Positions 1-64,000 of a stretch of 64,000 bases of DNA are shown in pieces (the first letter of the stretch is position 1; each line of letters opens with the position of its first letter). The stretch lies in the NCBI GenBank assembly GCA_022844345.1, contig JALHLU010000003.1, forward strand, positions 186,001 to 250,000, read 5' to 3'. A program made the position numbers and the translations under genes. The DNA comes from Hyphomonadaceae bacterium (lineage in GTDB: Bacteria > Pseudomonadota > Alphaproteobacteria > Caulobacterales > Hyphomonadaceae). The notes beneath the pieces are model-generated. The model worked only from the letters and a program-made list of their open reading frames with translations. It ran no database searches and was not told the origin of the DNA.

Positions 1-284
1 TGATCAGGTGTCCTTTCTGTTCGGCCGACCTCGATCGCAGTGCGGTGGTGTGCCCCAACTGCCAGGCAAGGCGCGGCTTTGAGATGTTCGGTCCGACGCC
101 GGAAGCTCCGGCGGCTGCGTGGATCAAGGGCTTCATACTTCCTTCCATCGCGATTGCGGCATGCCTTGCAGGCTATCTGCTCAATCCATCGCCTATCTGG
201 TTTGCCGCAGCCGGATTTGCTCTGTTCGTCGCCACGCTGGGCGTGCGGCGGCTGATCGAGGGCTCGCGCTGGTTCCACCTCTGA
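1..284 (+). CDS. zinc-ribbon two-TM membrane protein (start cut by window edge)
   Basis: The frame is open to the first base of the window. The first two bases, TG, are followed by codons for I-R-C-P-F-C, so the ATG very probably straddles the edge and only one base is missing. Two CxxC pairs (CPFC, then CPNC about eleven residues later) form a zinc ribbon. They are followed by two hydrophobic helices (around GFILPSIAIAACLAGYLL and IWFAAAGFALFVATLGV). The domain order is that of small zinc-ribbon membrane proteins of unknown role. No partner can be inferred because the upstream side is outside the window. Confidence 0.65.
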   Translation, partial: IRCPFCSADLDRSAVVCPNCQARRGFEMFGPTPEAPAAAWIKGFILPSIAIAACLAGYLLNPSPIWFAAAGFALFVATLGVRRLIEGSRWFHL

Positions 285-334
285 TTGTGAATGAGGCGCC
301 GCCGCGTAACCCTCGCGCGGACGGCAGGCTGTGC

Positions 335-340
335 TAGTAT
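335..340 (+). promoter_or_regulatory. possible -10 element placing the transcript start at the desaturase ATG
   Basis: TAGTAT lies seven bases before the ATG at 347, and no Shine-Dalgarno sequence precedes that ATG. This spacing would give a leaderless mRNA, which is common in alphaproteobacteria. No clear -35 box is seen, so this is weak. Confidence 0.25.
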
Positions 341-346
341 CTGGCC

Positions 347-1294
347 ATGCCCGCTGTCACACGCGTCGACCCGAAAACGATTTTCACGCCAGAGGAATGG
401 GCGAAGGTTTCCCGCCAGTCGGTGTGGATCGGCCCCGCCCTCGTTGTCTTTGCGTGGGCCGTAATCATCGGGGCTGGCGCTCTCTTCATCCTGTTGCCGA
501 ACCCGGCGACCTATCTCCTGGCTGTGATGCTGATCGGCACGCGCCAGCTGGGGCTTGCGATCCTCGAGCATGAGGCCGCGCACGGCACACTGCACCCGAA
601 CGCGAAGCTGAATGACTGGCTGGCGGAATGGCTGTGCGGCGGGCCCGTAGGCGGCAGCCTGAAGCGCTATCGCCCCTATCACCTGACCCACCACAAATAC
701 ACCGAGCAGCCGGAAGACCCGGACCTTGCCCTCTCTCGTCCCTTCCCGGTGACAAAGGGGTCGCTGTGGCGGAAGTTTGTGCGCGACCTGACAGGACAGA
801 CCTTCTACAAGCAGCGCATCGCGCCGTTCATCGAACGCATGAAGGGCAAGACGCGCAAGCCGCCGCGCGTGCCCGATAACCCCGCGCTGCGGTTCTGGAT
901 CGCGCAGGCCGTGATCTTCGGCGTGACAACCGCGCTGGGATACTGGTGGGCGTGGTTCGCACTCTGGATCGTGCCAATGGCGACGTGGTTCCCCTTGGTG
1001 ACGCGCCTGCGTGCGATGGGCGAGCATGCAATGGTGAACACGCAGGACGATCCTTTTACGCACGCGCGGACGACGCTCGCCAACCCGCTGGAGCGGCTCT
1101 TCATCGCGCCGTTCTGGGTTCACTATCACTGCGAGCATCACTGCTTCATGTATGTACCGTGCTACAATCTGGAGCGGACGCACAAGCTGCTGGTGCAGAA
1201 GGGCTATCGCGAGCGTATGCGCATCACGAGAGGTTATGTCGAAGTGCTGCGCCGGTGCGGCTCCAAGACAATGACGGCGCCGGCCGCCGCATGA
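347..1294 (+). CDS. fatty acid desaturase family membrane protein
   Basis: A 315-residue membrane di-iron enzyme. It shows the three histidine clusters of the fatty acid desaturase/hydroxylase superfamily: HEAAH at residues 75-79, HLTHH at 112-116 and HYHCEHH at 259-265, separated by hydrophobic segments. Such enzymes insert a double bond or hydroxyl into an acyl chain, taking electrons from a ferredoxin or cytochrome. The substrate cannot be told from sequence. The stop codon overlaps the start of the downstream TetR gene (ATGA), so the two are probably co-transcribed and the regulator may control this enzyme. Confidence 0.85.
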   Translation: MPAVTRVDPKTIFTPEEWAKVSRQSVWIGPALVVFAWAVIIGAGALFILLPNPATYLLAVMLIGTRQLGLAILEHEAAHGTLHPNAKLNDWLAEWLCGGPVGGSLKRYRPYHLTHHKYTEQPEDPDLALSRPFPVTKGSLWRKFVRDLTGQTFYKQRIAPFIERMKGKTRKPPRVPDNPALRFWIAQAVIFGVTTALGYWWAWFALWIVPMATWFPLVTRLRAMGEHAMVNTQDDPFTHARTTLANPLERLFIAPFWVHYHCEHHCFMYVPCYNLERTHKLLVQKGYRERMRITRGYVEVLRRCGSKTMTAPAAA

Positions 1295-1923
1295 CGACAC
1301 AGCGGCAGGCAAGACGGCAGGTCCGCTCCTATGGCGAGGAAACCCACGCGCTGATCCTCAAGGCGGCCGAAAAACTGTTCGCCACGCGGGGTCTCGACAA
1401 CGTTTCGATGCAGGACATAGCGGAAGCGGCGAACGTCTCGCGCGCGACCGTGTTCAACCAGTTTGGCTCGAAACAGCTTGTGCTGGATGCGATTACCGCG
1501 CGCTCGCTGGAGGCGTATCGCAGCCTGCTGCACGCGGCGCTGGCTGACAAGACGACCCCGACGCCTGAACTCCTGCGCCTCCTGTTCCAGCGGATGGGCG
1601 AAGGAATCGAATTCAACCGCAGCCTCTATCGCGAGGTGTTCGTCGAGATACGCAAGGTTTCGATGGGCCTGGACCAGGGCGGCGCCTCCCCAGCCCTGCG
1701 GGGCGAAACGTTTGCGATGCTGGTCACCATTTTCGAACTGGGCCAGGATCGCGGTGACGTCTCGCTGACCCATACTGCGGAGGCGCTTGCGACGGCATTC
1801 GACAGCCTGTTGTCCGGCGCTGTGATCCAGTGGCTGCATGACCGGCGCCGGACCAGCCTGCCTATCCTGCTGGCCTCGCTGGTCGACGTCTTCCTGTATG
1901 GCGCGGCGCCACCGCAACGATGA
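1291..1923 (+). CDS. TetR family transcriptional regulator
   Basis: A 210-residue protein starting at the ATG that overlaps the desaturase stop codon. The N-terminal helix-turn-helix (VSMQDIAEAANVSRATVFNQFGSK) is typical of TetR repressors, and the C-terminal half is the variable ligand-binding domain. A longer reading frame exists upstream but runs antisense-like through the desaturase gene and is rejected. A 9-bp-arm palindrome at 1976-1995, just downstream and before the TonB-dependent receptor, is a good candidate operator. By context it may coordinate lipid desaturation with uptake of an outer-membrane ligand. Confidence 0.85.
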   Translation: MTTQRQARRQVRSYGEETHALILKAAEKLFATRGLDNVSMQDIAEAANVSRATVFNQFGSKQLVLDAITARSLEAYRSLLHAALADKTTPTPELLRLLFQRMGEGIEFNRSLYREVFVEIRKVSMGLDQGGASPALRGETFAMLVTIFELGQDRGDVSLTHTAEALATAFDSLLSGAVIQWLHDRRRTSLPILLASLVDVFLYGAAPPQR

Positions 1924-1975
1924 ATTCACAACGAAGTTATGACGGCAGGCGAACATAGCCTTGCGTGCGGCAATG

Positions 1976-1995
1976 AGTTGGACTGTAGTCCAACT
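1976..1995. promoter_or_regulatory. palindromic operator candidate upstream of the TonB-dependent receptor
   Basis: Perfect inverted repeat AGTTGGACT-GT-AGTCCAACT, located between the TetR gene and the receptor, 44 bases before the receptor ATG. Size and symmetry fit a TetR-family operator. TTGGAC inside the left arm could also serve as a -35 box, so binding would block transcription. The assignment to the neighbouring TetR is inference. Confidence 0.6.
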
Positions 1996-2038
1996 TAGCG
2001 GATCCACTTCAGAGACCTGCACAGGGAAGAGACGCCTG

Positions 2039-4147
2039 ATGATCGGACGACACGTCCGGAATGGGAGGCAGGCCGGGCGATCGGCGTGCCTCCTGATTCC
2101 AGCCTTGGTGGCTTTCTGTGCAGCTCCTGTGCTTGCGCAGACGCAAGAACGCCCCAGCGCGGCAGCCCAAAGCTATTCTGCGGAGTATTTCGCACCGTTC
2201 AATCCGGTGACCGCGGAAGACATGATCCGCCGCGTGCCGGGCTTCTCCCTCGATGGCGGAGATGAGCGGCGCGGCTTTGCCGGAGCCGCCGGCAACGTTC
2301 TGATCAACGGCGAACGGCCAAGCTCCAAGACAGCGCTGGCCGAGCAGCTGTCGCGGATATCGGCGCGCGATGTCTTGCGTATCGATATCCTGTCAGGCGG
2401 CGGCGAAGGAACCGACGTCAGCGGTCAGACCATGATCGCCGACGTGCGCCTGCGCCCGCGCGAGGCCGGCTCGACAAACACATTCGTGGTGCAGGCAAGC
2501 CAGCTTGATCCGTCCGGCAGCATCAACCCGCTTGTAGTCCTGACCAGCGGGTTCAAGGCAGGCGACATTAACATCAACCTCGCCCTGCAGGCGCAGCCGT
2601 CGCGCCGGGGCCGCATCGAATACGACAAGGAAACGCGCAACGCAGCCGGAGCGCTGGTCACGCAGGGACCGGAATTCCTGCAGGGCAGCTACTGGGAATA
2701 CAAGCTGAGCGGGCGCGCAAGCTGGAAGGCCGGCGAGAGGGACGCGTTCAACCTGAACCTGCAGGCGACGCCATCGCGCGATGGCCGCCACACCTTCTCG
2801 CAGACCTTCAACGCCGCAGGGGCGCTGACCCAGATCGACGACAGCAAGGTGACCGGGGACGACGCCTGGGCGCTCGAAGCCGGCGGCGACTGGGAGCACA
2901 AGCTTTCGCCGGATGCATCTTTCAAGCTGGTGGGGCTGGCGAGCGGCAAGCAGACGGGATCGTCGGAGCGCTATTCAAGCCAGTTCGTGGCAGGCGGATT
3001 CCGCAACACATTCATCGAGCGGGAAGCAAAGAGCGGCGAATACCTGGCGCGCGGCGTGATGTCGTGGAAACCGCTGAAGGAACACGCCGTGGACTGGGGC
3101 GGCGAGATCGCCTTCAACTTCCTCGACAGCGCACTTGACGTGCGGGTGCAGACGCCGCTCGCGACGATCGACGCAACACCGCCCGTCGCCAACACGCGCG
3201 TGGAGGAGACGCGCGCCGAAGCGTTCATCAGTGACGTGTGGCAGGCGACCGAAAGCCTGCGCATCGAGGCAGGCCTGACGATCGAGACGTCGGCCATCAC
3301 GCAAACGGGCGATGGCGCACAGGAGCGCGACTTCACCTACCTGAAGCCCCGGCTGGGCGCGACGTGGTCTGTCGATGGAACGAACCAGATGCGCTTCCTG
3401 CTGGAACGCGATGTGAGCCAGCTCGACTTCACCGAATTTGCCAGCGCGGTCTCCCTCTTCGACGGCACTGTGGACCTCGGCAATCCCGATCTCGAGCCCG
3501 AACGAACCTGGCGGTCGACACTCGAATGGGAGCACCGGTTCGGACCGAAGGGCGTGATCACGCTGTCGGCCTTCCACGATGAGGTCGAGGCCGTGCAGGA
3601 CCAGATCCCGATCGCCGGACTGTTCGATGGCCCCGGCAATCTCGGCGACGGCCGTCGCACGGGTATGAAACTCGATGCGACTGCGCCGCTGGACGTCATC
3701 GGCCTTGCCGGCGGCGAACTGCGCGTGAAGGGCATGGTGCAGGACACCAGCGTCACCGATCCCGTGACCGGCGAGTCGCGCCGCTTTTCAGACGAGGGAG
3801 ACTGGAGCTATTCGATCGACCTGCGGCAATCGCTTCCGGACCTGAAGATGGCCTGGGGCGCGCTGTATGAACGCGCAGACGAGGTCGACCAGTATCGCCT
3901 GAGGGAGCTGCGCACGACCGGCTGGGACGATGCGAACCTCGACCTCTATGTCGAGACCACGATGTTTCAGGGGCTTCTTGTGCGCTTCACGGTGGCGGAC
4001 ATCTTCCTGCCGCTGGAGGTTCGCGAGCGGCGCTTCTTTACCCCGGATCGCGGCGCCGCACTTGCGCCCTCTTCCATCGAGACGCGCTCGGCGGCCGGCG
4101 GATACGGCACCCGCTCCTATGCGATCCGCATCTCCGGCAGGTTCTAG
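2039..4147 (+). CDS. TonB-dependent receptor
   Basis: A 702-residue outer-membrane receptor. The chosen ATG follows an AGGGAAG Shine-Dalgarno sequence at 2023-2029; a start 26 codons upstream would put the operator palindrome inside the gene. A signal peptide ends near APVLAQ. A plug domain follows (AEDMIRRVPGF, then NVLINGERPSSK), and then a long region of alternating beta-strand pattern ending in a C-terminal phenylalanine (ISGRF), as expected for a beta-barrel assembled by BamA. No ligand is evident. The TonB/ExbBD cluster at 46485-49178 could provide energy. The flanking TetR and desaturase suggest a lipid-like or hydrophobic substrate, but this is a guess. Confidence 0.85.
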   Translation: MIGRHVRNGRQAGRSACLLIPALVAFCAAPVLAQTQERPSAAAQSYSAEYFAPFNPVTAEDMIRRVPGFSLDGGDERRGFAGAAGNVLINGERPSSKTALAEQLSRISARDVLRIDILSGGGEGTDVSGQTMIADVRLRPREAGSTNTFVVQASQLDPSGSINPLVVLTSGFKAGDININLALQAQPSRRGRIEYDKETRNAAGALVTQGPEFLQGSYWEYKLSGRASWKAGERDAFNLNLQATPSRDGRHTFSQTFNAAGALTQIDDSKVTGDDAWALEAGGDWEHKLSPDASFKLVGLASGKQTGSSERYSSQFVAGGFRNTFIEREAKSGEYLARGVMSWKPLKEHAVDWGGEIAFNFLDSALDVRVQTPLATIDATPPVANTRVEETRAEAFISDVWQATESLRIEAGLTIETSAITQTGDGAQERDFTYLKPRLGATWSVDGTNQMRFLLERDVSQLDFTEFASAVSLFDGTVDLGNPDLEPERTWRSTLEWEHRFGPKGVITLSAFHDEVEAVQDQIPIAGLFDGPGNLGDGRRTGMKLDATAPLDVIGLAGGELRVKGMVQDTSVTDPVTGESRRFSDEGDWSYSIDLRQSLPDLKMAWGALYERADEVDQYRLRELRTTGWDDANLDLYVETTMFQGLLVRFTVADIFLPLEVRERRFFTPDRGAALAPSSIETRSAAGGYGTRSYAIRISGRF

Positions 4148-4155
4148 CAACGCAG

Positions 4156-4677
4156 CTACTTCAGCGCCACGAACTTCGCGCCGTTGGCAAAATGGAAGTA
4201 GTATTCCTTCGCGTAGTCGATGGGACGCTCAGGCTGCTTGATGAAGGTCAGCGTCTGTCCCGGCGCGATGTCAGCACGCACCGTCCAGAACTCCTCATGC
4301 GTCTTGCGGACGCCGGCCTCGCCGACGAATTTCACGGTGTTGGGATAGAAGATCACCCTGATCGTGAATTCGCGATAGGTGCGCCCGCTGTCTGGCGGGT
4401 TGGCGGCGGTGAGCGTCATGCCGCCGGCCCCGGCGGCGTCAGGCGCCTTCAACCGCAATTCAGTGCTGAGGGCGGAGAAGATCTGCTCCGACCTTTCGAA
4501 CTGGTCCATGCAGGCTTCGGTCTGTTCAACCGGTGTCACGCCATCGGCAGCAGCATACTTCTGCAGGCAGGCGAGATAGGACGCGCCCCACTTCGCCAGG
4601 AGCTCCTCCTTCGTTGGAGGCGGCGGTTGGCAGGCAGCGAGCGCCGCGACGAACAGAGTCAACATCCAGCGCTGCAA
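4156..4677 (-). CDS. putative lipoprotein of unknown function
   Basis: A 173-residue protein with a short signal peptide and lipobox LAAC (Cys16), followed by a proline-rich linker. The mature part starts with a helical region containing two cysteines (LACLQ, EACMDQ). A beta-rich domain then contains TYREFTIRVIFYPNT and ends in FANGAKFVALK. I do not recognise the family. It is convergent with the TonB-dependent receptor, with an eight-base gap between the two stop codons. Confidence 0.65.
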   Translation of the reverse strand: MQRWMLTLFVAALAACQPPPPTKEELLAKWGASYLACLQKYAAADGVTPVEQTEACMDQFERSEQIFSALSTELRLKAPDAAGAGGMTLTAANPPDSGRTYREFTIRVIFYPNTVKFVGEAGVRKTHEEFWTVRADIAPGQTLTFIKQPERPIDYAKEYYFHFANGAKFVALK

Positions 4678-4751
4678 TCGTTCATCCTTGTCCCGGCTGA
4701 GCCAAGTTCAAGTGCGCCGCAAGCGGGGTGTCAATGCGCGCGCGAGACAAA

Positions 4752-4775
4752 GCGGGCCGGACCTTGCGGCCCGGC
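4752..4775 (-). terminator. possible terminator of the beta-barrel gene
   Basis: Inverted repeat GGGCCGG/CCGGCCC with a ten-base loop, just downstream of the minus-strand gene at 4803-5336. Only a short T-rich tail (GCTTTG) follows on the minus strand. Confidence 0.4.
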
Positions 4776-4802
4776 CCTGAATTCGAACGCGTATTCGTGG
4801 AC

Positions 4803-5336
4803 CTAGAACGTGAACAGGCCCGACACGCCGAGCGAGTCGAACTCGCCATCTTCGGGTTCGTAGCGCGTGTATTCGAGGCGAAGCTTGGTGAACGGAATGA
4901 AGTTCAGCATGACGCCGCCGCCATAGGCGAGGCCCGAGCCATCTTCAGCTACGGAGCCAATGCCCGACGCAGACGCGTCGAGCGTGAAGCTGGCATAGCC
5001 GCCGCGCGCAAACAGGTCGCCCACCATCGGCACAGGAAGGACACCGACGGCAAACACGCCATACTGGTTGTCGATCCCGATATCCACGGTCGTGCCAAGC
5101 ACGTCAAAGCTTTCATCCTGGACGCCGAACGAGAACTCGCCTTCGACCCCGAAGAACGGGTTGGTCTTGTAGCCGACGCGGCCCATGAGCGTACCGAGAT
5201 TGAGATCGCCCGCCGATCCGGCGTCGGCCTGGAAGATGGTGTAACCAGCGCCGGCATAGAGCTGGGCCGACGCGGCCGGAGCCATGAGGGCGGCCGCGCC
5301 AACGCCGGCGGCCAGGGCCAGAAGCTTATTTTTCAT
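4803..5336 (-). CDS. small outer-membrane beta-barrel protein
   Basis: A 177-residue protein with a Sec signal peptide (residues 1 to about 24, cleavage near ASA-Q). The mature part is an eight-stranded-barrel type sequence: YAGAGYTIFQAD, a GYK..PFFGVEGEFSFG strand pair, alternating hydrophobic residues, and a terminal LFTF ending in phenylalanine for BAM recognition. It resembles the OmpW/OmpA-like outer membrane beta-barrel families without a peptidoglycan-binding domain. Function is unknown and transport specificity cannot be inferred. Confidence 0.75.
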   Translation of the reverse strand: MKNKLLALAAGVGAAALMAPAASAQLYAGAGYTIFQADAGSAGDLNLGTLMGRVGYKTNPFFGVEGEFSFGVQDESFDVLGTTVDIGIDNQYGVFAVGVLPVPMVGDLFARGGYASFTLDASASGIGSVAEDGSGLAYGGGVMLNFIPFTKLRLEYTRYEPEDGEFDSLGVSGLFTF

Positions 5337-5419
5337 GCGCAGTCCCCAACAGAGCGCCGCGACATGCGGCTGGTAGGAGTCTCGGCGGAGTTGGGCGCCA
5401 AGGCAAGCAGGCCGGGTCG

Positions 5420-5521
5420 CTATTCCTTCGGCACGCGCACGGTGGCCACAGCATCGGCAACCGACTTGACGACGGCTTCCGTTGCGTCCGCGCTGGATGT
5501 CATGCCCGGCGTGAGGGACAT
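5420..5521 (-). CDS. possible 33-residue small protein
   Basis: A short open frame begins 13 bases after the stop codon of the gene at 5535-6605, on the same strand. It encodes a peptide starting MSLTPGMTSS and ending TVRVPKE. The only Shine-Dalgarno-like element is a GGGG stretch. Its length gives little statistical support. It could be a real small protein in the same transcript, the tail of a decayed gene, or chance. Confidence 0.2.
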   Translation of the reverse strand: MSLTPGMTSSADATEAVVKSVADAVATVRVPKE

Positions 5522-5534
5522 CGGGCGCCCCAGC

Positions 5535-6605
5535 CTACTCGATGATGTAGCCGCCCACGCCCTTGTTCGTGTAGATTCGTATCCGCACCGGCTGTCCGCA
5601 CTTGCTGCTGGGCCGGAGATGGAACTTGTCGCCCGCCTGCACCGGCGTGAGCACCATGTAGCGCGACTGGTCGTCCTTCAGCATCGTGCATTCCGGCGTC
5701 GCCTCGCGCGCGTTAACGAGAACACGGTAGATGGTGATGGACGGATCCAGCACGAGAATGTCGATCGAGGAGGCATTCTTGAAGGTGACCCGGAACGAGT
5801 CGCCTTCCAGCGAACGGGAGCCGTGGAGCCTGTCGAGCCGGTCTATCTCGGCGGCGGCGCGGGCATCGAGCGTGTCCTGGGCCGATCTTGCAGCAGCGGC
5901 GGCGCGCTGCTGGTCGGCCGCGCGTTGGGCGGCGGCATCGGCCTGCGCCTGCTTGCGCGCGATATCGGCATAGGCGGCAGCTGGCGTCATCTTGTTTGGG
6001 AAGGCGTGATTGGAGACGCCCCATGAATAGGTGTGCTGACCCCGGTTCGAGAACGCCTTCAGCAGCACGCCCATGATCACTGTGCCATCCGGCCCGGCGG
6101 CCAGCGCGACTTCGCCCTGCCAGTCCTGCACATAGTCGCTCATGCGTGAGCATTTGGAGCCGGGCTGGTTGTTGATGTGGAAGTTCGTGAGTTTGAACGT
6201 GCGCCCCTGCGGCCCGAGCACGAGAGGCGCCGTGTTACCCGTGATGTCGGCGACGCAAAGCTGGCCAATGCCGCTTTCAAATGCGACCATGGCGGTTCCG
6301 CTCGCATCAGCGATGGTGAGGTTCATCCGGTCCGTCGCCGAGAGCTGGTTGGCCACCACGCGATCCTCGAACGCCATCTCGATGTAGGTGAGATTCTGGC
6401 CAAGGTCCCAGGCGGGAGCGTAGCCGGAGGGGTAGGCCCCGCCGGCTATGTCGACGAATATGTTGCCGACAACCTTGTGCCGCGTCGTTCCAGGCGAACC
6501 GCCCGGCTGCGCCTCAACGGGGGCTGTGGCCTGCGCAAGCCCCACAAGGCCGATCGCCGCCAGTGCGCCCCGGACGGCGCGCCACTTTTGAGAATTGCGC
6601 AACAT
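5535..6605 (-). CDS. secreted protein of unknown function with coiled-coil segment
   Basis: A 356-residue protein. The start is set by a strong purine-rich Shine-Dalgarno sequence (GGGAGAGGGG) just upstream of the ATG at 6605. The signal peptide ends around APVEAQ. The N-terminal domain of about 190 residues has beta-rich character, with a pair of cysteines (LCVAD, SKCSRM). An alanine/arginine/glutamine-rich segment (roughly residues 225-265) looks like a coiled coil. The C-terminal beta domain contains VTFKNASSIDILVLDPS and ends GYIIE. No family recognised. It is divergent from uvrC. Confidence 0.6.
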   Translation of the reverse strand: MLRNSQKWRAVRGALAAIGLVGLAQATAPVEAQPGGSPGTTRHKVVGNIFVDIAGGAYPSGYAPAWDLGQNLTYIEMAFEDRVVANQLSATDRMNLTIADASGTAMVAFESGIGQLCVADITGNTAPLVLGPQGRTFKLTNFHINNQPGSKCSRMSDYVQDWQGEVALAAGPDGTVIMGVLLKAFSNRGQHTYSWGVSNHAFPNKMTPAAAYADIARKQAQADAAAQRAADQQRAAAAARSAQDTLDARAAAEIDRLDRLHGSRSLEGDSFRVTFKNASSIDILVLDPSITIYRVLVNAREATPECTMLKDDQSRYMVLTPVQAGDKFHLRPSSKCGQPVRIRIYTNKGVGGYIIE

Positions 6606-6755
6606 TCCCCTCTCCCCAGGCAGATCACACTGAAATGCACCCGATCGGGCGGCCAAATGCAAGCGCCTGCCCGCCCATGACTGCTGACAGGCCAAGTCAG
6701 CATGTTCAGGCCATGGCGTTTGAATGCCGGCCGCGGGCGCCCTACCTATGCGGCC

Positions 6756-8948
6756 ATGGAATCGGACGATCCCCCAGAAGAAGCAGACCTGCCGGAAGGT
6801 CCCGCCCCGGACCTTGAAGACGAGGCCGCCGACGACCTTCCGCCGGAGATCGAGATGGAACCGGAGGAAATCTCCTCCGGAGTCGATCTTTCCGCCCCCG
6901 ATGCGGCCAAACGGCGGCGGGTGTCAGGGCCGGATGTGATCCGCGACCAGGTGAGCCGCTTGCCCGGCAAGCCGGGCGTCTATCGCATGTTCGGTGAGAC
7001 GGGCGAGCTGCTCTATGTAGGCAAGGCGCGCAACCTGAAGGCGCGAGTTGGCAGCTATGCGAAGATCGGCGGGCAGACGCAGCGCATCGCGCGGATGATC
7101 TCGCTGACGCGGGCGATGGAGTTCGTCGTCACGGGAAGCGAGACGGAAGCGCTGCTGCTGGAAGCCAACCTGATCAAGAAGCTGAAACCGCGCTTCAACA
7201 TCATCCTGCGCGACGACAAGAGCTTTCCCCACATTCTGATCCGCGAGGATCACGAAGCGCCGCAGGCGCTGAAGCATCGCGGCGCCAAGCGGATCAAGGG
7301 GCGCTACTTCGGACCATTCGCATCGGCCGGAGCCGTCGATCATACGCTGGACACGCTGCAGAAGGCGTTCCTGCTGCGCACCTGCACCGACAACATTTAT
7401 TCAACACGTTCGCGGCCCTGCATGCTGCATCAGATGGGGCGGTGTTCGGCGCCGTGCGTGGGGCTGATTCCGCTGGACGAGTATCGCGACCTGGTGCGCG
7501 AGGCGGAGCGGTTCCTCGATGGCGACGCCGAGACCCTGCAGGAACAATTGTCGGCGCAGATGGAGCGCGCGGCGGCGAACATGGACTATGAGCGCGCGGC
7601 CGGCCTGCGGGACCGCATCCGCGCGCTGTCTTCCGTGCGCCAGAGCCAGAGCGTCAATCCGGACGGGCTGGTTGAGGCGGATGTTTTCGCGATCCATTCC
7701 GAGGCCGGCGCATCGGCCGTGCAGGCGTTCTTCTTCCGCGCGGGGCAGAACTGGGGCGCGACCGTCTGGTATCCCAAGCACGACCGCGACGACACGTCGG
7801 CGGAGGTGCTGACCGCGTTCATCGCGCAGTTCTACGACGACAAGCCCGTGCCAAAACTCATCCTCCTAAATCACGAGATCGAGGAAGAGGAGCTGCTGAC
7901 CGAGGCGCTGGAGATGAAGGCGGAGCACAAGGTCGAGATCCGCACGCCCAAGCGCGGCGAGAAGCGCGAGATCGTGGCGCAGGCGCAGCTGAACGCGCGC
8001 GAGGCGCTGGGCCGCAAGCTGGCCGAGACGCAGAGCCAGCAGAAGATTTTCGCGGCGGTGCAGAAGGTGTTCGATCTGCCCGAACCGCCGAAGCGCATCG
8101 AGGTCTACGACAACAGCCACATCATGGGCACGAACATGGTGGGCGGCATGGTGGTGGCGGGGCCGGAAGGCTTCGAGAAGAACAGCTATCGCAAGTTCAA
8201 CATCAAGGACCAGGAAATCGAACCCGGGGACGACTACGGCATGATGCGCGAAGTCATGCGCCGAAGATTTGGCCGGCTGAAGAAGGAGTGGGAGGAGTTG
8301 AACGCTGTCTTGCCTCCACCGGCTCAGCCGGGGGAGGTGGATGGCGATCCGAAGGATCGGCAGACGGAGAGCGTCTCTTCGTCTGAGCAAAACCTGTCGA
8401 CCCCCTCCGTCTCGTCGCTGCGCGACGATCGTCAAAGCGATGCTTTGACCCCGCCAGTCCTGCGGACTGAGGGAGGCAAGAGGCCGGACGCTTGGCCTGA
8501 TCTTGTGTTGATCGACGGCGGACTTGGCCAGCTATCAGCGGCGAAGGAAGCCATCGAGGCTGTTGGCTTCAAACCGGGCGAGCTGAACCTGGTCGCTATC
8601 GCGAAGGGGCCCGACCGCAATGCGGGGCGCGAGCAGTTCTTCCGCCCCGGCCGCGCGCCGTTCCAGCTGCCGCCGAACGATCCGGCGCTCTACTACCTCC
8701 AACGCCTGCGCGACGAGGCGCACCGCTGGGCCATCGGCGCGCACAGGGCCAAGCGCGCAGCGGCGATCAGCGGCCAGAACCCGTTGGATGAAATCACCGG
8801 CGTTGGCGTGCGCCGCAAGAAGGCCCTGCTCCACCGCTTTGGCTCGGCGAAGGGCGTGAGCAACGCAACCGTGGCCGACCTGCAGACCGTGGAAGGCGTC
8901 AATGCCGCGCTAGCGCAGCGCATCTATGATCACTTCCGGGGCGGGTGA
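6756..8948 (+). CDS. uvrC: UvrABC excinuclease subunit C
   Basis: About 730 residues, longer than the usual 600-630. It makes the dual incisions of nucleotide excision repair. The order is an acidic N-terminal extension of about 50 residues (chosen start MESDDPPEE; a start 18 codons upstream is possible), a GIY-YIG nuclease domain (PGKPGVYRMF...LLYVGKARNLKAR), a cysteine cluster region, a UVR motif (MDYERAAGLRDRIRAL), the RNase H-like UvrC domain (VYDNSHIMGTNMVG, VLIDGGLGQL) and a C-terminal double helix-hairpin-helix (LDEITGVGVRRKKALL). A 55-residue low-complexity insert, about residues 519-575, is encoded by a palindromic element at 8310-8479 and lies just before the DLVLIDGG core strand. 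Confidence 0.93.
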   Translation: MESDDPPEEADLPEGPAPDLEDEAADDLPPEIEMEPEEISSGVDLSAPDAAKRRRVSGPDVIRDQVSRLPGKPGVYRMFGETGELLYVGKARNLKARVGSYAKIGGQTQRIARMISLTRAMEFVVTGSETEALLLEANLIKKLKPRFNIILRDDKSFPHILIREDHEAPQALKHRGAKRIKGRYFGPFASAGAVDHTLDTLQKAFLLRTCTDNIYSTRSRPCMLHQMGRCSAPCVGLIPLDEYRDLVREAERFLDGDAETLQEQLSAQMERAAANMDYERAAGLRDRIRALSSVRQSQSVNPDGLVEADVFAIHSEAGASAVQAFFFRAGQNWGATVWYPKHDRDDTSAEVLTAFIAQFYDDKPVPKLILLNHEIEEEELLTEALEMKAEHKVEIRTPKRGEKREIVAQAQLNAREALGRKLAETQSQQKIFAAVQKVFDLPEPPKRIEVYDNSHIMGTNMVGGMVVAGPEGFEKNSYRKFNIKDQEIEPGDDYGMMREVMRRRFGRLKKEWEELNAVLPPPAQPGEVDGDPKDRQTESVSSSEQNLSTPSVSSLRDDRQSDALTPPVLRTEGGKRPDAWPDLVLIDGGLGQLSAAKEAIEAVGFKPGELNLVAIAKGPDRNAGREQFFRPGRAPFQLPPNDPALYYLQRLRDEAHRWAIGAHRAKRAAAISGQNPLDEITGVGVRRKKALLHRFGSAKGVSNATVADLQTVEGVNAALAQRIYDHFRGG
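8310..8479. repeat. in-frame palindromic insertion element inside uvrC
   Basis: A 170-base stretch bounded by perfect 8-bp terminal inverted repeats (TTGCCTCC at 8310-8317, GGAGGCAA at 8472-8479). It consists almost wholly of hairpins with three-base loops: CCGGC-TCA-GCCGG (8319-8331), CGATCC-GAA-GGATCG (8345-8359), a nested CAGACG...CGTCTG (8361-8385), TCGTCGC-TGC-GCGACGA (8412-8428), GTCAAAGC-GAT-GCTTTGAC (8431-8449) and AGTCC-TGC-GGACT (8456-8468). It keeps the uvrC frame open and encodes a polar, serine/proline-rich linker. This is the design of protein-coding palindromic elements such as those described in Rickettsia. Confidence 0.8.
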
Positions 8949-8955
8949 GCCCGAT

Positions 8956-8984
8956 TTGGACGAGGCGGCCCGTTGTGGTAATAT
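8956..8984 (+). promoter_or_regulatory. sigma-70 promoter for the DUF433/DUF5615 pair
   Basis: TTGGAC (8956-8961), a 17-base spacer, and TAATAT (8979-8984) form a near-consensus promoter. The ATG of the first gene is seven bases after the -10 box and there is no Shine-Dalgarno sequence, so the mRNA would be leaderless or nearly so. Confidence 0.6.
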
Positions 8985-8991
8985 TTCCTCC

Positions 8992-9243
8992 ATGACCCGT
9001 CTCACAGACGAACAGCTACTTTCCCGGATCACGGCCAGCCCTGCGAAGATGCATGGGCGCGCGGCCATTCGCGGCATGCGGATTCGCGTCGTCGATATCC
9101 TAGACAATCTCGCACATGGAGCGACGCGGGAAGAAATCCTGAAGGCGTTTCCTGAACTGGAACCAGAGGATATCGACGCGAGCCTGCTTTACGCCGCGCG
9201 GATCATGTCAGGCGTGAAGGTTCAGCCCCAGGCGGCTGAATGA
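8992..9243 (+). CDS. DUF433 family antitoxin-like protein
   Basis: An 83-residue protein of the DUF433 type: a short winged-helix-like fold with the motif of an ITASPAKMHGRAAIRGMRIRV segment, then ILDNLAHGATREEIL and FPELEPEDIDASLLYA. DUF433 proteins are commonly found beside PIN-like DUF5615 proteins and are thought to be VapB-like antitoxins. The next gene overlaps by four bases (ATGA), so the two are translationally coupled. The start is the ATG directly behind a good promoter. A longer frame reaching back into uvrC is less likely. Confidence 0.8.
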   Translation: MTRLTDEQLLSRITASPAKMHGRAAIRGMRIRVVDILDNLAHGATREEILKAFPELEPEDIDASLLYAARIMSGVKVQPQAAE

Positions 9244-9581
9244 GGTTCCTGGTCGATCAGAACCTTCCTTCGATGCTTTGCGGCTGGCTCGAAGCCCAAG
9301 GTCACGCTGCCGAGCACATCCGGCTTCTTGGCATGCCTGACGCGACCGACGAGGAAATCATACATCGGGCGCGCGAAACGGCTGCTGTCCTGCTGACACG
9401 CGACAAGGACTTTGCGCCGCGCGCAGGCGGCAGCACGCTTGCCACATGGTTCCAGGTCGTCTGGGTTCGCCGCGGCAACGTTGCCAACGACATGCTGTTG
9501 GAGATGATGGAGCGCTTCTGGCCAAACGTGGTCGCGGCCCTTGAACGCGGCGATCCCGTGGTCGAGATCGGGCAGGATTGA
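9240..9581 (+). CDS. DUF5615 PIN-like toxin candidate
   Basis: A 113-residue protein opening MRFLVDQNLP, with a central HRARETAAVLLTRDKDFA segment. These acidic positions (D6, E..., D-K-D) match the PIN-like DUF5615 family, whose members are suspected RNases paired with DUF433 proteins. It overlaps the DUF433 gene by four bases. The role as toxin is inferred from family and pairing; no activity can be read from the sequence alone. Confidence 0.75.
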   Translation: MRFLVDQNLPSMLCGWLEAQGHAAEHIRLLGMPDATDEEIIHRARETAAVLLTRDKDFAPRAGGSTLATWFQVVWVRRGNVANDMLLEMMERFWPNVVAALERGDPVVEIGQD

Positions 9582-10133
9582 ATGACTGGCGAGATGAATG
9601 CGCGCAGGGCGGATGCAACCGCCGTTACGCTTGCGCCGCACGATCCGGAATGGCTGCGCGTCGCAACAGCTGAGGCCGCGCGCATCGCGGCCGGAATTGG
9701 AGCCGCCATTCTCCGGGCCGAGCATATCGGATCGACGGCGATCCCCGGCATCGCCGCGAAGCCTACCATCGACCTCATGCCGTTGGTGCGTAGCGAGCAC
9801 GATCTCGACGCATGCCGTGCGCCGATGGAAGAGCTGGGTTATCTCTGGCGCGGCGAGTACGGGGTTCCGGGACGGCGTTACAGTGTGATGGAACGGAACG
9901 GGAAACGCCTGTTCCATGTCCACATCTTTACCGAGGGCAACGAAAACGTCGCCCGGCATTTGACCTTCCGCGACTACCTGCGCGTCCATCCCGGCGAGGC
10001 GCTGGCGTATGAGGCGGCCAAGCGCGCGGCGGCGGAGGCGCATCCGCACGACACGATGGCCTACAACGACCACAAGGCGGGGTGGATCAGGGCCTGCCAG
10101 GATCGGGCGAAGGCGTGGGCGGCTACCCGATAG
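9582..10133 (+). CDS. GrpB family (UPF0157) nucleotidyltransferase-like protein
   Basis: A 183-residue GrpB-family protein with the family hallmarks HIGSTAIPGIAAKPTIDLM (nucleotidyltransferase-fold G-S and D-x-D-like pattern), FHVHIF, and LTFRDYLRVHPGEALAYEAAKR near the end. Members are stand-alone or fused to CoaE, and their substrate is unknown. The ATG begins on the base after the stop of the DUF5615 gene, so it belongs to the same transcript and may be a third component or an unrelated passenger. Confidence 0.8.
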   Translation: MTGEMNARRADATAVTLAPHDPEWLRVATAEAARIAAGIGAAILRAEHIGSTAIPGIAAKPTIDLMPLVRSEHDLDACRAPMEELGYLWRGEYGVPGRRYSVMERNGKRLFHVHIFTEGNENVARHLTFRDYLRVHPGEALAYEAAKRAAAEAHPHDTMAYNDHKAGWIRACQDRAKAWAATR

Positions 10134-10237
10134 GGGCTGCATTTCCCCTGTTCCAGTCTGGAAAGCACCCTGCCACATTCACGTCCGATTCATCGGCGAT
10201 CCATTCAATCGTAGCGTCCGCTCCAGTGTGGGGAAAC

Positions 10238-10888
10238 ATGCGCCGCGTCTCCTGTCTTGTCCCCGCTCTTGCCTTCGTTGCGCTTGCCGGCGCGGCCCTG
10301 CCGGCCCATGCGCAGGCCGGAACGAACGCCGCAAGCGCCAACGCCACGCGCGTGATCCCTCCGCAATCCTCCGAGACCAGGCGTGAACGGCCCAATGGCG
10401 CGTTCGGCGCGCTGGCCAGCTTCTCGAGCAGCTTCGTGACCGTGCAGACTCAGTACAGCGCCAACGTGATCTCCGAGACGTTCGCCGCCGCCCTGCAGAG
10501 CTCGCGCGACACGGTGCGCCCTGAATCCAGGCCGATACCCGAGGCGGTCATCAAGGGCCTGTTGCCATTCTACCCCGAGGAGTTGCTGCGCGATGTGCGC
10601 TATGCCATTGGCGACCCGAGCAAGACCGGCCTTGCGGGGTTCGCCATCCGCAATGGAAACGCCGCCGCCGTCACGCTGATCGACACCATCGTGTTCAAGG
10701 ACGAGAGCTATGTGAACAGCCTCGCCCTGTGGGCGCACGAAATGCATCATGTGCAGCAATACAAGGACTGGGGCCTGTCCGGCTTTGCGGCGCGCTATGC
10801 CTTCGGGTGGACCGATGTCGAGGCGGACGCCAGCGCCCGCGCCAAGCAGTTCGTGACCTGGTATCGCGACCGCCTGGGCCTCAAATAG
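10238..10888 (+). CDS. secreted HExxH (DUF4157-like) protein
   Basis: 216 residues. The ATG at 10238 follows a purine-rich GTGGGGAA ribosome site. The signal peptide ends near PAHAQ. The C-terminal third contains an HEMHH zinc-metalloprotease signature (LALWAHEMHHVQQYKDWG), followed by a downstream acidic D-V-E-A-D-A motif that resembles the third zinc ligand region of DUF4157-type domains. The protein is probably exported and may be a protease or a non-catalytic relative. Stand-alone location gives no substrate clue. Confidence 0.65.
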   Translation: MRRVSCLVPALAFVALAGAALPAHAQAGTNAASANATRVIPPQSSETRRERPNGAFGALASFSSSFVTVQTQYSANVISETFAAALQSSRDTVRPESRPIPEAVIKGLLPFYPEELLRDVRYAIGDPSKTGLAGFAIRNGNAAAVTLIDTIVFKDESYVNSLALWAHEMHHVQQYKDWGLSGFAARYAFGWTDVEADASARAKQFVTWYRDRLGLK

Positions 10889-10950
10889 GCGCAAGCTTTT
10901 CAAGCATCGCTTTTTGCCGGATGGTTGCTCCCCAGGGAGACGACGCATCC

Positions 10951-11985
10951 ATGCTCGAAGCTATCATCGAACCCGGCCTGCCGATCATCGATCCGCACCA
11001 CCACCTGTGGGACAGGCGGCCTGTGATGCATCTGATCCCGCCGCCGGTGCATCCGTTCGATCACATCAGCTATCGCAAGGGGCACTACCTCCTGGATCAG
11101 CTGCTGGAGGACACGGGCTCGGGCCACAACATCGCCGCGACGGTCTATCTCGAATGCCGGTCGATGTATCGCGCGGATGGGCCGGCGGAAATGAAGTGCG
11201 TCGGCGAGACCGAGTTCGTGAATGGCGTGGCAGCCATGGCGGCGAGCGGGCTCTATGGCAAGACGCTGGCGTGCGCGGGGATCGTCAGCACGGCGGAGCT
11301 TCTGCTTGGCGCGGACGTTGGCCGCGTGCTGGACGCGCACATGGCGGCGGGCGGCGCGCGATTCAAAGGAATTCGCCGTACAACCTCCTACGACGCCGAT
11401 CCGAATGTGCTGGGGCCACTGAACCGCAGTCCGGCCGGCGTGATGATGGAGAAGAAATTCCGCGAGGGGTTTGCGGAGCTTGGCAAACGCGGGCTGTCGT
11501 TCGATGCGTGGTTCCTGGAGCCGCAGCTGCCTGAACTGATCGATCTCGCGCGACAGTTTCCCGAAACGCCTATCGTGCTGGACCATGTCGGCACGCCGCT
11601 GGGCCTTGCCAGCTATGCTGGCAAATTGCCCGAGCGCTTTGGCCTCTGGCGCGAGAACATCCGCACGCTGGCGAAGAACCCCAACATGCATGTGAAGCTG
11701 GGCGGCCTCGCCATGCCGTTCTGCAACTTCCCGTCGATGCTGTCGGAGAGCCGCGCGCCATCTGAACAGCTGGCGAAGGAATGGGGGCCGTATGTCGAGG
11801 TGTGCATCGAGGCGTTCGGACCGAAGCGCTGCATGTTCGAGAGCAACTTCCCGGTCGACGAGGTGAGCTGCGATTACCCGACGCTATGGAATGCGCTCAA
11901 GCTGATCGCGAAGGGCGCGAGCGCAGACGAGAAGCACGAGCTGTTCTTCGGCACGGCGAACATGTTCTATCGGTTGGGGTTGTAG
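10951..11985 (+). CDS. amidohydrolase family (amidohydro_2) TIM-barrel hydrolase
   Basis: 344 residues. The start is the ATG behind an AGGGAGA site; an in-frame ATG ten codons upstream is less well placed. It has the N-terminal metal-binding motif PIIDPHHHLWD, a mid-protein FDAWFLEPQLPELIDLA and VLDHVGTPLG, and a C-terminal MFESNFPVDE. This set is typical of amidohydro_2 enzymes such as lactonases, decarboxylases and the 2-pyrone-4,6-dicarboxylate hydrolase group. The natural substrate is unknown, probably a lactone or carboxylated ring. Confidence 0.85.
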   Translation: MLEAIIEPGLPIIDPHHHLWDRRPVMHLIPPPVHPFDHISYRKGHYLLDQLLEDTGSGHNIAATVYLECRSMYRADGPAEMKCVGETEFVNGVAAMAASGLYGKTLACAGIVSTAELLLGADVGRVLDAHMAAGGARFKGIRRTTSYDADPNVLGPLNRSPAGVMMEKKFREGFAELGKRGLSFDAWFLEPQLPELIDLARQFPETPIVLDHVGTPLGLASYAGKLPERFGLWRENIRTLAKNPNMHVKLGGLAMPFCNFPSMLSESRAPSEQLAKEWGPYVEVCIEAFGPKRCMFESNFPVDEVSCDYPTLWNALKLIAKGASADEKHELFFGTANMFYRLGL

Positions 11986-12216
11986 TTGGATCTCGATGTC
12001 CCACCACCGCTGAGATGGCGCTACCTGCGCAGGTTTGTGAATTGGCTTGCGCCGTTCCTAGTCGTCCTCGCGATCGGGTTCGGCGTTCAGGTCTGGCAGG
12101 CAGGCTCGGCCGTAGCATTTGCCGAGGACAACCTCTGGGTGATGGCGCGTCTGGTCGCCGGCGTGATCGTCCTGTCCGCGGTTTTCGCGTGCTTGCGAAA
12201 CACGAAACCAGACTAG
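11986..12216 (+). CDS. small two-TM membrane protein, unknown
   Basis: 76 residues from a TTG that directly follows the amidohydrolase stop codon. After a basic N-terminus (RWRYLRR) there are two hydrophobic stretches, WLAPFLVVLAIGFGVQVW and ARLVAGVIVLSAVFACL, which look like transmembrane helices. No better start codon exists in frame. The abutting position suggests translational coupling to the amidohydrolase gene. No family recognised. Confidence 0.45.
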   Translation: MDLDVPPPLRWRYLRRFVNWLAPFLVVLAIGFGVQVWQAGSAVAFAEDNLWVMARLVAGVIVLSAVFACLRNTKPD

Positions 12217-12301
12217 GCCTGGGGAAGCGCGCCACTTCCCTTCCCGTGGCCGCAGGTCCATCCTCTCTCTATCGGCGCAAGACCGGCGGGAGATGGGACG
12301 G

Positions 12302-13468
12302 ATGGATTTCGAGCTCGCGGAAGAACACAGGCTGTTGCAAGACCTCGTCGCGCGGTTCGTGCGTGAGAACCTGATCCCGCTCGAACAGAAAGTGCTCGAG
12401 CGCGACGCCATTGGGCAGGGCGCATATCTCTCTCACGAGGAACGCGACAGGATCGATGCGGTTTCGCGCGAGATGGGGCTTTGGGGTCTCGATGCGCCGG
12501 AGGATGTCGGCGGGGCGGATCTGCCGGCGGTTGCGATGATCGGCGTCAATATCGAGATCGGTAAGACGTGCGTTCCCTATCATCTGCCGCCGGATTCGCC
12601 GAACCTGCGCATGCTGATGGCGACGGTGAACGAGGATCAGCGCGAACGCTATCTCGCGCCCTATGTGCAGAAGGGCACTGTGTCGGCCATCGGAATTTCA
12701 GAGCCGGGTGCGGGCGCAGACCCCGCCGCCATGATCACGCGCGCGGTGCGCGAGGGCGACGAGTGGGTGATCAACGGCCGAAAGATATGGATCAGCCGCG
12801 CGCAGGAAGCGGACTTCACCATCCTGATGGCCGTCACCGACAAACAGAAGGGCGCGCGCGGCGGCATATCGGCTTTCCTGGTGGATCGCGGCACGCCGGG
12901 GTTCAACGTGCTGCGACGCATCCCGATGCTCGGCGGGCAGTTCACGTATGAGGTCGCGCTGGAGAATTGCCGCGTGCCGGCGGCGAACCTTCTCGGAACC
13001 GAGGGACAGGGCTTTGCGCCGATGCAGGTGCGCCTCTCCACGCGGCGGCTGCAGATGGCCAGCTGGTCCATCGGCATGGCGCAGCGCGCGCTCGAGATGA
13101 TGCTGGAGTACGCGCCGCAACGCGTTGTGTTCGGCGAGCCGCTGGCGAACCGGCAGTCGGTGCAATGGTGGATCGCGGACGCCTACACGCGCATCAAGGC
13201 CGCGACGCTGATGACGTATGAGACGGCGTGGAAACTCGACAGGGGCGCCGACGTGCGCACCGAGATTTCCGCCGTGAAGGCCTACGCCACCGAGATGGCG
13301 TACGAAGTGGTCGACCACGCCATGCAGCTCTACGGCGCGATGGGCGTCACGAAGGAACTGCCCCTCTCCCTCATGTCCGGCCACCTGCGCACCATGCGCA
13401 TCTACGACGGCCCGACCGAGGTGCATAAGTGGGTGGTGGCGCGGAATTTGTTGGGATTGAAGCGATGA
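12302..13468 (+). CDS. acyl-CoA dehydrogenase
   Basis: 388 residues of the flavin-dependent acyl-CoA dehydrogenase superfamily. Family motifs are the N-terminal helical segment (MDFELAEEHRLLQDLVARF), the FAD-contacting AIGISEPGAGAD and W-V-I-N-G-R-K-I-W-I-S, and the C-terminal QLYGAMGVTKELPLS with PTEVHKWVVARNLLG. It oxidises an acyl-CoA to the enoyl-CoA and passes electrons to ETF. The start at 12302 is favoured over an ATG nine bases earlier because of the GCGGGAG spacing. An enoyl-CoA hydratase downstream (14256) would take the next step. The two are separated by an unrelated HNH gene. Confidence 0.9.
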   Translation: MDFELAEEHRLLQDLVARFVRENLIPLEQKVLERDAIGQGAYLSHEERDRIDAVSREMGLWGLDAPEDVGGADLPAVAMIGVNIEIGKTCVPYHLPPDSPNLRMLMATVNEDQRERYLAPYVQKGTVSAIGISEPGAGADPAAMITRAVREGDEWVINGRKIWISRAQEADFTILMAVTDKQKGARGGISAFLVDRGTPGFNVLRRIPMLGGQFTYEVALENCRVPAANLLGTEGQGFAPMQVRLSTRRLQMASWSIGMAQRALEMMLEYAPQRVVFGEPLANRQSVQWWIADAYTRIKAATLMTYETAWKLDRGADVRTEISAVKAYATEMAYEVVDHAMQLYGAMGVTKELPLSLMSGHLRTMRIYDGPTEVHKWVVARNLLGLKR

Positions 13469-13493
13469 GAGACAGTTCGCCGGAGTTGACATC

Positions 13494-14222
13494 TTGAAGA
13501 ACATCGAAAACTTTTTCGATGATCGGAATAGGGCTTGGTGCGTTCACTGCACAGAGGCACTGATCAATGTTGAAACCAATAGAGACCACGTGCCAAGCAA
13601 GTGCCTCCTCCCTCGGCCGCTACCTGACAACACGCCAGTCATCGAAGTTTGCAAGCGATGCAATGAGAGCTTTTCAGAAGATGAGGAGTATCTTGCTGCG
13701 GTCTTGGCGGTCGTGATGTCAGGATCACTCGATCCGGATGAACTCCGCTTTCCGGACTGGGCGACGATATTGAAAAAGAACGCCCGCTTGCGTCGTGAGC
13801 TTAAGCGCGCCACGATTCCAGAACAGCCGGACCTCTTCGGCCCACCTCCGCGCTTCACACTCCACCCCGACGTAGATAAGATTCGAAGAGTTGTGCTGAA
13901 GAATGCACGCGGCCATGCATTCTTCGAGTACGGCGAACCCATGATGACTGAACCCTCAGTATGCACGTTCGCTCCTTTGGAAGCTTTGGATCCGGACAGC
14001 CGTGCTAGGTTCGAGTCGGCGAGCAACGTGGGTGAAATTGCTGCTTGGCCAGAAGTTGGAAGCCGTATGATGACTCGCGTCATTACAGGCATCGACTTGG
14101 TAGGTGGTTGGGTTGTGGTGGCACCCGACTGGTATCGATATACCGTTGATCAAGTCGGGGGCTTGCGAGTGCGCACGGTGATACAAGAGTACCTTGCAAC
14201 TGAAGTAGTCTGGTCCGAATAG
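13494..14222 (+). CDS. HNH-type zinc-binding nuclease-like protein
   Basis: 242 residues from a TTG with a CGGAG site upstream. The N-terminal 65 residues carry CVHC (16-19), NRDHVPSKC (30-37) and CKRCNESFSEDEEY (53-66), a pattern seen in HNH/treble-clef nucleases. The remaining 175 residues are not recognised. Base composition is visibly poorer in G+C than either neighbour, with rare-looking codons and TTG starts around it. It sits between two beta-oxidation genes that would otherwise be adjacent, so it looks like a recent single-gene acquisition. A DNA-targeting function is plausible, but no partner gene is present. Confidence 0.65.
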   Translation: MKNIENFFDDRNRAWCVHCTEALINVETNRDHVPSKCLLPRPLPDNTPVIEVCKRCNESFSEDEEYLAAVLAVVMSGSLDPDELRFPDWATILKKNARLRRELKRATIPEQPDLFGPPPRFTLHPDVDKIRRVVLKNARGHAFFEYGEPMMTEPSVCTFAPLEALDPDSRARFESASNVGEIAAWPEVGSRMMTRVITGIDLVGGWVVVAPDWYRYTVDQVGGLRVRTVIQEYLATEVVWSE

Positions 14223-14255
14223 CGATTTCGCCAGCAAATTCTTGGAAAGCACGCT

Positions 14256-15035
14256 TTGACCGCCCCCACCCCCATCATCCACATCACCCGCGACGGCCAC
14301 ATCACTCGCGTCACCATCGACAAGCCACCGATCAATGCGGTGAGTGTCGATCTCATGCGCGATCTGGCGGATGCGCTGGAGGGGCTGGATCGGGATGGGG
14401 TGACGCGGGCGGTCGTGCTTGCGACGAGCGGCAAGGTGTTCTGCTCAGGCGCGGACCTTTCCAATCGCACGAGCGAGGGGCCGATACCGGAGCGATCGAT
14501 CAATCCGCTGTATGATCAGGCTGTGCGGCTGTTCTCGACGGAGCTTCCGATTGTCGCCGCCGTGCAGGGCGCGGCGATTGGGGCTGGGCTGGGGCTCGCA
14601 TTGATCACGGATTTTCGCGTGGCGGCGCCGGAGGCGCGGTTTGCGGCGAACTTCGTGAAGCTGGGTTTCCATCCCGGCTTTGGCCTGACCTACACCCTGC
14701 CCCGCCTGATCGGGCGGCAGAATGCGGCGCGGATGTTCCTCACGGGCGAGCGCTATGATGCGGACGCTGCGCTGAAGATGGGGCTGGCGGACGAGATCGC
14801 GCCACTGGATCAGTTGCTGGCGCGGGCGCATGCGCTGGCGGAGTCGATTGCGGAGAATGCGCCGCTGGCCGTACGCTCGACGCGGAAGACGCTACGCGCT
14901 GATCTGGCTGCTGCTGTACGCGCGCAGACGGACCACGAGTTTATCGAGCAGCAATGGCTGATGAAGACGGACGACTTCAAGGAAGGCGTGAAGGCGGTGA
15001 GCGAACGCCGGCCGGGGGATTTCAGGGGGCGCTAG
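14256..15035 (+). CDS. enoyl-CoA hydratase/isomerase family protein
   Basis: 259 residues from a TTG start behind GGAAAG. Crotonase-fold motifs are VTIDKPPINAVS, the oxyanion-hole segment SGKVFCSGADLS, and VAAVQGAAIGAGLGLALITDFRVAA. Position and function fit a partner of the acyl-CoA dehydrogenase upstream. The canonical hydratase glutamates are not both clear (FVKLGFHPGFG), so an isomerase or other crotonase activity is possible. Confidence 0.85.
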   Translation: MTAPTPIIHITRDGHITRVTIDKPPINAVSVDLMRDLADALEGLDRDGVTRAVVLATSGKVFCSGADLSNRTSEGPIPERSINPLYDQAVRLFSTELPIVAAVQGAAIGAGLGLALITDFRVAAPEARFAANFVKLGFHPGFGLTYTLPRLIGRQNAARMFLTGERYDADAALKMGLADEIAPLDQLLARAHALAESIAENAPLAVRSTRKTLRADLAAAVRAQTDHEFIEQQWLMKTDDFKEGVKAVSERRPGDFRGR

Positions 15036-15073
15036 TTCTGGCTCGACGTTAGTGGAGATCGGTGAGCCCGGTT

Positions 15074-15195
15074 CCGCTCATCCTGACGAAAGTCAGGATC
15101 CAGGAACGGTTGCGCCACGCGAACAGGATTGAAGCCTCAGGCCCGAACATGCCGCGCCGTCAGCCCTGGGTCCTGACTTTCGTCAGGACGAGCGG
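15074..15195. repeat. nested inverted repeat (interspersed palindromic element)
   Basis: Two roughly 31-base arms (15074-15104 and 15165-15195) are reverse complements with only two or three mismatches, separated by 60 bases. Each arm is itself a hairpin: TCCTGAC-GAAA-GTCAGGA (15081-15098) and TCCTGAC-TTTC-GTCAGGA (15171-15188). It fills the gap between two convergent genes. This looks like an interspersed repeat and could also act as a bidirectional terminator. Confidence 0.75.
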
Positions 15196-15233
15196 TGCAG
15201 GACCATTGCTGCCGTTCAAACCTGCTTCCGCGC

Positions 15234-15887
15234 CTAGTTCAACGCCTCAATCCCACCCGTGAACACCTTCACGGCGCGGTCCACCGCTTCGCGGATATCC
15301 TGTTCGCTGGCGACGTAGGACGGCACGCCAAGCGCTCTGAACTGGATGCGGGCCCTCACCAGATCAAGGAAGACGGAGGCCGCAATCTCGAAATTGGCGA
15401 TCCTGATCTCGCCGGCCTTGGCGCGGTCCTCGAGATAGGTGGCGAGCGCCTTGCGGATGGCTTCGGTCGCCCGCTTGTTCCAGGCCTCGGCCATGTCGGG
15501 AAATTTCTTCGCCTGCGACACCATGAGCCGCATCACGTCGATCGACTCCGGACTGGCGTGCAGCGTCAGGAAATGCTCGCCAATGCGCTTCAGTCCCTGG
15601 CGCAAGGGCGCGTGGGTGGCGAGCTCGACCTGCATCTGCTGGGTCACGGCCTCGACACGGGCGTCAATCATGGCCTCGAACAGGCCCTTCTTGCCGCCAA
15701 ACTGGGCATAAAGCGTGGACAGCGAGCCCCCGGCCCGGCGCACGATTTCGGCCATGTTGGCCTGCTCGTAGCCGAACTCCAGGAAAACGTCCCGCGCAGC
15801 TTTCAGGAAGGCCGCCCGGCGCAACTCCGCGCGTCCGGCCTCGGGTTCCTGCTGTGGATCGGCGGTGGCTGAATCGGAATCTGACAT
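15234..15887 (-). CDS. TetR family regulator of the adjacent efflux operon
   Basis: 217 residues from the ATG at 15887. The N-terminal helix-turn-helix is ARDVFLEFGYEQANMAEIVRRAGGSLSTLYAQFGGKK, as in TetR/AcrR repressors, and the C-terminal domain resembles the TetR_C family found next to efflux pumps. It is divergent from the HlyD/MFS operon, with a 137-base spacer holding a palindrome at 15957-15970. Repression of the pump and autoregulation are likely by analogy. A start 19 codons upstream is possible but would reach into the shared promoter. Confidence 0.85.
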   Translation of the reverse strand: MSDSDSATADPQQEPEAGRAELRRAAFLKAARDVFLEFGYEQANMAEIVRRAGGSLSTLYAQFGGKKGLFEAMIDARVEAVTQQMQVELATHAPLRQGLKRIGEHFLTLHASPESIDVMRLMVSQAKKFPDMAEAWNKRATEAIRKALATYLEDRAKAGEIRIANFEIAASVFLDLVRARIQFRALGVPSYVASEQDIREAVDRAVKVFTGGIEALN

Positions 15888-15917
15888 TCGGCTAGAGATA
15901 CTCCCAGTTGAGCCGTC

Positions 15918-15970
15918 TTGATACTCGTGTCGGTGAGCATACATTTCAACCCAAACGTAACGGCAGTTAC
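15918..15970 (+). promoter_or_regulatory. efflux promoter with overlapping operator
   Basis: TTGATA (15918-15923), a 16-base spacer, then TACATT (15940-15945) make a plausible promoter toward the HlyD gene. It is followed by a palindrome GTAAC-GGCA-GTTAC (15957-15970) at about the transcription start, a good position for repression by the divergent TetR. Confidence 0.4.
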
Positions 15971-16024
15971 ATATAGAGAGTGCAGCGGGCCGATGCTGCT
16001 GCCCGCTCCGGACAGGACGAACCG

Positions 16025-17182
16025 ATGGCGCTGAAAACCGTCAAAGCCGAGGCCGAGGCTTCCTCTTCGCGCGAGCCGGCGGCTACCGCTCCGCAGGCGA
16101 GTGGGTCCGTTGCCGCCGAAGCTGCACCGGCCGGGGCCGGAAAAGGCGGCCTGCGCAAGAAAATTCTCATTGGCGTCGCGGCGGTTGCCGTGCTGGCCGG
16201 CGCCTGGATGGGCGCGGACTGGTTCTTCAACGGCCGCTTCAATATCTCGACCGACAACGCCCAACTGCGGTCCGACATCGCCCGGGTGACCCCCAAGATC
16301 GAAGGCTATGTCGCCCGGGTGCTCGTCGCCGAGAACCAGCTGGTGAAGCGGGGCGATCTGCTGATCGAGCTGGAAGCCGACGAATTCCAGACACGCATGG
16401 CCTTCGCGAAGGCCGAACTGGCGCAGGCCGAAGCTGACGCCGCCCAGGCAAGGGCGCGCATCGCCGCACAACGCGACCAGATCACGGAAGCTCAGGCCGC
16501 GCGCGAAGCCGCCGACGCATCCGCCGACCTCTCGGCTTCGGAGGCCGACCGCCTCGCCGACCTCGCCGCCAAGGGCTGGTATCCGAAGGCCAAGCTCGAC
16601 CAGTTGGAAGCGGCGCGCCGCACGGCAAACGCCCAGCTGACCGAAGCTGACGCCACCATCACCTCGCAGCGCAGCCAGCTTTCGAGCGCGCAAGCCGCCC
16701 TCCTCTCCGCCGAAGCGCGCGTGGAAGCCGCCCGCGCCAAGGTGGTGGGCGCCCAGCTCGAGCTTGATCGCACGCAGATCCGCGCGCCGATGAATGGCGT
16801 CGTGACGAAGAAGGACGTGGTCGAAGGCCAGATCCTGTCGCCGGGCCGCGTAGCGCTCTCGATCGTGTCGTCCGACGACGTCTGGGTGGTCGCGAACTTC
16901 AAGGAAACGCAGATCACGGACATGCGCGAAGGCCAGTGTGTGAAAGTCCACGTCGACGCGCTGCCGAACCTGCATGTCACCGGCAGGGTGCAGAGCCTGT
17001 CGCCATCGACCGGCGCCACGTTCAGCCTCGTGCCGCAGGACACCGCGACGGGCAACTTCACCAAGATTGTGCAACGCGTGCCGGTGAAGATCGTGCTCGA
17101 CAAGGAGGCGCTCTCAAGCGGCCTCCTGCGTTCGGGCCTGCAGGTCACGGCCACCGTCTCCACCAAGCCCGGCTGCGAGTAA
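16025..17182 (+). CDS. HlyD/EmrA family periplasmic adaptor
   Basis: 385 residues. There is a short cytoplasmic Ala/Glu-rich tail, one transmembrane helix (KILIGVAAVAVLAGAWMGADWF), a biotinyl-lipoyl-like half motif (VARVLVAENQLVKRGDLLIELEADE), a long alanine-rich coiled-coil hairpin (about residues 115-250) and the closing lipoyl half (QIRAPMNGVVTKKDVVEGQIL). This is the membrane-fusion component of EmrAB-type drug efflux. The MFS gene follows four bases later. A TolC-type outer-membrane channel is not in the window. Confidence 0.9.
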   Translation: MALKTVKAEAEASSSREPAATAPQASGSVAAEAAPAGAGKGGLRKKILIGVAAVAVLAGAWMGADWFFNGRFNISTDNAQLRSDIARVTPKIEGYVARVLVAENQLVKRGDLLIELEADEFQTRMAFAKAELAQAEADAAQARARIAAQRDQITEAQAAREAADASADLSASEADRLADLAAKGWYPKAKLDQLEAARRTANAQLTEADATITSQRSQLSSAQAALLSAEARVEAARAKVVGAQLELDRTQIRAPMNGVVTKKDVVEGQILSPGRVALSIVSSDDVWVVANFKETQITDMREGQCVKVHVDALPNLHVTGRVQSLSPSTGATFSLVPQDTATGNFTKIVQRVPVKIVLDKEALSSGLLRSGLQVTATVSTKPGCE

Positions 17183-17186
17183 GGCG

Positions 17187-18785
17187 GTGAGCGCGACCAG
17201 CGCATCCGTGATGGCCGATCCTGTCTACGTACCGCCCAAGCCGGGCACACGCGAAGCCTTGCTGCTCAATATCGGCTTCTTCGCCATGGTCGTCGGCATG
17301 TTCATGGCGATCCTGGACATCCAGATCGTCGCCTCCTCCATCGCACAGATCCAGGCCGGCATTTCCGCCTCGGCCGAGGAAGTTGCGTGGATACAGACCA
17401 GCTATCTCATCGCCGAGGTGATCGGCATTCCGCTGTCGGGCCTGCTCAACCGCGCGCTGTCGATGCGGCGGCTGTTCGTCTATTCGTGCGTCGGCTTCAC
17501 GATGGCAAGCGTGCTGTGCGCCTTCGCATGGGACCTCAACAGCCTGATCGTTTTTCGCTGCATCCAGGGCTTCCTCGGCGCCGCGATGATCCCGACGACG
17601 ATGGCGGCGGCGTTCACCCTGTTCGGCCCCAACCGCTCGATGCTGCAGCAGGTCGCCATCGGCATGGTCGCGACGCTGGCGCCGTCCATTGGCCCGACGC
17701 TGGGCGGCTGGCTTACCGAGAACATGAGCTGGCACTGGCTGTTCCTCGTCAACGTCATCCCCGGCATCATCGCCGCGACGCTGGTGTGGAATCTCACGCC
17801 CAAGCGACCGATGCAGCTCAACCTGATCAGGAACATCGACATCATCGGCCTGGCCGCGATGGCGCTGTTCCTGGGTTCGTTCGAGTACGTGTTCGAGGAA
17901 GGCCCGGCCGCCGGGTGGCTTGAAGACGAGCATCTCGTGATGTGGATGTTCCTGTGTTCGCTCGCCGCAGTCGTTTTCTTCTGGCGCGCGTTCAGGCACG
18001 CAAACCCCGTAGTCGATCTCACCACCTTCAAGGACCGCAACTTCGCGGTCGGCTCGGTTGTTGCGACCATTGTGGGTTTTGGCCTGTTTGGATCGGTTTA
18101 CCTGACGCCGCTCTTCCTCGGCACGGTGCGTGGCTACAACGCGCTTCAGATCGGGCAGATCATGAGCGTTGGCGGCATCGCCATGTTCATCGGCGGCCCC
18201 ATCGCCGGCGCGCTGATCCGCAAGGTGGACCCGCGCTACGTCCTGGTCCTCGGCCTCTCGCTGGCGGCGATCGGGCTTTACTGGAACAGCTTCCTCACGG
18301 CGGACTCCTCATTCGAGGAGCTGTTCTGGCCGCAGGCGCTACGCGGCGCGGGCCTCATCATGTCGATGGTGCCGTCCAACTTCATTGCGCTGGGCACCCT
18401 GCCCCCACACAAGATGCCGAACGCCACGGGCCTCATCACCGTCTGTCGCAACCTTGGAGGGGCGGTGGGGCTTGCCGCACTCAACACGATGCGGCTCAAC
18501 TTCACCAACCTCCACAACCAGGAGATTTCCGCCGGGCTGGATCCGAGCCGGCCGGAAGTTCAGGACTTCCTGCTGCAGGCCGAATCCAGCCTGCGCGCCG
18601 CCGGCAATCCCGATCCATCGGCTGCGGCTCTCGCACAGCTGGTTAGACGCATGCAGCTGGAATCCAGCGTGATGACGTTCAACAACCTGTTCCTCGTTAT
18701 GGCGATCTGCTTTGCGTTGATGCTCTTCATCGCGCCCCTGCTGCGCCGCCCGGCCCTGGCCGGACAGACTCCGGGGGCGCACTAG
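17187..18785 (+). CDS. EmrB-like MFS (DHA2, 14-TM) efflux transporter
   Basis: 532 residues with about 14 hydrophobic helices. DHA2 signatures include MAILDIQIVASSIAQIQ in helix 1, VAWIQTSYLIAEVIGIPLSG, and FRCIQGFLGAAMIPTTMA (motif C-like). The GTG at 17187 is close behind the HlyD stop codon, and an ATG eight codons later is an alternative start. With the upstream adaptor it forms a proton-driven pump that exports hydrophobic toxic compounds across both membranes. Regulation is likely by the divergent TetR. Confidence 0.9.
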   Translation: MSATSASVMADPVYVPPKPGTREALLLNIGFFAMVVGMFMAILDIQIVASSIAQIQAGISASAEEVAWIQTSYLIAEVIGIPLSGLLNRALSMRRLFVYSCVGFTMASVLCAFAWDLNSLIVFRCIQGFLGAAMIPTTMAAAFTLFGPNRSMLQQVAIGMVATLAPSIGPTLGGWLTENMSWHWLFLVNVIPGIIAATLVWNLTPKRPMQLNLIRNIDIIGLAAMALFLGSFEYVFEEGPAAGWLEDEHLVMWMFLCSLAAVVFFWRAFRHANPVVDLTTFKDRNFAVGSVVATIVGFGLFGSVYLTPLFLGTVRGYNALQIGQIMSVGGIAMFIGGPIAGALIRKVDPRYVLVLGLSLAAIGLYWNSFLTADSSFEELFWPQALRGAGLIMSMVPSNFIALGTLPPHKMPNATGLITVCRNLGGAVGLAALNTMRLNFTNLHNQEISAGLDPSRPEVQDFLLQAESSLRAAGNPDPSAAALAQLVRRMQLESSVMTFNNLFLVMAICFALMLFIAPLLRRPALAGQTPGAH

Positions 18786-18801
18786 CCGACACCATGGTTC
18801 A

Positions 18802-19557
18802 TCACGCGAGGTGGAGATAGTTGTCGTTGAACGCGGCGATCTGCTTCAGCCGCTCACCGTCGCGGATTTCGATCGCGCCCTTGCGGTAGATTGCGACCCG
18901 CTCCTCCGCGAGCTTGCGGAACGTGCGGTTCACGTGGATCACGCTGATGCCCAGCATGTCCGCGAAATCTTCCTGGTTGAACGGCAGCTCGAGCGTATGC
19001 CCCCGCATCATGCCAATCGAGGACAGGCGCGCCTGCATTTCGCACAGCGCATGGGACAGTTTTTCCAGACTGTCACGACGGCCAAGCGACACGACGCGTT
19101 CGGCCAGGATCGATTCATCCTGTCCCGCCGTCCACGCGACCGCAGCGGCAAGCGCCGGGAAGCGTTCGAACAGTTCGGGCCCGTCTGGTGCGTCGATTCG
19201 TATGAGAGTCACGGGCGTCCGCGCCAGCAGGTCAAAGCCCGAGGCCTTGAACAACAGGCTGTCCGTGCACAGCATATCGCCCGGCAAGGCATAGCCGACG
19301 ATCTGCCTGCGCCCGGATGCAAGGCCGCGCGAGCGCAACACCCAGCCTTGCTCCAGAAGATAGAGCTGCGGGCATTTGCCTTCCTCGGCAACGATCGATT
19401 TGCCATTGGACAGCTCGACCCTGTCACGCGCGAGCATTCGCAGGTCGCGCTGCAACTGGCCCCACATGGATTCAAGGCCAGGCATCCGGCGCGAGACCAG
19501 GTCCAGCGCTTTCTGCGAAACAGATTCAGGCGGACTCATTGCGATCTGACCCATCAT
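18802..19557 (-). CDS. Crp/Fnr family transcriptional regulator
   Basis: 251 residues from the ATG at 19557, which has a GGAG site seven bases upstream; the frame stays open a further 39 codons. It has an N-terminal cyclic-nucleotide-binding-like beta roll (KCPQLYLLEQGWVLRSR, GRRQIVGYALPGDML) and a C-terminal winged helix (LPFNQEDFADMLGISVIHVNRTFRKLAEE). There is no N-terminal Fnr cysteine cluster, so it is not an oxygen-sensing Fnr. The ligand is unknown. It is convergent with the EmrB gene. Confidence 0.85.
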   Translation of the reverse strand: MMGQIAMSPPESVSQKALDLVSRRMPGLESMWGQLQRDLRMLARDRVELSNGKSIVAEEGKCPQLYLLEQGWVLRSRGLASGRRQIVGYALPGDMLCTDSLLFKASGFDLLARTPVTLIRIDAPDGPELFERFPALAAAVAWTAGQDESILAERVVSLGRRDSLEKLSHALCEMQARLSSIGMMRGHTLELPFNQEDFADMLGISVIHVNRTFRKLAEERVAIYRKGAIEIRDGERLKQIAAFNDNYLHLA

Positions 19558-19862
19558 CCAATTCTCCGCTGGGAGGCATGCAGGCCGCAGTCGAGGAAGT
19601 CGGACGTCATCAAGCACCTTGGTTTCGGCGGCCAGAAGGACTGGCCTGTATTGAGCCAACGCGACTTTGCTCATGTTAGTTCCCGGAAAAAATCCGCAGT
19701 TGTCCGAGCCTTACGGAATGGTAGGGCTCGTGGTCACAGCGTGTTCGAACGGCGCCGGGCCCGGGGCGGCGGAGGCCTTTCACCGCGCGCAACAAGTTCC
19801 GCTATCGTAAAGGCCATAGTAGACAGGGGGTCCCGGCCGGCGCCGCCCAGAAGGATGCTCGA
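19558..19862. other. 305-base divergent intergenic region
   Basis: Lies between the Crp/Fnr gene (minus) and a lipoprotein gene (plus). I see no clear gene, no full Fnr box and no convincing promoter pair. It should contain promoters for both genes. The left 117 bases are an open N-terminal extension of the Crp/Fnr frame. Confidence 0.4.
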
Positions 19863-20561
19863 ATGTTCCGTTGCTCTCTCCCTGCGCTCAGTGGCCTTGC
19901 GTTTTCCGGCCTGCTTGTGCTGGGGGCGTGCGAGCGGGAACCTGTTGCTTCGTCTGCGGATGGAAACGCTGCTCCCGCCGCGAACGCTGCGGCGGCGACG
20001 CCGGCCGCCGACAGCAGCCGCAAGTTCTTCGGCCATGAACGCTTCACCATCGTGATGGAGCAGACCGGCCGGGAGACCGGCACTGTGACGCTGCACTATC
20101 GCGACTGGGGCCGCCGCAGCGCCGAGATCATCAAACTCACCGAGCAGGCGACGGGCCGCGTAACCGACACACGCTCATTCACCGATGGCGCGGTCAGCGT
20201 GTCCATCGACAACCTGACCGGCAAGGTCGAAGTCTCCGAGAACCCCTACTACACCATAGCCGCTGCAGAGGCTGCCACATCCGCGACCGATGCGTTCGGC
20301 CCGGACACGATGACCAGGATGGGCGCGGAAGCGACCGGGGAATCAGCAACCATCGCCGGCGAGCCCTGCACCTACTGGATAGTGATGGGCGCCAAGAAAT
20401 GCGTGGCGGCCTGGGGACCGACGCTGCAATCGACCATGGAAGTCGGCGACTCGGTGGCCGACCGGAAGGCCATAGAGGTACGCATCGGCGATGGCGGCCC
20501 GGATGCGACATTCGTCTACGTGCCCCCGGAAGGCGCAACGGCAGCCTCCGGAGGCCAATGA
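19863..20561 (+). CDS. putative lipoprotein of unknown function
   Basis: 232 residues with a signal peptide and lipobox LGAC, then an alanine-rich linker typical of periplasm-facing lipoproteins. The folded part (from about residue 50) contains FFGHERFTIVMEQTGRETGTVTLHYRDWGRR and a later ATIAGEPCTYWIVMGAKKCVAAWG with two cysteines that could form a disulphide. I do not recognise the family. It precedes clpB, but 160 bases with a palindrome separate them. Confidence 0.6.
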   Translation: MFRCSLPALSGLAFSGLLVLGACEREPVASSADGNAAPAANAAAATPAADSSRKFFGHERFTIVMEQTGRETGTVTLHYRDWGRRSAEIIKLTEQATGRVTDTRSFTDGAVSVSIDNLTGKVEVSENPYYTIAAAEAATSATDAFGPDTMTRMGAEATGESATIAGEPCTYWIVMGAKKCVAAWGPTLQSTMEVGDSVADRKAIEVRIGDGGPDATFVYVPPEGATAASGGQ

Positions 20562-20609
20562 GGCCAGTCGCGAGGCCTTGCACAGTCCACGGGCGATCCT
20601 ACTTCTTGC

Positions 20610-20652
20610 CTTGGATCAAGGTCGCTGCCGGACGGAGCGGGCTTGATCCAAG
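20610..20652. repeat. inverted repeat upstream of clpB
   Basis: CTTGGATCAAG (20610-20620) and CTTGATCCAAG (20642-20652) are perfect 11-base reverse complements. Each arm is also a small hairpin. It may terminate the lipoprotein transcript or regulate clpB. It does not match the CIRCE element. Confidence 0.55.
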
Positions 20653-20721
20653 CCTGAGTTCTGGGGACGCCGGTTTCGGGTCCCGGTTCTGCCTGCCGAC
20701 TGCTTACCACAAGGGTCAATC

Positions 20722-23340
20722 ATGGACTTCGAACGCTATACCGAGCGCGCCCGCGCCGCTGTTCAAAGCGCCCAGACGAGCGCGCTTGCGAGCGGCCATC
20801 CCCAGCTTCTGCCGGAACATCTGGTCAAGGCGATGTTCGCTGATCGCGATCGCCTTGCTCTGAACCTCATCCGCGCCGCAGGCGGCAATCCCGAGCTGGC
20901 GCATGCCAACATCGACAAGATACTGGCCGCACAGCCCAAGAGTACGGGCGGATCACAGCCGGGCTTGAGCCAGGATCTCGCACGCCTGTTCCAGATGGCG
21001 GAAGAAGACGCGAAATCGGCGGGCGATGACTACGTGACGGTGGAGCGCCTGCTGCTGTCAGCCACCAAGCTGAAGAACAAAGCTGCCGAGGCGTTGAGCG
21101 CGGCTGGCGCCACCACCAGCGCGCTGGTGAAGGCCATCGCTGATCTGCGCAAGGGCCGCACCGCCGACACCGCCACGTCTGAAGAGAAATACGAAGCGCT
21201 GAAGAAGTATTCGCGCGACCTTACCGAGGCTGCACGCTCCGGCAAACTCGATCCGGTGATCGGACGCGACGAGGAAATCCGGCGCTGCATCCAGGTTCTC
21301 TCACGACGCACCAAGAACAACCCCGTACTGATCGGTGAGCCGGGCGTGGGCAAAACCGCCATCGCGGAAGGCCTCGCGCTGCGCATCGTCAATGGCGATG
21401 TACCCGACAGCCTGAAGGAGAAGAGCCTGCTCGCGCTCGACATGGGCGCGCTGATTGCCGGCGCAAAATTCCGCGGCGAGTTCGAAGAGCGCCTGAAATC
21501 CGTCCTGCAGGAGGTGACGCAGGCCGAAGGCCAGGTGATCCTGTTCATCGACGAGATGCATACGCTGGTCGGCGCCGGCAAAGCCGAAGGCGCGATGGAT
21601 GCGTCCAACCTGCTGAAGCCGGCGCTGGCCCGCGGCGAACTGCACTGCGTTGGCGCCACCACGCTGGATGAATACCGCAAGCACGTGGAGAAAGACGCCG
21701 CCCTCGCCCGCCGCTTCCAGCCTGTCTTCGTCGGCGAGCCGAGCGTGGAGGACACGATCTCCATCCTGCGCGGCCTGAAGGAGAAGTACGAGGTTCATCA
21801 CGGCATCCGCATTTCGGATGCCGCCATCGTCGCGTCGGCGACGCTTTCGAACCGCTACATCACCGACCGCTTCCTGCCGGACAAGGCTATCGACCTGATG
21901 GACGAAGCCGCAGCCCGCCTGCGCATGGCGGTGGAATCGAAGCCCGAGGAACTCGACGAAATCGACCGGCGCCTGATGCAGATCCGCATCGAGGCCGAGG
22001 CGCTGAAAAAGGAAAAGGACGACGCCTCGAAGGATCGCCTGAAACGCCGCGAGGCGGAGATCAAGGAACTGCAGGCGAAATCGGATGAAATCTCCGCTGC
22101 ATGGAAAGCCGAGAAGGGCCGCCTTGCGGGCGCAACCAGCGCCAAGGAAAAGCTCGACCGTGTGCGCGCCGAACTGGCCGACGCCGAGCGCCGTTCCGAC
22201 TGGGCGCGCGCCGGCGAGATCAAATATGGCGATATCCCCGCGCTGGAAAAGCTGATCGCGGAGTCCGAGGGCAAGACCGACACCGACAAGAACGCCAAGG
22301 CGCCGCTCGTCAAGGAAGAGGTGGACGCTGAAGCCATCGCCGCCGTCGTCTCGCGCTGGACCGGCATTCCGGTCGACAAGATGATGGAAGGCGAGCGCGA
22401 GAAGCTGCTCGGCATGGAGGACGGCCTGCGCAAGCGCGTTGTCGGCCAGGACGAGGCGCTGGAAGTTGTCGCCAACGCGGTCCGCCGCGCGCGAGCCGGC
22501 CTGCAGGATCCCAACCGCCCCATCGGCAGTTTCATCTTCGTCGGCCCCACCGGCGTCGGCAAGACCGAGCTCACCAAGGCGCTCGCCGAATTCCTGTTCG
22601 ACGACGAGACAGCCGTGCTGCGTCTCGACATGTCGGAATACATGGAGAAACACGCCGTCAGCCGCATGATCGGCGCGCCTCCGGGCTATGTGGGATACGA
22701 AGAAGGCGGCGCACTCACCGAAGCCGTCCGCCGCAGGCCGTATCAGGTCATCCTGTTTGACGAGATCGAGAAGGCGCACCCGGACGTGTTCAACACGCTG
22801 CTGCAGGTGCTCGACGATGGCCGCCTGACCGATGGCCAGGGCCGCACCGTGAACTTCAACAACACCGTCATCATCATGACGTCCAATCTGGGCGCTCATG
22901 CGTTGGCGGAGGACAAGTCGGAAGGCGAAGTGTCGGGCCAGGCGCGTGACGCCGTCATGGAGGCGATCCGTTCGCACTTCCGGCCGGAGTTCCTGAACCG
23001 CATCGACGAGATCGTGTTCTTCAAACGCCTCGGCCGCAGCGAGATCGATCGCATCGTCGGCGTACAGCTGAAGCGGCTCGAGAAACTGCTGGCGGATCGC
23101 CGCATCACCATCGCGTTGACCGCAGAGGCGATGCAGTGGCTCTCGGATCGCGGCTACGACCCCGTCTATGGCGCACGCCCGCTCAAGCGCGTGATCCAGA
23201 AAGAGCTGCAGGACCCCCTCGCCCGCCGCATCCTCGAAGGCCGCATCAAGGATGGCGACGACGTCAAGGTGTCTGTGGAAGGCTCCGCCCTCTCCCTCAA
23301 CGGCGTGCCGGCCGATGTAAAGCGAACCGGCCTGAACTAG
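20722..23340 (+). CDS. clpB: ATP-dependent disaggregase ClpB
   Basis: 872 residues, normal for ClpB. It has an N-terminal Clp repeat domain ([13 protein letters not shown]-like start, [14 protein letters not shown]) and a first AAA module with Walker [15 protein letters not shown] middle coiled coil (around residues 400-530, rich in K/E) distinguishes ClpB from ClpA. The second AAA module has [13 protein letters not shown] and a C-terminal domain follows. With DnaK it resolves protein aggregates after heat stress. There is no ClpP-binding loop motif to see. Heat-shock control is expected, but I could not define a sigma-32 promoter. Confidence 0.97.
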
Positions 23341-23373
23341 GCTGGCCGGCCGCTCGCCGGGCTTGAAACAAGA

Positions 23374-23401
23374 AACCCGCTCCGGCTGGCCGGAGCGGGT
23401 T
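23374..23401. terminator. bidirectional terminator between clpB and a convergent gene
   Basis: Perfect 12-base stem AACCCGCTCCGG/CCGGAGCGGGTT with loop CTGG. T-rich sequence follows on the minus strand (TTTCTTGTTTC) and TTCTGTTC on the plus strand. Confidence 0.75.
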
Positions 23402-23430
23402 CTGTTCGTCTACTGATGATCCGCCTGGGC

Positions 23431-24081
23431 TCAGGAGCCTTTGGGCTTGCTCAGCTTCAGCGGCATCGAGATGCCTGGCCAATCGGTGGGAGCGCCGCCC
23501 TTCTGGCCGGGCGTGAAGGTCATCTTGCCGATCGCTTCGATGATCAGCGGGTTGTACTCCGGCGGCTGGCAGTTGGGCTGGACGTCCTTCGGCTTGCCAT
23601 CGGCGGCGACTGTGAATTTCACGTCGCAGGCGCCTTCCTTGTCGACCTGAGCGATGGCGCGGTTGATGTCGCGCTCCTGCACGCCCTGCATCTGGACCGG
23701 AGACTTCTCTCCCCGCGGATCCGGGCCGGCCGGGCCCATGCCATAGCCAAACTGCTGACGGATCGGGTCGGTGTCGAAGAAGTAACCGTCGAAGATTTCC
23801 GGCTCCCATACGCCTGTCTCAATCGCGCGGACGATATAGGGCGCCATATCCGGGTGCGGGCAATCGACCGAAATGTCTTTCGCCTTGCCTTCGATCGAAA
23901 CCACATAGGTCGCCGTGCAGGTGCTGGCCGGCGGCTTGAGGATGGAATTGGCTTCCTTGATCGATGAGGTATCGAAAGGCGTGGTCTGCTTGGCCGGGCG
24001 ATCCGGCAGGTCAGTTTTCTGGGCAAACGCGGGCGCGGCGACCCCCAGCGACAGGACGACGGCGCAAATCCATGCTTTCAT
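23431..24081 (-). CDS. periplasmic protein with two TonB-C-like repeats
   Basis: 216 residues with a cleavable signal peptide (ends APAFAQ) and no membrane anchor. It contains two related halves: a CTATYVVSIEGKAKDISVDC unit followed by APYIVRAIETGVWEPE, and a CDVKFTVAADGKPKDVQPNC unit followed by NPLIIEAIGKMTFTP. Both follow the TonB C-terminal pattern, each with a pair of cysteines that could form a disulphide. Standing alone in the periplasm it cannot transduce energy. A role as a soluble binding or assembly domain is possible. It ends at the shared terminator with clpB. Confidence 0.6.
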   Translation of the reverse strand: MKAWICAVVLSLGVAAPAFAQKTDLPDRPAKQTTPFDTSSIKEANSILKPPASTCTATYVVSIEGKAKDISVDCPHPDMAPYIVRAIETGVWEPEIFDGYFFDTDPIRQQFGYGMGPAGPDPRGEKSPVQMQGVQERDINRAIAQVDKEGACDVKFTVAADGKPKDVQPNCQPPEYNPLIIEAIGKMTFTPGQKGGAPTDWPGISMPLKLSKPKGS

Positions 24082-24366
24082 TGTTTTCCCTCCCAGGAGG
24101 GCCGGAACAGGCCCCGGAAGGCCCCCGGCTCGATTGTGGGCTGACTATACAGGCTCGCCCGCCGGGCCCTAGGGGAAAAAGGCGCCTCAACCTGCGGTCA
24201 GTAAACGCATTTCTGGTCACCCGGTCGTGAACGGCGGCCGCTCTGGTGCGCAAACGCCACACTGGATCGCTTCTTCACTCTCTCTTGTGCATGTGCGAAT
24301 AGCGGGGCTCGCGGGTCGTGTTTCGCGTGCTAGCGTTGCGTTTCAGGCAGAACAGGCGTCAGGCGG

Positions 24367-25245
24367 ATGACCGGTATTCGAACCATCGGGGTGATCGGCG
24401 CAGGCCAGATGGGCAACGGCATTGCCCATGTCTGTGCTCTGGCCGGCTTCGACGTGATGCTCAACGACGTCTCGGCCGATCGTCTGGAGGCCGGCATCAA
24501 GACGATCCAGCGCAACATGGACCGCCAGGTCCACCGCCAGATGATTTCCGCCGAGCAGCGCGACGCCGGCATGCGCCGCATCAAGACGACAACCACGCTG
24601 GATGCCTTCAGCGATGTCGACTTCGCCATCGAGGCGGCGACCGAGAAGGAGCCGGTCAAGCGCGCGATCTTCGATGCGCTCTGCCTGAAGATGCCGAAGA
24701 ACGCGATGCTGGCGACCAACACCTCGTCTATCTCGATCACGCGCCTCGGCGCCGCGACCGACAGGCCGGAGCGTTTCATCGGCCTGCACTTCATGAACCC
24801 CGTGCCGCTGATGAAACTGGTCGAGGTCATTCGCGGCCTCGCCACAGACCAGCAGACCTATGACGCCGCCGTCCACATCGTGGAGCGTCTCGGCAAGCAC
24901 GTCACCAACGCCGAAGACTTCCCGGCCTTCATCGTCAACCGCGTGCTGATGCCGATGATCAACGAGGCGGTCTACACGCTGTATGAAGGCGTCGGCACGG
25001 TGGAGTCGATCGACACCGCCATGAAGCTGGGCGCGAACCATCCGATGGGCCCGCTCGAACTGGCCGACTTCATCGGCCTCGATACGTGCCTCTCCATCAT
25101 GCAGGTGCTGCACGATGGTCTGGCCGACACGAAATACCGCCCCTGCCCGCTGCTGGTGAAATATGTGGAGGCCGGCTGGGTCGGAAAGAAAGCCGGGCGC
25201 GGCTTCTATGACTATCGCGGCGACAAGCCGGTTCCGACACGCTGA
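24367..25245 (+). CDS. 3-hydroxybutyryl-CoA (3-hydroxyacyl-CoA) dehydrogenase
   Basis: 292 residues. The N-terminal Rossmann motif is GVIGAGQMGNGIAHVCALAG, the central catalytic-region pattern is NTSSISITRLGAATDRPERFIGLHFMNPVPLMKLVEVI, and the C-terminal helical domain contains FIVNRVLMPMINEA and GANHPMGPLELADFIGLD. This is the stand-alone Hbd/PaaH type that interconverts 3-hydroxyacyl- and acetoacetyl-type CoA esters with NAD(P). It may serve butyrate/PHB metabolism or aromatic degradation. The downstream SDR begins 47 bases later. Confidence 0.92.
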   Translation: MTGIRTIGVIGAGQMGNGIAHVCALAGFDVMLNDVSADRLEAGIKTIQRNMDRQVHRQMISAEQRDAGMRRIKTTTTLDAFSDVDFAIEAATEKEPVKRAIFDALCLKMPKNAMLATNTSSISITRLGAATDRPERFIGLHFMNPVPLMKLVEVIRGLATDQQTYDAAVHIVERLGKHVTNAEDFPAFIVNRVLMPMINEAVYTLYEGVGTVESIDTAMKLGANHPMGPLELADFIGLDTCLSIMQVLHDGLADTKYRPCPLLVKYVEAGWVGKKAGRGFYDYRGDKPVPTR

Positions 25246-25292
25246 TACACATTCCTTGAGAGGACCCGGCGGGGCCGGGGACGAGAAACAAC

Positions 25293-25979
25293 ATGGCCGT
25301 CGTCCTCATCACCGGCGCAAATCGCGGCATCGGCCTGGCTCTCGTCAAGGCTTATGCCGGCCGCCGCGACAGGGTGATCGCCTGTATCCGCGCAACCTCT
25401 GATCGCGATGCGCTGGACGCCGCCGTCGCCGCCGCGCCGAAATGGATCGAAGTCATCGAGATGGACGTCTCCGATCCGCTCGAGATCGCCCGCGCGCGCC
25501 GCAGGCTGGAGGCCGAGCCCATCGACGTGCTGATCAACAATGCCGGTATTGGCGGGCCTGACCGGCAATCGGCCACTGACATGGATTTCGACGGACTGGA
25601 GGAGGCCTTCGCGATCAACACCATTGCGCCCCTGCGCGTCGCCGCGGCCTTCCTGCCGAATGTGAAAGCCGCCAAGGGCAAGATCGTCACCCTGTCGAGC
25701 CAGATGGGCTCCAACGGCGCCTCGGCCGACAACCTCGCCTATCGCGCCTCCAAGCAGGCGGTGAACCGGCTGATGCGCGGCCTTGCGAGCGAGCTGAAGC
25801 CGCAGGGCATTCCCGTGCTGATCGTCCATCCGGGTTGGGTGAAGACGGAGATGGGCGGCGAAGGCGCGCAGCTTTCGCCCGAGGAAAGCGCCGCGCAGCT
25901 CCTCAAGCTGATCGACAAGTTCGACATCGCCTCGACCGGAAAATTCCTCGCCTGGAACGGCAAGGAGCTTGCCTGGTAG
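25293..25979 (+). CDS. short-chain dehydrogenase/reductase
   Basis: 228 residues of the classical SDR fold. The cofactor motif is TGANRGIG near the N-terminus, the structural motif is LINNAGIGG, and the catalytic triad region is SSQMGSN followed by YRASKQAVN (Tyr-x3-Lys). The C-terminal IVHPGWVKTEMGG is usual in the family. The substrate is unknown. The sequence resembles C-factor-like SDRs. It may share a transcript with the hydroxyacyl-CoA dehydrogenase upstream. Confidence 0.88.
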   Translation: MAVVLITGANRGIGLALVKAYAGRRDRVIACIRATSDRDALDAAVAAAPKWIEVIEMDVSDPLEIARARRRLEAEPIDVLINNAGIGGPDRQSATDMDFDGLEEAFAINTIAPLRVAAAFLPNVKAAKGKIVTLSSQMGSNGASADNLAYRASKQAVNRLMRGLASELKPQGIPVLIVHPGWVKTEMGGEGAQLSPEESAAQLLKLIDKFDIASTGKFLAWNGKELAW

Positions 25980-26168
25980 GGCCGCAACTGCCCCCACGCG
26001 GACCACGCTGCATCGCAGCACAAGTCAGTCTCCCTCGCCGCGTTACAGCCAGCGATGTTGGTCAGCGCTCCCTGGCTTGCGGAGGGAAAGCGTAAGACCA
26101 GCCAAGGCCTTGTGGCGGACCGCCGCCTCTGAAATGGTTGCGCCGGTCGGTAACCTGGGACGTGTGGC

Positions 26169-27539
26169 ATGCCTGTACAGCGCGAATACTGGTCGTCGCG
26201 ATTTGCATTCATCATGGCGGCGGTCGGTTCGGCGGTCGGGCTCGGAAATTTCTGGCGCTTCCCCTACACCGCCGGAGAGAATGGCGGGGGCGCATTCCTC
26301 ATCATCTACATCGCGTGCGCGGCGTTGATTGCCCTGCCAATCCTGATTGCCGAATACGCGCTCGGCCGCCGTGGCGGCGGCTCGGGGCCAGCCAGCATCA
26401 TTGCGGTGGCGCGAGAGAACAACAAGAGTCCACTGTGGGTGATCGCGGCATGGATTGGCGGCCTTTCCGCTACGGCGATCCTCACCTTCTATTGCGTCAT
26501 CTCGGCCTGGATCGTGATCTACATTCCCCAGACCTTCTCCGGCTATTTCGACACGATCGAGCCCGAAGCAATCACAGCGCACTTCGGCGCGACGATCTCC
26601 GATGCAGGCCTGGTGGCGCTCGCACATGGCGCCTTCGTACTCGTGAACGTGGTTGTCGTGGCGCGCGGCATCACGAAAGGCATCGAAGCCGCTGTTCAGA
26701 TCCTGATGCCGATCTTCTTCCTGATGCTGCTTGGCATGGTGATCTATGCAAACATCGTTGGGGATTTCGCCGCCTCGGCGGCTTTCCTGCTGCAGCCGGA
26801 TTTCTCCGAGGTTACTGCCGGCACGTTCCTCTCAGCGATAGGCCAGGCGTTTTTCTCGATCGGCGTCGGCGGCGCTCTGATGATAACGTATGGCGCTTAC
26901 CTCTCGCGAGACGAAAATATTCCCGGATCCGCCAGCCTGGTTGTCACAGTGGATACGCTGGTGGCGATCATCGCCGGTTTCGCCATCTTCCCGCTGGTGT
27001 TTGCATTCGGTCTCGATCCTGCAGGGGGGCCCGGCCTTTTCTTTGTCACCCTGCCTATAGCCTTCGGCGAGATGCCATATGGCGGCCTTGTCGGCGGTGC
27101 ATTCTTTACGCTGGCGCTGTTTGCAGCGTTCACGTCTTCCATCTCGCTGCTGCAGATTGGCGTTGCGTGGCTCAGCGAGAAGAAGGGCTGGAACCGGACG
27201 ACCGCGTCGATCGCGCTTGGCGCGCTGGTCTGGCTCGTTGGCGTCGGCCACATATTCTATCCGGCGCTGATTGATCTGTTCGATGGCCTGACCGAAGGCG
27301 TCGGTCTGCCGCTTGGCGGCTTGCTGATCGCCCTGTTCGCTGGCTGGGCGGTGCGCAAGTCGCTGATCGATGAGATTGGTCCGGAGGCCAGGCTCACGGG
27401 CAAGCTCTGGCCTGCCGGGATTACGTTCGTGGCGCCCATCAGCATCGCGGTGGTGCTGGTGTTCGGATTGATACAACACGCACCGGGCCTTGCGGCGAAC
27501 TTCCAGACGCTATTGGAGCAAATCAGCGGCGGCGGCTAA
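26169..27539 (+). CDS. sodium-dependent neurotransmitter symporter family (NSS/SNF) transporter
   Basis: 456 residues with about 11-12 transmembrane helices. The unwound helix-1 sodium/substrate site is seen in MAAVGSAVGLGNFWRFPYTAGENGGGAF, the best NSS signature. Others are YALGRRGGGSG and FFSIGVGGALMITYGAYLS in the helix-6 region. Bacterial members are sodium-coupled importers of amino acids or related amines, as in LeuT or TnaT. The true substrate is not predictable. It is monocistronic and convergent with the Sir2 gene. Confidence 0.92.
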   Translation: MPVQREYWSSRFAFIMAAVGSAVGLGNFWRFPYTAGENGGGAFLIIYIACAALIALPILIAEYALGRRGGGSGPASIIAVARENNKSPLWVIAAWIGGLSATAILTFYCVISAWIVIYIPQTFSGYFDTIEPEAITAHFGATISDAGLVALAHGAFVLVNVVVVARGITKGIEAAVQILMPIFFLMLLGMVIYANIVGDFAASAAFLLQPDFSEVTAGTFLSAIGQAFFSIGVGGALMITYGAYLSRDENIPGSASLVVTVDTLVAIIAGFAIFPLVFAFGLDPAGGPGLFFVTLPIAFGEMPYGGLVGGAFFTLALFAAFTSSISLLQIGVAWLSEKKGWNRTTASIALGALVWLVGVGHIFYPALIDLFDGLTEGVGLPLGGLLIALFAGWAVRKSLIDEIGPEARLTGKLWPAGITFVAPISIAVVLVFGLIQHAPGLAANFQTLLEQISGGG

Positions 27540-27598
27540 TCAGAGGGAACACCGGCGCGCAGGCGTAGGCTTCGCCGCTTTCCGGCCTCACTGGCCCC

Positions 27599-28354
27599 CT
27601 AATTCAGATCCCGCATCGCCTGCGACAGCGTGGGGCCGATTTCGTCGTGGATCACGAGGTCGGCGATCTCGTCCAGCGGCGTCGGGTCGCGGTTCACGAT
27701 CACGAGGCGCGCACCGTTGTGTTTGGCCTTCGCGGGAAACAGCGCCGCGGGCGTCACCACCAGCGAAGAGCCGAGCACAAGGAACAGGTCGCAGAGATGC
27801 GTCTCTTCCTCCGCGCGGATCATCGGCGCTTCGGGCATCTGCTGGCCGAACGAGATCGTCGCCGTCTTGACCAGCCCGCTGCACGCCTTGCACAGAGGTA
27901 TCTCGCCGCGATCGACGAACACCGGCCGCAATTCTTCCAGCTCATGCCGGAGCTCGCACTCAAGACACTTGGCATAGCTGGCGTTGCCGTGCAGTTCGAT
28001 CACCTGCCCTTCGGGAATGCCCGAGGCCTGGTGTAGATTGTCCACATTCTGAGTGATGACGCTCGACGAACGCCCGCTAGCGATAAGACGCGCCACCGCA
28101 TAATGCCCCGCATTCGGCTGCTTGCCGACCCAGCCCGCCGTTCCGTTGAACACCCGGGTCCACGCCTCGCGCCGCCGGGTCTCGCTGCCGACGAAATCCT
28201 GGAAGTAGATTGGCTTCATGCGCGACCACACCCCGCCCGGCGAGCGGAAGTCGGGAATGCCGGATTCCGTGGAGATTCCAGCACCCGTGAACACGACGAC
28301 GCGCATCGCCGTGCTCAACTGGTCGCCAAGGATTTTCGCGGCTGGACTGGCCAT
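27599..28354 (-). CDS. Sir2-family NAD-dependent deacylase (sirtuin)
   Basis: 251 residues from the ATG at 28354; the open frame extends upstream but the family length supports this start. It has GAGISTESGIPDFRSPGGVW, the catalytic QNVDNLH and ELHGN, and a zinc site formed by CLEC and CKAC about 30 residues apart. The C-terminal LGSSLVVTPAALFP and VNRDPTPLDE complete the NAD pocket. It removes acyl groups from protein lysines using NAD. No protein partner gene is adjacent. Confidence 0.9.
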   Translation of the reverse strand: MASPAAKILGDQLSTAMRVVVFTGAGISTESGIPDFRSPGGVWSRMKPIYFQDFVGSETRRREAWTRVFNGTAGWVGKQPNAGHYAVARLIASGRSSSVITQNVDNLHQASGIPEGQVIELHGNASYAKCLECELRHELEELRPVFVDRGEIPLCKACSGLVKTATISFGQQMPEAPMIRAEEETHLCDLFLVLGSSLVVTPAALFPAKAKHNGARLVIVNRDPTPLDEIADLVIHDEIGPTLSQAMRDLN

Positions 28355-28512
28355 GCGGGGACCATGCGCAAAACCAGCATTATGGCAAGCTTTTGGCGTC
28401 GGCGGCGTCTGCAGCGCTGCCGCGCGCATATGGACAAGACAAGACGCGAGCCGTAGTTTGCGCCTCGTACGCCGGCCGTCATTGAGCCGACGGACAGGGG
28501 ACGAAAGATACC

Positions 28513-29157
28513 ATGCGCAGGACTCTGAGGCTCTTCACCGCCGCTGCCTTCATGGCGGTGAGCTCCGGTCTTGCGCCGTCCGGCATGGCCCAACCGTCGA
28601 CGCCGGATTTTGGCGATGACGCCAGCACATGGTCCAACGATGGCGAGTGCGACGACAAGCGCTTTGCCGGACCCGGCATGACGGCGACGATCCTGCTGGA
28701 TGAAGATGTTGGCCACGACGCCACCGATTGCCGCGACGCCTGGCGCGCGGGCAAGCTGCAGCTGGCTTCCATTTCCGGTCCTGACCGTGACGGAGACGTG
28801 CCTGATTTCGGCGATGACGAGAGCGAGTGGGCCTTCGACGACGAATGCGATGATCCGCGCTTTGTCGGCCCCGGCATGACCGATACGCCGCTTCTCGACG
28901 AAGACATCGGCCACGACGCCACCGATTGCCGCGATGCGTGGAAAAACGGCGAGTTGCGCCTCATCGGCACGGAACGCGACAGCGACGTTCCCGATTTCGG
29001 TGACGACGACAGCGAGTGGGCCTTCGACGACGAGTGCGATGATCCGCGCTTTGTCGGCCCCGGCATGACCGAAACCCCGCTGCTGCGCGAGGACATGTAC
29101 CACGACGCCACGGATTGCCGCGAAGCGTGGGAAAACGGCGACATCGAACTGCGTTGA
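28513..29157 (+). CDS. secreted protein of three tandem acidic repeats
   Basis: 214 residues: a signal peptide to about residue 26, then three repeats of about 54 residues starting at residues 31, 97 and 160. Each repeat follows the pattern PDFGDD-x-S-x-W, D-x-ECDD-x-RF-x-GPGMT, a DED acidic turn, and HDATDCR-x-AW. The two cysteines per repeat (EC and DC) probably pair, and the Asp clusters look able to bind calcium. Repeats 2 and 3 are almost identical even at the DNA level, which points to a recent internal duplication. I know no characterised function for this repeat. Confidence 0.7.
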   Translation: MRRTLRLFTAAAFMAVSSGLAPSGMAQPSTPDFGDDASTWSNDGECDDKRFAGPGMTATILLDEDVGHDATDCRDAWRAGKLQLASISGPDRDGDVPDFGDDESEWAFDDECDDPRFVGPGMTDTPLLDEDIGHDATDCRDAWKNGELRLIGTERDSDVPDFGDDDSEWAFDDECDDPRFVGPGMTETPLLREDMYHDATDCREAWENGDIELR

Positions 29158-29324
29158 TCCACGAGAGGCGCGCGAGAATCCGCAAGGGATTCAGACGCCA
29201 AGCGCAATCCGCAAAACTGATTCGCCTTCCGCGCATTTCGGCGCCAGAATTGTCCACATGGGCTGCCGATAATCGCTCCTTGAGAGGGCGATAGGCCGTC
29301 GGCTTGGGGCGAGTGGGGTGTGGC

Positions 29325-29561
29325 ATGCGGATTGGCGAGCTGATCAACAATCACCGGTTGATACTCTGCACCTGCAATGACTGCGGCGGCCGAACGCCCA
29401 TCGATCCCAGCCTTCCCGCGCAACGCTTCGGCCGCTCTGCGGACCTCGACGCGTTGAAGGCCGAAATGGCCTGCCCCATCTGCGGCTCGGCAGATGTGGA
29501 GCTGCGGGCCTACGCACCGGCGCCTGCCAACACGCCCGAGACGCCCACACACGCCGGCTAG
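29325..29561 (+). CDS. small zinc-ribbon protein
   Basis: 78 residues with two zinc knuckles, CTCNDCGG near residue 15 and CPICGS near residue 50, about 33 residues apart, and a proline/threonine-rich tail. It has no membrane segment and no signal peptide, so it is a cytosolic zinc-binding protein of unknown role. The chosen ATG follows a GTGGGGTG stretch. An ATG seven codons earlier is possible. Confidence 0.55.
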   Translation: MRIGELINNHRLILCTCNDCGGRTPIDPSLPAQRFGRSADLDALKAEMACPICGSADVELRAYAPAPANTPETPTHAG

Positions 29562-29631
29562 CGCGCTTGCGCGGCTTGCTGTGCGGTCCTATCCCTCGTC
29601 GCACACACGAGAAGACGACGAGGAAACGCAA

Positions 29632-30429
29632 ATGGCCGACCTTCTGGAAACGCAACAGGACGGCGTCGCCGTTCTCACGCTGAACCGTCCCGAGGCGCGC
29701 AACGCCCTCTCCAACGCCATGCTGGATGGGCTGCTTGAGGCCCTGCCGCGCCTCGCGGCGGACAGCTCGGTCGGCGCCATCGTTGTCACGGGTTCGGGCG
29801 GCGCCTTCTGCGCGGGTGGCGACGTGAAGGGCTTTGCCGCGGCCGAAGGCGGCGCCAATCATGGCCGCTCGCCGGAAGAATCCGCTCACGGCCTGCGCCA
29901 GCGCATGGAAGTCTCGCGTTGGCTGCACGACATGCCGAAAATCACCATCGCAGCCATTCCCGGCGCCGCCGCCGGCGCGGGCCTGTCCATCGCGCTGGCC
30001 TGCGATTTCCGCATCGCCGCGAAGGGCGCGAAGATCACCACGGCGTTTGCAAAGGTTGGCCTTTCCGGCGATTTCGGCGGAACCTATTTCCTGTCGCAAC
30101 TGGTCGGCGTCGCCAAGGCGAAGGAGCTTTATCTCCTCTCCGACGTGATCCTTGCCGAAGAGGCCGAGCGCCTCGGCATCGTGAACCGCGCGGTCGACCC
30201 GGCCGAGCTGATGAACGAGACGATGACGCTGGCAAAGCGCTTTGCCTCCGGCCCGCGCATCACGCTGGGCCTGATGAAGAAGAACCTCAACACAGCCGAG
30301 CGCGGCGACCTTGCCCTGTCCTTCGACACCGAGGCGCTCAACCACTCCCGCTCGGCCCAGACCGCCGACCACGCCGAAGCCGCAAAGGCCTTCGTCGAGA
30401 AACGCGCTCCTGTGTTCAAGGGGCGCTAG
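29632..30429 (+). CDS. enoyl-CoA hydratase
   Basis: 265 residues from an ATG behind a GAGGAAA site. Crotonase motifs are VLTLNRPEARNALS, GSGGAFCAGGDVKGFA (oxyanion hole) and AIPGAAAGAGLSIALACDFRIAA, with a later AFAKVGLSGDFGGTYFLSQLVG. It is a second crotonase in the window (compare 14256) but not a close copy. It ends only eight bases before the ABC ATPase gene, though a functional link with export is not obvious. Confidence 0.9.
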   Translation: MADLLETQQDGVAVLTLNRPEARNALSNAMLDGLLEALPRLAADSSVGAIVVTGSGGAFCAGGDVKGFAAAEGGANHGRSPEESAHGLRQRMEVSRWLHDMPKITIAAIPGAAAGAGLSIALACDFRIAAKGAKITTAFAKVGLSGDFGGTYFLSQLVGVAKAKELYLLSDVILAEEAERLGIVNRAVDPAELMNETMTLAKRFASGPRITLGLMKKNLNTAERGDLALSFDTEALNHSRSAQTADHAEAAKAFVEKRAPVFKGR

Positions 30430-30436
30430 CCCAGAC

Positions 30437-31324
30437 GTGCCCGCAGCGCTCGAAGCATCTGGACTTGGGAAGAGCTATGGCGCTGTTTCCGCGCTGGGCG
30501 CGCTCGACCTCGCGATCCCGCGCGGACTTGTCTATGGCGTGCTGGGCCCGAACGGCGCCGGCAAGTCGACGCTGCTTCGGCTTGCGCTTGGCCTCGTGAA
30601 GCCCAGCCGGGGTTCGGTGCGGCTGCTGGGCGAGAGCCAGATCAATGCGCGCGTGCTGCGCCGGGTCGGCGCGATGATCGAGGCGCCGGCGCTCTATCCC
30701 TTCCTCACGGCGCGCGAGACGATGCGCGCCTTCGCCCGCTATTCCGGCCTGAAGGATCCCGCGCGCGAAGAGGCTGTGCTTGATCGCGTGGGCCTCACGG
30801 CCGCCGCCGACCGCCGCGCGAAGACATTCTCGATGGGCATGCGGCAGCGCCTTGCGCTGGGCGCCGCCCTGCTGACGCGGCCTGAACTGCTGATCCTGGA
30901 TGAACCCACCAACGGTCTCGACCCCGCCGGCATCCACGAGATGCGCACGCTGATCCGCGATCTCGTCGAGAAGGAAAACGTCACCATCATCCTGTCGAGC
31001 CACCTGCTCGACGAGGTGCAGAAAGTCTGCGACCGCGTCGCCTTCATCAATCGCGGCGAGCTGGTGGCCGAAGGCAAGGTCTCCGAGCTTGTCTCCGGAC
31101 AGGGCGGACTGTTCATCCGCGCGACGCCAATGGCGAAGGCGCTGGCGGTGCTTGGGCTCCGCGCCCGCCTCGAAGGCGATGGGCTGGTGGCCGCGATCCC
31201 GGAGGACGCCGCCCCTGCCCTGATCCGCGATCTCGTGGCCGCCGGGGTTGATGTCTACGAAGCGCGCTGGATGACGCAGAGCCTTGAGCGCGTGTTCATG
31301 TCCACCATGGGTGGCGGCGCATGA
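30437..31324 (+). CDS. ABC transporter ATP-binding protein
   Basis: 295 residues from a GTG at 30437; the longer frame runs back inside the hydratase and is rejected. It has Walker A GPNGAGKST, the signature FSMGMRQRLALG, Walker B LLILDEPTNGLDP and the H-loop LSSHLLDEV. The C-terminal extension (from about residue 225) is typical of ABC-2 exporters of the DrrA/NatA/lantibiotic-immunity kind. The permease gene overlaps by four bases (ATGA), so the two form one complex. The substrate is unknown. Confidence 0.9.
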   Translation: MPAALEASGLGKSYGAVSALGALDLAIPRGLVYGVLGPNGAGKSTLLRLALGLVKPSRGSVRLLGESQINARVLRRVGAMIEAPALYPFLTARETMRAFARYSGLKDPAREEAVLDRVGLTAAADRRAKTFSMGMRQRLALGAALLTRPELLILDEPTNGLDPAGIHEMRTLIRDLVEKENVTIILSSHLLDEVQKVCDRVAFINRGELVAEGKVSELVSGQGGLFIRATPMAKALAVLGLRARLEGDGLVAAIPEDAAPALIRDLVAAGVDVYEARWMTQSLERVFMSTMGGGA

Positions 31325-32139
31325 TCATCGACGCGCTCCGCGCCGAACTCTACAAGCTCTCACGCAACCGCTGGTCCACATTCTGGGCGTTCGGCTTCAT
31401 GCCGCTGTTCGCCCTTGGCATGGGTGTCATCGAGCAGGCGGCTTACCATTTCTATATGGGCGACCTGCTCCCCTATGCTGCGCCGTTGCACGAAAGCCTG
31501 GGCGGCCTCGCCACTTTCTCCGCCTCGATTTTCCAGCTCTGCGGCATTGCCGGAGCCGCCATCATCTTCGGCGGCGAATACAGGTGGGAGACATGGCGCG
31601 CCGCGCTGACCCGTGTGGATCGCGCGCCGATCATGGCGGCAAAGATGCTCGCCTTCGCCATTGCGATCTCGATATCGCTTCTGCTCTGCGGCGTTGCGCG
31701 CCTGATTGTCGGCTTCATTGATGTCGGGCTCACCGGCTACGCCACCTGGCCGCCGGTTGACCCCGGCGCAATCGCCCTGGCTCACCTGATGGGATTCTCC
31801 GCCACCTTCCTGCAGATGATGGTCACAGCCGCATTTGTGATGCTGGTCTGTGTCGTGTCCCGCGCGATGACAGCCGGCATCGTCGCTGCCCTGCTCACGC
31901 TTGTTGCTTGCGAGATCGCCTCGATCCGCGGCAATATGGGGGATGAGTTGATCTGGGTGCTGTTCCCCAACATTGCCGGGGAAGCCTTGCGGCAGGCCGG
32001 GAACATCATGATGGGCGGGCGCGACGGCCTGCTCGCGGGATTTGCGTGGCAGGGCGCCGCCGCGCTTGTCATGTGGTTCATCCTGCTTTCGGCGGCGGCC
32101 CTCGCCCTGTTCACCCGGCAGGACCTTTCAAAGGAATAG
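31321..32139 (+). CDS. ABC-2 type transporter permease
   Basis: 272 residues with about six hydrophobic helices, e.g. STFWAFGFMPLFALGMGV, IFQLCGIAGAAIIFGGEYRWETWR, ATFLQMMVTAAFVMLVCVV and LVMWFILLSAAALALF. The GGEYRWETWR segment after helix 2 matches the conserved E-x-x-x-G/T-W region of ABC-2 permeases. It is translationally coupled to the ATPase at 30437. Such pairs export lipids, peptides or drugs; nothing here identifies which. Confidence 0.85.
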   Translation: MIIDALRAELYKLSRNRWSTFWAFGFMPLFALGMGVIEQAAYHFYMGDLLPYAAPLHESLGGLATFSASIFQLCGIAGAAIIFGGEYRWETWRAALTRVDRAPIMAAKMLAFAIAISISLLLCGVARLIVGFIDVGLTGYATWPPVDPGAIALAHLMGFSATFLQMMVTAAFVMLVCVVSRAMTAGIVAALLTLVACEIASIRGNMGDELIWVLFPNIAGEALRQAGNIMMGGRDGLLAGFAWQGAAALVMWFILLSAAALALFTRQDLSKE

Positions 32140-32261
32140 ACCGCCGCCTGAAACATCCTTGATTCTTCGCTGAGGGGGCGCTGACATCGCAGCGCACTTG
32201 ATCCGGCTCAAGCCGGCCGGCCATCGTCCGGGCGAGGCTGCCCTTTCACGGAGACATCCCC

Positions 32262-32633
32262 ATGCGGATCGCACTCGCCTTCGCCGGATTGCTGGTTCTC
32301 ACGGCGTGCAGCACCGAGCCCACGCCCGCCTGGCGGATGGGCGACCCAGAGGTCGGTCATCAGGTCGCCCGCGATCTCTGCGCCGACTGCCACGCGATTG
32401 AGCGCACAGGCGACAGCCGCAATCCGTCCGCGCCGCCTTTGCGCACCGTGCTTGCGTCCTATCCGCCGGAATGGCTGGCGACCGACCTGCACAACAGCCA
32501 GGTGATCGCGCTGCGGAAAATGCCGGTGTTCCACTTCGGCGAGGGCCATGAATACGATCTCGTGGCCTACCTGCTGTCCATCCAGGAAACGCCCCCGCCC
32601 CAGCCGGCGCTGGGCCCGGCAACGCGGCCCTGA
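32262..32633 (+). CDS. small c-type cytochrome lipoprotein
   Basis: 123 residues with a signal peptide and lipobox LTAC. A single heme c site CADCH lies near residue 46, and the distal methionine probably is in LRKMPVFHF. The mature protein is a compact class I cytochrome c fold ending in a proline-rich tail. It is probably tethered to the inner membrane, facing the periplasm, as an electron carrier. The Mo hydroxylase genes at 33366 are a possible, but unproven, donor. Confidence 0.8.
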   Translation: MRIALAFAGLLVLTACSTEPTPAWRMGDPEVGHQVARDLCADCHAIERTGDSRNPSAPPLRTVLASYPPEWLATDLHNSQVIALRKMPVFHFGEGHEYDLVAYLLSIQETPPPQPALGPATRP

Positions 32634-32662
32634 AAAGCTGACGGAGCCGAAGCTCCACGTCG

Positions 32663-33022
32663 TCAAAACAGTCCGTGATTGGGATCGCCATCGTCCTGCC
32701 TGGCAGGCGCGGGCTGGATCGCAGTTGGCAAGCCGGGCAGAGGCGCAGTGTACGGATCGACCATCTGCGGTGGTTGCGGCGCGAGCGGGCCGTTCTCCGC
32801 AATGGCCTGCAACCGCGCATCAATACTGCACAGCATGTAGGTGACGCTGCCGAAGATGATGATCACGCTGCCCGGCGTCAGCGCGGCCAGCCAGGCCATC
32901 AGGCCGCTTTCGAAACTGTAGAAGCCGCCGCTGCCTTCCAGCAGGCGCGGGACCACTACCACGATCAGCGCGATGCCGAGCCCGATGAAGCAGGCGGCGA
33001 CGACCGCAAGAAACCCTCTCAT
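32663..33022 (-). CDS. small two-TM membrane protein, unknown
   Basis: 119 residues from the ATG at 33022, which follows a GGGGGAAGG site. It has two predicted membrane helices (FLAVVAACFIGLGIALIVVVV and LTPGSVIIIFGSVTYMLCSI) separated by about 20 residues, and a proline-rich C-terminal tail that would lie in the cytoplasm. No family recognised. It is convergent with the cytochrome c gene. Confidence 0.55.
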   Translation of the reverse strand: MRGFLAVVAACFIGLGIALIVVVVPRLLEGSGGFYSFESGLMAWLAALTPGSVIIIFGSVTYMLCSIDARLQAIAENGPLAPQPPQMVDPYTAPLPGLPTAIQPAPARQDDGDPNHGLF

Positions 33023-33365
33023 CCCTTCCCCCTGCCGCACGATCCGTTCCCATCGCCACGCTACCAGCCGTTGCACCGGTCACCAAACAGGGACGTCGCT
33101 ATGCGTGGCTGAAAACAACGCTAGAATATGGGGCGGTCGATTGTGCGAACCGTTCTCAACAAAGCGGGCATTCTCGCGCAAGCGTGTTTCGGTAGAGGCG
33201 AATTTGGGTTGAGCGTTCGCTCACCCGTCATTGGCGTTCACCACGTCCCGCGTTATTGAATCGGGCAAGGCGCGCCCGGCTTCGGATGGGCGCGTGCGTC
33301 GCGGGTTAAAAAAAATTGGGCGGAGGAGCCGGGACCAGTCCTGGAACACGCCCGCGGAGCTCCAT
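33023..33365. other. 343-base intergenic region before the Mo hydroxylase operon
   Basis: No gene seen. It contains a short palindrome TGAGCG-TT-CGCTCA at 33210-33223, of the size of a repressor operator, a run of A residues near 33306 and a GGAG ribosome site before the ATG at 33366. No clear -35/-10 pair was found. Confidence 0.4.
33210..33223. promoter_or_regulatory. palindrome, possible operator for the Mo hydroxylase operon
   Basis: Arms TGAGCG and CGCTCA around TT, 143 bases before the small-subunit ATG. No regulator gene is adjacent, so the assignment is tentative. Confidence 0.3.
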
Positions 33366-33848
33366 ATGGCAACCTATACAATCAACGTGAACGGAAAGAC
33401 CGAGACGGTTGAAGCCGATCCGGCCATGCCCCTGCTGTGGGTGTTGCGGGACAAGCTGGGCCTTGTCGGCACAAAGTTTGGCTGCGGCGTCGCGGCCTGC
33501 GGCGCCTGCACGGTGCACCTTGATGGCAAGGTGACGCGTGCGTGCGTAACCCAGGTCTCGGCCGTCGGCGCCCAGCGCGTCACCACGATCGAGGCGATCG
33601 GCGACACGCCGAAGGGACAGGCCGTCCAGAAAGCCTGGCTCGATGTTGACGTCATGCAGTGCGGCTACTGCCAGGCCGGCCAGGTGATGGCCGCCACCGC
33701 GCTGTTGAACACCAACCCTGCCCCGAGCGACGCAGACATCGACGCAGCCATGCAAGGCAATGCCTGTCGCTGTGGGACGTACAAACGCATCCGCGAGGCC
33801 ATCAAGACGGCTGCGGGCGTGGACACCAAAGACAAGCGGGAGGCCTGA
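33366..33848 (+). CDS. 2Fe-2S subunit of an IorA-like molybdenum hydroxylase
   Basis: 160 residues. A plant-type 2Fe-2S ferredoxin domain has [16 protein letters not shown], and a second helical 2Fe-2S domain has [10 protein letters not shown] and [11 protein letters not shown]. This is the small subunit of the xanthine oxidase family, as in isoquinoline 1-oxidoreductase IorA. It passes electrons from the Mo cofactor to an external acceptor. There is no FAD subunit gene in the locus, which fits the two-subunit IorAB type that uses a cytochrome or quinone. The large subunit gene begins four bases downstream. The longer frame upstream lacks a ribosome site. Confidence 0.9.
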
Positions 33849-33851
33849 TCA

Positions 33852-36128
33852 ATGGCTGACGGAAACATCGTAACCTCACGCCGCTTCTTCCTGCTCGCGT
33901 CCGCCGCTGGCGGCGGCCTGCTGCTCTCCGGCTGCATGACGCCGGGCGACACGACGGACGGCGCGCCCGTTCTCGCCGCTGAACCGGCCCCCCCGCCGGC
34001 TCCGGTCGTTGACCTCAACATCTTCGTCGCGATCTCGCCCGAGGGCACGATCCGCATCGTCGCGAAAAACCCGGAAGTCGGCCAGGGCATCAAGACGATG
34101 CTGCCCATGCTGATCGCCGAGGAACTCGACGCTGACTGGTCGAAAGTCGTCATCGAGCAGGCAGACGCCGATGCGAAATACACCGCCCAGTCGATGGGCG
34201 GCGGCCAGATCGCCGGCGGCTCGTTCGCGACGCCGCAACACTGGGGACCGATGCGCCAGATGGGCGCCGGCACACGCCACATGCTCATCCAGGCCGCAGC
34301 CGCGCGCCTCGGCAAGCCGATCGAGGAGTTCACCACCGAACCGTCGATCGTGGTTCACGCCGCCTCGAACACCCGCATCCCGTACGGCGACCTCGTCGTC
34401 GACGCAGCGAAGCTGACGCCGCCTGACGTCGCCACGCTGAAGATGAAGGATCCGAAGGACTACCGCATCATCGGCAAACCGATGCGCAACTGGGATTCGC
34501 CCAAGATCGTGCGCGGCGAGGCCATCTTCGGCATCGACCAGAAGGTCGAAGGCATGAAGTACGCCTACTTCGAAAAATGCCCCGTCTTCGGCGGCAAGGT
34601 CGTCACGGCCAACACCGATGAGATCAAGGCCCTGCCCGGCATCGTCGATTGCTTCGTCGTGAAGCAGGTCGGCGATCTGCCAACAAAAATGGGCCTTCTG
34701 GACGGTGTCGCCATCCTCGCCAACGACTGGTGGACGGCGAAAAACGCGGCCACCAAGCTCAAGATCACCTGGGATGAAGGCGTCTCGAAGGACGAGTCGA
34801 CGACGCAGTACGACGCCAAGGCGGCAGAACTCGCCAAGGCCGCGCCGATGTCGAACCTCTCCAAGGTCGGCGATGCGGATGCTGCGCTGAAAGGCGCCGC
34901 GAAGACGCTTGAAGGCAGCTACGTCTATCCGTTCCTGGTCCACGCCCCGCTCGAGCCGATGAACTGCACGGCTCACGCGAAGGCGGACGGCACAGTGGAA
35001 GTCTGGGCGCCGACACAACGTCCCGACATGGGCGCTAACGGCGCCTTCACGCTGATCCAGAACGCCCTCGGCGTCACGAAAGACAAGATCACGATCCACA
35101 TGATCCGTTGCGGCGGCGGCTTCGGCCGTCGTCTCGACAACGACTATGCTGTCGAAGCTGCGATGATCTCGAAGCAGGCCGGCAACATCCCGGTCAAGCT
35201 GATCTGGACGCGCGAGCAGGATACGCAGCACGACCCGTATCGTCCGGGCGGCTATCACAACTTCAAGGCCGGTCTCGACAAGGACAACAACCTCGTCGCG
35301 CTCTCCAACCACTTCATCACCTTCGGCCGCCCCAACGCGACAGGCGCGTTGGCCGTGCTGGCCAGCGCCACGTCGCCGCCACAGGAGTTCCCGGCCAACT
35401 ATGTGCCGAACCACGCCTACAACCAGTCGATCATGATGGGCGGCATGCCCACGGGCCCGCTGCGTGCGCCGACATCGAACGCGGTGTGCTTCGCCTACCA
35501 GTCCTTCATGGACGAGATCGCGCATGCCGCCGGTAAGGACCCGCTGGCCTTCCGTCTTGAACTTCTTGACCTGCCCGTTCCCGCCGGCGCCAACCGCACC
35601 GGCATGAACCCGAACCGCATGAAGGACGTCGTCCGCATCGTGGGCGAACGTTCAGGCTGGGCCAACCGCACGTCGCTGCCGAAGGGCACGGGCATGGGCG
35701 TCGCCTTCTACTTCTCGCACCAGGGCTATTTCGCCCAGGTCGCCAAGGTGAAGGTCGCCCAGAACGGTTCGTGGCGCGTGCTGAAGGTGTGGTCGGTGGG
35801 CGATGTCGGCTCGACGATCATCAACCCCTTCAACGCCCACAACCAGGTTGAAGGCTCGATCGTCGACGGCATTTCGGAAATGCACCAGAAGATCACGTTC
35901 GACAAAGGCCGGACGGTGCAGTCGAACTTCTACGACATGCCGCTGCTGCGCATGGACTACGCGCCGCAGATCGACAGCCACTTCCATATCACGGCCAACA
36001 ATCCCACCGGTCTGGGCGAACCTGCCCTGCCGCCGGTTCTGCCGGCTGTGACGAACGCCATCTACGCCGCCACCGGCAAGCGCATCCGCACCCTGCCGGT
36101 CGCCCAGACGGAGCTGCGCTGGACCTGA
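33852..36128 (+). CDS. molybdopterin-binding subunit of an IorB-like hydroxylase
   Basis: 758 residues, single-chain large subunit type. The N-terminus has a twin-arginine signal (SRRFFLLASAAGGGLLLSGC) that also ends in a lipobox-like LSGC, so the complex is folded in the cytoplasm and exported by Tat to the periplasm. Mo-site segments include GGGQIAGGSF, CGGGFGRRLDNDY and the C-terminal NPTGLGEPALPPVLPA, which carries the catalytic glutamate of the family. It hydroxylates an aldehyde or N-heterocycle using water. The substrate is unknown. A strong terminator follows. Confidence 0.9.
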   Translation: MADGNIVTSRRFFLLASAAGGGLLLSGCMTPGDTTDGAPVLAAEPAPPPAPVVDLNIFVAISPEGTIRIVAKNPEVGQGIKTMLPMLIAEELDADWSKVVIEQADADAKYTAQSMGGGQIAGGSFATPQHWGPMRQMGAGTRHMLIQAAAARLGKPIEEFTTEPSIVVHAASNTRIPYGDLVVDAAKLTPPDVATLKMKDPKDYRIIGKPMRNWDSPKIVRGEAIFGIDQKVEGMKYAYFEKCPVFGGKVVTANTDEIKALPGIVDCFVVKQVGDLPTKMGLLDGVAILANDWWTAKNAATKLKITWDEGVSKDESTTQYDAKAAELAKAAPMSNLSKVGDADAALKGAAKTLEGSYVYPFLVHAPLEPMNCTAHAKADGTVEVWAPTQRPDMGANGAFTLIQNALGVTKDKITIHMIRCGGGFGRRLDNDYAVEAAMISKQAGNIPVKLIWTREQDTQHDPYRPGGYHNFKAGLDKDNNLVALSNHFITFGRPNATGALAVLASATSPPQEFPANYVPNHAYNQSIMMGGMPTGPLRAPTSNAVCFAYQSFMDEIAHAAGKDPLAFRLELLDLPVPAGANRTGMNPNRMKDVVRIVGERSGWANRTSLPKGTGMGVAFYFSHQGYFAQVAKVKVAQNGSWRVLKVWSVGDVGSTIINPFNAHNQVEGSIVDGISEMHQKITFDKGRTVQSNFYDMPLLRMDYAPQIDSHFHITANNPTGLGEPALPPVLPAVTNAIYAATGKRIRTLPVAQTELRWT

Positions 36129-36156
36129 TCCAGCCGCCTCCAACAGGTTACGAATC

Positions 36157-36197
36157 GCGGCCCGGGACCTCCAGCAGGTCCCGGGCCGCACCTCTTT
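36157..36197 (+). terminator. terminator of the Mo hydroxylase operon
   Basis: Perfect 14-base stem GCGGCCCGGGACCT/AGGTCCCGGGCCGC (36157-36170 and 36176-36189) with a CCAGC loop, followed by ACCTCTTTT. Confidence 0.75.
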
Positions 36198-36330
36198 TCG
36201 GACTGACGTTGCCGTTGGGGGAAGGGGCTGGAATATCGACTATCGTGCTGGGGAAGGCGCGCGGCGCGCCGGATAGCAGAGTTGTGACCACACACAGCAA
36301 GGTTTTGCCCCCGCCGCGCCTCTGAGCGCA

Positions 36331-36359
36331 TTGACGATTTTTGCCTTCAAATAGATATT
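36331..36359 (+). promoter_or_regulatory. promoter candidate for the redoxin/copper oxygenase gene
   Basis: TTGACG at 36331 and GATATT near 36354 with a 17-base spacer lie in an AT-rich stretch (36330-36390) that stands out in this GC-rich DNA, 60-90 bases before the ATG at 36420. Confidence 0.4.
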
Positions 36360-36419
36360 GAAATCAGAATTACACTCGAAATCATACGTCCCGGAAAACG
36401 GGCCCGAGGGAGAGCTGGA

Positions 36420-38387
36420 ATGAAGCGCATTCTGATCACGACCGCACTTGCCATTGTCGTCGCCGCAGCTGGCGTCAGCACGGTGATCGCGGCTCCGGCC
36501 CCAACCACGGGCGGCGCCCCGGAGCGGGTCGGCAACTTCCAGCTGACCGACACCACGCGCCTGTCGCACGAGCTGCACTACTTCAAGTACGCCCCGGCGA
36601 TCGTGCTGATGTCGCAGACCAATGGCGGCAAGGTCTCGCGCGAAGGCGCAGCGGCGCTTGCGAAACTGCAGACCGCCTACAAGGACCAGGGCGTCCTCTT
36701 CTACATGGTCAACTCCACGCTCGGCCAGACGCGCGACGCGACGGCTGCCGAAGCGAAGTCGCAGAAGTTCTCCGTGCCCGTCCTGATGGACGACCTGCAA
36801 CTCGTCGGCGAGGAACTCGGGATCAAACGTGAAGGCGAGGTCTTCGTGATCGAGCCGAAATCCGGCTTCAAGGTCGCCTATCACGGCCCGGTTACGCAGG
36901 TGGGCAAAGCCATCGACGCGGTGCTGGCAGGCAAACCGGTGGCAAGCGCGCGGGTCGAAGTGAAGTCCGGCAAGGAGATCGCCTTCCCCGAGCGCGGCCG
37001 CGCTTCGGAGCACGCCAAGATTTCCTACTCGGAAGACATCGCGCCGATCTTCCAGGCCAAGTGTGTGGCCTGCCACCAGGAAGGCGGCATCGCCCCCTTC
37101 AAGTTCGACTCTTACGAGATCGTGAAATCCTTCGCGCCGATGGTTCTTGAGTCGGTGATGTCGGATCGCATGCCGCCCTACTTCGCCGATCCCTACATCG
37201 GCACGTTCCAGAACGACCACGGCCTAACCGCCGATCAGAACAAGACGCTGATCCATTGGCTGCGCGCCGGCGCGCCGCGCGGCGATGGCCCGGATGTGCT
37301 GAAGGAAAAGGCCAGCAAGGCTCCGGAATGGCCCACCAATCTTGGCCAGCCCGATCTGGTCGTCACGCTTCCGGCGTTCGACGTGCCGTCGGCCGGCACG
37401 GTCGAATACCAGAACATGCGGATCGACAACCCCTTCAAGGAAGACACCTGGCTCCGCGCCATCGCCATCAAGCCTGGCGACCGGACGGTCCTGCACCACG
37501 TCACGTCCAACCACTCGCCCACGCGCGGCGCCAAGCCGGCGAAAATCCCGGGCGGTTCGGTCGGCTCCTACACGCCGGGCGCCGAGCCGCAGGTGATCGC
37601 AACGGGCGCGGGCGCCCCAGTTCCTGCCGGCGGCACGCTGTCCTTCTCGATGCACTATACGACGACGGGCAAGGCCGCGACGGACCAGACGCAGATCGGC
37701 TACTACACGCTGAAGACGGCTCCTGAGTTCATCAAGCGCTCCGCCGTCATCGGCGACTTCGCGCTCGCCATTCCGAAGCACACGGCGCGTCACACCGAGA
37801 TCGCCTATCTCGAATTCCCGGCCGATGCCTATCTCTATACGCTCTATCCGCACGCCCACTATCGCGGCTGGTCGGTCGAGCTGACGGCCAAGACGCCGGA
37901 TGGCAAGGAAGACATTCTGCTCAGCCTGCCGAAGTACGACTTCAACTGGCAGCGCGACTATGATCCGGTGGAGCCCATCCTCGTGAAGGCTGGCACGCGC
38001 CTGATCGCGAAGTGGATCTACGACAACTCCGAACACAACAAGGCCAACCCCGACCCGACGATCAACGTCACCTGGGGCGAGCAGTCGTGGGAAGAGATGA
38101 TGTACTTCCGCGTCAACTATCGCTGGGCCGACGAGACCACCTCGAACGTCCGCAACGACCTGCAGGGCAAGCTGATGGAGTCGCGCACCATTGGCGCGCT
38201 CGACAACAACGCCGACGGCAAGGTCCAGATCAACGAACTCACCGGCACGATGGCCTCCGTCAAGACGCGCTTTGCCGACCTCGACCTCAACAAGGATGGC
38301 GGCCTTGATCCTGCCGAACTCGCAGCCGGCAACATCTCGCGCGCCAACGCGACACGCGACCTGCGCGACGCCGACATCGACCTCTAG
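36420..38387 (+). CDS. secreted redoxin - cytochrome c - copper monooxygenase - EF-hand fusion protein
   Basis: 655 residues. A Sec signal peptide (to about residue 24) is followed by a thioredoxin/redoxin-like domain (about 25-190) with no CxxC. A cytochrome c domain then has CVACH at about 215. Next is a two-domain copper monooxygenase of the PHM/DBM superfamily, with the histidine pair in VLHHVTSNHS (about 357), SFSMHYTTTG, HAH in YPHAHYRG (about 478) and the Met ligand region WEEMMYFRVNY. Two EF-hands close the protein (DNNADGKVQINEL, DLNKDGGLDPAEL). All expected copper ligands appear present. Such enzymes hydroxylate at C-H bonds with electrons from ascorbate or, here, perhaps the fused heme. 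Confidence 0.8.
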   Translation: MKRILITTALAIVVAAAGVSTVIAAPAPTTGGAPERVGNFQLTDTTRLSHELHYFKYAPAIVLMSQTNGGKVSREGAAALAKLQTAYKDQGVLFYMVNSTLGQTRDATAAEAKSQKFSVPVLMDDLQLVGEELGIKREGEVFVIEPKSGFKVAYHGPVTQVGKAIDAVLAGKPVASARVEVKSGKEIAFPERGRASEHAKISYSEDIAPIFQAKCVACHQEGGIAPFKFDSYEIVKSFAPMVLESVMSDRMPPYFADPYIGTFQNDHGLTADQNKTLIHWLRAGAPRGDGPDVLKEKASKAPEWPTNLGQPDLVVTLPAFDVPSAGTVEYQNMRIDNPFKEDTWLRAIAIKPGDRTVLHHVTSNHSPTRGAKPAKIPGGSVGSYTPGAEPQVIATGAGAPVPAGGTLSFSMHYTTTGKAATDQTQIGYYTLKTAPEFIKRSAVIGDFALAIPKHTARHTEIAYLEFPADAYLYTLYPHAHYRGWSVELTAKTPDGKEDILLSLPKYDFNWQRDYDPVEPILVKAGTRLIAKWIYDNSEHNKANPDPTINVTWGEQSWEEMMYFRVNYRWADETTSNVRNDLQGKLMESRTIGALDNNADGKVQINELTGTMASVKTRFADLDLNKDGGLDPAELAAGNISRANATRDLRDADIDL

Positions 38388-38428
38388 CCGACCCGGTCCA
38401 CCAACAACGGCCGGTCCACCAACAACGG

Positions 38429-38463
38429 AAAGGCCCGCTCACCCGAGCGGGCCTTTTCTTTTT
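38429..38463 (+). terminator. terminator of the copper monooxygenase gene
   Basis: 12-base stem AAAGGCCCGCTC/GAGCGGGCCTTT with ACCC loop followed by TCTTTTTC. Textbook rho-independent terminator. Confidence 0.85.
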
Positions 38464-38615
38464 CGCACGGCGCTCGGAATCGGCCGGATAGCCGGGGCGC
38501 ACTGAAAACTCGACGCCAGCAATATCAAGCCACTATCGGGATCCAGCTGTAGGACAGCCGCAATCTCATCCCCACCCTTCAGAGCGGCCGTATATTGCAC
38601 GCATCGCCTCCGCAC

Positions 38616-38759
38616 GGAGGGCTTCTGCAGAAACCTGTAGAGCGGGGCGAGCGAGCAGGAGCAGTCCTGTTCGCGGGGACGCGGGATTTCCGCGCTTCGG
38701 ACTACGGACCACGAACTACGGACTTCCATCTGCGGAGCAATCCGCGTCCCCAGCCCTCC
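38616..38759. other. structured multi-helix element, candidate non-coding RNA or palindromic repeat
   Basis: A closing stem GGAGGGCT/AGCCCTCC (38616-38623 with 38752-38759) encloses, with almost no linkers, three helices. Helix 2 is TCTGCAG-AAAC-CTGTAGA (38624-38641, one G-U). Helix 3 is GCGAGCAGGA-GCAG-TCCTGTTCGC (38651-38674, one G-U). Helix 4 has arms at 38675-38688 and 38739-38751 (13 pairs with one bulged G). Helices abut at zero bases between 1/2, 3/4 and 4/1, forming a four-way junction. CCTCC at 38607-38611 can pair alternatively with GGAGG of the closing stem. No known RNA family was recognised. Confidence 0.35.
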
Positions 38760-38900
38760 ACCTGCCTACTGGAGCCACATACGAACATCAGGGATAGTTT
38801 CTCGCGAGGCCCGCAGCCCTTGCCGCCGCGCATCACATGCGGGAACCTCCGCTGGCGCGATGCATTTCATGAAACTGGCAATGATGCTGGAGGACGCCCG

Positions 38901-39065
38901 ATGAAAGCGCTTCTTTATCTTGTACTCGGAGTCATCGTGCTCGGCATGGTGATCGGCATCGTGTTCAAGCTGATCGGCTTAGTGATCACGGCAGGCATCT
39001 TCGTGCTGGTCGCCCTCTGGCTGTGGCGCAAGATCAGCGGCGGCCGCGGCGAACGACCGCTATAG
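38901..39065 (+). CDS. 54-residue membrane protein
   Basis: Starts at an ATG eight bases after GGAGG. The protein is nearly all hydrophobic: ALLYLVLGVIVLGMVIGIVFKLIGLVITAGIFVLVALWLW, probably two tightly turned helices, followed by a basic tail KISGGRGERPL. No family recognised. It is a plausible small membrane peptide regulator or assembly factor. It is convergent with fliJ, with only ten bases between stops. A longer frame upstream passes through the structured element and is rejected. Confidence 0.6.
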   Translation: MKALLYLVLGVIVLGMVIGIVFKLIGLVITAGIFVLVALWLWRKISGGRGERPL

Positions 39066-39075
39066 TCCGGCAAAA

Positions 39076-39492
39076 TTACTTGCCCATCCCGCCAGCGCGG
39101 TTGATCGCCACTTCGTCCAGCATGGCCTGCTCGCGCGCCAGTCGCTCGGCGTCATCGCGCACCCGGATCTGTTCGATCAGCTGCTCGAATTTCGACTTCT
39201 CGATATAGGCCGTAGACAGCCGCTGGCGGATTTCGCCAAGCTCGGCCTCCTTCCCGCGCAGCTGCACGCCGACTTCGTCCACCTGCCAGCGCACGCGCAG
39301 GCGATAGGCTGGCAACATGGCGGCGTAGGCGGGATTGGCGGCGGACGTTGCGATCTCCGACTGCTCCCGGGCGCGGATGCCAGCGATCTTCTGCTTGAGA
39401 TCGTCCACATCCTTCGTCGCCCGCGCGGCCTCCACGCCCAACTCGTCCAGCTTGCGCTGCGCGATCTTGAGAAGCGTGTGGAGCGATTTCAT
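39076..39492 (-). CDS. fliJ: flagellar export chaperone FliJ
   Basis: 138 residues, almost entirely heptad-like coiled coil (MKSLHTLLKIAQRKLDELGVEAARAT, then DLKQKIAGIRAREQSEI). This size and fold, together with its position directly after fliI with a four-base overlap, identify FliJ. It is the stalk protein that couples the FliI hexamer to the FlhA export gate. Sequence conservation of FliJ is low, so the call rests mainly on context. Confidence 0.85.
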   Translation of the reverse strand: MKSLHTLLKIAQRKLDELGVEAARATKDVDDLKQKIAGIRAREQSEIATSAANPAYAAMLPAYRLRVRWQVDEVGVQLRGKEAELGEIRQRLSTAYIEKSKFEQLIEQIRVRDDAERLAREQAMLDEVAINRAGGMGK

Positions 39493-40865
39493 CTAACCAC
39501 CTTGCGTGGGGCTGCGGCCGCCTGAACCGGGACCGGCGCCGGAGGTGAAAGCACAGCCAGAAGCTTGGCGAAGGCGCCATCGCTGGTCGTGACCTCATGC
39601 ACATCCTGCTGCAGGAAGGCCTCGATCTGCGGCCACAGGCGTACGGCCTCGTCCACCTCGGGGTCTGCGCCTTTCGCATAGGCTCCGATGCGCACCAGTT
39701 CTTCCATGTTGGAATAAAGCGCGATCAGCTTGCGCGCCTTCCGGGCGATGTCGCGCTCCTGTGGCGACTGCAGCTGGTTCTGCAGGCGCGAGATCGACTT
39801 CAGCACATCGACCGCCGGGAAGCGGCCACGCTCGGCAATCTGGCGCGACAGCGTGATGTGACCGTCGAGGATACCGCGCACGGCGTCAGAAATCGGCTCG
39901 TTGTGATCATCGCCATCCACCAGCACGGTGAACAGGCCGGTGATGTGACCCTGTGGCTTGCCCTCTTCTACCGTGATGCCCGGGCCCGCGCGCTCGAGCA
40001 GTTTGGGCAGTTCGGCAAACACCGATGGCGTATATCCGCGCGTCGTCGGCGGCTCGCCAGCCGCAAGGCCGATCTCGCGCTGCGCCATTGCAAAGCGCGT
40101 CACGGAATCGAGAAAGCAGACCACCTGCTTGCCCTCGTCGCGGAAATGCTCGGCGACCGCCAGCGTCAGCCACGCAGCGCGGCGGCGCTTGGGTGCGGCT
40201 TCGTCAGATGTCGCGGTGACGATGACGGATTTCGCGAGGCCTTCGGGCCCCAGCGTGTCCTCGATGAACTCGCGAACCTCGCGGCCGCGTTCGCCGATCA
40301 GACCGATCACGATCACATCTGCTTCGGCGCCGCGCGCCAGCATCGACATGATGGTGGACTTGCCGACGCCCGACCCCGCGAACACGCCAAGGCGCTGTCC
40401 GCGCGCGCACGGCGCGAACACGTCGATCGATTTGACGCCAAGGCCCATCTTCTGGTCGACTCGCGCGCGCGATTGCGCGTTGGGCGCGATCGCCCTCACC
40501 GGCCTTGCCCGTCCGCCGGGGCGCAACGGGCCCTTTCCGTCGAGCGGCTCGGCAAACGCATCGATCACACGGCCAAGCCAGGCGTCGGATGGGCGGATGC
40601 TGTCGAGGCCAGATGCAAAGATCACCGGCGCGCCTGGCGCGAGGCCGTCCAGCGGCTCGCTGGCCAGCAGCACGGCGCGATCGCCTTCGAACCCCACGAG
40701 TTCGCCACGCGGGCCAGTCTCGCTGCCGAAACGAACGAAGGCCCCCAGGCGGAGGGCCGAGGCCGGGCCGGCAGCCTCGATCCTGAGGCCTTCCAGCGCG
40801 GTGACCCGCCCCTCATGTCTCAGGGGGGACAGCGCCTTGATATCGCGGATGGCCGACGCCAGCAT
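39489..40865 (-). CDS. fliI: flagellum-specific ATPase FliI
   Basis: 458 residues, usual FliI length. It has Walker A GVFAGSGVGKST, the Walker B region VVCFLDSVTRFAMAQREIGLAAGEPPTTRGYTPSV (which also contains the FliI/SctN-specific PPTTRGY motif) and VLKSISRLQ near the C-terminus. It powers delivery of flagellar export substrates through the type III apparatus. The gene is divergent from ctrA, separated by 248 bases that should hold both promoters. In Caulobacterales fliI is a class II gene under CtrA, which fits the arrangement. Confidence 0.95.
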   Translation of the reverse strand: MLASAIRDIKALSPLRHEGRVTALEGLRIEAAGPASALRLGAFVRFGSETGPRGELVGFEGDRAVLLASEPLDGLAPGAPVIFASGLDSIRPSDAWLGRVIDAFAEPLDGKGPLRPGGRARPVRAIAPNAQSRARVDQKMGLGVKSIDVFAPCARGQRLGVFAGSGVGKSTIMSMLARGAEADVIVIGLIGERGREVREFIEDTLGPEGLAKSVIVTATSDEAAPKRRRAAWLTLAVAEHFRDEGKQVVCFLDSVTRFAMAQREIGLAAGEPPTTRGYTPSVFAELPKLLERAGPGITVEEGKPQGHITGLFTVLVDGDDHNEPISDAVRGILDGHITLSRQIAERGRFPAVDVLKSISRLQNQLQSPQERDIARKARKLIALYSNMEELVRIGAYAKGADPEVDEAVRLWPQIEAFLQQDVHEVTTSDGAFAKLLAVLSPPAPVPVQAAAAPRKVVR

Positions 40866-40922
40866 GGATCAACGCTCGATGTTAATGTCGGCCGGCGGCC
40901 TTCGGAAACGTGATCAGGCGCT

Positions 40923-41101
40923 GAATCCCCTTTCAGAGGCGTTAACCATCGGAAAGGCCGCAAAAGCTCGCTTTTTTGCTCTTGGCGACTCATGGAATCG
41001 CGGTAACGGTTATGAATCTGCCGAGTCTGGCGGAAACTTGCCGTTAACTATTTGGACGCCTTAATGCGAGGGTTAATACCGCCGCAAGGCAACCGCGATT
41101 C
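40923..41101. promoter_or_regulatory. ctrA/fliI control region with six GANTC sites and TTAA half-sites
   Basis: GANTC sites at 40923, 40987, 40995, 41014, 41023 and 41097, where chance predicts fewer than one in this length. These are methylation targets of CcrM. TTAA elements occur in GTTAAC at 40941 and 41043 and at 41061 and 41073. The last two are separated by eight bases, one more than the CtrA consensus TTAA-N7-TTAA. Together they suggest methylation-dependent and CtrA-dependent control. Confidence 0.65.
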
Positions 41102-41113
41102 GGGAGATTACGC

Positions 41114-41827
41114 ATGCGGGTGCTGCTAATCGAAGATGACGAGCAGGTGGCTCGAAGCATCGAATTGATGCTGAAAGCCGCAGGCTTCAATATCTTTACG
41201 ACCGACCTCGGGGAAGACGGCGTCGACCTCGGCAAGGTCTATGAGTACGACCTCATCATCCTGGATCTCGGCCTGCCCGATATCTCCGGTTATGAAGTGC
41301 TGAAGCAGCTCCGCATGTCGCGTGTTAACACGCCTGTGCTGATCCTGTCGGCCAACCCCGATATCGAAGCGAAGGTGAAGACGCTCGGCTACGGCGCCGA
41401 CGACTATCTCACCAAGCCGTTCAACAAGGACGAGCTTATCGCCCGTATCACCGCGATCGTCCGCCGTTCCAAAGGCCACGCCGAGAGCGTGATCCGCACC
41501 GGCGAGATCGTCGTCAACCTGGACGCCAAGACGGTCGAAGTGCACAACAACCGCGTGCACCTCACCGGCAAGGAATACCAGATGTTCGAGCTGCTGTCCC
41601 TTCGCAAGGGGACGACGCTCACCAAGGAAATGTTCCTCAACCACCTCTACGGAGGCATGGACGAGCCGGAACTCAAGATCATCGACGTCTTCATCTGCAA
41701 GCTTCGCAAGAAGCTGGCGCAGGCGACGGGCGGCGAGCACTTCATCGAAACCGTCTGGGGCCGCGGCTATGTGCTGCGCGATCCGGATCCCAGGGTAGCG
41801 GCAGCGATTGCGGACAAAGCCGCCTGA
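41114..41827 (+). CDS. ctrA: cell-cycle response regulator CtrA
   Basis: 237 residues of the OmpR/PhoB class. The receiver domain has the acidic pair in IEDDEQV, the phospho-acceptor Asp in [17 protein letters not shown] (about residue 51) and the KPF lysine ([10 protein letters not shown]). The C-terminal winged helix contains [52 protein letters not shown], the near-invariant CtrA DNA-binding helix. The C-terminus ends in Ala-Ala, like the degradation tag of CtrA. It is the master regulator of replication initiation, flagellar and division genes. A GGGAG site precedes the ATG and a terminator follows. Confidence 0.95.
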
Positions 41828-41861
41828 TCGCTGCCAACCCCGGACTGACCAACACAAGAAG

Positions 41862-41895
41862 GGGCGGGCCGAAAGGTCCGCCCTTTCGCTTTTTG
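41862..41895 (+). terminator. terminator of ctrA
   Basis: Stem GGGCGGGCC/GGTCCGCCC (41862-41870 and 41875-41883) with a GAAA tetraloop and a tail TTTCGCTTTTT. Confidence 0.75.
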
Positions 41896-41968
41896 CAGAG
41901 ACGCCATTCCCAACACGTCACCCTTCCCCGGCGCCGGTTCGTGCGTCACCCACCCAAGAGGACTGCCG

Positions 41969-42505
41969 ATGATATCGAAAGCCTTGATTGCCGCTGCCTG
42001 CCTTCTGGCGGCCGGCCTGTCCGCTGGCGCCGCCGCTGCGCAGGACCTCTACGTGAAGATCTCCGACGTGGCGGGGACATCCTTCGCCAACGGCCGCACG
42101 GACTGGATCGAGCTCACCACCATGACTGAAGGGTTCTCGATGCCGGTGCAGGCAACCGGGCGCGCCAGCGGCAAGGGGACGTTCGAGGACATCACCCTGA
42201 CCAAGGCGCTCGATGCCGCCAGCATCAAGCTCAAGGAGTTTGCGGTTTCGGGGAAACGCGTCGCGCAGATCGAGATTGAAATGGTCCGCAAGGGCCAGCG
42301 CCCGGTGGTTGCCTACCGCATCACGCTGAAGAACGTGATGATCACCTCGGTCGACATGGCCGCCTCGTCAGACAACAGCCCCGAGGAAACTGTCACCCTT
42401 GCCTACGAAGAGATCGGCTGGTCGTTCTGGCCGCAGCTGCAGAACGGACAGACGGGCCAGGAACTGAAGTGGGGATGGAACATCGCCAAGGGCATCAAGC
42501 AGTAG
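41969..42505 (+). CDS. Hcp-like protein with a Sec signal peptide
   Basis: 178 residues. A signal peptide (ISKALIAAACLLAAGLSAGAAAAQ) is followed by an Hcp1/T6SS-tube-like beta barrel: DLYVKISDVAG, WIELTTMTEGFSMPV, FEDITLTKALDAAS, and a C-terminal EEIGWSFWPQ with ETVTLAYEEI. Canonical Hcp proteins lack signal peptides because they are secreted by the type VI machine. No other T6SS gene is present here, so this is better seen as a periplasmic or secreted Hcp-fold protein of unknown function. Confidence 0.7.
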   Translation: MISKALIAAACLLAAGLSAGAAAAQDLYVKISDVAGTSFANGRTDWIELTTMTEGFSMPVQATGRASGKGTFEDITLTKALDAASIKLKEFAVSGKRVAQIEIEMVRKGQRPVVAYRITLKNVMITSVDMAASSDNSPEETVTLAYEEIGWSFWPQLQNGQTGQELKWGWNIAKGIKQ

Positions 42506-42554
42506 GCCGGGCTGGGCGGGATTGCCTCGCCCTCACTCGTCTGCAGGTTTCGGG

Positions 42555-42582
42555 AAGGGCGGCGTTTCGGCGTCGCCCTTTT
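42555..42582. terminator. terminator between two convergent genes
   Basis: Stem AAGGGCGGCG/CGTCGCCCTT (one G-U) with TTTCGG loop and TTTT tail, after the Hcp-like gene. Confidence 0.65.
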
Positions 42583-42615
42583 GCGTTGCAGATGTGCGGA
42601 CAGGTCGAGCTGATC

Positions 42616-43035
42616 CTAGCTGGTCTTTAATCGCTGCGCCCGGCTCGTCCGGCGCAACACCTTCGCCTCCCGCTTTTCGACATCGCGGAGCAGGAGCTTC
42701 AGGTTCTTCGAGTTGGACTTGAACGCCAGGTCGAACACGTCGCCCACGATGGGGATCGCGCCAATCGTGACGTCGATGCCGAGGTTTGAATACATCTGCG
42801 TCAGCGCCCACCGCGAGACGCCAAGCTTGCGCGCTTCGGAGATCAGGTAGAACCCGAGCGCCCCGGTGAGCAGGTCGCCCACAACGGGCACGAGACCGAT
42901 CACGCTGTCGATGCCGAAATTGATGCCCGCTACGTTGAACTGACGGTCGAGCAGCTTTTCCAGCTGCTTGAGGCGGGCCACGGACTGTTCGGTGGTAGGC
43001 GGCATGGGCGTGGGCCTCGGCTGGAAGTCAGTCAC
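42616..43035 (-). CDS. DUF4112 domain membrane protein
   Basis: 139 residues matching DUF4112: LDRQFNVAGINFGIDSVIGLVPVVGDLLTGALGFYLI, then GIDVTIGAIPIVGDVFDLAFKSNSKNLKLL. The paired GLVPVVGD and AIPIVGD motifs lie in two hydrophobic hairpins. Function is unknown; members are small cytoplasmic-membrane proteins. The C-terminal tail is basic. It is divergent from the DUF1003 gene with 97 bases between starts. Confidence 0.8.
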   Translation of the reverse strand: MTDFQPRPTPMPPTTEQSVARLKQLEKLLDRQFNVAGINFGIDSVIGLVPVVGDLLTGALGFYLISEARKLGVSRWALTQMYSNLGIDVTIGAIPIVGDVFDLAFKSNSKNLKLLLRDVEKREAKVLRRTSRAQRLKTS

Positions 43036-43132
43036 TACGCGGCCAGGGCAGAAAGGTTCACGCGGGCGATGCGCCGCTTTCCCCGCGCCCTGTCATGGGT
43101 CAACCTCAGCTTCGGCAGGTACGGAGACGGCA

Positions 43133-43684
43133 ATGGATGTGCGCGAACAGCTGGCCCAGGATCTTCTGGGCGCGCCCTATGCGTCGCTGACCAGCCAGAA
43201 GAAGAGCGTGATCGACCTGATCGCGGACCAGAAGCCCAGCGGCCTCGGCCCCATGGCGCACATCGACGAGCGCGACGGCTGGGCGAAGCTGGCTGACCAG
43301 GTGGCCAAGGTTGGCGGCTCGTGGCGCTTCATCATCACGTTCGTGATTGTGCTGATCGCTTGGGTGACGCTCAACGCCCTGCTCGCCGCTCGCGCATTCG
43401 ATCCCTACCCATTCATCTTCCTCAACCTGATGCTCTCGATGGTCGCGGCGCTGCAGGCGCCGGTGATCATGATGAGCCAGAACCGGCAGGGCCTGATCGA
43501 CCGCGCCGCCGCCGAGCACGACTACGTCGTCAACATGCGCGCCGAGCTGGAGATCATGCTGCTGCACGACAAGCTCGACGCCCTGCGCGAGCGCGATGTC
43601 CTCGCTCAGGGCGACACGATCAGCGCCCAGCTGAAACAGCTGAGTGCTGACGTGGCCGAGTTGAAGGCGATGCGTCAGGCCTGA
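43133..43684 (+). CDS. DUF1003 family membrane protein
   Basis: 183 residues. The central core is the DUF1003 domain: ADQVAKVGGSWRFIITFVIVLIAWVTLNALL, then FDPYPFIFLNLMLSMVAALQAPVIMMSQNRQ, two membrane helices with the conserved DPYPFI...LN motif. The remaining C-terminus is a charged, probably coiled-coil helix (AELEIMLLHDKLDALRERD). Function is unknown. The start is the ATG at 43133 behind an ACGGAGAC site. A longer frame upstream overlaps the DUF4112 gene and is rejected. Confidence 0.82.
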   Translation: MDVREQLAQDLLGAPYASLTSQKKSVIDLIADQKPSGLGPMAHIDERDGWAKLADQVAKVGGSWRFIITFVIVLIAWVTLNALLAARAFDPYPFIFLNLMLSMVAALQAPVIMMSQNRQGLIDRAAAEHDYVVNMRAELEIMLLHDKLDALRERDVLAQGDTISAQLKQLSADVAELKAMRQA

Positions 43685-43687
43685 CGT

Positions 43688-44881
43688 CTATTTCCAGGCC
43701 GCCGCCTGCTTACGGGCGATGCGGATGAGGTCGCCCATCGAGTGGTCGACGTCGATCAGGTGCAGGCCCCAGTTCAGGTCCGGCCCTGTGGCGCGCATGA
43801 TCTCGCCGGCGAGTTCGTCGGTGCGCGGGTCGGCCGGATCAGGCGTCACCGTCATTTCGAGATAGTGGTAGTCGCCCTTCGTTACGCACCTGGTCGAGAC
43901 AAGGCCGGGCACCTTCACGAACGGCGTGGTGATGGTGGGCGCGGGGTTGCCCCAGGCAGGCTGGTTCGGACCGGCCGAGCCATTGAGGAAGCCCTTGGCG
44001 AGGAAGTAGCTGTCCGGCACGCCCTGCCCGCTGGCGAGGCTCGCCGGGTTGTTGCACGCAGCCGCGTTGCCGCCCGAGCCCTTGGCGAAGCGCGCCGTAT
44101 CCGGCGGCGGCAGCGTGTTGCGGAACGAGGCGTAAGAGATCACGCAGCCCGTCTGGTCCTCGGCGCGGCACAGCGGGATCGACTTGTACGTGCCACCCGT
44201 GTCCTTGCCGGGCTGCACCAGCACGGTGGAGCCCAGCAGCATCGCGGAAACGAACTGCGCCTGCGCTGGCTTGCCCTCGATCTCCTGCGCGATGAGGCGC
44301 GCCAGCACGCCTGCGCCCTGGCTGTGGCCGATCAGAATCACGCCGCGGCCGTTGTTCTCGTTGGCCATGTACCAGTTCCATGCGTCGACCACGTCGGCAT
44401 AGCCGCCCACGCCCTGCGGCAGGCGCTCGCCCTCAGGCTGCGGCCCGCCCGAGGCGATGCGCAGTGCGGTCAGCGTCGTCTGGCGATAGATGGGCGCAAA
44501 CTGGCGGCACACCGAACCGAAGCGCGCGAACTGCAGCTTGATGTCGTCGATCTCCATATTGTCGACGGTCCAGTCCGACGCCCACGTCTTGTCGTTCGAC
44601 ACGGTCGGATAGACGAAGAAACAGTCGACCTTCGGGTCGGATACGGGGACGTATTTCTCGATGCTCGTCTCGCCATTCGCCGCGATGATCGTTGCGTCGA
44701 GATTGACCTTGCACTTGTCGTCGGCAAGGCCGGGCCGGCACAGCCACAGCGAGGGGTTGGCGAAGTCGGCATGCGCGATGTCGGCGGCAGGCAATGGCTG
44801 GAGCACGAGCGGTGGCGGCGAGGTGGCGCAGCTGGCGGCAAGGATTGCTGAAAGCGTCAGGCCGGCAATGGCTGCGCGCAT
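43688..44881 (-). CDS. DUF3089 alpha/beta-hydrolase lipoprotein
   Basis: 397 residues from the ATG at 44881, with a GAGGGAGAG site close upstream. The signal peptide ends in a lipobox LAASC. DUF3089 features are NPSLWLCRPGLADDKC, VDCFFVYPTVSNDKTWASDW, GYADVVDAWNWYMANENNGRG and the nucleophile elbow GHSQG. DUF3089 enzymes are predicted lysophospholipases or esterases. Four or more cysteines suggest disulphides, as in an envelope protein. It is convergent with the DUF1003 gene. Confidence 0.82.
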   Translation of the reverse strand: MRAAIAGLTLSAILAASCATSPPPLVLQPLPAADIAHADFANPSLWLCRPGLADDKCKVNLDATIIAANGETSIEKYVPVSDPKVDCFFVYPTVSNDKTWASDWTVDNMEIDDIKLQFARFGSVCRQFAPIYRQTTLTALRIASGGPQPEGERLPQGVGGYADVVDAWNWYMANENNGRGVILIGHSQGAGVLARLIAQEIEGKPAQAQFVSAMLLGSTVLVQPGKDTGGTYKSIPLCRAEDQTGCVISYASFRNTLPPPDTARFAKGSGGNAAACNNPASLASGQGVPDSYFLAKGFLNGSAGPNQPAWGNPAPTITTPFVKVPGLVSTRCVTKGDYHYLEMTVTPDPADPRTDELAGEIMRATGPDLNWGLHLIDVDHSMGDLIRIARKQAAAWK

Positions 44882-45024
44882 GGTTCTCTCCCTCGATGAC
44901 GGTCGTCGCCGTCTTGAGGGCGAGCTAAGGCCCAAGGGCGACCGCATGCAAGCGCGGCACGGGCGCGCGGTAGAGTGATCGCCGGAATGTGTTGGCGGGT
45001 CTCCATAGGCGGGTCAATCAAACG

Positions 45025-45054
45025 AAAAAGGCCCGGCTGTTTCCAGCCGGGCCT
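45025..45054 (-). terminator. terminator of the TPR-like gene
   Basis: Perfect 11-base stem AGGCCCGGCTG/CAGCCGGGCCT with a TTTC loop; the minus strand continues into a T run (complement of 45025-45029). Confidence 0.8.
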
Positions 45055-45077
45055 CAATTCAGATCGAAGCGCGCCGC

Positions 45078-46337
45078 TTACTTGGCGATCGCCATCCACG
45101 AGCGCGCCAGCCAGGCGGCGCCGTTGTCGGCCTTGATGGCCGTCCAGGTCTTCGTGGCGTCGGCCTTCTTGCCACCGCGGAACTGGGCGATGCCGAGGCG
45201 CAGTTTAACGAGGTCCGTCACGCCAGCGTCCATCTTGCCGGTGGTGAGGGACTTCTGGAACATGTCGATCGCCTTCGCGAAATCGCCCGAGCCGAGATAG
45301 GCCTCTCCGACGAGGGCGTACTGGACGCCGGACGGGGCTTGCGCAGCCACGCCTTCATCCGCCTTCAGGCCGCCTTCCCGATCCTTCTTCGCTTCGGCCT
45401 GAGCCGTTGCGTAAGAGCGGAGGTTTGCGTCCTTCGACTTGTCGCTCGCGCCGCCATAGACGCCGGACTTGAACAGGGGAGCCCAGATTTTCTCGGCTTC
45501 GACCGAGAGGCCGAGGCTGAGCGCCTGCTTGCCCCAGTCGAACTTGTCGGCATCCGTCAGCTTGACGCCGGCAGCGTCAAGCGCGCGGTAGACGTCGAGA
45601 CCGGCCGTGCCCGAACGGAAGCTGGGCTCCGATTTGGCGCGCTCGATGAACGGCTTCCAGTAGGTGGCCGTCTTGAAGGCGATCGCGGCCTTCTCGAGCG
45701 TGTTGTAGAATTCGGCCTTGTTGCCCTGAGAGTCGTAAGCGTTGAGCAGGATGTTGTAGGGAACCGGCTTCGATCCCGATTTCGAGATGGCCTGTTTCGC
45801 GAGCTTGATGGCCTCGGCGTAGTTCTTCGCCGCCAGTTCAGCCTTCGCAAGAACGGAGAGCTCATCGGCCGAACCGCCGTACTTGGCGACGTTGGCTTTC
45901 AGCTGGGCCGTCGCCTTCGCGGTCTGGCCTGAACCGTTGTAGGCGGCATAGAGCAGCCCGTCATAGTTCTTGTTCACGGCCCCAGACAGGCCGCCGATGG
46001 AGCGGGCCTTCTCGATCGCGGTGATGCACTGGGCGTGGTTATTCTGCGTGCAGTAGATGCCGACGCGAACCTGTTCGATCGCGCTCTTCTCCTGGTTGGT
46101 CTTGGCGTGCGGCGCCGCCTGGTCCAGCTTCTGGAGCGCTTCGGAATACCTGCGCGCGCTGTAAGCGGCGTTTGCCGCGTTAAACGTTTCCGCGAATTCC
46201 TTGCTCGACTTGGGGCCCGACTGCGCCATCGCGCTCGGGGCGTTCACCACAGTCACGCTGGCGACGCCAAAGGCCGTGATCAGCCCCAGCCCGATTGCGG
46301 GCAGGCAGTTTCTCATGGTTTGGCCGAACGTCCGCAT
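45078..46337 (-). CDS. secreted TPR-like repeat protein
   Basis: 419 residues from the ATG at 46337, seven bases after GGAGG; ATGs nine codons upstream and seven downstream are less well placed. A signal peptide (to PSAMAQ) is followed by TPR-like helical repeats such as FNAANAAYSARRYSEALQKLDQA, LAKAELAAKNYAEAIKLAKQAI and LVGEAYLGSGDFAKAIDMFQKSL. Two cysteines lie in IYCTQNNHAQCITAIE. It is downstream of the exbD genes on the same strand and may be a periplasmic helper of the TonB system, but a hairpin at 46427 separates them. Confidence 0.7.
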   Translation of the reverse strand: MRTFGQTMRNCLPAIGLGLITAFGVASVTVVNAPSAMAQSGPKSSKEFAETFNAANAAYSARRYSEALQKLDQAAPHAKTNQEKSAIEQVRVGIYCTQNNHAQCITAIEKARSIGGLSGAVNKNYDGLLYAAYNGSGQTAKATAQLKANVAKYGGSADELSVLAKAELAAKNYAEAIKLAKQAISKSGSKPVPYNILLNAYDSQGNKAEFYNTLEKAAIAFKTATYWKPFIERAKSEPSFRSGTAGLDVYRALDAAGVKLTDADKFDWGKQALSLGLSVEAEKIWAPLFKSGVYGGASDKSKDANLRSYATAQAEAKKDREGGLKADEGVAAQAPSGVQYALVGEAYLGSGDFAKAIDMFQKSLTTGKMDAGVTDLVKLRLGIAQFRGGKKADATKTWTAIKADNGAAWLARSWMAIAK

Positions 46338-46426
46338 GCTTAAACCTCCACAGCTTCGTTTCATTTCGATATAGCCCTCGCCGTCCCAGCCTCAACCCGT
46401 CTAACTCAGCTGTTACTGCGCAAGGA

Positions 46427-46455
46427 CGGCGCCTATCCGCAAAGGACAGGCGCCG
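46427..46455 (-). terminator. possible terminator or attenuator after exbD
   Basis: Stem CGGCGCCT-A-TCC / GGA-C-AGGCGCCG with loop GCAAA, one internal mismatch and no T-tail. Between the second exbD and the TPR-like gene. Confidence 0.35.
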
Positions 46456-46484
46456 ACTTAGTAACCCTGCGAAATGAGGCTAGA

Positions 46485-46904
46485 TCAAGTTCCCCCGATC
46501 ACGCCCATTTTCTTCAGTCCATTACGCTGCACAGCGGCCATAACGTGGGCGATTGCGCCATACTTTGCCCGGCGATTGGGCTCGATATGGATCTCGGCCT
46601 GTTCGGAACGCTGGCCCTCGATTTGAAGGCGGCGGCTCAGCTCTGGACGGCTGACTTCCTCGCCCATCCACATGATGATGCCCGACTGCTCGATCTGGAT
46701 TCGGATCGGTTCCATCTCGCTCGGCGGCGGAGGCGGTGCATCCGGCGGCGGCGGGATCGGGGTGTCGAGATTAACTGCGTGACGTTCGGGCGGCAAGGTG
46801 ATGAGCAACATCACCAGCAGCACAAGCATCACGTCGATCAGCGGCGTTGTGTTGATTTCAGAGACGGGATCGCCTTCCTCACCGCCTCCAACTGCCATCG
46901 ACAT
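46485..46904 (-). CDS. exbD: ExbD-like biopolymer transport protein (second copy)
   Basis: 139 residues. The N-terminal cytoplasmic stub is followed by the single transmembrane helix with the conserved Asp: INTTPLIDVMLVLLVMLLITLP. A proline-rich linker (PPPPDAPPPPP) and the periplasmic domain (AIAHVMAAVQRNGLKKMGVIG) follow. ExbD protonates and deprotonates at that Asp as part of the ExbB5D2 motor that energises TonB. Two exbD paralogues in one cluster are common in this part of the alphaproteobacteria; they may form a heterodimer. Confidence 0.92.
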   Translation of the reverse strand: MSMAVGGGEEGDPVSEINTTPLIDVMLVLLVMLLITLPPERHAVNLDTPIPPPPDAPPPPPSEMEPIRIQIEQSGIIMWMGEEVSRPELSRRLQIEGQRSEQAEIHIEPNRRAKYGAIAHVMAAVQRNGLKKMGVIGGT

Positions 46905-46973
46905 AGAAAGCTACTCCTGATTGGTGGCGCTCCGGCGCCTCCACCACTTCGGTGGAGGAAGCGCCGGCATCGC

Positions 46974-47429
46974 TCAAAGCTTCGGCGGTGGCGCTCTGGT
47001 GATGAAGCCGATCTTCAGAACACCAGACCGCTGCGCAAGTTCGACGATCCGTCCGACGTGATAATACTCGGTCGTGAGATCCCCGCGAATGTGCACTTCA
47101 GGCTGGAGGTCCGGCCTGATGCGGGCGATGCGCGAGAACTCAGCGATCAGGTCGGCATCGGTGGCGGCCGCAGTGTTTAGGAACACCAGGCCGTCCGAGT
47201 CGACGATAACGTTGAGGTTCTCGGGCTTGGTCTCGACGACCTTGTTCGTTTCCTCGGGCAGTTCGACGTTCTTCGCGCTCACCACGACTGGCACCGTGAT
47301 CAGGAAGATGATCAGCAGCACCAGCATGATATCGACCAGCGGCGTCGTGTTGATGCTGGAGTTGAGGGCGGCATCGTCCTCTTCCACCAGCGAAATGCCG
47401 CTGCTGCTCGCAACTGGATTGTCAGCCAT
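46974..47429 (-). CDS. exbD: ExbD-like biopolymer transport protein (first copy)
   Basis: 151 residues with the membrane motif INTTPLVDIMLVLLIIFLITVPVVV including the channel Asp, and a periplasmic domain ending GRIVELAQRSGVLKIGFIT. It differs from the copy at 46485 by lacking the proline-rich linker and having a longer serine-rich N-terminus. It lies 24 bases downstream of exbB and is clearly in the same operon. Confidence 0.92.
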   Translation of the reverse strand: MADNPVASSSGISLVEEDDAALNSSINTTPLVDIMLVLLIIFLITVPVVVSAKNVELPEETNKVVETKPENLNVIVDSDGLVFLNTAAATDADLIAEFSRIARIRPDLQPEVHIRGDLTTEYYHVGRIVELAQRSGVLKIGFITRAPPPKL

Positions 47430-47453
47430 GTTGGCCTCCTCTGCGAGACTTGC

Positions 47454-48350
47454 TTAGGCCTTGGCCGACGACGCCATCAGCTTGTCGACGTCGAACGCGA
47501 AGTGGCGTGCGGTGTCGTAGATGATTTTGTTGCGGCGGCCGAGCAGGTTGTAGAAGATAACCGCAGGCACGGCGACCGCGAGACCGATGGCGGTCATGTT
47601 GAGCGCCTCGCCGACCGGGCCGGCCACGACGGTGATCGCGGCGTTACCGGTGCGCGAGATCTCGGTCAGAGCGTACACGATACCGACGACGGTTCCGAAC
47701 AGACCCACGAACGGGCAGATAGCGCCGACCGTCGCGAGGAAGGCCATGCCGCCCTGGAGACGCGAGTTGACGCGTTCGAGTTCGATACCGACCTGGTGAG
47801 CCATGCGATCGCCGCGCGTGATGCGCGCGCCAAGGCCGGCCTGGGCGGAGTTGGCCTGGGCGATGGCGCCTTCGGCAATGTTGCGGAACGCGCTGTTGCG
47901 GCCGAGGATTTCAAGGCCTTCATCCAGCGTGTTGGCGTCCCAGAAGGCGGCGATCTTCTTGGCCTGGTTCTGCATCATGAACTGGTCGATCGCCTTGGTG
48001 GCGGCGATGTAGATCGTGCCGAGCAGCATGATCACCATGGTGGCGAACGTGATCATGGTCACCCAGTTCTGGGTTTCCCAGGCGTGCACCAGCATGCCCG
48101 TGATCGAGTAGTCGACTTCCGGAGCGGCTTCTTCTTCCCCGCCGGCGGCTGCGTCGGCAGCCGGGGCTTCCGGAGCGGCCGGAGTTTCAGGCGCCGTGGG
48201 CTCTTCCATCGAGAAGCCGCCGGTCGGCGGAGCTTCCGGCTGTTGGGCCGACGCCATCATTGGCGAAAACATCATGGCCAGGATGGCCAGCAACATACTC
48301 AGAACAGTGACCCGTCGCATGGACTGATGCCCCCGATACGCCATTCTCAT
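47454..48350 (-). CDS. exbB: ExbB/TolQ/MotA family proton channel with signal peptide and acidic Pro/Ala linker
   Basis: 298 residues from the ATG at 48350, with GAGGAG seven bases upstream. An N-terminal cleavable signal peptide (ends MMASAQQ) is followed by an alanine/proline/glutamate-rich periplasmic stretch of about 60 residues. Three helices follow: MLVHAWETQNWVTMITFATMVIMLLGTIYI, then GMAFLATVGAICPFVGLFGTVVGIVYAL, and ALNMTAIGLAVAVPAVIFYNLLGRR. The last two are the conserved ExbB channel helices. It works with ExbD and TonB to use the proton gradient for outer-membrane transport. Confidence 0.92.
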   Translation of the reverse strand: MRMAYRGHQSMRRVTVLSMLLAILAMMFSPMMASAQQPEAPPTGGFSMEEPTAPETPAAPEAPAADAAAGGEEEAAPEVDYSITGMLVHAWETQNWVTMITFATMVIMLLGTIYIAATKAIDQFMMQNQAKKIAAFWDANTLDEGLEILGRNSAFRNIAEGAIAQANSAQAGLGARITRGDRMAHQVGIELERVNSRLQGGMAFLATVGAICPFVGLFGTVVGIVYALTEISRTGNAAITVVAGPVGEALNMTAIGLAVAVPAVIFYNLLGRRNKIIYDTARHFAFDVDKLMASSAKA

Positions 48351-48506
48351 TATCGTTCTCTCCTCATTCGGGTTTCCCCGAGACCACAACCCGGCGGGCC
48401 AAGCTATCCCTTCGCCTGCCGGATCAAACTGCTCTTCGTTTTGTTGACCGAGTCCCTCACCCCTGCCCGACCGGTCGTCGGACTGTCTCGCGCGAGCGCG
48501 AGCAGA

Positions 48507-49178
48507 TCATCGGCGCTTTTCTTCCTCCAGGTCCCACACCCAGGTGAAGGTGTAGGGCGGATTGCACATGGCGATTGGCTTGCCGTCCGTGCCAATAGCC
48601 GGGTCAAGCCGCGTCTTCGAAAGACCGGTGATCGTAGCCTCGTCGAGGCGAGGGAAGCCGCTCGACTTGACGATCTTGACGTCCGACATGCGGCCTTCCT
48701 TGTCGACGCAAACGGAGACGACGACTTCGCCTTCCTCGTTGGCGCGCTTGGCGGCGGCCGGATAATCCGGCTTGTCGAAGCGGCGGCCGGGCTTCGGCCT
48801 CGAACGAACCGTGACGGCCGGCGGCGGCGCAGGCTTGGCAGCGGGCGGGGCCGGCGGAGCGGCTGCGGGCCGGTCAACCGCGGGCGCGACCTGCGTGATC
48901 GCGGCGGGCGGCGGCGGAACATCAAACTCGAACTGGGGCACGACCACCATCGGCGGCGGCGGCGGCAATTCGACATCAACTGGCGGCGGAGGTGGTGGCG
49001 GCTCCTCGACTTCTTCGACAACGTCGATGATCGCGACTTCGCCCTGCTCTTCTTCGGGCGGAGCTGTGTATTTCCAAGTGGCCACGGCCAGGCCCAAACC
49101 GCCGATGACGACCAGCGACGTGGTCAGCCCGGCGGCGCGCGTGGTCGGGTCCGCCTTGCGGTTACCGTAGTTGTACAT
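48507..49178 (-). CDS. tonB: TonB energy-transducing protein
   Basis: 223 residues: a short cytoplasmic N-terminus, one membrane anchor (GLTTSLVVIGGLGLAVATW), a long proline-rich periplasmic spacer (EEPPPPPPPV and several later Pro/Ala tracts) and the C-terminal TonB domain (YPAAAKRANEEGEVVVSVCVDKEGRMSDVKIVKSSG). It spans the periplasm and contacts receptors such as the one at 2039. First gene of the tonB-exbB-exbD-exbD cluster, 156 bases from exbB. Confidence 0.92.
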   Translation of the reverse strand: MYNYGNRKADPTTRAAGLTTSLVVIGGLGLAVATWKYTAPPEEEQGEVAIIDVVEEVEEPPPPPPPVDVELPPPPPMVVVPQFEFDVPPPPAAITQVAPAVDRPAAAPPAPPAAKPAPPPAVTVRSRPKPGRRFDKPDYPAAAKRANEEGEVVVSVCVDKEGRMSDVKIVKSSGFPRLDEATITGLSKTRLDPAIGTDGKPIAMCNPPYTFTWVWDLEEEKRR

Positions 49179-49529
49179 GTCTCTCTCGCTCTCGACGCCC
49201 CAGATGTTCCAGCCCCAGCCTTTTGGCCATCGGTAGCGGAACTAGAAATTTATGCCTTCCTTTTGCCGCAAGCGCCAGACGGGAATAGCCGTTTTTTGCA
49301 GAACAAGCTGTCGCGTTGACGTCGCATTTCCTTCGAAATGCAGCAGCTGGCCGGGGTCTTGGGAACGGCTGTTCTAAGGCTTTTGCGCCACTCCGCCGGG
49401 GGGAAGCCGGCGACCCTCTATTGAAGCGCATATGCCCTGTACGTCATGCTGCGTCAACGCAGCGGAACGTTCCGCCGATCAACTTTCTTCCGGAAACTGC
49501 AAGGTGCGCATGGAGCGCCCGTTTTGCGA
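49179..49529. other. 351-base region between the symporter gene and tonB
   Basis: No gene seen. Hairpins: GCATTTC-CTTC-GAAATGC (49324-49341), CGCCGG/CCGGCG (near 49397-49415) and GCTGCG-TCAA-CGCAGC (49448-49463). The first could be an operator in the tonB promoter and the last a weak terminator for the symporter. It does not match the Fur consensus. Confidence 0.4.
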
Positions 49530-51002
49530 TCAACGATTCGCCGCCGGCGCGCTTTCGGACTCGCCGGAACCGAGAACGGCTTCCACCACGGGCTGGTCCT
49601 GCGTCGGATCGGACAGCAGTCCTTCCCACTTCGCGATCACAGCGCAGGCGATTGAATTTCCAATCACATTCGTCGCGGTGCGGCCCATGTCCATGAAGGC
49701 GTCGACCGCCAGCACAAGCGCGATCCAGGCAGGGTCCATCCCCATCGCCGGCAGCGTCGCCGAAATGACGACGAGCGAGGCGCGCGGAACCCCGGCAATG
49801 CCCTTGGATGTGACCATAAGCAGCAGGAGCATGCCGATCTGCTGTTCGATGGTCAGCGGAATGCCCATGGCCTGCGCGATGAACATCACCGCGAAGGTGC
49901 AATACATCATCGAGCCATCGAGGTTGAACGAGTAGCCGAGCGGCAGCACAAACGAGACAACGCGATTGGCGATGCCGTGCCGCTCCAGCTGTTCCAGCAG
50001 GCGGGGATAGGCCGCTTCGGAACTGGCCGTCGCAAAGGCGATCAGGCCTGGCGAGCGCACATCCCAGATCAGCTTGAACACGCGCGGTCCGAGAATCAGG
50101 AAGCCAACCGCTATCAGCAGGGCCCACAGCACGAACAACGCGACGAAGAAGGTCCCCACCAGGCGCCCATAGTCCGCGATGACGCCCAGACCCTGCAGCG
50201 ACACGGTGTAGGCAAGCGCGCCAAACACGGCCAACGGGGCCGCGGTCATCACATATCCAGTGATCTTGAGCATCAGGAATGCGCCCTGCTCGAGCAGGTC
50301 GGTCACCTTGGCCGTCTTCTGGCCAAGCGACTGCAGCGCGATGCCCATGAACAGCGAGATCACCACGATCTGCAGGATTTCGTTGCGCGCCATCGCGTCC
50401 ACGATCGATGTCGGGAAGACGTGCGTGATGAATTCGGCCAGCGAGAAGTTGCCGGTCGCAACGCTCGACACATCGGCTACGGCGGTCTCCAGCGTAACGG
50501 GGAAATCCACGCCCGGCTTGAGGAAGTTGACCATGATCAGGCCAAGGCCGAGCGAGACAAGGGAGGCGGTGATGAACCAGCCCATTGTCCGCGCGCCGAT
50601 CCGTCCAACGGCTGCCCCGCCGCCCAGGTGGGCGATCCCCACGGTCAGCGTGGTCAACACGAGCGGAGCCACGATCATCTTGATAAGGCGGAGAAAAATG
50701 TCCGAAAGGATCTTGAAATAGCCCGCCATCTCAGTCTGGAATTTCGTCGGCGCCTTCTCGATTTCGGCGGTGATCGCCTCGCCATTCTTGTTGCGGTCGG
50801 CCTGGGCGAAGGTGATGTCATTCTCTGTACGCGAGGCGTTGAATTCGGCCTCGTTCAGTTGCCCGTCGCCATTCGTATCGAACGCCGCGACCCGTTGTTC
50901 GGCTGCCGTGTGGCGCCCGTTCACATCGCCATAGACGAACGCGCCAACGGCGATGCCCAGCACCATGGCGAGAATCAGCCCGATGAAGATCAGACGTTGC
51001 AT
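49530..51002 (-). CDS. dicarboxylate/amino acid:cation symporter with inserted EF-hand pair
   Basis: 490 residues of the DAACS (GltP/DctA) family, whose members are usually 410-440 long. Family motifs are FLRLIKMIVAPLVLTTLTVGIA, the serine-rich re-entrant loop region (ATASSEAAYPRLLEQL), SFNLDGSMMYC (NMDGT-like), and MLLLLMVTSKGIAGVPRASLVV. Between helix 1 and helix 2 (residues 40-82) is a calcium-binding EF-hand loop D-T-N-G-D-G-Q-L-N-E-A-E at 42-53 and a degenerate second loop at 69-80. This region would face the periplasm. The start is the ATG at 51002 behind GGGGAG. Confidence 0.9.
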   Translation of the reverse strand: MQRLIFIGLILAMVLGIAVGAFVYGDVNGRHTAAEQRVAAFDTNGDGQLNEAEFNASRTENDITFAQADRNKNGEAITAEIEKAPTKFQTEMAGYFKILSDIFLRLIKMIVAPLVLTTLTVGIAHLGGGAAVGRIGARTMGWFITASLVSLGLGLIMVNFLKPGVDFPVTLETAVADVSSVATGNFSLAEFITHVFPTSIVDAMARNEILQIVVISLFMGIALQSLGQKTAKVTDLLEQGAFLMLKITGYVMTAAPLAVFGALAYTVSLQGLGVIADYGRLVGTFFVALFVLWALLIAVGFLILGPRVFKLIWDVRSPGLIAFATASSEAAYPRLLEQLERHGIANRVVSFVLPLGYSFNLDGSMMYCTFAVMFIAQAMGIPLTIEQQIGMLLLLMVTSKGIAGVPRASLVVISATLPAMGMDPAWIALVLAVDAFMDMGRTATNVIGNSIACAVIAKWEGLLSDPTQDQPVVEAVLGSGESESAPAANR

Positions 51003-51160
51003 GCGGCGGCAGCTCCCCGAGACTATCGGCCTGCATAACACGCGAGGCCGGGCAGACCAGCCCAACCGAGCGACAGGAGCCCCGATCCATGCGAGCGTGC
51101 CTCTAATCACGCCAGCCCACGCAATCAGGCTACCCCCAGGGCTGGCCGAGGAGACACTCG

Positions 51161-51370
51161 ATGGATGACGGCGCAATCGACCGCGAGGCCATGGGCAAGA
51201 TGGCCAAGGCGCTCCTTTTCATCAAAGGCGCGAGTGACCCCACCGCCCTCGCGCTGAAGCTGGCGTGCGAGACGGGAAAGCCCGCCGACATCAAGAAGGC
51301 CCGCACCCTCTTCCTCAAACTGAAACCCAGCGAGCGCCAAGGCGCGATGGCGATGATCTCGGAGGACTAG
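51161..51370 (+). CDS. small helical protein of unknown function
   Basis: 69 residues with a good Shine-Dalgarno sequence (GAGGAGA, 51148-51154). Sequence features are MAKALLFIKGASDPTALALKLACETGKPADIKKARTLFLKLKPSERQGAMAMI, mainly amphipathic helix with many lysines. It has no signal peptide or membrane segment. No family recognised. It is divergent from the symporter gene, sharing a 158-base spacer. Confidence 0.6.
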   Translation: MDDGAIDREAMGKMAKALLFIKGASDPTALALKLACETGKPADIKKARTLFLKLKPSERQGAMAMISED

Positions 51371-51484
51371 CCTCCGTGACCGCCGGGCGCCCGCACATGT
51401 GCTCGCTTCCTGATCCCGCTTCGTCAGCTTACAACTTGCCTCGACCACGAGCCGGGCAGGCGCCCGGCGGTCCAGAGATACGCC

Positions 51485-52417
51485 ATGGCCGGCAGCCAGG
51501 ACTTCGCAGCAGACCCGCGCAACGCCAGCCTCAAGGTCTGGCTGAACGGTCAGCTTGTGCCGAAGGACGAGGCGAAGGTTTCGATCTTCGATGCGGGCTT
51601 CGTGCTGGGCGATGGCGTGTGGGAGGGGCTGCGGCTGCACAAGGGCGCGCTGCTGTTTCTCGATGCGCATATCGAGCGGTTGTATCAGGGCGCAAAAGAC
51701 ATCGCGCTCGATCTTGGGCTGACGCGCGACGAGATGGTTGCAGCCCTCCATGCAACATGCGCGGCCAATGGCATGGAGACCGGCGCGCACCTGCGCCTGA
51801 TGGCGACGCGGGGCGTCAAGAAGGCGGTGAACCAGGACCCGCGCAATGCGCTGGGCGCGGCCACCATCGTCATCGTCGCCGAATATAAAGAGCCGAGCCC
51901 CGATATCGTGACGAAGGGCCTCAACGTGGTGACGAGTTCCATACGGACCACGCCGGCCGACATGTTCGACATGCGGCTCAACTCGCATTCGCGCCTGCCG
52001 CTGATCCGCGCGCTGCTGGATGTGATCCCGCGTGGGGGCGATGAAGCGCTGATGCTCGATCCCGGCGGTATGGTCGCCAGCTGCAACGCCACCAATTTCT
52101 TCTGGTTGAAGGATGGCGAGGTGCGCACCTCGACAGGCGAGTTCTGCTTCAACGGCGTCACGCGCGGCAATGTCATTCGCCTGTGCGACGCAAACGGGAT
52201 TCCCGTGAAGCTGGATTTCTTCCCGCTGCGCGACGTGCACGCCGCCGACGAGGCGTTCGTCACGGGCACGTTCGGCGGGATAACGCCGGTGCGCGCGGTG
52301 GATGACCACGTGATGCCGGCGGGGACGCCAGGACCTGTCACACAGAGATTGCGGGAGCTGTATGACGCGCTGAAGGACGAGCAGGCTCAGTATGCGCGAT
52401 TGAGGGTTGGTCCGTGA
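51485..52417 (+). CDS. class IV aminotransferase-like protein (expected PLP lysine replaced by Asn)
   Basis: 310 residues of the fold type IV PLP enzyme family (branched-chain aminotransferase, D-alanine aminotransferase, ADC lyase). Motifs are VSIFDAGFVLGDGVWEGLRLHKG, HIERLYQGA, then MVASCNATNFFWLKDGEV and NGVTRGNVIRLC. The lysine that forms the Schiff base is expected within a K-x-H-x-R-L-type stretch. Here the stretch reads N-S-H-S-R-L, with Asn166 encoded by AAC, one base from the Lys codon AAG. Either the family subgroup is non-canonical, or this copy is altered. The next gene overlaps by four bases. Confidence 0.8.
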   Translation: MAGSQDFAADPRNASLKVWLNGQLVPKDEAKVSIFDAGFVLGDGVWEGLRLHKGALLFLDAHIERLYQGAKDIALDLGLTRDEMVAALHATCAANGMETGAHLRLMATRGVKKAVNQDPRNALGAATIVIVAEYKEPSPDIVTKGLNVVTSSIRTTPADMFDMRLNSHSRLPLIRALLDVIPRGGDEALMLDPGGMVASCNATNFFWLKDGEVRTSTGEFCFNGVTRGNVIRLCDANGIPVKLDFFPLRDVHAADEAFVTGTFGGITPVRAVDDHVMPAGTPGPVTQRLRELYDALKDEQAQYARLRVGP

Positions 52418-52593
52418 GCGCCGCGCACCCATGCCCGTGCTGCGGCGAGGAGAGCCTGTCAGAGATCGGAAACTACGAGATATGCCGCGTATGCGGATGG
52501 GAGGACGACCCCGTGCAGCGCGAAGATCCGAACTACGCAGGTGGCGCAAACTCTTTGAGCTTGAATGAGGCAAGGAACGCACTCTCACTATGA
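52414..52593 (+). CDS. CPCC-family cysteine-rich small protein
   Basis: 59 residues from a GTG that overlaps the aminotransferase stop codon (GTGA), with a stop codon that overlaps the ATG of the next gene. The sequence has CPCCG at residues 7-11, CRVCGWEDDPVQ from residue 24, and DPNYAGGANSLSLNEAR, the full pattern of the Cys-rich CPCC domain family. Two CxxC-type pairs suggest one zinc ion. Function unknown. Its coupled position between an aminotransferase-like and a sulfotransferase-like gene is unusual. Confidence 0.85.
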   Translation: MSAAHPCPCCGEESLSEIGNYEICRVCGWEDDPVQREDPNYAGGANSLSLNEARNALSL

Positions 52594-53321
52594 CCTCCCC
52601 CATCCGCATCGCCATGTGGTCAGGCCCGCGCAACATCTCGACGGCGATGATGCGGTCGTTCGAGGCGCGGGGCGATTGTCATGTGGTGGATGAGCCATTC
52701 TATGCGGCCTTCCTGCGCGAGACCGGACTTGATCATCCGATGACGGCTGAAACGCTGGCGAGCCAGCCGAACGACTGGCGTGAGGTTGCGCGACAGCTTT
52801 CGCAACCGGCGGCGGACAAGCCCATCGTCTACGAAAAGCACATGACGCATCACATGCTGCCGGCCTTCGGGCTGGACTGGATGAGCCAGTGCCGCAACGC
52901 CTTCCTGATCCGCGATCCGGTGCGCGTGCTGGCCTCCTACACGCAGAAGCGCGGAGAGGTTGAGCTCGCCGATATCGGCTTCGTGCAACAGGCGGAAATC
53001 TTCGCGCGGGTGGCGGATCGGCTGGGTCATGCGCCGCCGGTTGTCGAAGGCGCCGATGTGCTGCGCGATCCGGCGGGCATGCTGTCGAAACTCTGCGCCG
53101 CCCTCGATATTCCGTGGACCACGAAGATGCTCGGCTGGCCCGCCGGCCGCCGCGCGACGGACGGCGTCTGGGCGCCGGCCTGGTATGACGCGGTCGAGCG
53201 ATCCACCGGCTTTGGCCCGCCGCCGGAAGAGACGCCCATCACGCTCTCGCCTCACCTGCAGCACATAGCGGACGAAGCACGCCCGCATTATGAAGCGCTG
53301 GTGAAGTGGAAGATTGGCTGA
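52590..53321 (+). CDS. sulfotransferase-like P-loop protein
   Basis: 243 residues. The N-terminal motif IAMWSGPRNISTAMMRSFEARGD is the 5-prime phosphosulfate loop region of sulfotransferase-like P-loop proteins. A second conserved segment is AFLIRDPVRVLASYTQ (the 3-prime phosphate-binding R-D-P). It ends with LQHIADEARPHYEAL. In plants and some other eukaryotes a similar domain is fused to a class IV aminotransferase (Arabidopsis BCAT-like proteins). Here the two are separate but coupled genes with the CPCC gene between. The substrate is unknown. Confidence 0.8.
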   Translation: MTSPIRIAMWSGPRNISTAMMRSFEARGDCHVVDEPFYAAFLRETGLDHPMTAETLASQPNDWREVARQLSQPAADKPIVYEKHMTHHMLPAFGLDWMSQCRNAFLIRDPVRVLASYTQKRGEVELADIGFVQQAEIFARVADRLGHAPPVVEGADVLRDPAGMLSKLCAALDIPWTTKMLGWPAGRRATDGVWAPAWYDAVERSTGFGPPPEETPITLSPHLQHIADEARPHYEALVKWKIG

Positions 53322-53336
53322 ACGTCGAATGCGCGA

Positions 53337-54446
53337 TCAGCCCTCGTCCCGATCACCCTTCTCGGAAATATTGCGGCCCTCGCGATCAGCCGCGCGGCCG
53401 CCTTCGAGAATGCCCAGCAGGCCGTGATTGCCCTCGTGGCAGGCGTATTCATAGACGTGGTCGTTCACGCGATTGAGGCCCACCTCGCCCTTCCACACCT
53501 GCGTGTAGAGCGCGGGATCGTGCACCTCGAACTCATACAGCACCTGCGAGTCGGAATAGCGCGTGAAGCGCTCGATGATCTTGCCGCCGGGTGTCAGCGT
53601 CGCCTGGCTGCCGCCTTCCGGATTCACGTTGATGGTTTCGACCACCAGCGTGTCGTCCTCCCACCAGCCGATGGAATCGCCCAGCCACTGATTGAGTTGC
53701 GGCGGCTTGTGCCTGGTATTGAGCGGGATGATACGGGCGTCGTGGTTCATCTCCACAACGATCACCACGTGATCGGGCGACTGAATGATCTGGTAATTGT
53801 TGTTGTAGAGCACGTTCATCATCGGCGGACCGCCCGTGCCGCCGAAGCCGACGATGCAGCGCTCGCCCGCGCCACGCTCTTCGGGGTGGTCATAGCCTGT
53901 GCCCCGGCCGCGCCCGCCGCGCAGCGTAGCGGCCAGCTTGCGCCCTTCTTCCGAGAACGGAACCTGCCCGCTCGGAGGGTCGACGATCCAGGATGCGCGC
54001 CACGTGCCTTTCACATTGGCGTAGCTCGATCCCGGATCGATCCAGAACGAGTTGTAGCCGCGGCCCGAGGCGAGATCCTTCCCGTCGAGCAGGCCATCGC
54101 CGAGGTTCTGGTTGTCGTCGGTCGCCTGCCGGATGTTGGATGGGTTGGCGGCCCGGGCGGCCGCCTCTTCCTCGTCCGACATGATCAGCGATTTCATGTT
54201 GGCCGGGCGTGTGAGCCGCGTGTTGGAGGCGTTGGACCAGACGCCCGAAAGGTCAGGCTGGCCAAACGACAGACGCGGGGCGACATAGCCGGCGGCCACG
54301 CGGTCTCCCTCCTTCGCTGGCTTCTGGTTGGGAACGAACACGCGCGCGCCGGTCTGGGCGGCGGCCTGCGCCGAAGCGGCGCCAGCCCCGGCCAGCACGA
54401 GCGCAGCCGCCACCGCGGCCACCGAGACGTGGCGCAAGCTCAACAT
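53337..54446 (-). CDS. secreted conserved protein, paralogue of 54585-55652
   Basis: 369 residues from the ATG at 54446 (GGAGG seven bases upstream); the in-frame ATG two codons earlier is too close to that site. Signal peptide, then RLSFGQPDLSGVWSNASNT, SGRGYNSFWIDPGSSYANVKGTWRAS, IIQSPDHVVIVVEMNHDARIIPLN, WLGDSIGWWEDDTLVVETINVN, and a C-terminal EYACHEGNHGLLGILEGGRAADREGR. The family is widespread in Acidobacteria and sphingomonads, with no known function. Conserved His/Asp/Cys residues might bind a metal. Confidence 0.75.
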   Translation of the reverse strand: MLSLRHVSVAAVAAALVLAGAGAASAQAAAQTGARVFVPNQKPAKEGDRVAAGYVAPRLSFGQPDLSGVWSNASNTRLTRPANMKSLIMSDEEEAAARAANPSNIRQATDDNQNLGDGLLDGKDLASGRGYNSFWIDPGSSYANVKGTWRASWIVDPPSGQVPFSEEGRKLAATLRGGRGRGTGYDHPEERGAGERCIVGFGGTGGPPMMNVLYNNNYQIIQSPDHVVIVVEMNHDARIIPLNTRHKPPQLNQWLGDSIGWWEDDTLVVETINVNPEGGSQATLTPGGKIIERFTRYSDSQVLYEFEVHDPALYTQVWKGEVGLNRVNDHVYEYACHEGNHGLLGILEGGRAADREGRNISEKGDRDEG

Positions 54447-54584
54447 GGACATACCTCCCAGGCATCCTGCCGGCTTGGCGCCGGTCTAGGTCTTGTCAGC
54501 CGGGATAGTTGCCGAATCCGCGGCCCGGCCACAAGCGGGCGCCGGGCCGGTCAATCGCAAGCTCTCGCTCACGTGAAGCCGCCG

Positions 54585-55652
54585 CTACTCCTCGCGGTCG
54601 CCGTCTTCCTGGATGTTGCGGCCTTCACGGTCGGCGGCGCGGCCGCCTTCGAGAATGCCGAGCAGTCCGTGATTGCCCTCGTGGCAGGCGTATTCGTACA
54701 TGCCGTCCTGGGCGTTCAGGGCCATCTGGCCTTTCCACACCTGGGTGTAGAGACTCGCGTCATCGACCTCGAACTCGTAGAATACCTGCTTGTCGTTGTA
54801 GCGCGAAAAGCGTTCCGTGATCTTGCCAGAGGGCGAGATCGCCACGCCCGAGCCGCCGCGCGTCATGTTGATGGTTTCCACCACCAGCGTGTCGCCTTCC
54901 CACCAGCCGATGGAATCGCCCATCCACGGCGTCAGCTCCTTCGGCTTGTGCGTGGCGTTGAGCGGGATGATGCGCGCATCGTGGATCATCTCGGATTCGA
55001 TCACCACATGGTCGGGCGACTGAATGATACGCAGGTTGTTGTTGTAGAGATAGTTGCCGATCGGCGGGCCCGACGTGCCGAGGATGATGCAGCGCTCGTT
55101 GAGGTTGCGCTCTTCGGGATGGTCATAGCCGGTGCCGAGGCGCGGGCCGTACGGGTTGGCGGAAACGCCGCGCTTCATCGGCACCTGACCGTTCGCCGGT
55201 TCGACGATCCACGACGTGCGCCACGTGCCTTTTACATTGGCGTAGCTTGAGCCCGGGTCGATCCAGAAGGCGTTGTAGCCACGGCCCGACTGCAGGTCCT
55301 TGCCATCAAGCAGGCCATCGCTGGGCTTCTGGTTGTCGTCTGTCTTCTGCCGGATGTTCTGCGGATTGGTGTCTCGGGCCTTGTCGTTTTCGGCGTCCGA
55401 CATCACGAGGTTCGGCATGCTGGCCGGACGGCGCAGCGGCGTGTTGGACGCATTCGTCCAGACGCCCTGCAGGTCAGGCTGGCCGATCTTCAGGCGCGGG
55501 ACCTGATAGCCCGGCTCGACCATGGGCGCGCTGATCGCGGCCTTGTCGACCTCAGGCCCGGTTGCAGCAGGCGCAGTCTGAGCCCAGGCCGGCGCGGCGC
55601 AGGCCATCAGGACGGCACTCGCAGCCAGCAAGGCGTGGGGCAGCTTGATCAT
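54585..55652 (-). CDS. secreted conserved protein, paralogue of 53337-54446
   Basis: 355 residues from the ATG at 55652, behind GGGAGG at a good distance. It has the same layout as the downstream paralogue: signal peptide (ends PAWAQ), IGQPDLQGVWTNASNTPL, SGRGYNAFWIDPGSSYANVKGTWR, RIIQSPDHVVIESEMIHDARIIPLN, WMGDSIGWWEGDTLVVETINMT, and CHEGNHGLLGILEGGRAADREGRN. Both copies are same-strand neighbours, 139 bases apart, clearly from tandem duplication. The two may act together or on related substrates. Confidence 0.75.
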   Translation of the reverse strand: MIKLPHALLAASAVLMACAAPAWAQTAPAATGPEVDKAAISAPMVEPGYQVPRLKIGQPDLQGVWTNASNTPLRRPASMPNLVMSDAENDKARDTNPQNIRQKTDDNQKPSDGLLDGKDLQSGRGYNAFWIDPGSSYANVKGTWRTSWIVEPANGQVPMKRGVSANPYGPRLGTGYDHPEERNLNERCIILGTSGPPIGNYLYNNNLRIIQSPDHVVIESEMIHDARIIPLNATHKPKELTPWMGDSIGWWEGDTLVVETINMTRGGSGVAISPSGKITERFSRYNDKQVFYEFEVDDASLYTQVWKGQMALNAQDGMYEYACHEGNHGLLGILEGGRAADREGRNIQEDGDREE

Positions 55653-55815
55653 GGCGTAGACCTCCCGAGACATCGCGACCGGCTGTTGGCCAGCCGTGTA
55701 ATCTTTCTTACGCTGATCCATGCCGAATCCGGCCGCCCGCCACAAGCACGGGCAGTGTCGCGGGGCGTGACCTCGCGTCAAATTGAAGGGATTTTCGCCT
55801 CAGGCGGGGCCAGAC

Positions 55816-56472
55816 CTAGCGTTTGCCGTCGAGGACCGCCTGCACAAGCGCGATCGCCTCAGGCGTATCCCACTCCGCGGGGACGGTGAGTCGGGCGACT
55901 TCCTGACCATCCTTGTCGTAGATCAGCGTGGCCGGCAGCGCGCCGGTCTGGGCCTCGGACTGGAGGATCAGCTCGCCATCGAAGAAGAACGGCAGGTCGG
56001 TTCCGACCAGCTCGCGGAACTTGGTCAGCGTCGATTCTCGCGTCACGTCCTTACCGAATCCATAGGCCACGGGGACAACAGCGACATCCTTGCCTTCGAA
56101 CGCCTTCTGCAGGCGCGCCAGGCTGGGCATTTCCTTGACGCATGGCCCGCACCATTCCGCCCAGATATTGTAGACCAGCACCTTGCCCTTGAAATCGGCG
56201 AAGGAGTGGGAGGCGCCTGTTTCGTCGACGAATGCCGATGTGGGCGCGGCGATTTCGACGTCGAGGTCGAGGCATTTCAGCGACCCGGCGCGGTGTCCGG
56301 CGAGGGCGGATGTGGTGGCCGGGGGCTGATAGTCCTTGTGGCTGCAGGAAAGCAGCACGGGCTGCCCGGCCGCATCCGCCGCTGGACCTGGAGCGGGGGT
56401 CTCGGCTGCTGGCTGGCAGGCCACCGCAAAGAGTGCGAGAAGCGCGGCGGAAATGGCGGGTCTGAACGACAT
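55816..56472 (-). CDS. TlpA-like thioredoxin lipoprotein
   Basis: 218 residues with a lipobox (LFAVAC) and a thioredoxin fold: [32 protein letters not shown] carries the active-site CGPC, and [17 protein letters not shown] includes the cis-proline. This is a membrane-tethered periplasmic thiol reductase of the TlpA/ResA type, used in cytochrome c maturation or redox control. Its start codon overlaps that of argH on the other strand (CATG at 56470-56473). In related genomes a TlpA-like gene beside argH is common. Confidence 0.88.
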
Positions 56473-57865
56473 GACAAAGAATCCCGAAAGTAACGCGATG
56501 TGGGGCGGCCGGTTCTCGGCCATGCCCGATCAGGTCATGGAGGCGATAAACGCGTCCATCGACGTGGACAAGCGCCTCGCCGAGCAGGACATCGCCGGAT
56601 CGAAGGCCCATGCCGCCATGCTGGCGAAGACCGCCGTGATCACCGCCGCCGACGAAGCCGCCATCCAGACCGGCCTCGACCAGGTCCTGTCCGAGATTCG
56701 CGAAGGAAAATTCCAGTTTTCCAAGGCGCTGGAAGACATTCACCTGAATGTGGAATCCCGCCTCAAGGAAATCATCAGCGAGCCGGCCGGGCGGCTGCAC
56801 ACCGCAAGGTCGCGCAATGACCAGGTCGCCGTCGATTTTCGCCTCTGGGTCAAATCCGCGTGTGAGACGCGCCGCGACCAGATCACCGCGCTGATGAAGG
56901 CGCTGCTGGCGCAGGCCGAAGCTCACGCCGACACGGTGATGCCGGGCTTCACGCACCTGCAGACGGCGCAGCCTGTGACGTTCGGCCATCACCTGATGGC
57001 CTATGTGGAAATGTTCGATCGCGATCGCGGACGGTTCGCCGACGCTATCGTCCGCATGAACGAATCTCCGCTCGGCGCAGCGGCGCTGGCCGGCACGGGC
57101 TTTCCCATCGATCGCCACATGACGGCGAAGGCGCTGGGCTTTGACAGGCCGATGGCCAACTCGCTCGATTGCGTCTCGGCGCGCGACTTCGCGCTTGAGG
57201 CGTTGAGCAGCGTTGCGATCTGCGCACAGCATCTCTCGCGCCTGGCCGAAGAGATCGTGATCTGGTCGTCGGCCCAGTTCGGCTTCGTGCGCATGTCGGA
57301 TGCATGGTCCACCGGCTCCAGCATCATGCCGCAGAAGCGCAACCCGGACGCCGCCGAACTCGTGCGCGCCAAATCGGGCCGCGCGATTGGCTCGCTGGTG
57401 CAGCTGTTCACGATCATGAAGGGCCTGCCGCTCGCCTATTCGAAGGACATGCAGGACGACAAGCTGACGACGTTCGAAGCGTTCGACTCGCTGGATCTTT
57501 CGCTGCAGGCGATGGCCGGCATGATCAGCACCATGACGCCGAACAAGGAGCGCATGCGCGCCTCTGCTGCGTCGGGCTTCTCGACCGCGACGGACCTTGC
57601 CGACTGGCTGGTGCGCGAACTCAACATCCCGTTCCGCGAAGCCCACCACATCACCGGCGCCGCCGTGAAAGCCGCCGAGACCGCAGGTATCGCCCTGCCC
57701 GATCTTCCGCTTGGCGTGCTGCAGAAACTCGAACCGCGCATCACCGACAAGGTGTTCGCGGTGCTGACGGTGGATGCGTCAGTGGCGAGCCGCCAGAGCT
57801 ATGGCGGGACTGCGCCGACGCGTGTGCGCGAGCAGGTGGCGGCGTGGAAGGCGAAACTGGTCTGA
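56471..57865 (+). CDS. argH: argininosuccinate lyase
   Basis: 464 residues. It cleaves argininosuccinate to arginine and fumarate, the last step of arginine synthesis. Family motifs are MWGGRFS near the start, [38 protein letters not shown] and the signature [18 protein letters not shown]. The start is the ATG at 56471 that overlaps the divergent TlpA start; the ATG at 56498 (MWGGRF) is the alternative, and neither has a strong ribosome site. Confidence 0.95.
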
Positions 57866-57953
57866 TCGCGGCAGACTGATATGCGAAGGCCGCCAGCTAG
57901 CAGGTTGCGCCGGATCATGCTTTCGTTACGTCGGATCATGGCGCTGAGGCCCT

Positions 57954-58835
57954 GTGTCGCCGATAGTCCTCTATTCGCAGCGTCAGCCTGCCGATCAGAG
58001 GTTACATTTGACATCGCGGTTAGTCGTTCGGCATCGGCTACGATCATTGCAAGTCGCGTTCCTGCTGTCAGCCGCGGCGCTCGCATTGCTGACGGCGCCT
58101 GACGCACACGCGGCGATCCTGCAGGTGGCGCCGGATTCGCCCGCGTGGATGCATATCGGCGCGGCAACGCTCTTGTGGGCCCACATCGGCGGCGGGGTCG
58201 CGGGCATTGCAACCGGCGCCATTGCGCTTGCAAGCCGCAAGGGCGGCAAGATCCACCGCGCCGTAGGCAAGGTGTTTTTCGGCGTGATGCTCATCTGCTA
58301 TATTGTCGCAACCGCTGTGGCGCCATTCCTCGACGAAGGCCAGCGGACGAACACCATCGCTGGCCTCATGGCGCTGTACCTACTTCTCTCAGGCTGGGCG
58401 GCGGCCCAGCGACCGGAAATCACGGCTGGCGTCTGGCAGGTCGTTGGTCTGATCGCGGCGGTGACCATAGGCGGCGCTGGCGCAGTCTTTATGCAGATGG
58501 GCGCCAGCGATCCCACGGGCACGATCGACGGTTCACCGCCGCAGGCCTTCGTGATCTTCATGGTTGCTGGACTGTTCGCTGCAGCGGGCGAGATCAATGT
58601 CCTGGCGCGCCGCACATTGAGTGGTCCCGCGCGTGTTTCCAGACATCTCTGGCGAATGTGCTTCTCGCTGTTCATTGCGTCCGGCTCGTTCTTCCTCGGC
58701 CAGATGCAGATGCTGCCCGACTGGATGATCAGCTCTCAAGCCTATCTCGTGCTTGCGCTCTTTCCGGTTGTCGCGATGCTGCTCTGGCTCGTGCTGGTGC
58801 GTCTTCCGCGCCGCCGCAAACTGGCGCAGCAGTAA
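57954..58835 (+). CDS. multi-helix membrane protein (DUF2306-like)
   Basis: About 293 residues from a GTG; a TTG at 58047 is a possible later start, which would keep the signal-like AFLLSAAALALLTAPDAHA. Six to seven hydrophobic helices follow, with the family-like pattern WAHIGGGVAGIATGAIALASRKGGKIHRAVGKVFF. The His residue before the second helix and the H-R-A-V-G turn recall DUF2306-type proteins. Function unknown. It lies downstream of argH in an accessory block. Confidence 0.6.
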   Translation: MSPIVLYSQRQPADQRLHLTSRLVVRHRLRSLQVAFLLSAAALALLTAPDAHAAILQVAPDSPAWMHIGAATLLWAHIGGGVAGIATGAIALASRKGGKIHRAVGKVFFGVMLICYIVATAVAPFLDEGQRTNTIAGLMALYLLLSGWAAAQRPEITAGVWQVVGLIAAVTIGGAGAVFMQMGASDPTGTIDGSPPQAFVIFMVAGLFAAAGEINVLARRTLSGPARVSRHLWRMCFSLFIASGSFFLGQMQMLPDWMISSQAYLVLALFPVVAMLLWLVLVRLPRRRKLAQQ

Positions 58836-58847
58836 AGCGGAATCCGC

Positions 58848-59111
58848 TCAGCACAAGGTCTCCCGCGCATCCTGCTCCAGCGACGCATCGATCGCTTCGC
58901 CCGGTATCTCCAGCTTCAGCTGGTCGCGATAGACCTGCCCCGCCGTCGGGAACGTCTCGCGATCCACCCGAGCTTCCTGCGTCCACAGGCCCGTGCGCTT
59001 GATCGCCTTCACGCAGTGCAGATACGCCTCCTTTACGTCGATCAGCGCAACCGAGCGTGGCGGCTTCTGGTCCGCACTGAAGCGCGCCATCAGCCCCGCA
59101 TCCGTTCTCAC
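58848..59111 (-). pseudogene. truncated copy of the PPOX flavoprotein at 59782-60396
   Basis: 87 codons matching the C-terminal part of the neighbouring gene at roughly three residues in four (LMARF, KPPRS, LIDVKEAYLHC, FPTAG-VYRDQLKLE, IDASLEQDAR). The N-terminal flavin-binding half is missing, and no continuation is found upstream in any frame up to the cytochrome b561 gene. It is most likely a remnant of a tandem duplication disrupted by a deletion. Expression as a small protein is possible but unsupported. Confidence 0.7.
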
Positions 59112-59216
59112 GCCTGCGGGCGCCTCTCACCCGCACCCTCATCACCCTTGAACTTGACGCACATCAAGCGGCGCTGCCGCTCTTTGCCGTGTGCTAAATC
59201 GCATCAGGAGTTTCTC

Positions 59217-59771
59217 ATGAGCGATGGGGCTGCACCAAAGCGATATCCCAACAGCGCGATCCTGCTGCACTGGCTGGTCCTCTTGCTCGTGGTTGCGGCC
59301 TACGCCTGCATACTGATGCGGGTGAACTACGAACGCGGCAGCGACATCCGGGAGGGGTTGAAGGCCTGGCATTTCATGCTCGGTCTCAGCGTGCTCGGCA
59401 CGACCTTCCTTCGGGCTGGCCTGCGCGCGTTTGTCTGGAAGACACCGCCGATCACGCCGCCGCCGCCGCGCCTGCTTCACCTGCTGTCGATTGCGGCGCA
59501 CCTCGCAATCTACGTGTGGCTGATCGCGATGCCCATCGCCGGCTGGGTGCTTCTCAGTGCAGAGGGCGACCCGATCCCGTTCTGGGGGCTGACCCTGCCC
59601 CCACTTACGGGGGTCAACGAAGCGTTCGCCGACCAGATCAAGGAACTGCACGAGCTTGGCGGCACGTTCGGCTACTTCCTGCTTGGGCTGCACGCGGCAG
59701 CGGCGTTGTTCCATCACTATGTGATGAAGGACACGACGCTGGCGCGCATGCTGCCACGCCGCGGGAGGTGA
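59217..59771 (+). CDS. cytochrome b561-family protein
   Basis: 184 residues from an ATG behind CAGGAG. Four hydrophobic helices carry the heme-b histidines: ILLHWLVLLLVVAAYACIL, KAWHFMLGLSVLG, HLLSIAAHLAIYVWLIAMPIAGW and LLGLHAAAALFHHYVMKD. This is the CybB/YodB/YceJ-type di-heme protein of the inner membrane, which oxidises quinol or passes electrons to a periplasmic partner. It separates the two PPOX copies. Confidence 0.9.
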   Translation: MSDGAAPKRYPNSAILLHWLVLLLVVAAYACILMRVNYERGSDIREGLKAWHFMLGLSVLGTTFLRAGLRAFVWKTPPITPPPPRLLHLLSIAAHLAIYVWLIAMPIAGWVLLSAEGDPIPFWGLTLPPLTGVNEAFADQIKELHELGGTFGYFLLGLHAAAALFHHYVMKDTTLARMLPRRGR

Positions 59772-59781
59772 GACGGCGCGC

Positions 59782-60396
59782 TTAGTAGAGATTGTCCCGT
59801 GCATCCTGCTCCAGCGACGCATCGATCACCTCGACAGGAACTTCCAGTTTCAACTGGTCGCGATAGACTTCGCCGGCTGTGGGAAAATCCGCACGATCGA
59901 CCTGCGCGTCCTGCGTCCACAGGCCCGCGCGCCTGATTGCCTTCGAGCAGTGGAGATAGGCCTCCTTCACATCGATCAGCATGATCGAGCGTGGCGGTTT
60001 TCCGTCAGCGGTGAAGCGCGCCATCAGCGCAGGATCAGTCGTGACGCGCGCGAGGCCGTTGACGCGCAGCGCGTCCTCGAAGCCGGGCACGAAGAACAGC
60101 AGGCCTACGCCCGGATGGCTCGTGATGTTGCCGAGCGAATCCAGTCGGTTGTTGCCCGGCCTGTCGGGCATGGCCAGCGTGCGTGCGTCAATCACGTGAA
60201 CAAAGCCTGGCTCGCCGCCGCGCGGGGAGACGTCGCACATCCCGTTCTCGCCGCTCGTGCCGATGCAGAGGAAGGGCGACAGCGCGATAAAATGTGCGAA
60301 GTGCGCGTCGATCTGCGCGATATCCTTGCCCACGGCGCCGCCGCCGGGATGCTTGTAGACCGTGCGCAGGTCGGCTTCCGTTTTCAGGTCAGTCAC
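59782..60396 (-). CDS. PPOX-type FMN-binding flavoprotein
   Basis: 204 residues from a GTG at 60396, chosen because GGGAGG lies at the right distance; an ATG 33 codons upstream has none. Motifs of the pyridoxamine 5-prime-phosphate oxidase-like family (MSMEG_1061 group) are FIALSPFLCIGTSGENGMCDVSPRGGEPGFVHV, RPGNNRLDSLGNI and GVGLLFFVPGFEDALRVNG. The sequence LIDVKEAYLHCSKAI follows. It binds FMN or F420-like cofactors and probably reduces a small substrate. A truncated copy lies at 58848. Confidence 0.85.
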   Translation of the reverse strand: MTDLKTEADLRTVYKHPGGGAVGKDIAQIDAHFAHFIALSPFLCIGTSGENGMCDVSPRGGEPGFVHVIDARTLAMPDRPGNNRLDSLGNITSHPGVGLLFFVPGFEDALRVNGLARVTTDPALMARFTADGKPPRSIMLIDVKEAYLHCSKAIRRAGLWTQDAQVDRADFPTAGEVYRDQLKLEVPVEVIDASLEQDARDNLY

Positions 60397-60650
60397 TTGG
60401 GCCCTCCCGGAGGTGTTGTCCTTTACGAATGTGAGAAGCCTAACCTGCACCTGCTGACAGGGATATGGCGGCAGGCGCTTGCGCCGGGCCGGCATCCTGA
60501 AGCACTATCGGCGCAGAGGAGAACCGGCCTTGATTGTCGTGATGCACAATTGCCTGTCCGGCCGCTGGCGCGCGGCGCGCTAGCGCTTGCCCGTGGCGTT
60601 GCGGCTTTGCCGCGCGTTTCCGTTCTCCATTCAAAAACTGGACGGACATC

Positions 60651-61139
60651 ATGTCATTCCTGATCCGGCCCTATGCGCCGGCAGACCTGCCCGCGCTCCA
60701 GGCCTTACGCGCTGCTGCGTTCGCGCCTGTCTTTGCCTCGTTCCGCAATATCGTTGGCCCGGAGATCGCCACGCTCGGCCTCGCCACGGCCGAACAGGAG
60801 CAGGCCGACCTGCTCGACTCCATCGCCAAGCCCGGCAGCGGTCATTCCATCGCCGTCGCGGAAAGCGGCGGTGTGATCGCGGGCTTCGTTTCGTGGAAGC
60901 CGAACATCGCGCCCGGCATTGGCGAGATCACGCTCAACGGCGTGCATCCCGATCATGGCGGCAAGGGCATCGGCACAGCCCTGTATGAACATGCGCTTGC
61001 TGCGCTGAAGTACGCCGGCATGTTGCTCGCGACTGTCGGCACGGGCGGCGATCCCAGCCACGAGCCTGCCCGCCGGGCCTATGAGAAGGCAGGCTTCAGC
61101 GTGCATATTCCGTCGATCTACATGTACCGGAGGCTCTGA
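60651..61139 (+). CDS. GNAT family N-acetyltransferase
   Basis: 162 residues. It starts SFLIRPYAPADLPALQALR, the usual GNAT N-terminus, and carries the acetyl-CoA loop in LNGVHPDHGGKGIGTALYEHAL and a closing ARRAYEKAGF. Acceptor unknown. The downstream gene begins one base after the stop codon, so they are co-transcribed. Confidence 0.88.
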   Translation: MSFLIRPYAPADLPALQALRAAAFAPVFASFRNIVGPEIATLGLATAEQEQADLLDSIAKPGSGHSIAVAESGGVIAGFVSWKPNIAPGIGEITLNGVHPDHGGKGIGTALYEHALAALKYAGMLLATVGTGGDPSHEPARRAYEKAGFSVHIPSIYMYRRL

Positions 61140-61140
61140 C

Positions 61141-61923
61141 ATGGTCTGGGGCAGACAGCGGAAAGATGCGTCGCCGAAAGTCACGCCATTCGAGGCGGGC
61201 GGCGCGGACACCCCACATGCGCTGCTCTGCCCCGGCTACCATTGCACGAGCGTCAAGTCGATGAAGGCGCTGCTCGCCATCATGGACGAAAAGGCGTCTA
61301 GGCACCCTGGCGCGCGCATGCTCGCCACGCTCGATAACGTCCCCCAGGCCTGCTACACATCCGGTCACACCATCGACGCCAACGAACTCGATCCGATCCC
61401 GGATGACGTCGAAGAACTCGGCGAGGATGATGAACCGCCCCTCCCCGATTTCGCCACGCGCCTCGACCGTCTCGTCAAGGCCGCCGGCGCCGTGACGCTG
61501 GGCCAGATCAGCAACCGCCTTTGGTGGAGCGGCGAACACCGCCCGTCCTTCTTCGCGCTGCAGGACGAGCCCGGCGCGATCCTTGATCCCAAGGAAATCT
61601 ACATACAGGCCGTGCCTGTCTCGCATGCGTGGGAAACGATGGCCGCCTTTCCGAACGGATATTTCGCGGGCGACTTCAGTCCGATGGAAAATCTCGTCCT
61701 TGCGCGGCATCTGGAGGAGACATTCGGCTATGCGCTGTTCGGCATCGGCGCGAGCTATATCGGTTTCCGCCGCACGTCGTCCTTCCCGGTCGACCGGCTC
61801 GACGATCTGGCCGCGTTTGTCGTCTCACTCCATTCCGTGTGGAACGAGTCTGACCTGCTCTGGAAGGTTCGCACGACACTCGCAGCGTCGGACCTTCTGT
61901 TCCTCGCCTATGTTGATCGCTAG
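61141..61923 (+). CDS. conserved cytosolic protein, unknown function
   Basis: 260 residues from the ATG immediately after the acetyltransferase stop codon. It has no signal peptide or membrane helix. Distinct features are MVWGRQRKD, a cysteine pair near ALLCPGYHC, an acidic stretch (DPIPDDVEELGEDDEPP) and aromatic-rich segments such as RLWWSGEHRPSFFAL and GYFAGDFSPMENLVLARHLEETFGYALFGIGASYIGFRR. The last part has the look of a DUF4253-type or SMI1-like protein, but I cannot assign it. Its stop overlaps that of the convergent TspO gene. Confidence 0.6.
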   Translation: MVWGRQRKDASPKVTPFEAGGADTPHALLCPGYHCTSVKSMKALLAIMDEKASRHPGARMLATLDNVPQACYTSGHTIDANELDPIPDDVEELGEDDEPPLPDFATRLDRLVKAAGAVTLGQISNRLWWSGEHRPSFFALQDEPGAILDPKEIYIQAVPVSHAWETMAAFPNGYFAGDFSPMENLVLARHLEETFGYALFGIGASYIGFRRTSSFPVDRLDDLAAFVVSLHSVWNESDLLWKVRTTLAASDLLFLAYVDR

Positions 61924-62432
61924 CCGGCCATCTGCAGCGCCTGCAGCCCCAGCGCATTCGCAATGACGAGCCACACGATCGATGGCGCAATCATCCAGGC
62001 CGCCAGCGCGGATACCGGCCTCACCATCAACAGGGCCGCGAGAGCCAGGCCCAGCGAGAACCCGTTGGCGATCACGCTACCCAGCGTGCCGACGAATGCT
62101 GTCACAATCGGGTAGCAAAGACCCCAGACAATCAGCGCAGCCACCCACCAGGATCGTCCCGCGCGTGGATCGACCGCCATCGCCGTCTTCCACCGCGCGG
62201 CGCCCCATAGCGGGTAGATCACGCACCAGATCGCCCCGATCAGCCATCCGGGCGGGTTCCAGGGCACAGCCGCATAATCTGCGTTTTCGGCGTCTCCCAG
62301 CGTGAAAAGCAGGCCGTTCCCGATCAGCACCGCCGCCAGAGGCAGTACAATGCTCAGCGTCAGGCCGAGCCCGTTAGGCCGGTCCCAGACCGGGGCGGCA
62401 GTCGCCGGATGCGCGTCTACGGGGCTCGCCAT
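61920..62432 (-). CDS. TspO/MBR family protein
   Basis: 170 residues with five hydrophobic helices and the TspO hallmark PPGWLIGAIWCVIYPLWGAARW; AAVPWNPP precedes it. TspO-family proteins bind porphyrins or other hydrophobic ligands in the inner membrane and are linked to photosynthesis-gene control or stress in alphaproteobacteria. This copy has an N-terminal extension of about 20 residues. It is convergent with 61141, stop codons sharing CTAG. Confidence 0.8.
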   Translation of the reverse strand: MASPVDAHPATAAPVWDRPNGLGLTLSIVLPLAAVLIGNGLLFTLGDAENADYAAVPWNPPGWLIGAIWCVIYPLWGAARWKTAMAVDPRAGRSWWVAALIVWGLCYPIVTAFVGTLGSVIANGFSLGLALAALLMVRPVSALAAWMIAPSIVWLVIANALGLQALQMAG

Positions 62433-62542
62433 GCAGGATCTCCACGTTCCACACCGGATAATGTACGCGCGGGGCGGTCGTTCCGGATCGGCGGCGCCCG
62501 CCGAACTTGACCCGCCCCCCGCAGCGTCAGATTGTGCCGCCC

Positions 62543-62815
62543 ATGCGTACAGTCCTCGTCCTTGCCGTTTCCCTTGCCGCCCTGGCCGCCTGTGGCCTGC
62601 GTGGAGACCTCGAGCGGCCCATGCCGCTCTGGGGCGATCCGCCGCTTGATGGGCTGAGCGATCCGCGCGTGATCAAGGCCGCCGAGGAGGCCGCAGCTGC
62701 CGAGGAAGCTCGTCTCGACGCCGAACGCCGCGCCGCCGACGAAGCCCGCCGGCTTGAGCTTGAGAAAGCGGCGACCGCGCCTGCAGAAGCGCCCGCGGCG
62801 GCGGCGCCGCAATAG
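62543..62815 (+). CDS. LptM-like (YifL-type) small lipoprotein
   Basis: 90 residues: signal peptide with lipobox LAAC, then GLRGDLERPMPLWG, matching the G-L-K-G-P-L-type start of LptM/YifL lipoproteins that help LptD maturation. The C-terminal part is an alanine/glutamate-rich helix. Its position 86 bases before lysA is also the usual one for this family in Proteobacteria (before lysA or dapF). Confidence 0.75.
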   Translation: MRTVLVLAVSLAALAACGLRGDLERPMPLWGDPPLDGLSDPRVIKAAEEAAAAEEARLDAERRAADEARRLELEKAATAPAEAPAAAAPQ

Positions 62816-62901
62816 CGGTTTGATGGCGCGCATGGTTCCCGGGTGACACGCGACCCGCCTTCCGCTACCTCGCCTCACCGGGGAATGGCTGGAACGCGAC
62901 G

Positions 62902-64000
62902 ATGAATCACTTTGGCTATCGCAATGGCGTCCTGCACTGCGAGGATGTCTCGCTTGAGGCCATCGCGCGCGAGCTTGGGACGCCAGCCTATGTCTACTCC
63001 GACGCGACCCTGCGCCGTCACTTCAACGTTCTGGCCGACGCCTTCGCCGACAAGAAGGTGCTGATCGCCTACGCGGTCAAATCCAACTCCAACCTTGGCG
63101 TGATCGCCACCCTCGCCGCGCTTGGCGCCGGCGCGGACGTTGTCTCGGGCGGGGAGCTCATGAAGGCGATGGAAGCCGGCGTTCCGGCCGATCGCATCGT
63201 CTTTTCTGGCGTCGCCAAGACCCGCGAGGAAATGCGCCTTGGCCTGGAGCGCGGCATCTTCCAGTTCAACGTCGAAAGCCTGCCCGAACTGCATCGCCTG
63301 TCGGCGGTCGCGCAGGAGATGAACAAGCGCGCCCCGATCGCCTTCCGGGTCAATCCGCATGTCGAAGCTGGCGGCCACGCTCACATTTCCACCGGCACGC
63401 CCGAAACCAAGTTCGGCATCGCCTGGCACGAGGCCGAACATTTCTATGAGGTGGCGAGCCGCCTGCCCAACGTCGATCCGGTCGGTATCGCGGTTCACAT
63501 CGGTAGCCAGATCATGCGTATCGATCCCATGCGCGCAGCATGGGAAAAGGTGGTGAGCCTGGCTCGCCGCCTGCGCGAGCGGGGCTTTGGCATTACCCGC
63601 GTGGATTTCGGCGGCGGCCTTGGCGTGCCCTATAAGGACAGTGAAGACCCCGACAGCCCGACGATCTACGCCCGTCAGGCGCGCGAAGTGCTTGGGAACC
63701 TCGACGTCCAGCTGATCCTGGAACCTGGCCGGCTGATCTCCGGAAATGCCGGAGTTTTGATCTCGCGGGTGGAGTACATCAAGGAGCGCGACGGGCGCAC
63801 TTTTGTGATCCTGGACGCGGGGATGAACGACCTGATGCGCCCGGCCCTTTATGGCGCGCACCATGAGGTGCTCCCGGTCCGGACCCCCGCAATGGGCGCT
63901 CCCCGCAGCGCCGTGGACCTTGTGGGGCCCATCTGCGAGAGCACCGACCGGTTCGCCAAGGACCGGCCAATGCCTCCCCTGAAGGAAGGCGATCTGGTCG
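62902..64000 (+). CDS. lysA: diaminopimelate decarboxylase (3-prime end outside the window)
   Basis: The first 366 codons are present and the gene runs off the right edge. It converts meso-diaminopimelate to lysine, a PLP fold III enzyme. The PLP-lysine region is VLIAYAVKSNSNL. Other motifs are SGGELMKA, FRVNPHV, HIGSQI, VDFGGGLGVPY, EPGRLISGNAG and GPICESTD, the last two forming the active site at the dimer interface. The start is the ATG at 62902. It follows the LptM-like lipoprotein gene, a conserved pairing. Confidence 0.95.
   Translation, partial: MNHFGYRNGVLHCEDVSLEAIARELGTPAYVYSDATLRRHFNVLADAFADKKVLIAYAVKSNSNLGVIATLAALGAGADVVSGGELMKAMEAGVPADRIVFSGVAKTREEMRLGLERGIFQFNVESLPELHRLSAVAQEMNKRAPIAFRVNPHVEAGGHAHISTGTPETKFGIAWHEAEHFYEVASRLPNVDPVGIAVHIGSQIMRIDPMRAAWEKVVSLARRLRERGFGITRVDFGGGLGVPYKDSEDPDSPTIYARQAREVLGNLDVQLILEPGRLISGNAGVLISRVEYIKERDGRTFVILDAGMNDLMRPALYGAHHEVLPVRTPAMGAPRSAVDLVGPICESTDRFAKDRPMPPLKEGDLV

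Follow-up and report, generated by a model that had tools for sequence, protein, structure and literature searches.

A head-to-head pair of REP-like palindromic repeats carried in frame within uvrC of a Hyphomonadaceae bacterium

Repetitive extragenic palindromic sequences (REPs) of the GTAG and CGTC types were surveyed in 2013 by the Di Nocera group, whose account describes intragenic REPs in many species and finds over half of these REPs as dimers or in groups (PMC3733652). As described there, CGTC REPs are most frequent in Alphaproteobacteria and no dedicated transposase was found for them; many REPs lie in repair genes including UvrABCD, and the authors suggest that flexible linkers tolerate REPs (PMC3733652). 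The presence of REPs in uvr genes is therefore already known. The palindromic elements of Rickettsia (RPE) are 105-146 bp long with 12-bp inverted repeats, and the 2007 review that treats them lists further palindromic element families outside Rickettsia (PMC2229807). Here we describe an insert in uvrC within a 64,000-nucleotide stretch of DNA from a Hyphomonadaceae bacterium (the window), where a sequence-only reading had proposed a protein-coding element of the Rickettsia type. That reading considered such elements little studied outside Rickettsia, a view that has to be given up, since the survey (PMC3733652) and the review (PMC2229807) both cover them in the descriptions cited above.

The carrier gene, uvrC (6702..8948, plus strand), was taken from the ORF list and encodes an excinuclease ABC subunit C of 748 aa. 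It matches NCBIfam TIGR00194 and PRK00558 above cut-off together with the Pfam models GIY-YIG, UVR, UvrC_RNaseH, UvrC_RNaseH_dom and HHH_5, PF08459 and PF22920 being among the accessions matched. The insert spans 8308-8481, so that the coordinates proposed earlier (8310-8479) were right to within a few bases, and its reading frame is open throughout, as had also been claimed. The six hairpins announced from the letters are borne out by the DNA centroid fold of 8304-8485 (the insert and its edges), with a folding z of -4.41 as DNA and -5.43 as RNA; in neither case did any of 200 dinucleotide shuffles reach equal stability. The terminal inverted repeats had been put at 8 bp but are perfect over 10 bp (8308-8317 and 8472-8481). 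GCTG precedes the insert and GGCC follows it; as these bases differ, no target-site duplication is visible, and the short-linker relatives, being diverged, offer no exact empty site. The tandem-repeat scan of the window listed no array at the insert; at 28795-29141 the window holds a 189-bp tandem repeat (1.8 copies, 88% matches). The idea that the insert is a known RNA family was rejected, as no Rfam family reached its gathering score there and the two matches below that score were at chance level. Directly after uvrC, at 8992-9581, lie a DUF433 gene and then a DUF5615/PIN-like gene, a pair that we take to resemble toxin-antitoxin modules.

Both halves of the insert are recognised by a covariance model (R1) trained on 32 units of a dispersed repeat, none of them from uvrC and all classed as intergenic. 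Unit 1 (8308..8376, minus strand; 51.9 bits, E 1.7e-9) runs antisense to the gene and comprises the head CTCCGTC, hairpin B, the CCACCTCCC box, hairpin C and the tail GGAGGCAAGA. Unit 2 (8398..8481, plus strand) stands head to head with it in the sense direction, and its score is modest (31.8 bits with E 4.6e-5 by the covariance model, 18.7 bits by a plain profile). Its CCACCTCCC box is replaced by an extra hairpin (8431..8449, GTCAAAGC / GCTTTGAC, pair I10) that is seen in the centroid fold and is absent from the eight unit 2 copies compared with it. Between the two heads the centroid fold forms a central hairpin (8361..8385, CAGACGGAGAG / CTCTTCGTCTG, pair I5, 91% complementary). The left terminal inverted repeat, TCTTGCCTCC (8308..8317), is the complement of the unit 1 tail, while the right one, GGAGGCAAGA (8472..8481), is the unit 2 tail itself and recurs identically as the tail of class A units elsewhere; the two form pair I4, 10 nt with 100% complementarity. 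The insert is thus two class A units placed head to head, and its terminal inverted repeats are their tails.

The anatomy of the unit was drawn from 46 copies in stretches of the window's own genome (G000) and of G008, where it reads CCCCCTCCGTC, hairpin B, CCACCTCCCCC, hairpin C and a tail, the latter being GGGAGGCAAG in class A and GGGAGGAC in class B. The 43 distinct units with a tail divide into 23 of class A, 18 of class B and 2 that belong to neither. Hairpin B is variable, with 31 distinct sequences in the 46 units. The unit also has a second hairpin (CCTCCC/GGGAGG) and a conserved tail. The CGTC of the head is invariant in 32 aligned units, though the pattern that collected them demanded it; it also occurs in uvrC unit 2, which this pattern had not picked. 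CCA begins the CCACCTCCC box in the same 32 units, again as the pattern demanded, and is kept in uvrC unit 1 and replaced in unit 2 of G000. Depending on the frame, 20 to 30 of 32 units are free of stop codons in each of the six frames, where composition alone predicts about 64% (20).

We followed the family across genomes with two tools. A pattern combining the head CTCCGTC with the CCACCTCCC box was run on 37 genomes, with a reversed-pattern control. It matched exactly at 16 places in G000, where the control matched at 2; G003 gave 175 matches, G005 69 and G008 37, and G001, G002 and G014 gave none. Counts with R1 at E <= 0.001 are lower bounds, 150 first-look candidates having been scored per genome (150 of 4648 in G000): at least 26 units in G000, 150 in G003, 101 in G005, 50 in G004, 48 in G008, 29 in G011, 22 in G013, 13 in G012, 7 in G007, 6 each in G001 and G006, and 2 in G010, the 14 congeners spanning 0 to at least 150. 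The whole-genome search suggested by the sequence-only reading thus did turn up dispersed copies. Within the window itself, core words of 8 and 10 letters showed no enrichment over shuffles, and the family is visible there only with a longer structured model. Using the G011 insert as a nucleotide query against the window's own genome gave a poor count, with 18 matches at E <= 1 of which 12 were 16-21 nt long, hence the use of patterns and a covariance model.

Where the copies lie was assessed in 75 stretches picked for holding matches (15 from G000, 20 from G008, 20 from G003, 14 from G004 and 6 from G005). A profile search placed 138 units there outside the window, and a simple codon-usage gene finder called 118 of them intergenic, 12 at a predicted gene edge and 8 internal. 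The internal ones sit in six predicted genes: three thiC, one PDH E2 and two without a family match (L193 and L259) that may not be genes. According to family models and a frame check, thiC of G000, G008 and G004 carries an in-frame unit in its C-terminal part, past the ThiC model. The thiC loci are L163 488-2410 and L186 2-772 (cut), both on the plus strand, and L275 1787-3766 on the minus strand. The gene for pyruvate dehydrogenase E2 (PDH E2) of G000 (L168 1215-2462, minus strand) has one in frame between the lipoyl and E3-binding domains, and a uvrD-type helicase gene of G008 (L180 2-2521, plus strand), found with the pattern only, has one in frame between the helicase and tudor domains. 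Unit 1 of uvrC and the copies in thiC and the uvrD-type gene are read antisense, in two frames, and the sense direction is that of uvrC unit 2 and of the PDH E2 copy. With reading on both strands and in more than one frame, the copies fit DNA that spreads and is tolerated wherever it is readable, rather than a spreading peptide.

UvrC was found in all 61 genomes of our set, and a family-wide search gave matches in 102 of 105 genomes. For the linker survey 30 loci were fetched from the 61 genomes, a set weighted to close relatives; among the 28 that could be measured the linker is 4-15 aa long in 12 and 28-137 aa in 16, in frame and a multiple of three in every one. In 14 named loci chosen among 80 returned, 13 linkers have 4-24 aa and one has 59 aa. 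The earlier statement that most UvrC proteins lack the loop stands for the 12 short linkers and for 13 of the 14 named loci, and falls for the 16 of 28 with longer ones. In the window's genus 11 genomes have linkers of 28-116 aa, whereas the congeners G002, G009 and G014 have 8-10 aa, against 64 aa in the UvrC of the window; among the candidates scored with R1 there was no unit in the genomes of G002 and G014 and at least 2 in G009. The insert is therefore present in some relatives only. An insert shared by all relatives, with no other copies in the genome, had been named beforehand as the mark of an ordinary linker, and what we found differs on both counts.

With R1, two units are recognised in uvrC of the window, G011, G013, G003 and G007, whose contig stops inside unit 2. 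Two are also recognised in G023, the second weakly (E 0.016), and one each in G008, G001 and G006. R1 found no unit in uvrC of G005, G010, G012 and G004, so that it is the tree that links these to the repeat by descent; the first three have linkers of 28-44 aa. In a tree of 41 UvrC proteins with the linker removed, the 11 long-linker genomes and G007 form one clade (support 100/99), G023, which belongs to another genus, falls outside G009, and four genomes of the genus g3 are far off; many of the genomes compared are metagenome assemblies. Parsimony on this tree needs three changes. Constraining G023 to join the 12-genome clade is not rejected (p-AU 0.22), so that two or three insertions would be possible, and constraining it to join G009 is not clearly rejected either (p-AU 0.089).

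The same loop holds other sequences elsewhere. In the genus g3 (L017, L027, L029 and L032) the UvrC linkers reach 86-137 aa at the same place, two of the four contain the peptide WIPASAGIGG, and R1 recognises no unit there even when E values as high as 5 are admitted. Pieces of the longest of these inserts, which folds with z -3.71, recur outside uvrC in all four g3 genomes. Judged by sequence, the g3 inserts are of a different make from the repeat of the window. In uvrC of G004 (L013, 2965-3570) the loop contains part of an RND transporter, read in frame (PF00873, residues 59-147 of the stretch, E 8.7e-12). A search for its nucleotide donor gave no match in the rest of G004 and none in G000 and G008.

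The position of the loop in the protein differs from that first assigned, which was between the nuclease half and the RNase H-like half. UvrC_RNaseH_dom (PF08459) covers residues 454-678, and the insert interrupts this RNase H-like domain. In solved UvrC C-terminal halves the loop is short, a few residues only: query positions 529 to 598 correspond to chain positions 78 to 82 in 3c65, and 524 to 598 to 78 to 87 in 8b0q. An AlphaFold2 model from 21 sequences gives pLDDT below 50 for residues 540-590, between a helix (511-533) and a strand (601-605), although the model is weak as a whole (mean pLDDT 68.3, pTM 0.41) and residues 1-72 and 160-257 are also below 50. Six pairs, which share genomes and so are not independent, gave dN/dS values of 0.23-2.75 for the linker against 0.03-0.09 for its flanks, the linker being higher in each pair. 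The amino acids of the linker are thus far less constrained than the remaining UvrC and not clearly neutral, with the frame maintained; in four pairs the ratio is 0.23-0.57, below 1, so that some constraint or misalignment remains.

We are confident that the insert is a head-to-head REP-type dimer that entered a tolerant RNase H loop as DNA, in an ancestor of part of the genus, and has since stayed in frame under weak amino-acid constraint. The dimer would have come to lie between the helix and the catalytic strand, perhaps by transposition or by copying through an enzyme acting in trans, and a single insertion may serve the whole 12-genome clade. Because units are often stop-free in any frame, an insertion of a multiple of three into a surface loop gives a longer disordered linker, with which UvrC presumably still works.

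Food for debate is whether the insert was recruited, selection keeping the peptide or its length because UvrC activity is altered, a speculation that the 2013 survey offered for repair-gene REPs (PMC3733652). In the 12-genome clade, each of the 11 members measured has a linker of at least 28 aa, the uvrD-type gene of G008 also carries a unit, many REPs lie in repair genes by the survey's account (PMC3733652), and linker dN/dS stays below 0.6 in four of the six pairs. Yet the linker exceeds its flanks in all six, the linkers of the clade vary from 28 to 116 aa with differing peptides, and thiC and PDH E2, which are not repair genes, carry units too. Recruitment hence appears improbable to us.

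We rate just as low the chance that the hairpins are kept for a function of mRNA or DNA structure, for instance in protein binding, pausing or the stability of the transcript. The stability of the RNA fold would suit such a function, as would the pairing of hairpin B. In seven unit 2 copies its arms match at 46 of 49 positions within a copy and at 229 of 294 with the arm of another genome, 46 being reached in 139 of 20000 shuffles; these arms were picked out by eye among nine displayed copies of unit 2, with G003 and G023 omitted as no matching stem was readable, the six unit 1 copies lie outside this count, kinship is uncorrected and G001 and G006 are near-identical. Against it, four uvrC genes of the clade (G004, G005, G010 and G012) have no unit recognised by R1, no Rfam family reaches its gathering score, and complementarity can come without selection, through template switching or unit replacement. 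An ordinary fast-evolving uvrC linker, palindromic by chance, is the least credible explanation and was rejected: the linkers without a recognisable unit in G005, G010 and G012 and the long unrelated ones of g3 at the same place would agree with it, but R1, with its intergenic training units, picks out both halves of the insert, which speaks strongly against it, none of the 200 shuffles folds as well, and three congeners have only 8-10 aa.

With a REP-type dimer that entered as DNA as the preferred explanation, the changes in its stems raise a further question. The exact hairpin of unit 2 in G003 occurs within that genome only in uvrC, and elsewhere in G000 (1), G008 (2) and G005 (5); that of G013 is found in its own uvrC and in no other of 15 genomes. 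We therefore rejected the copying of a unit into uvrC from the same genome, as neither hairpin is present elsewhere in its own genome. Being exact in three congeners, the G003 hairpin is a common subtype, which speaks for replacement there and against rewriting in place. Template-switch correction, which has been discussed for other coding palindromes (PMC6649704), is possible for the uvrC stems. More speculatively, foreign DNA could have landed repeatedly in the UvrC loop, with two different repeat families arriving in at least two lineages and a transporter fragment in one genome. Some of the palindromes there, instead of simply decaying, would then have been rewritten in place, both arms together, as by template-switch correction, in a coding stretch where the amino acids are of little importance. 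We hold this combined picture to be doubtful, and the shared landing site and the stem change at one place to be worth following.

Taken across the genus, one repair gene offers a natural series from a full pair through a half pair and an unrecognisable linker to a short linker and replacement by a transporter fragment, and this series shows a dispersed repeat turning into protein sequence. It also makes an old question testable, namely whether repair genes tolerate such repeats or selection keeps them, since UvrC that has the loop can be compared with UvrC that lacks it. A literature search for 'repetitive extragenic palindromic', 'in-frame' and 'uvrC' together found nothing, and from this look the repeat family and the UvrC loop as a landing site seem little described.

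Among known systems, the CIR repeats of Caulobacter and Brucella are likewise alphaproteobacterial intergenic repeats with two stem-loop arms, but they carry GANTC (PMC2229807), which occurs in 1 of 32 units of our family and not at all in the uvrC insert. CGTC-tagged REPs come closer: they share CGTC beside the stem, and are mostly intergenic, often paired and sometimes in genes including uvr (PMC3733652). Their CCA after the stem is seen here too, though in units gathered by a pattern that demanded it, and it is replaced in uvrC unit 2 of G000. As published, they have CGTC (or TGTC/CCTC), a 3-nt tail that is mostly CCA, a stem of 8-9 bp opening with A-T at its first and second positions, and a loop of 4-5 nt (PMC3733652). 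Here stems are mostly 7-8 bp (26 of 46 units; 8-9 bp in 15) and loops 3-4 nt (3 nt in 25, 4 nt in 16), two A-T pairs open the stem in 3 of 46, and a second hairpin and a conserved tail are added. Given the second hairpin and the rarity of the A-T start, we did not file the unit in any of the four published CGTC families; it is best read, by comparison with published descriptions (PMC3733652), as a CGTC-REP-like family of its own. With the RPE it shares palindromic structure, terminal inverted repeats, dispersal and both intergenic copies and in-frame copies in conserved genes (PMC2229807). The Rickettsia-type label of the sequence-only reading thus stands for a dispersed palindrome carried in frame and not for the anatomy, which, compared by description only (PMC2229807), differs in being a head-to-head pair of GC-rich, two-hairpin units of about 70 nt with 10-bp repeats, from a separate REP-like family. 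By analogy, our best reading is that the insert would work like the Rickettsia elements.
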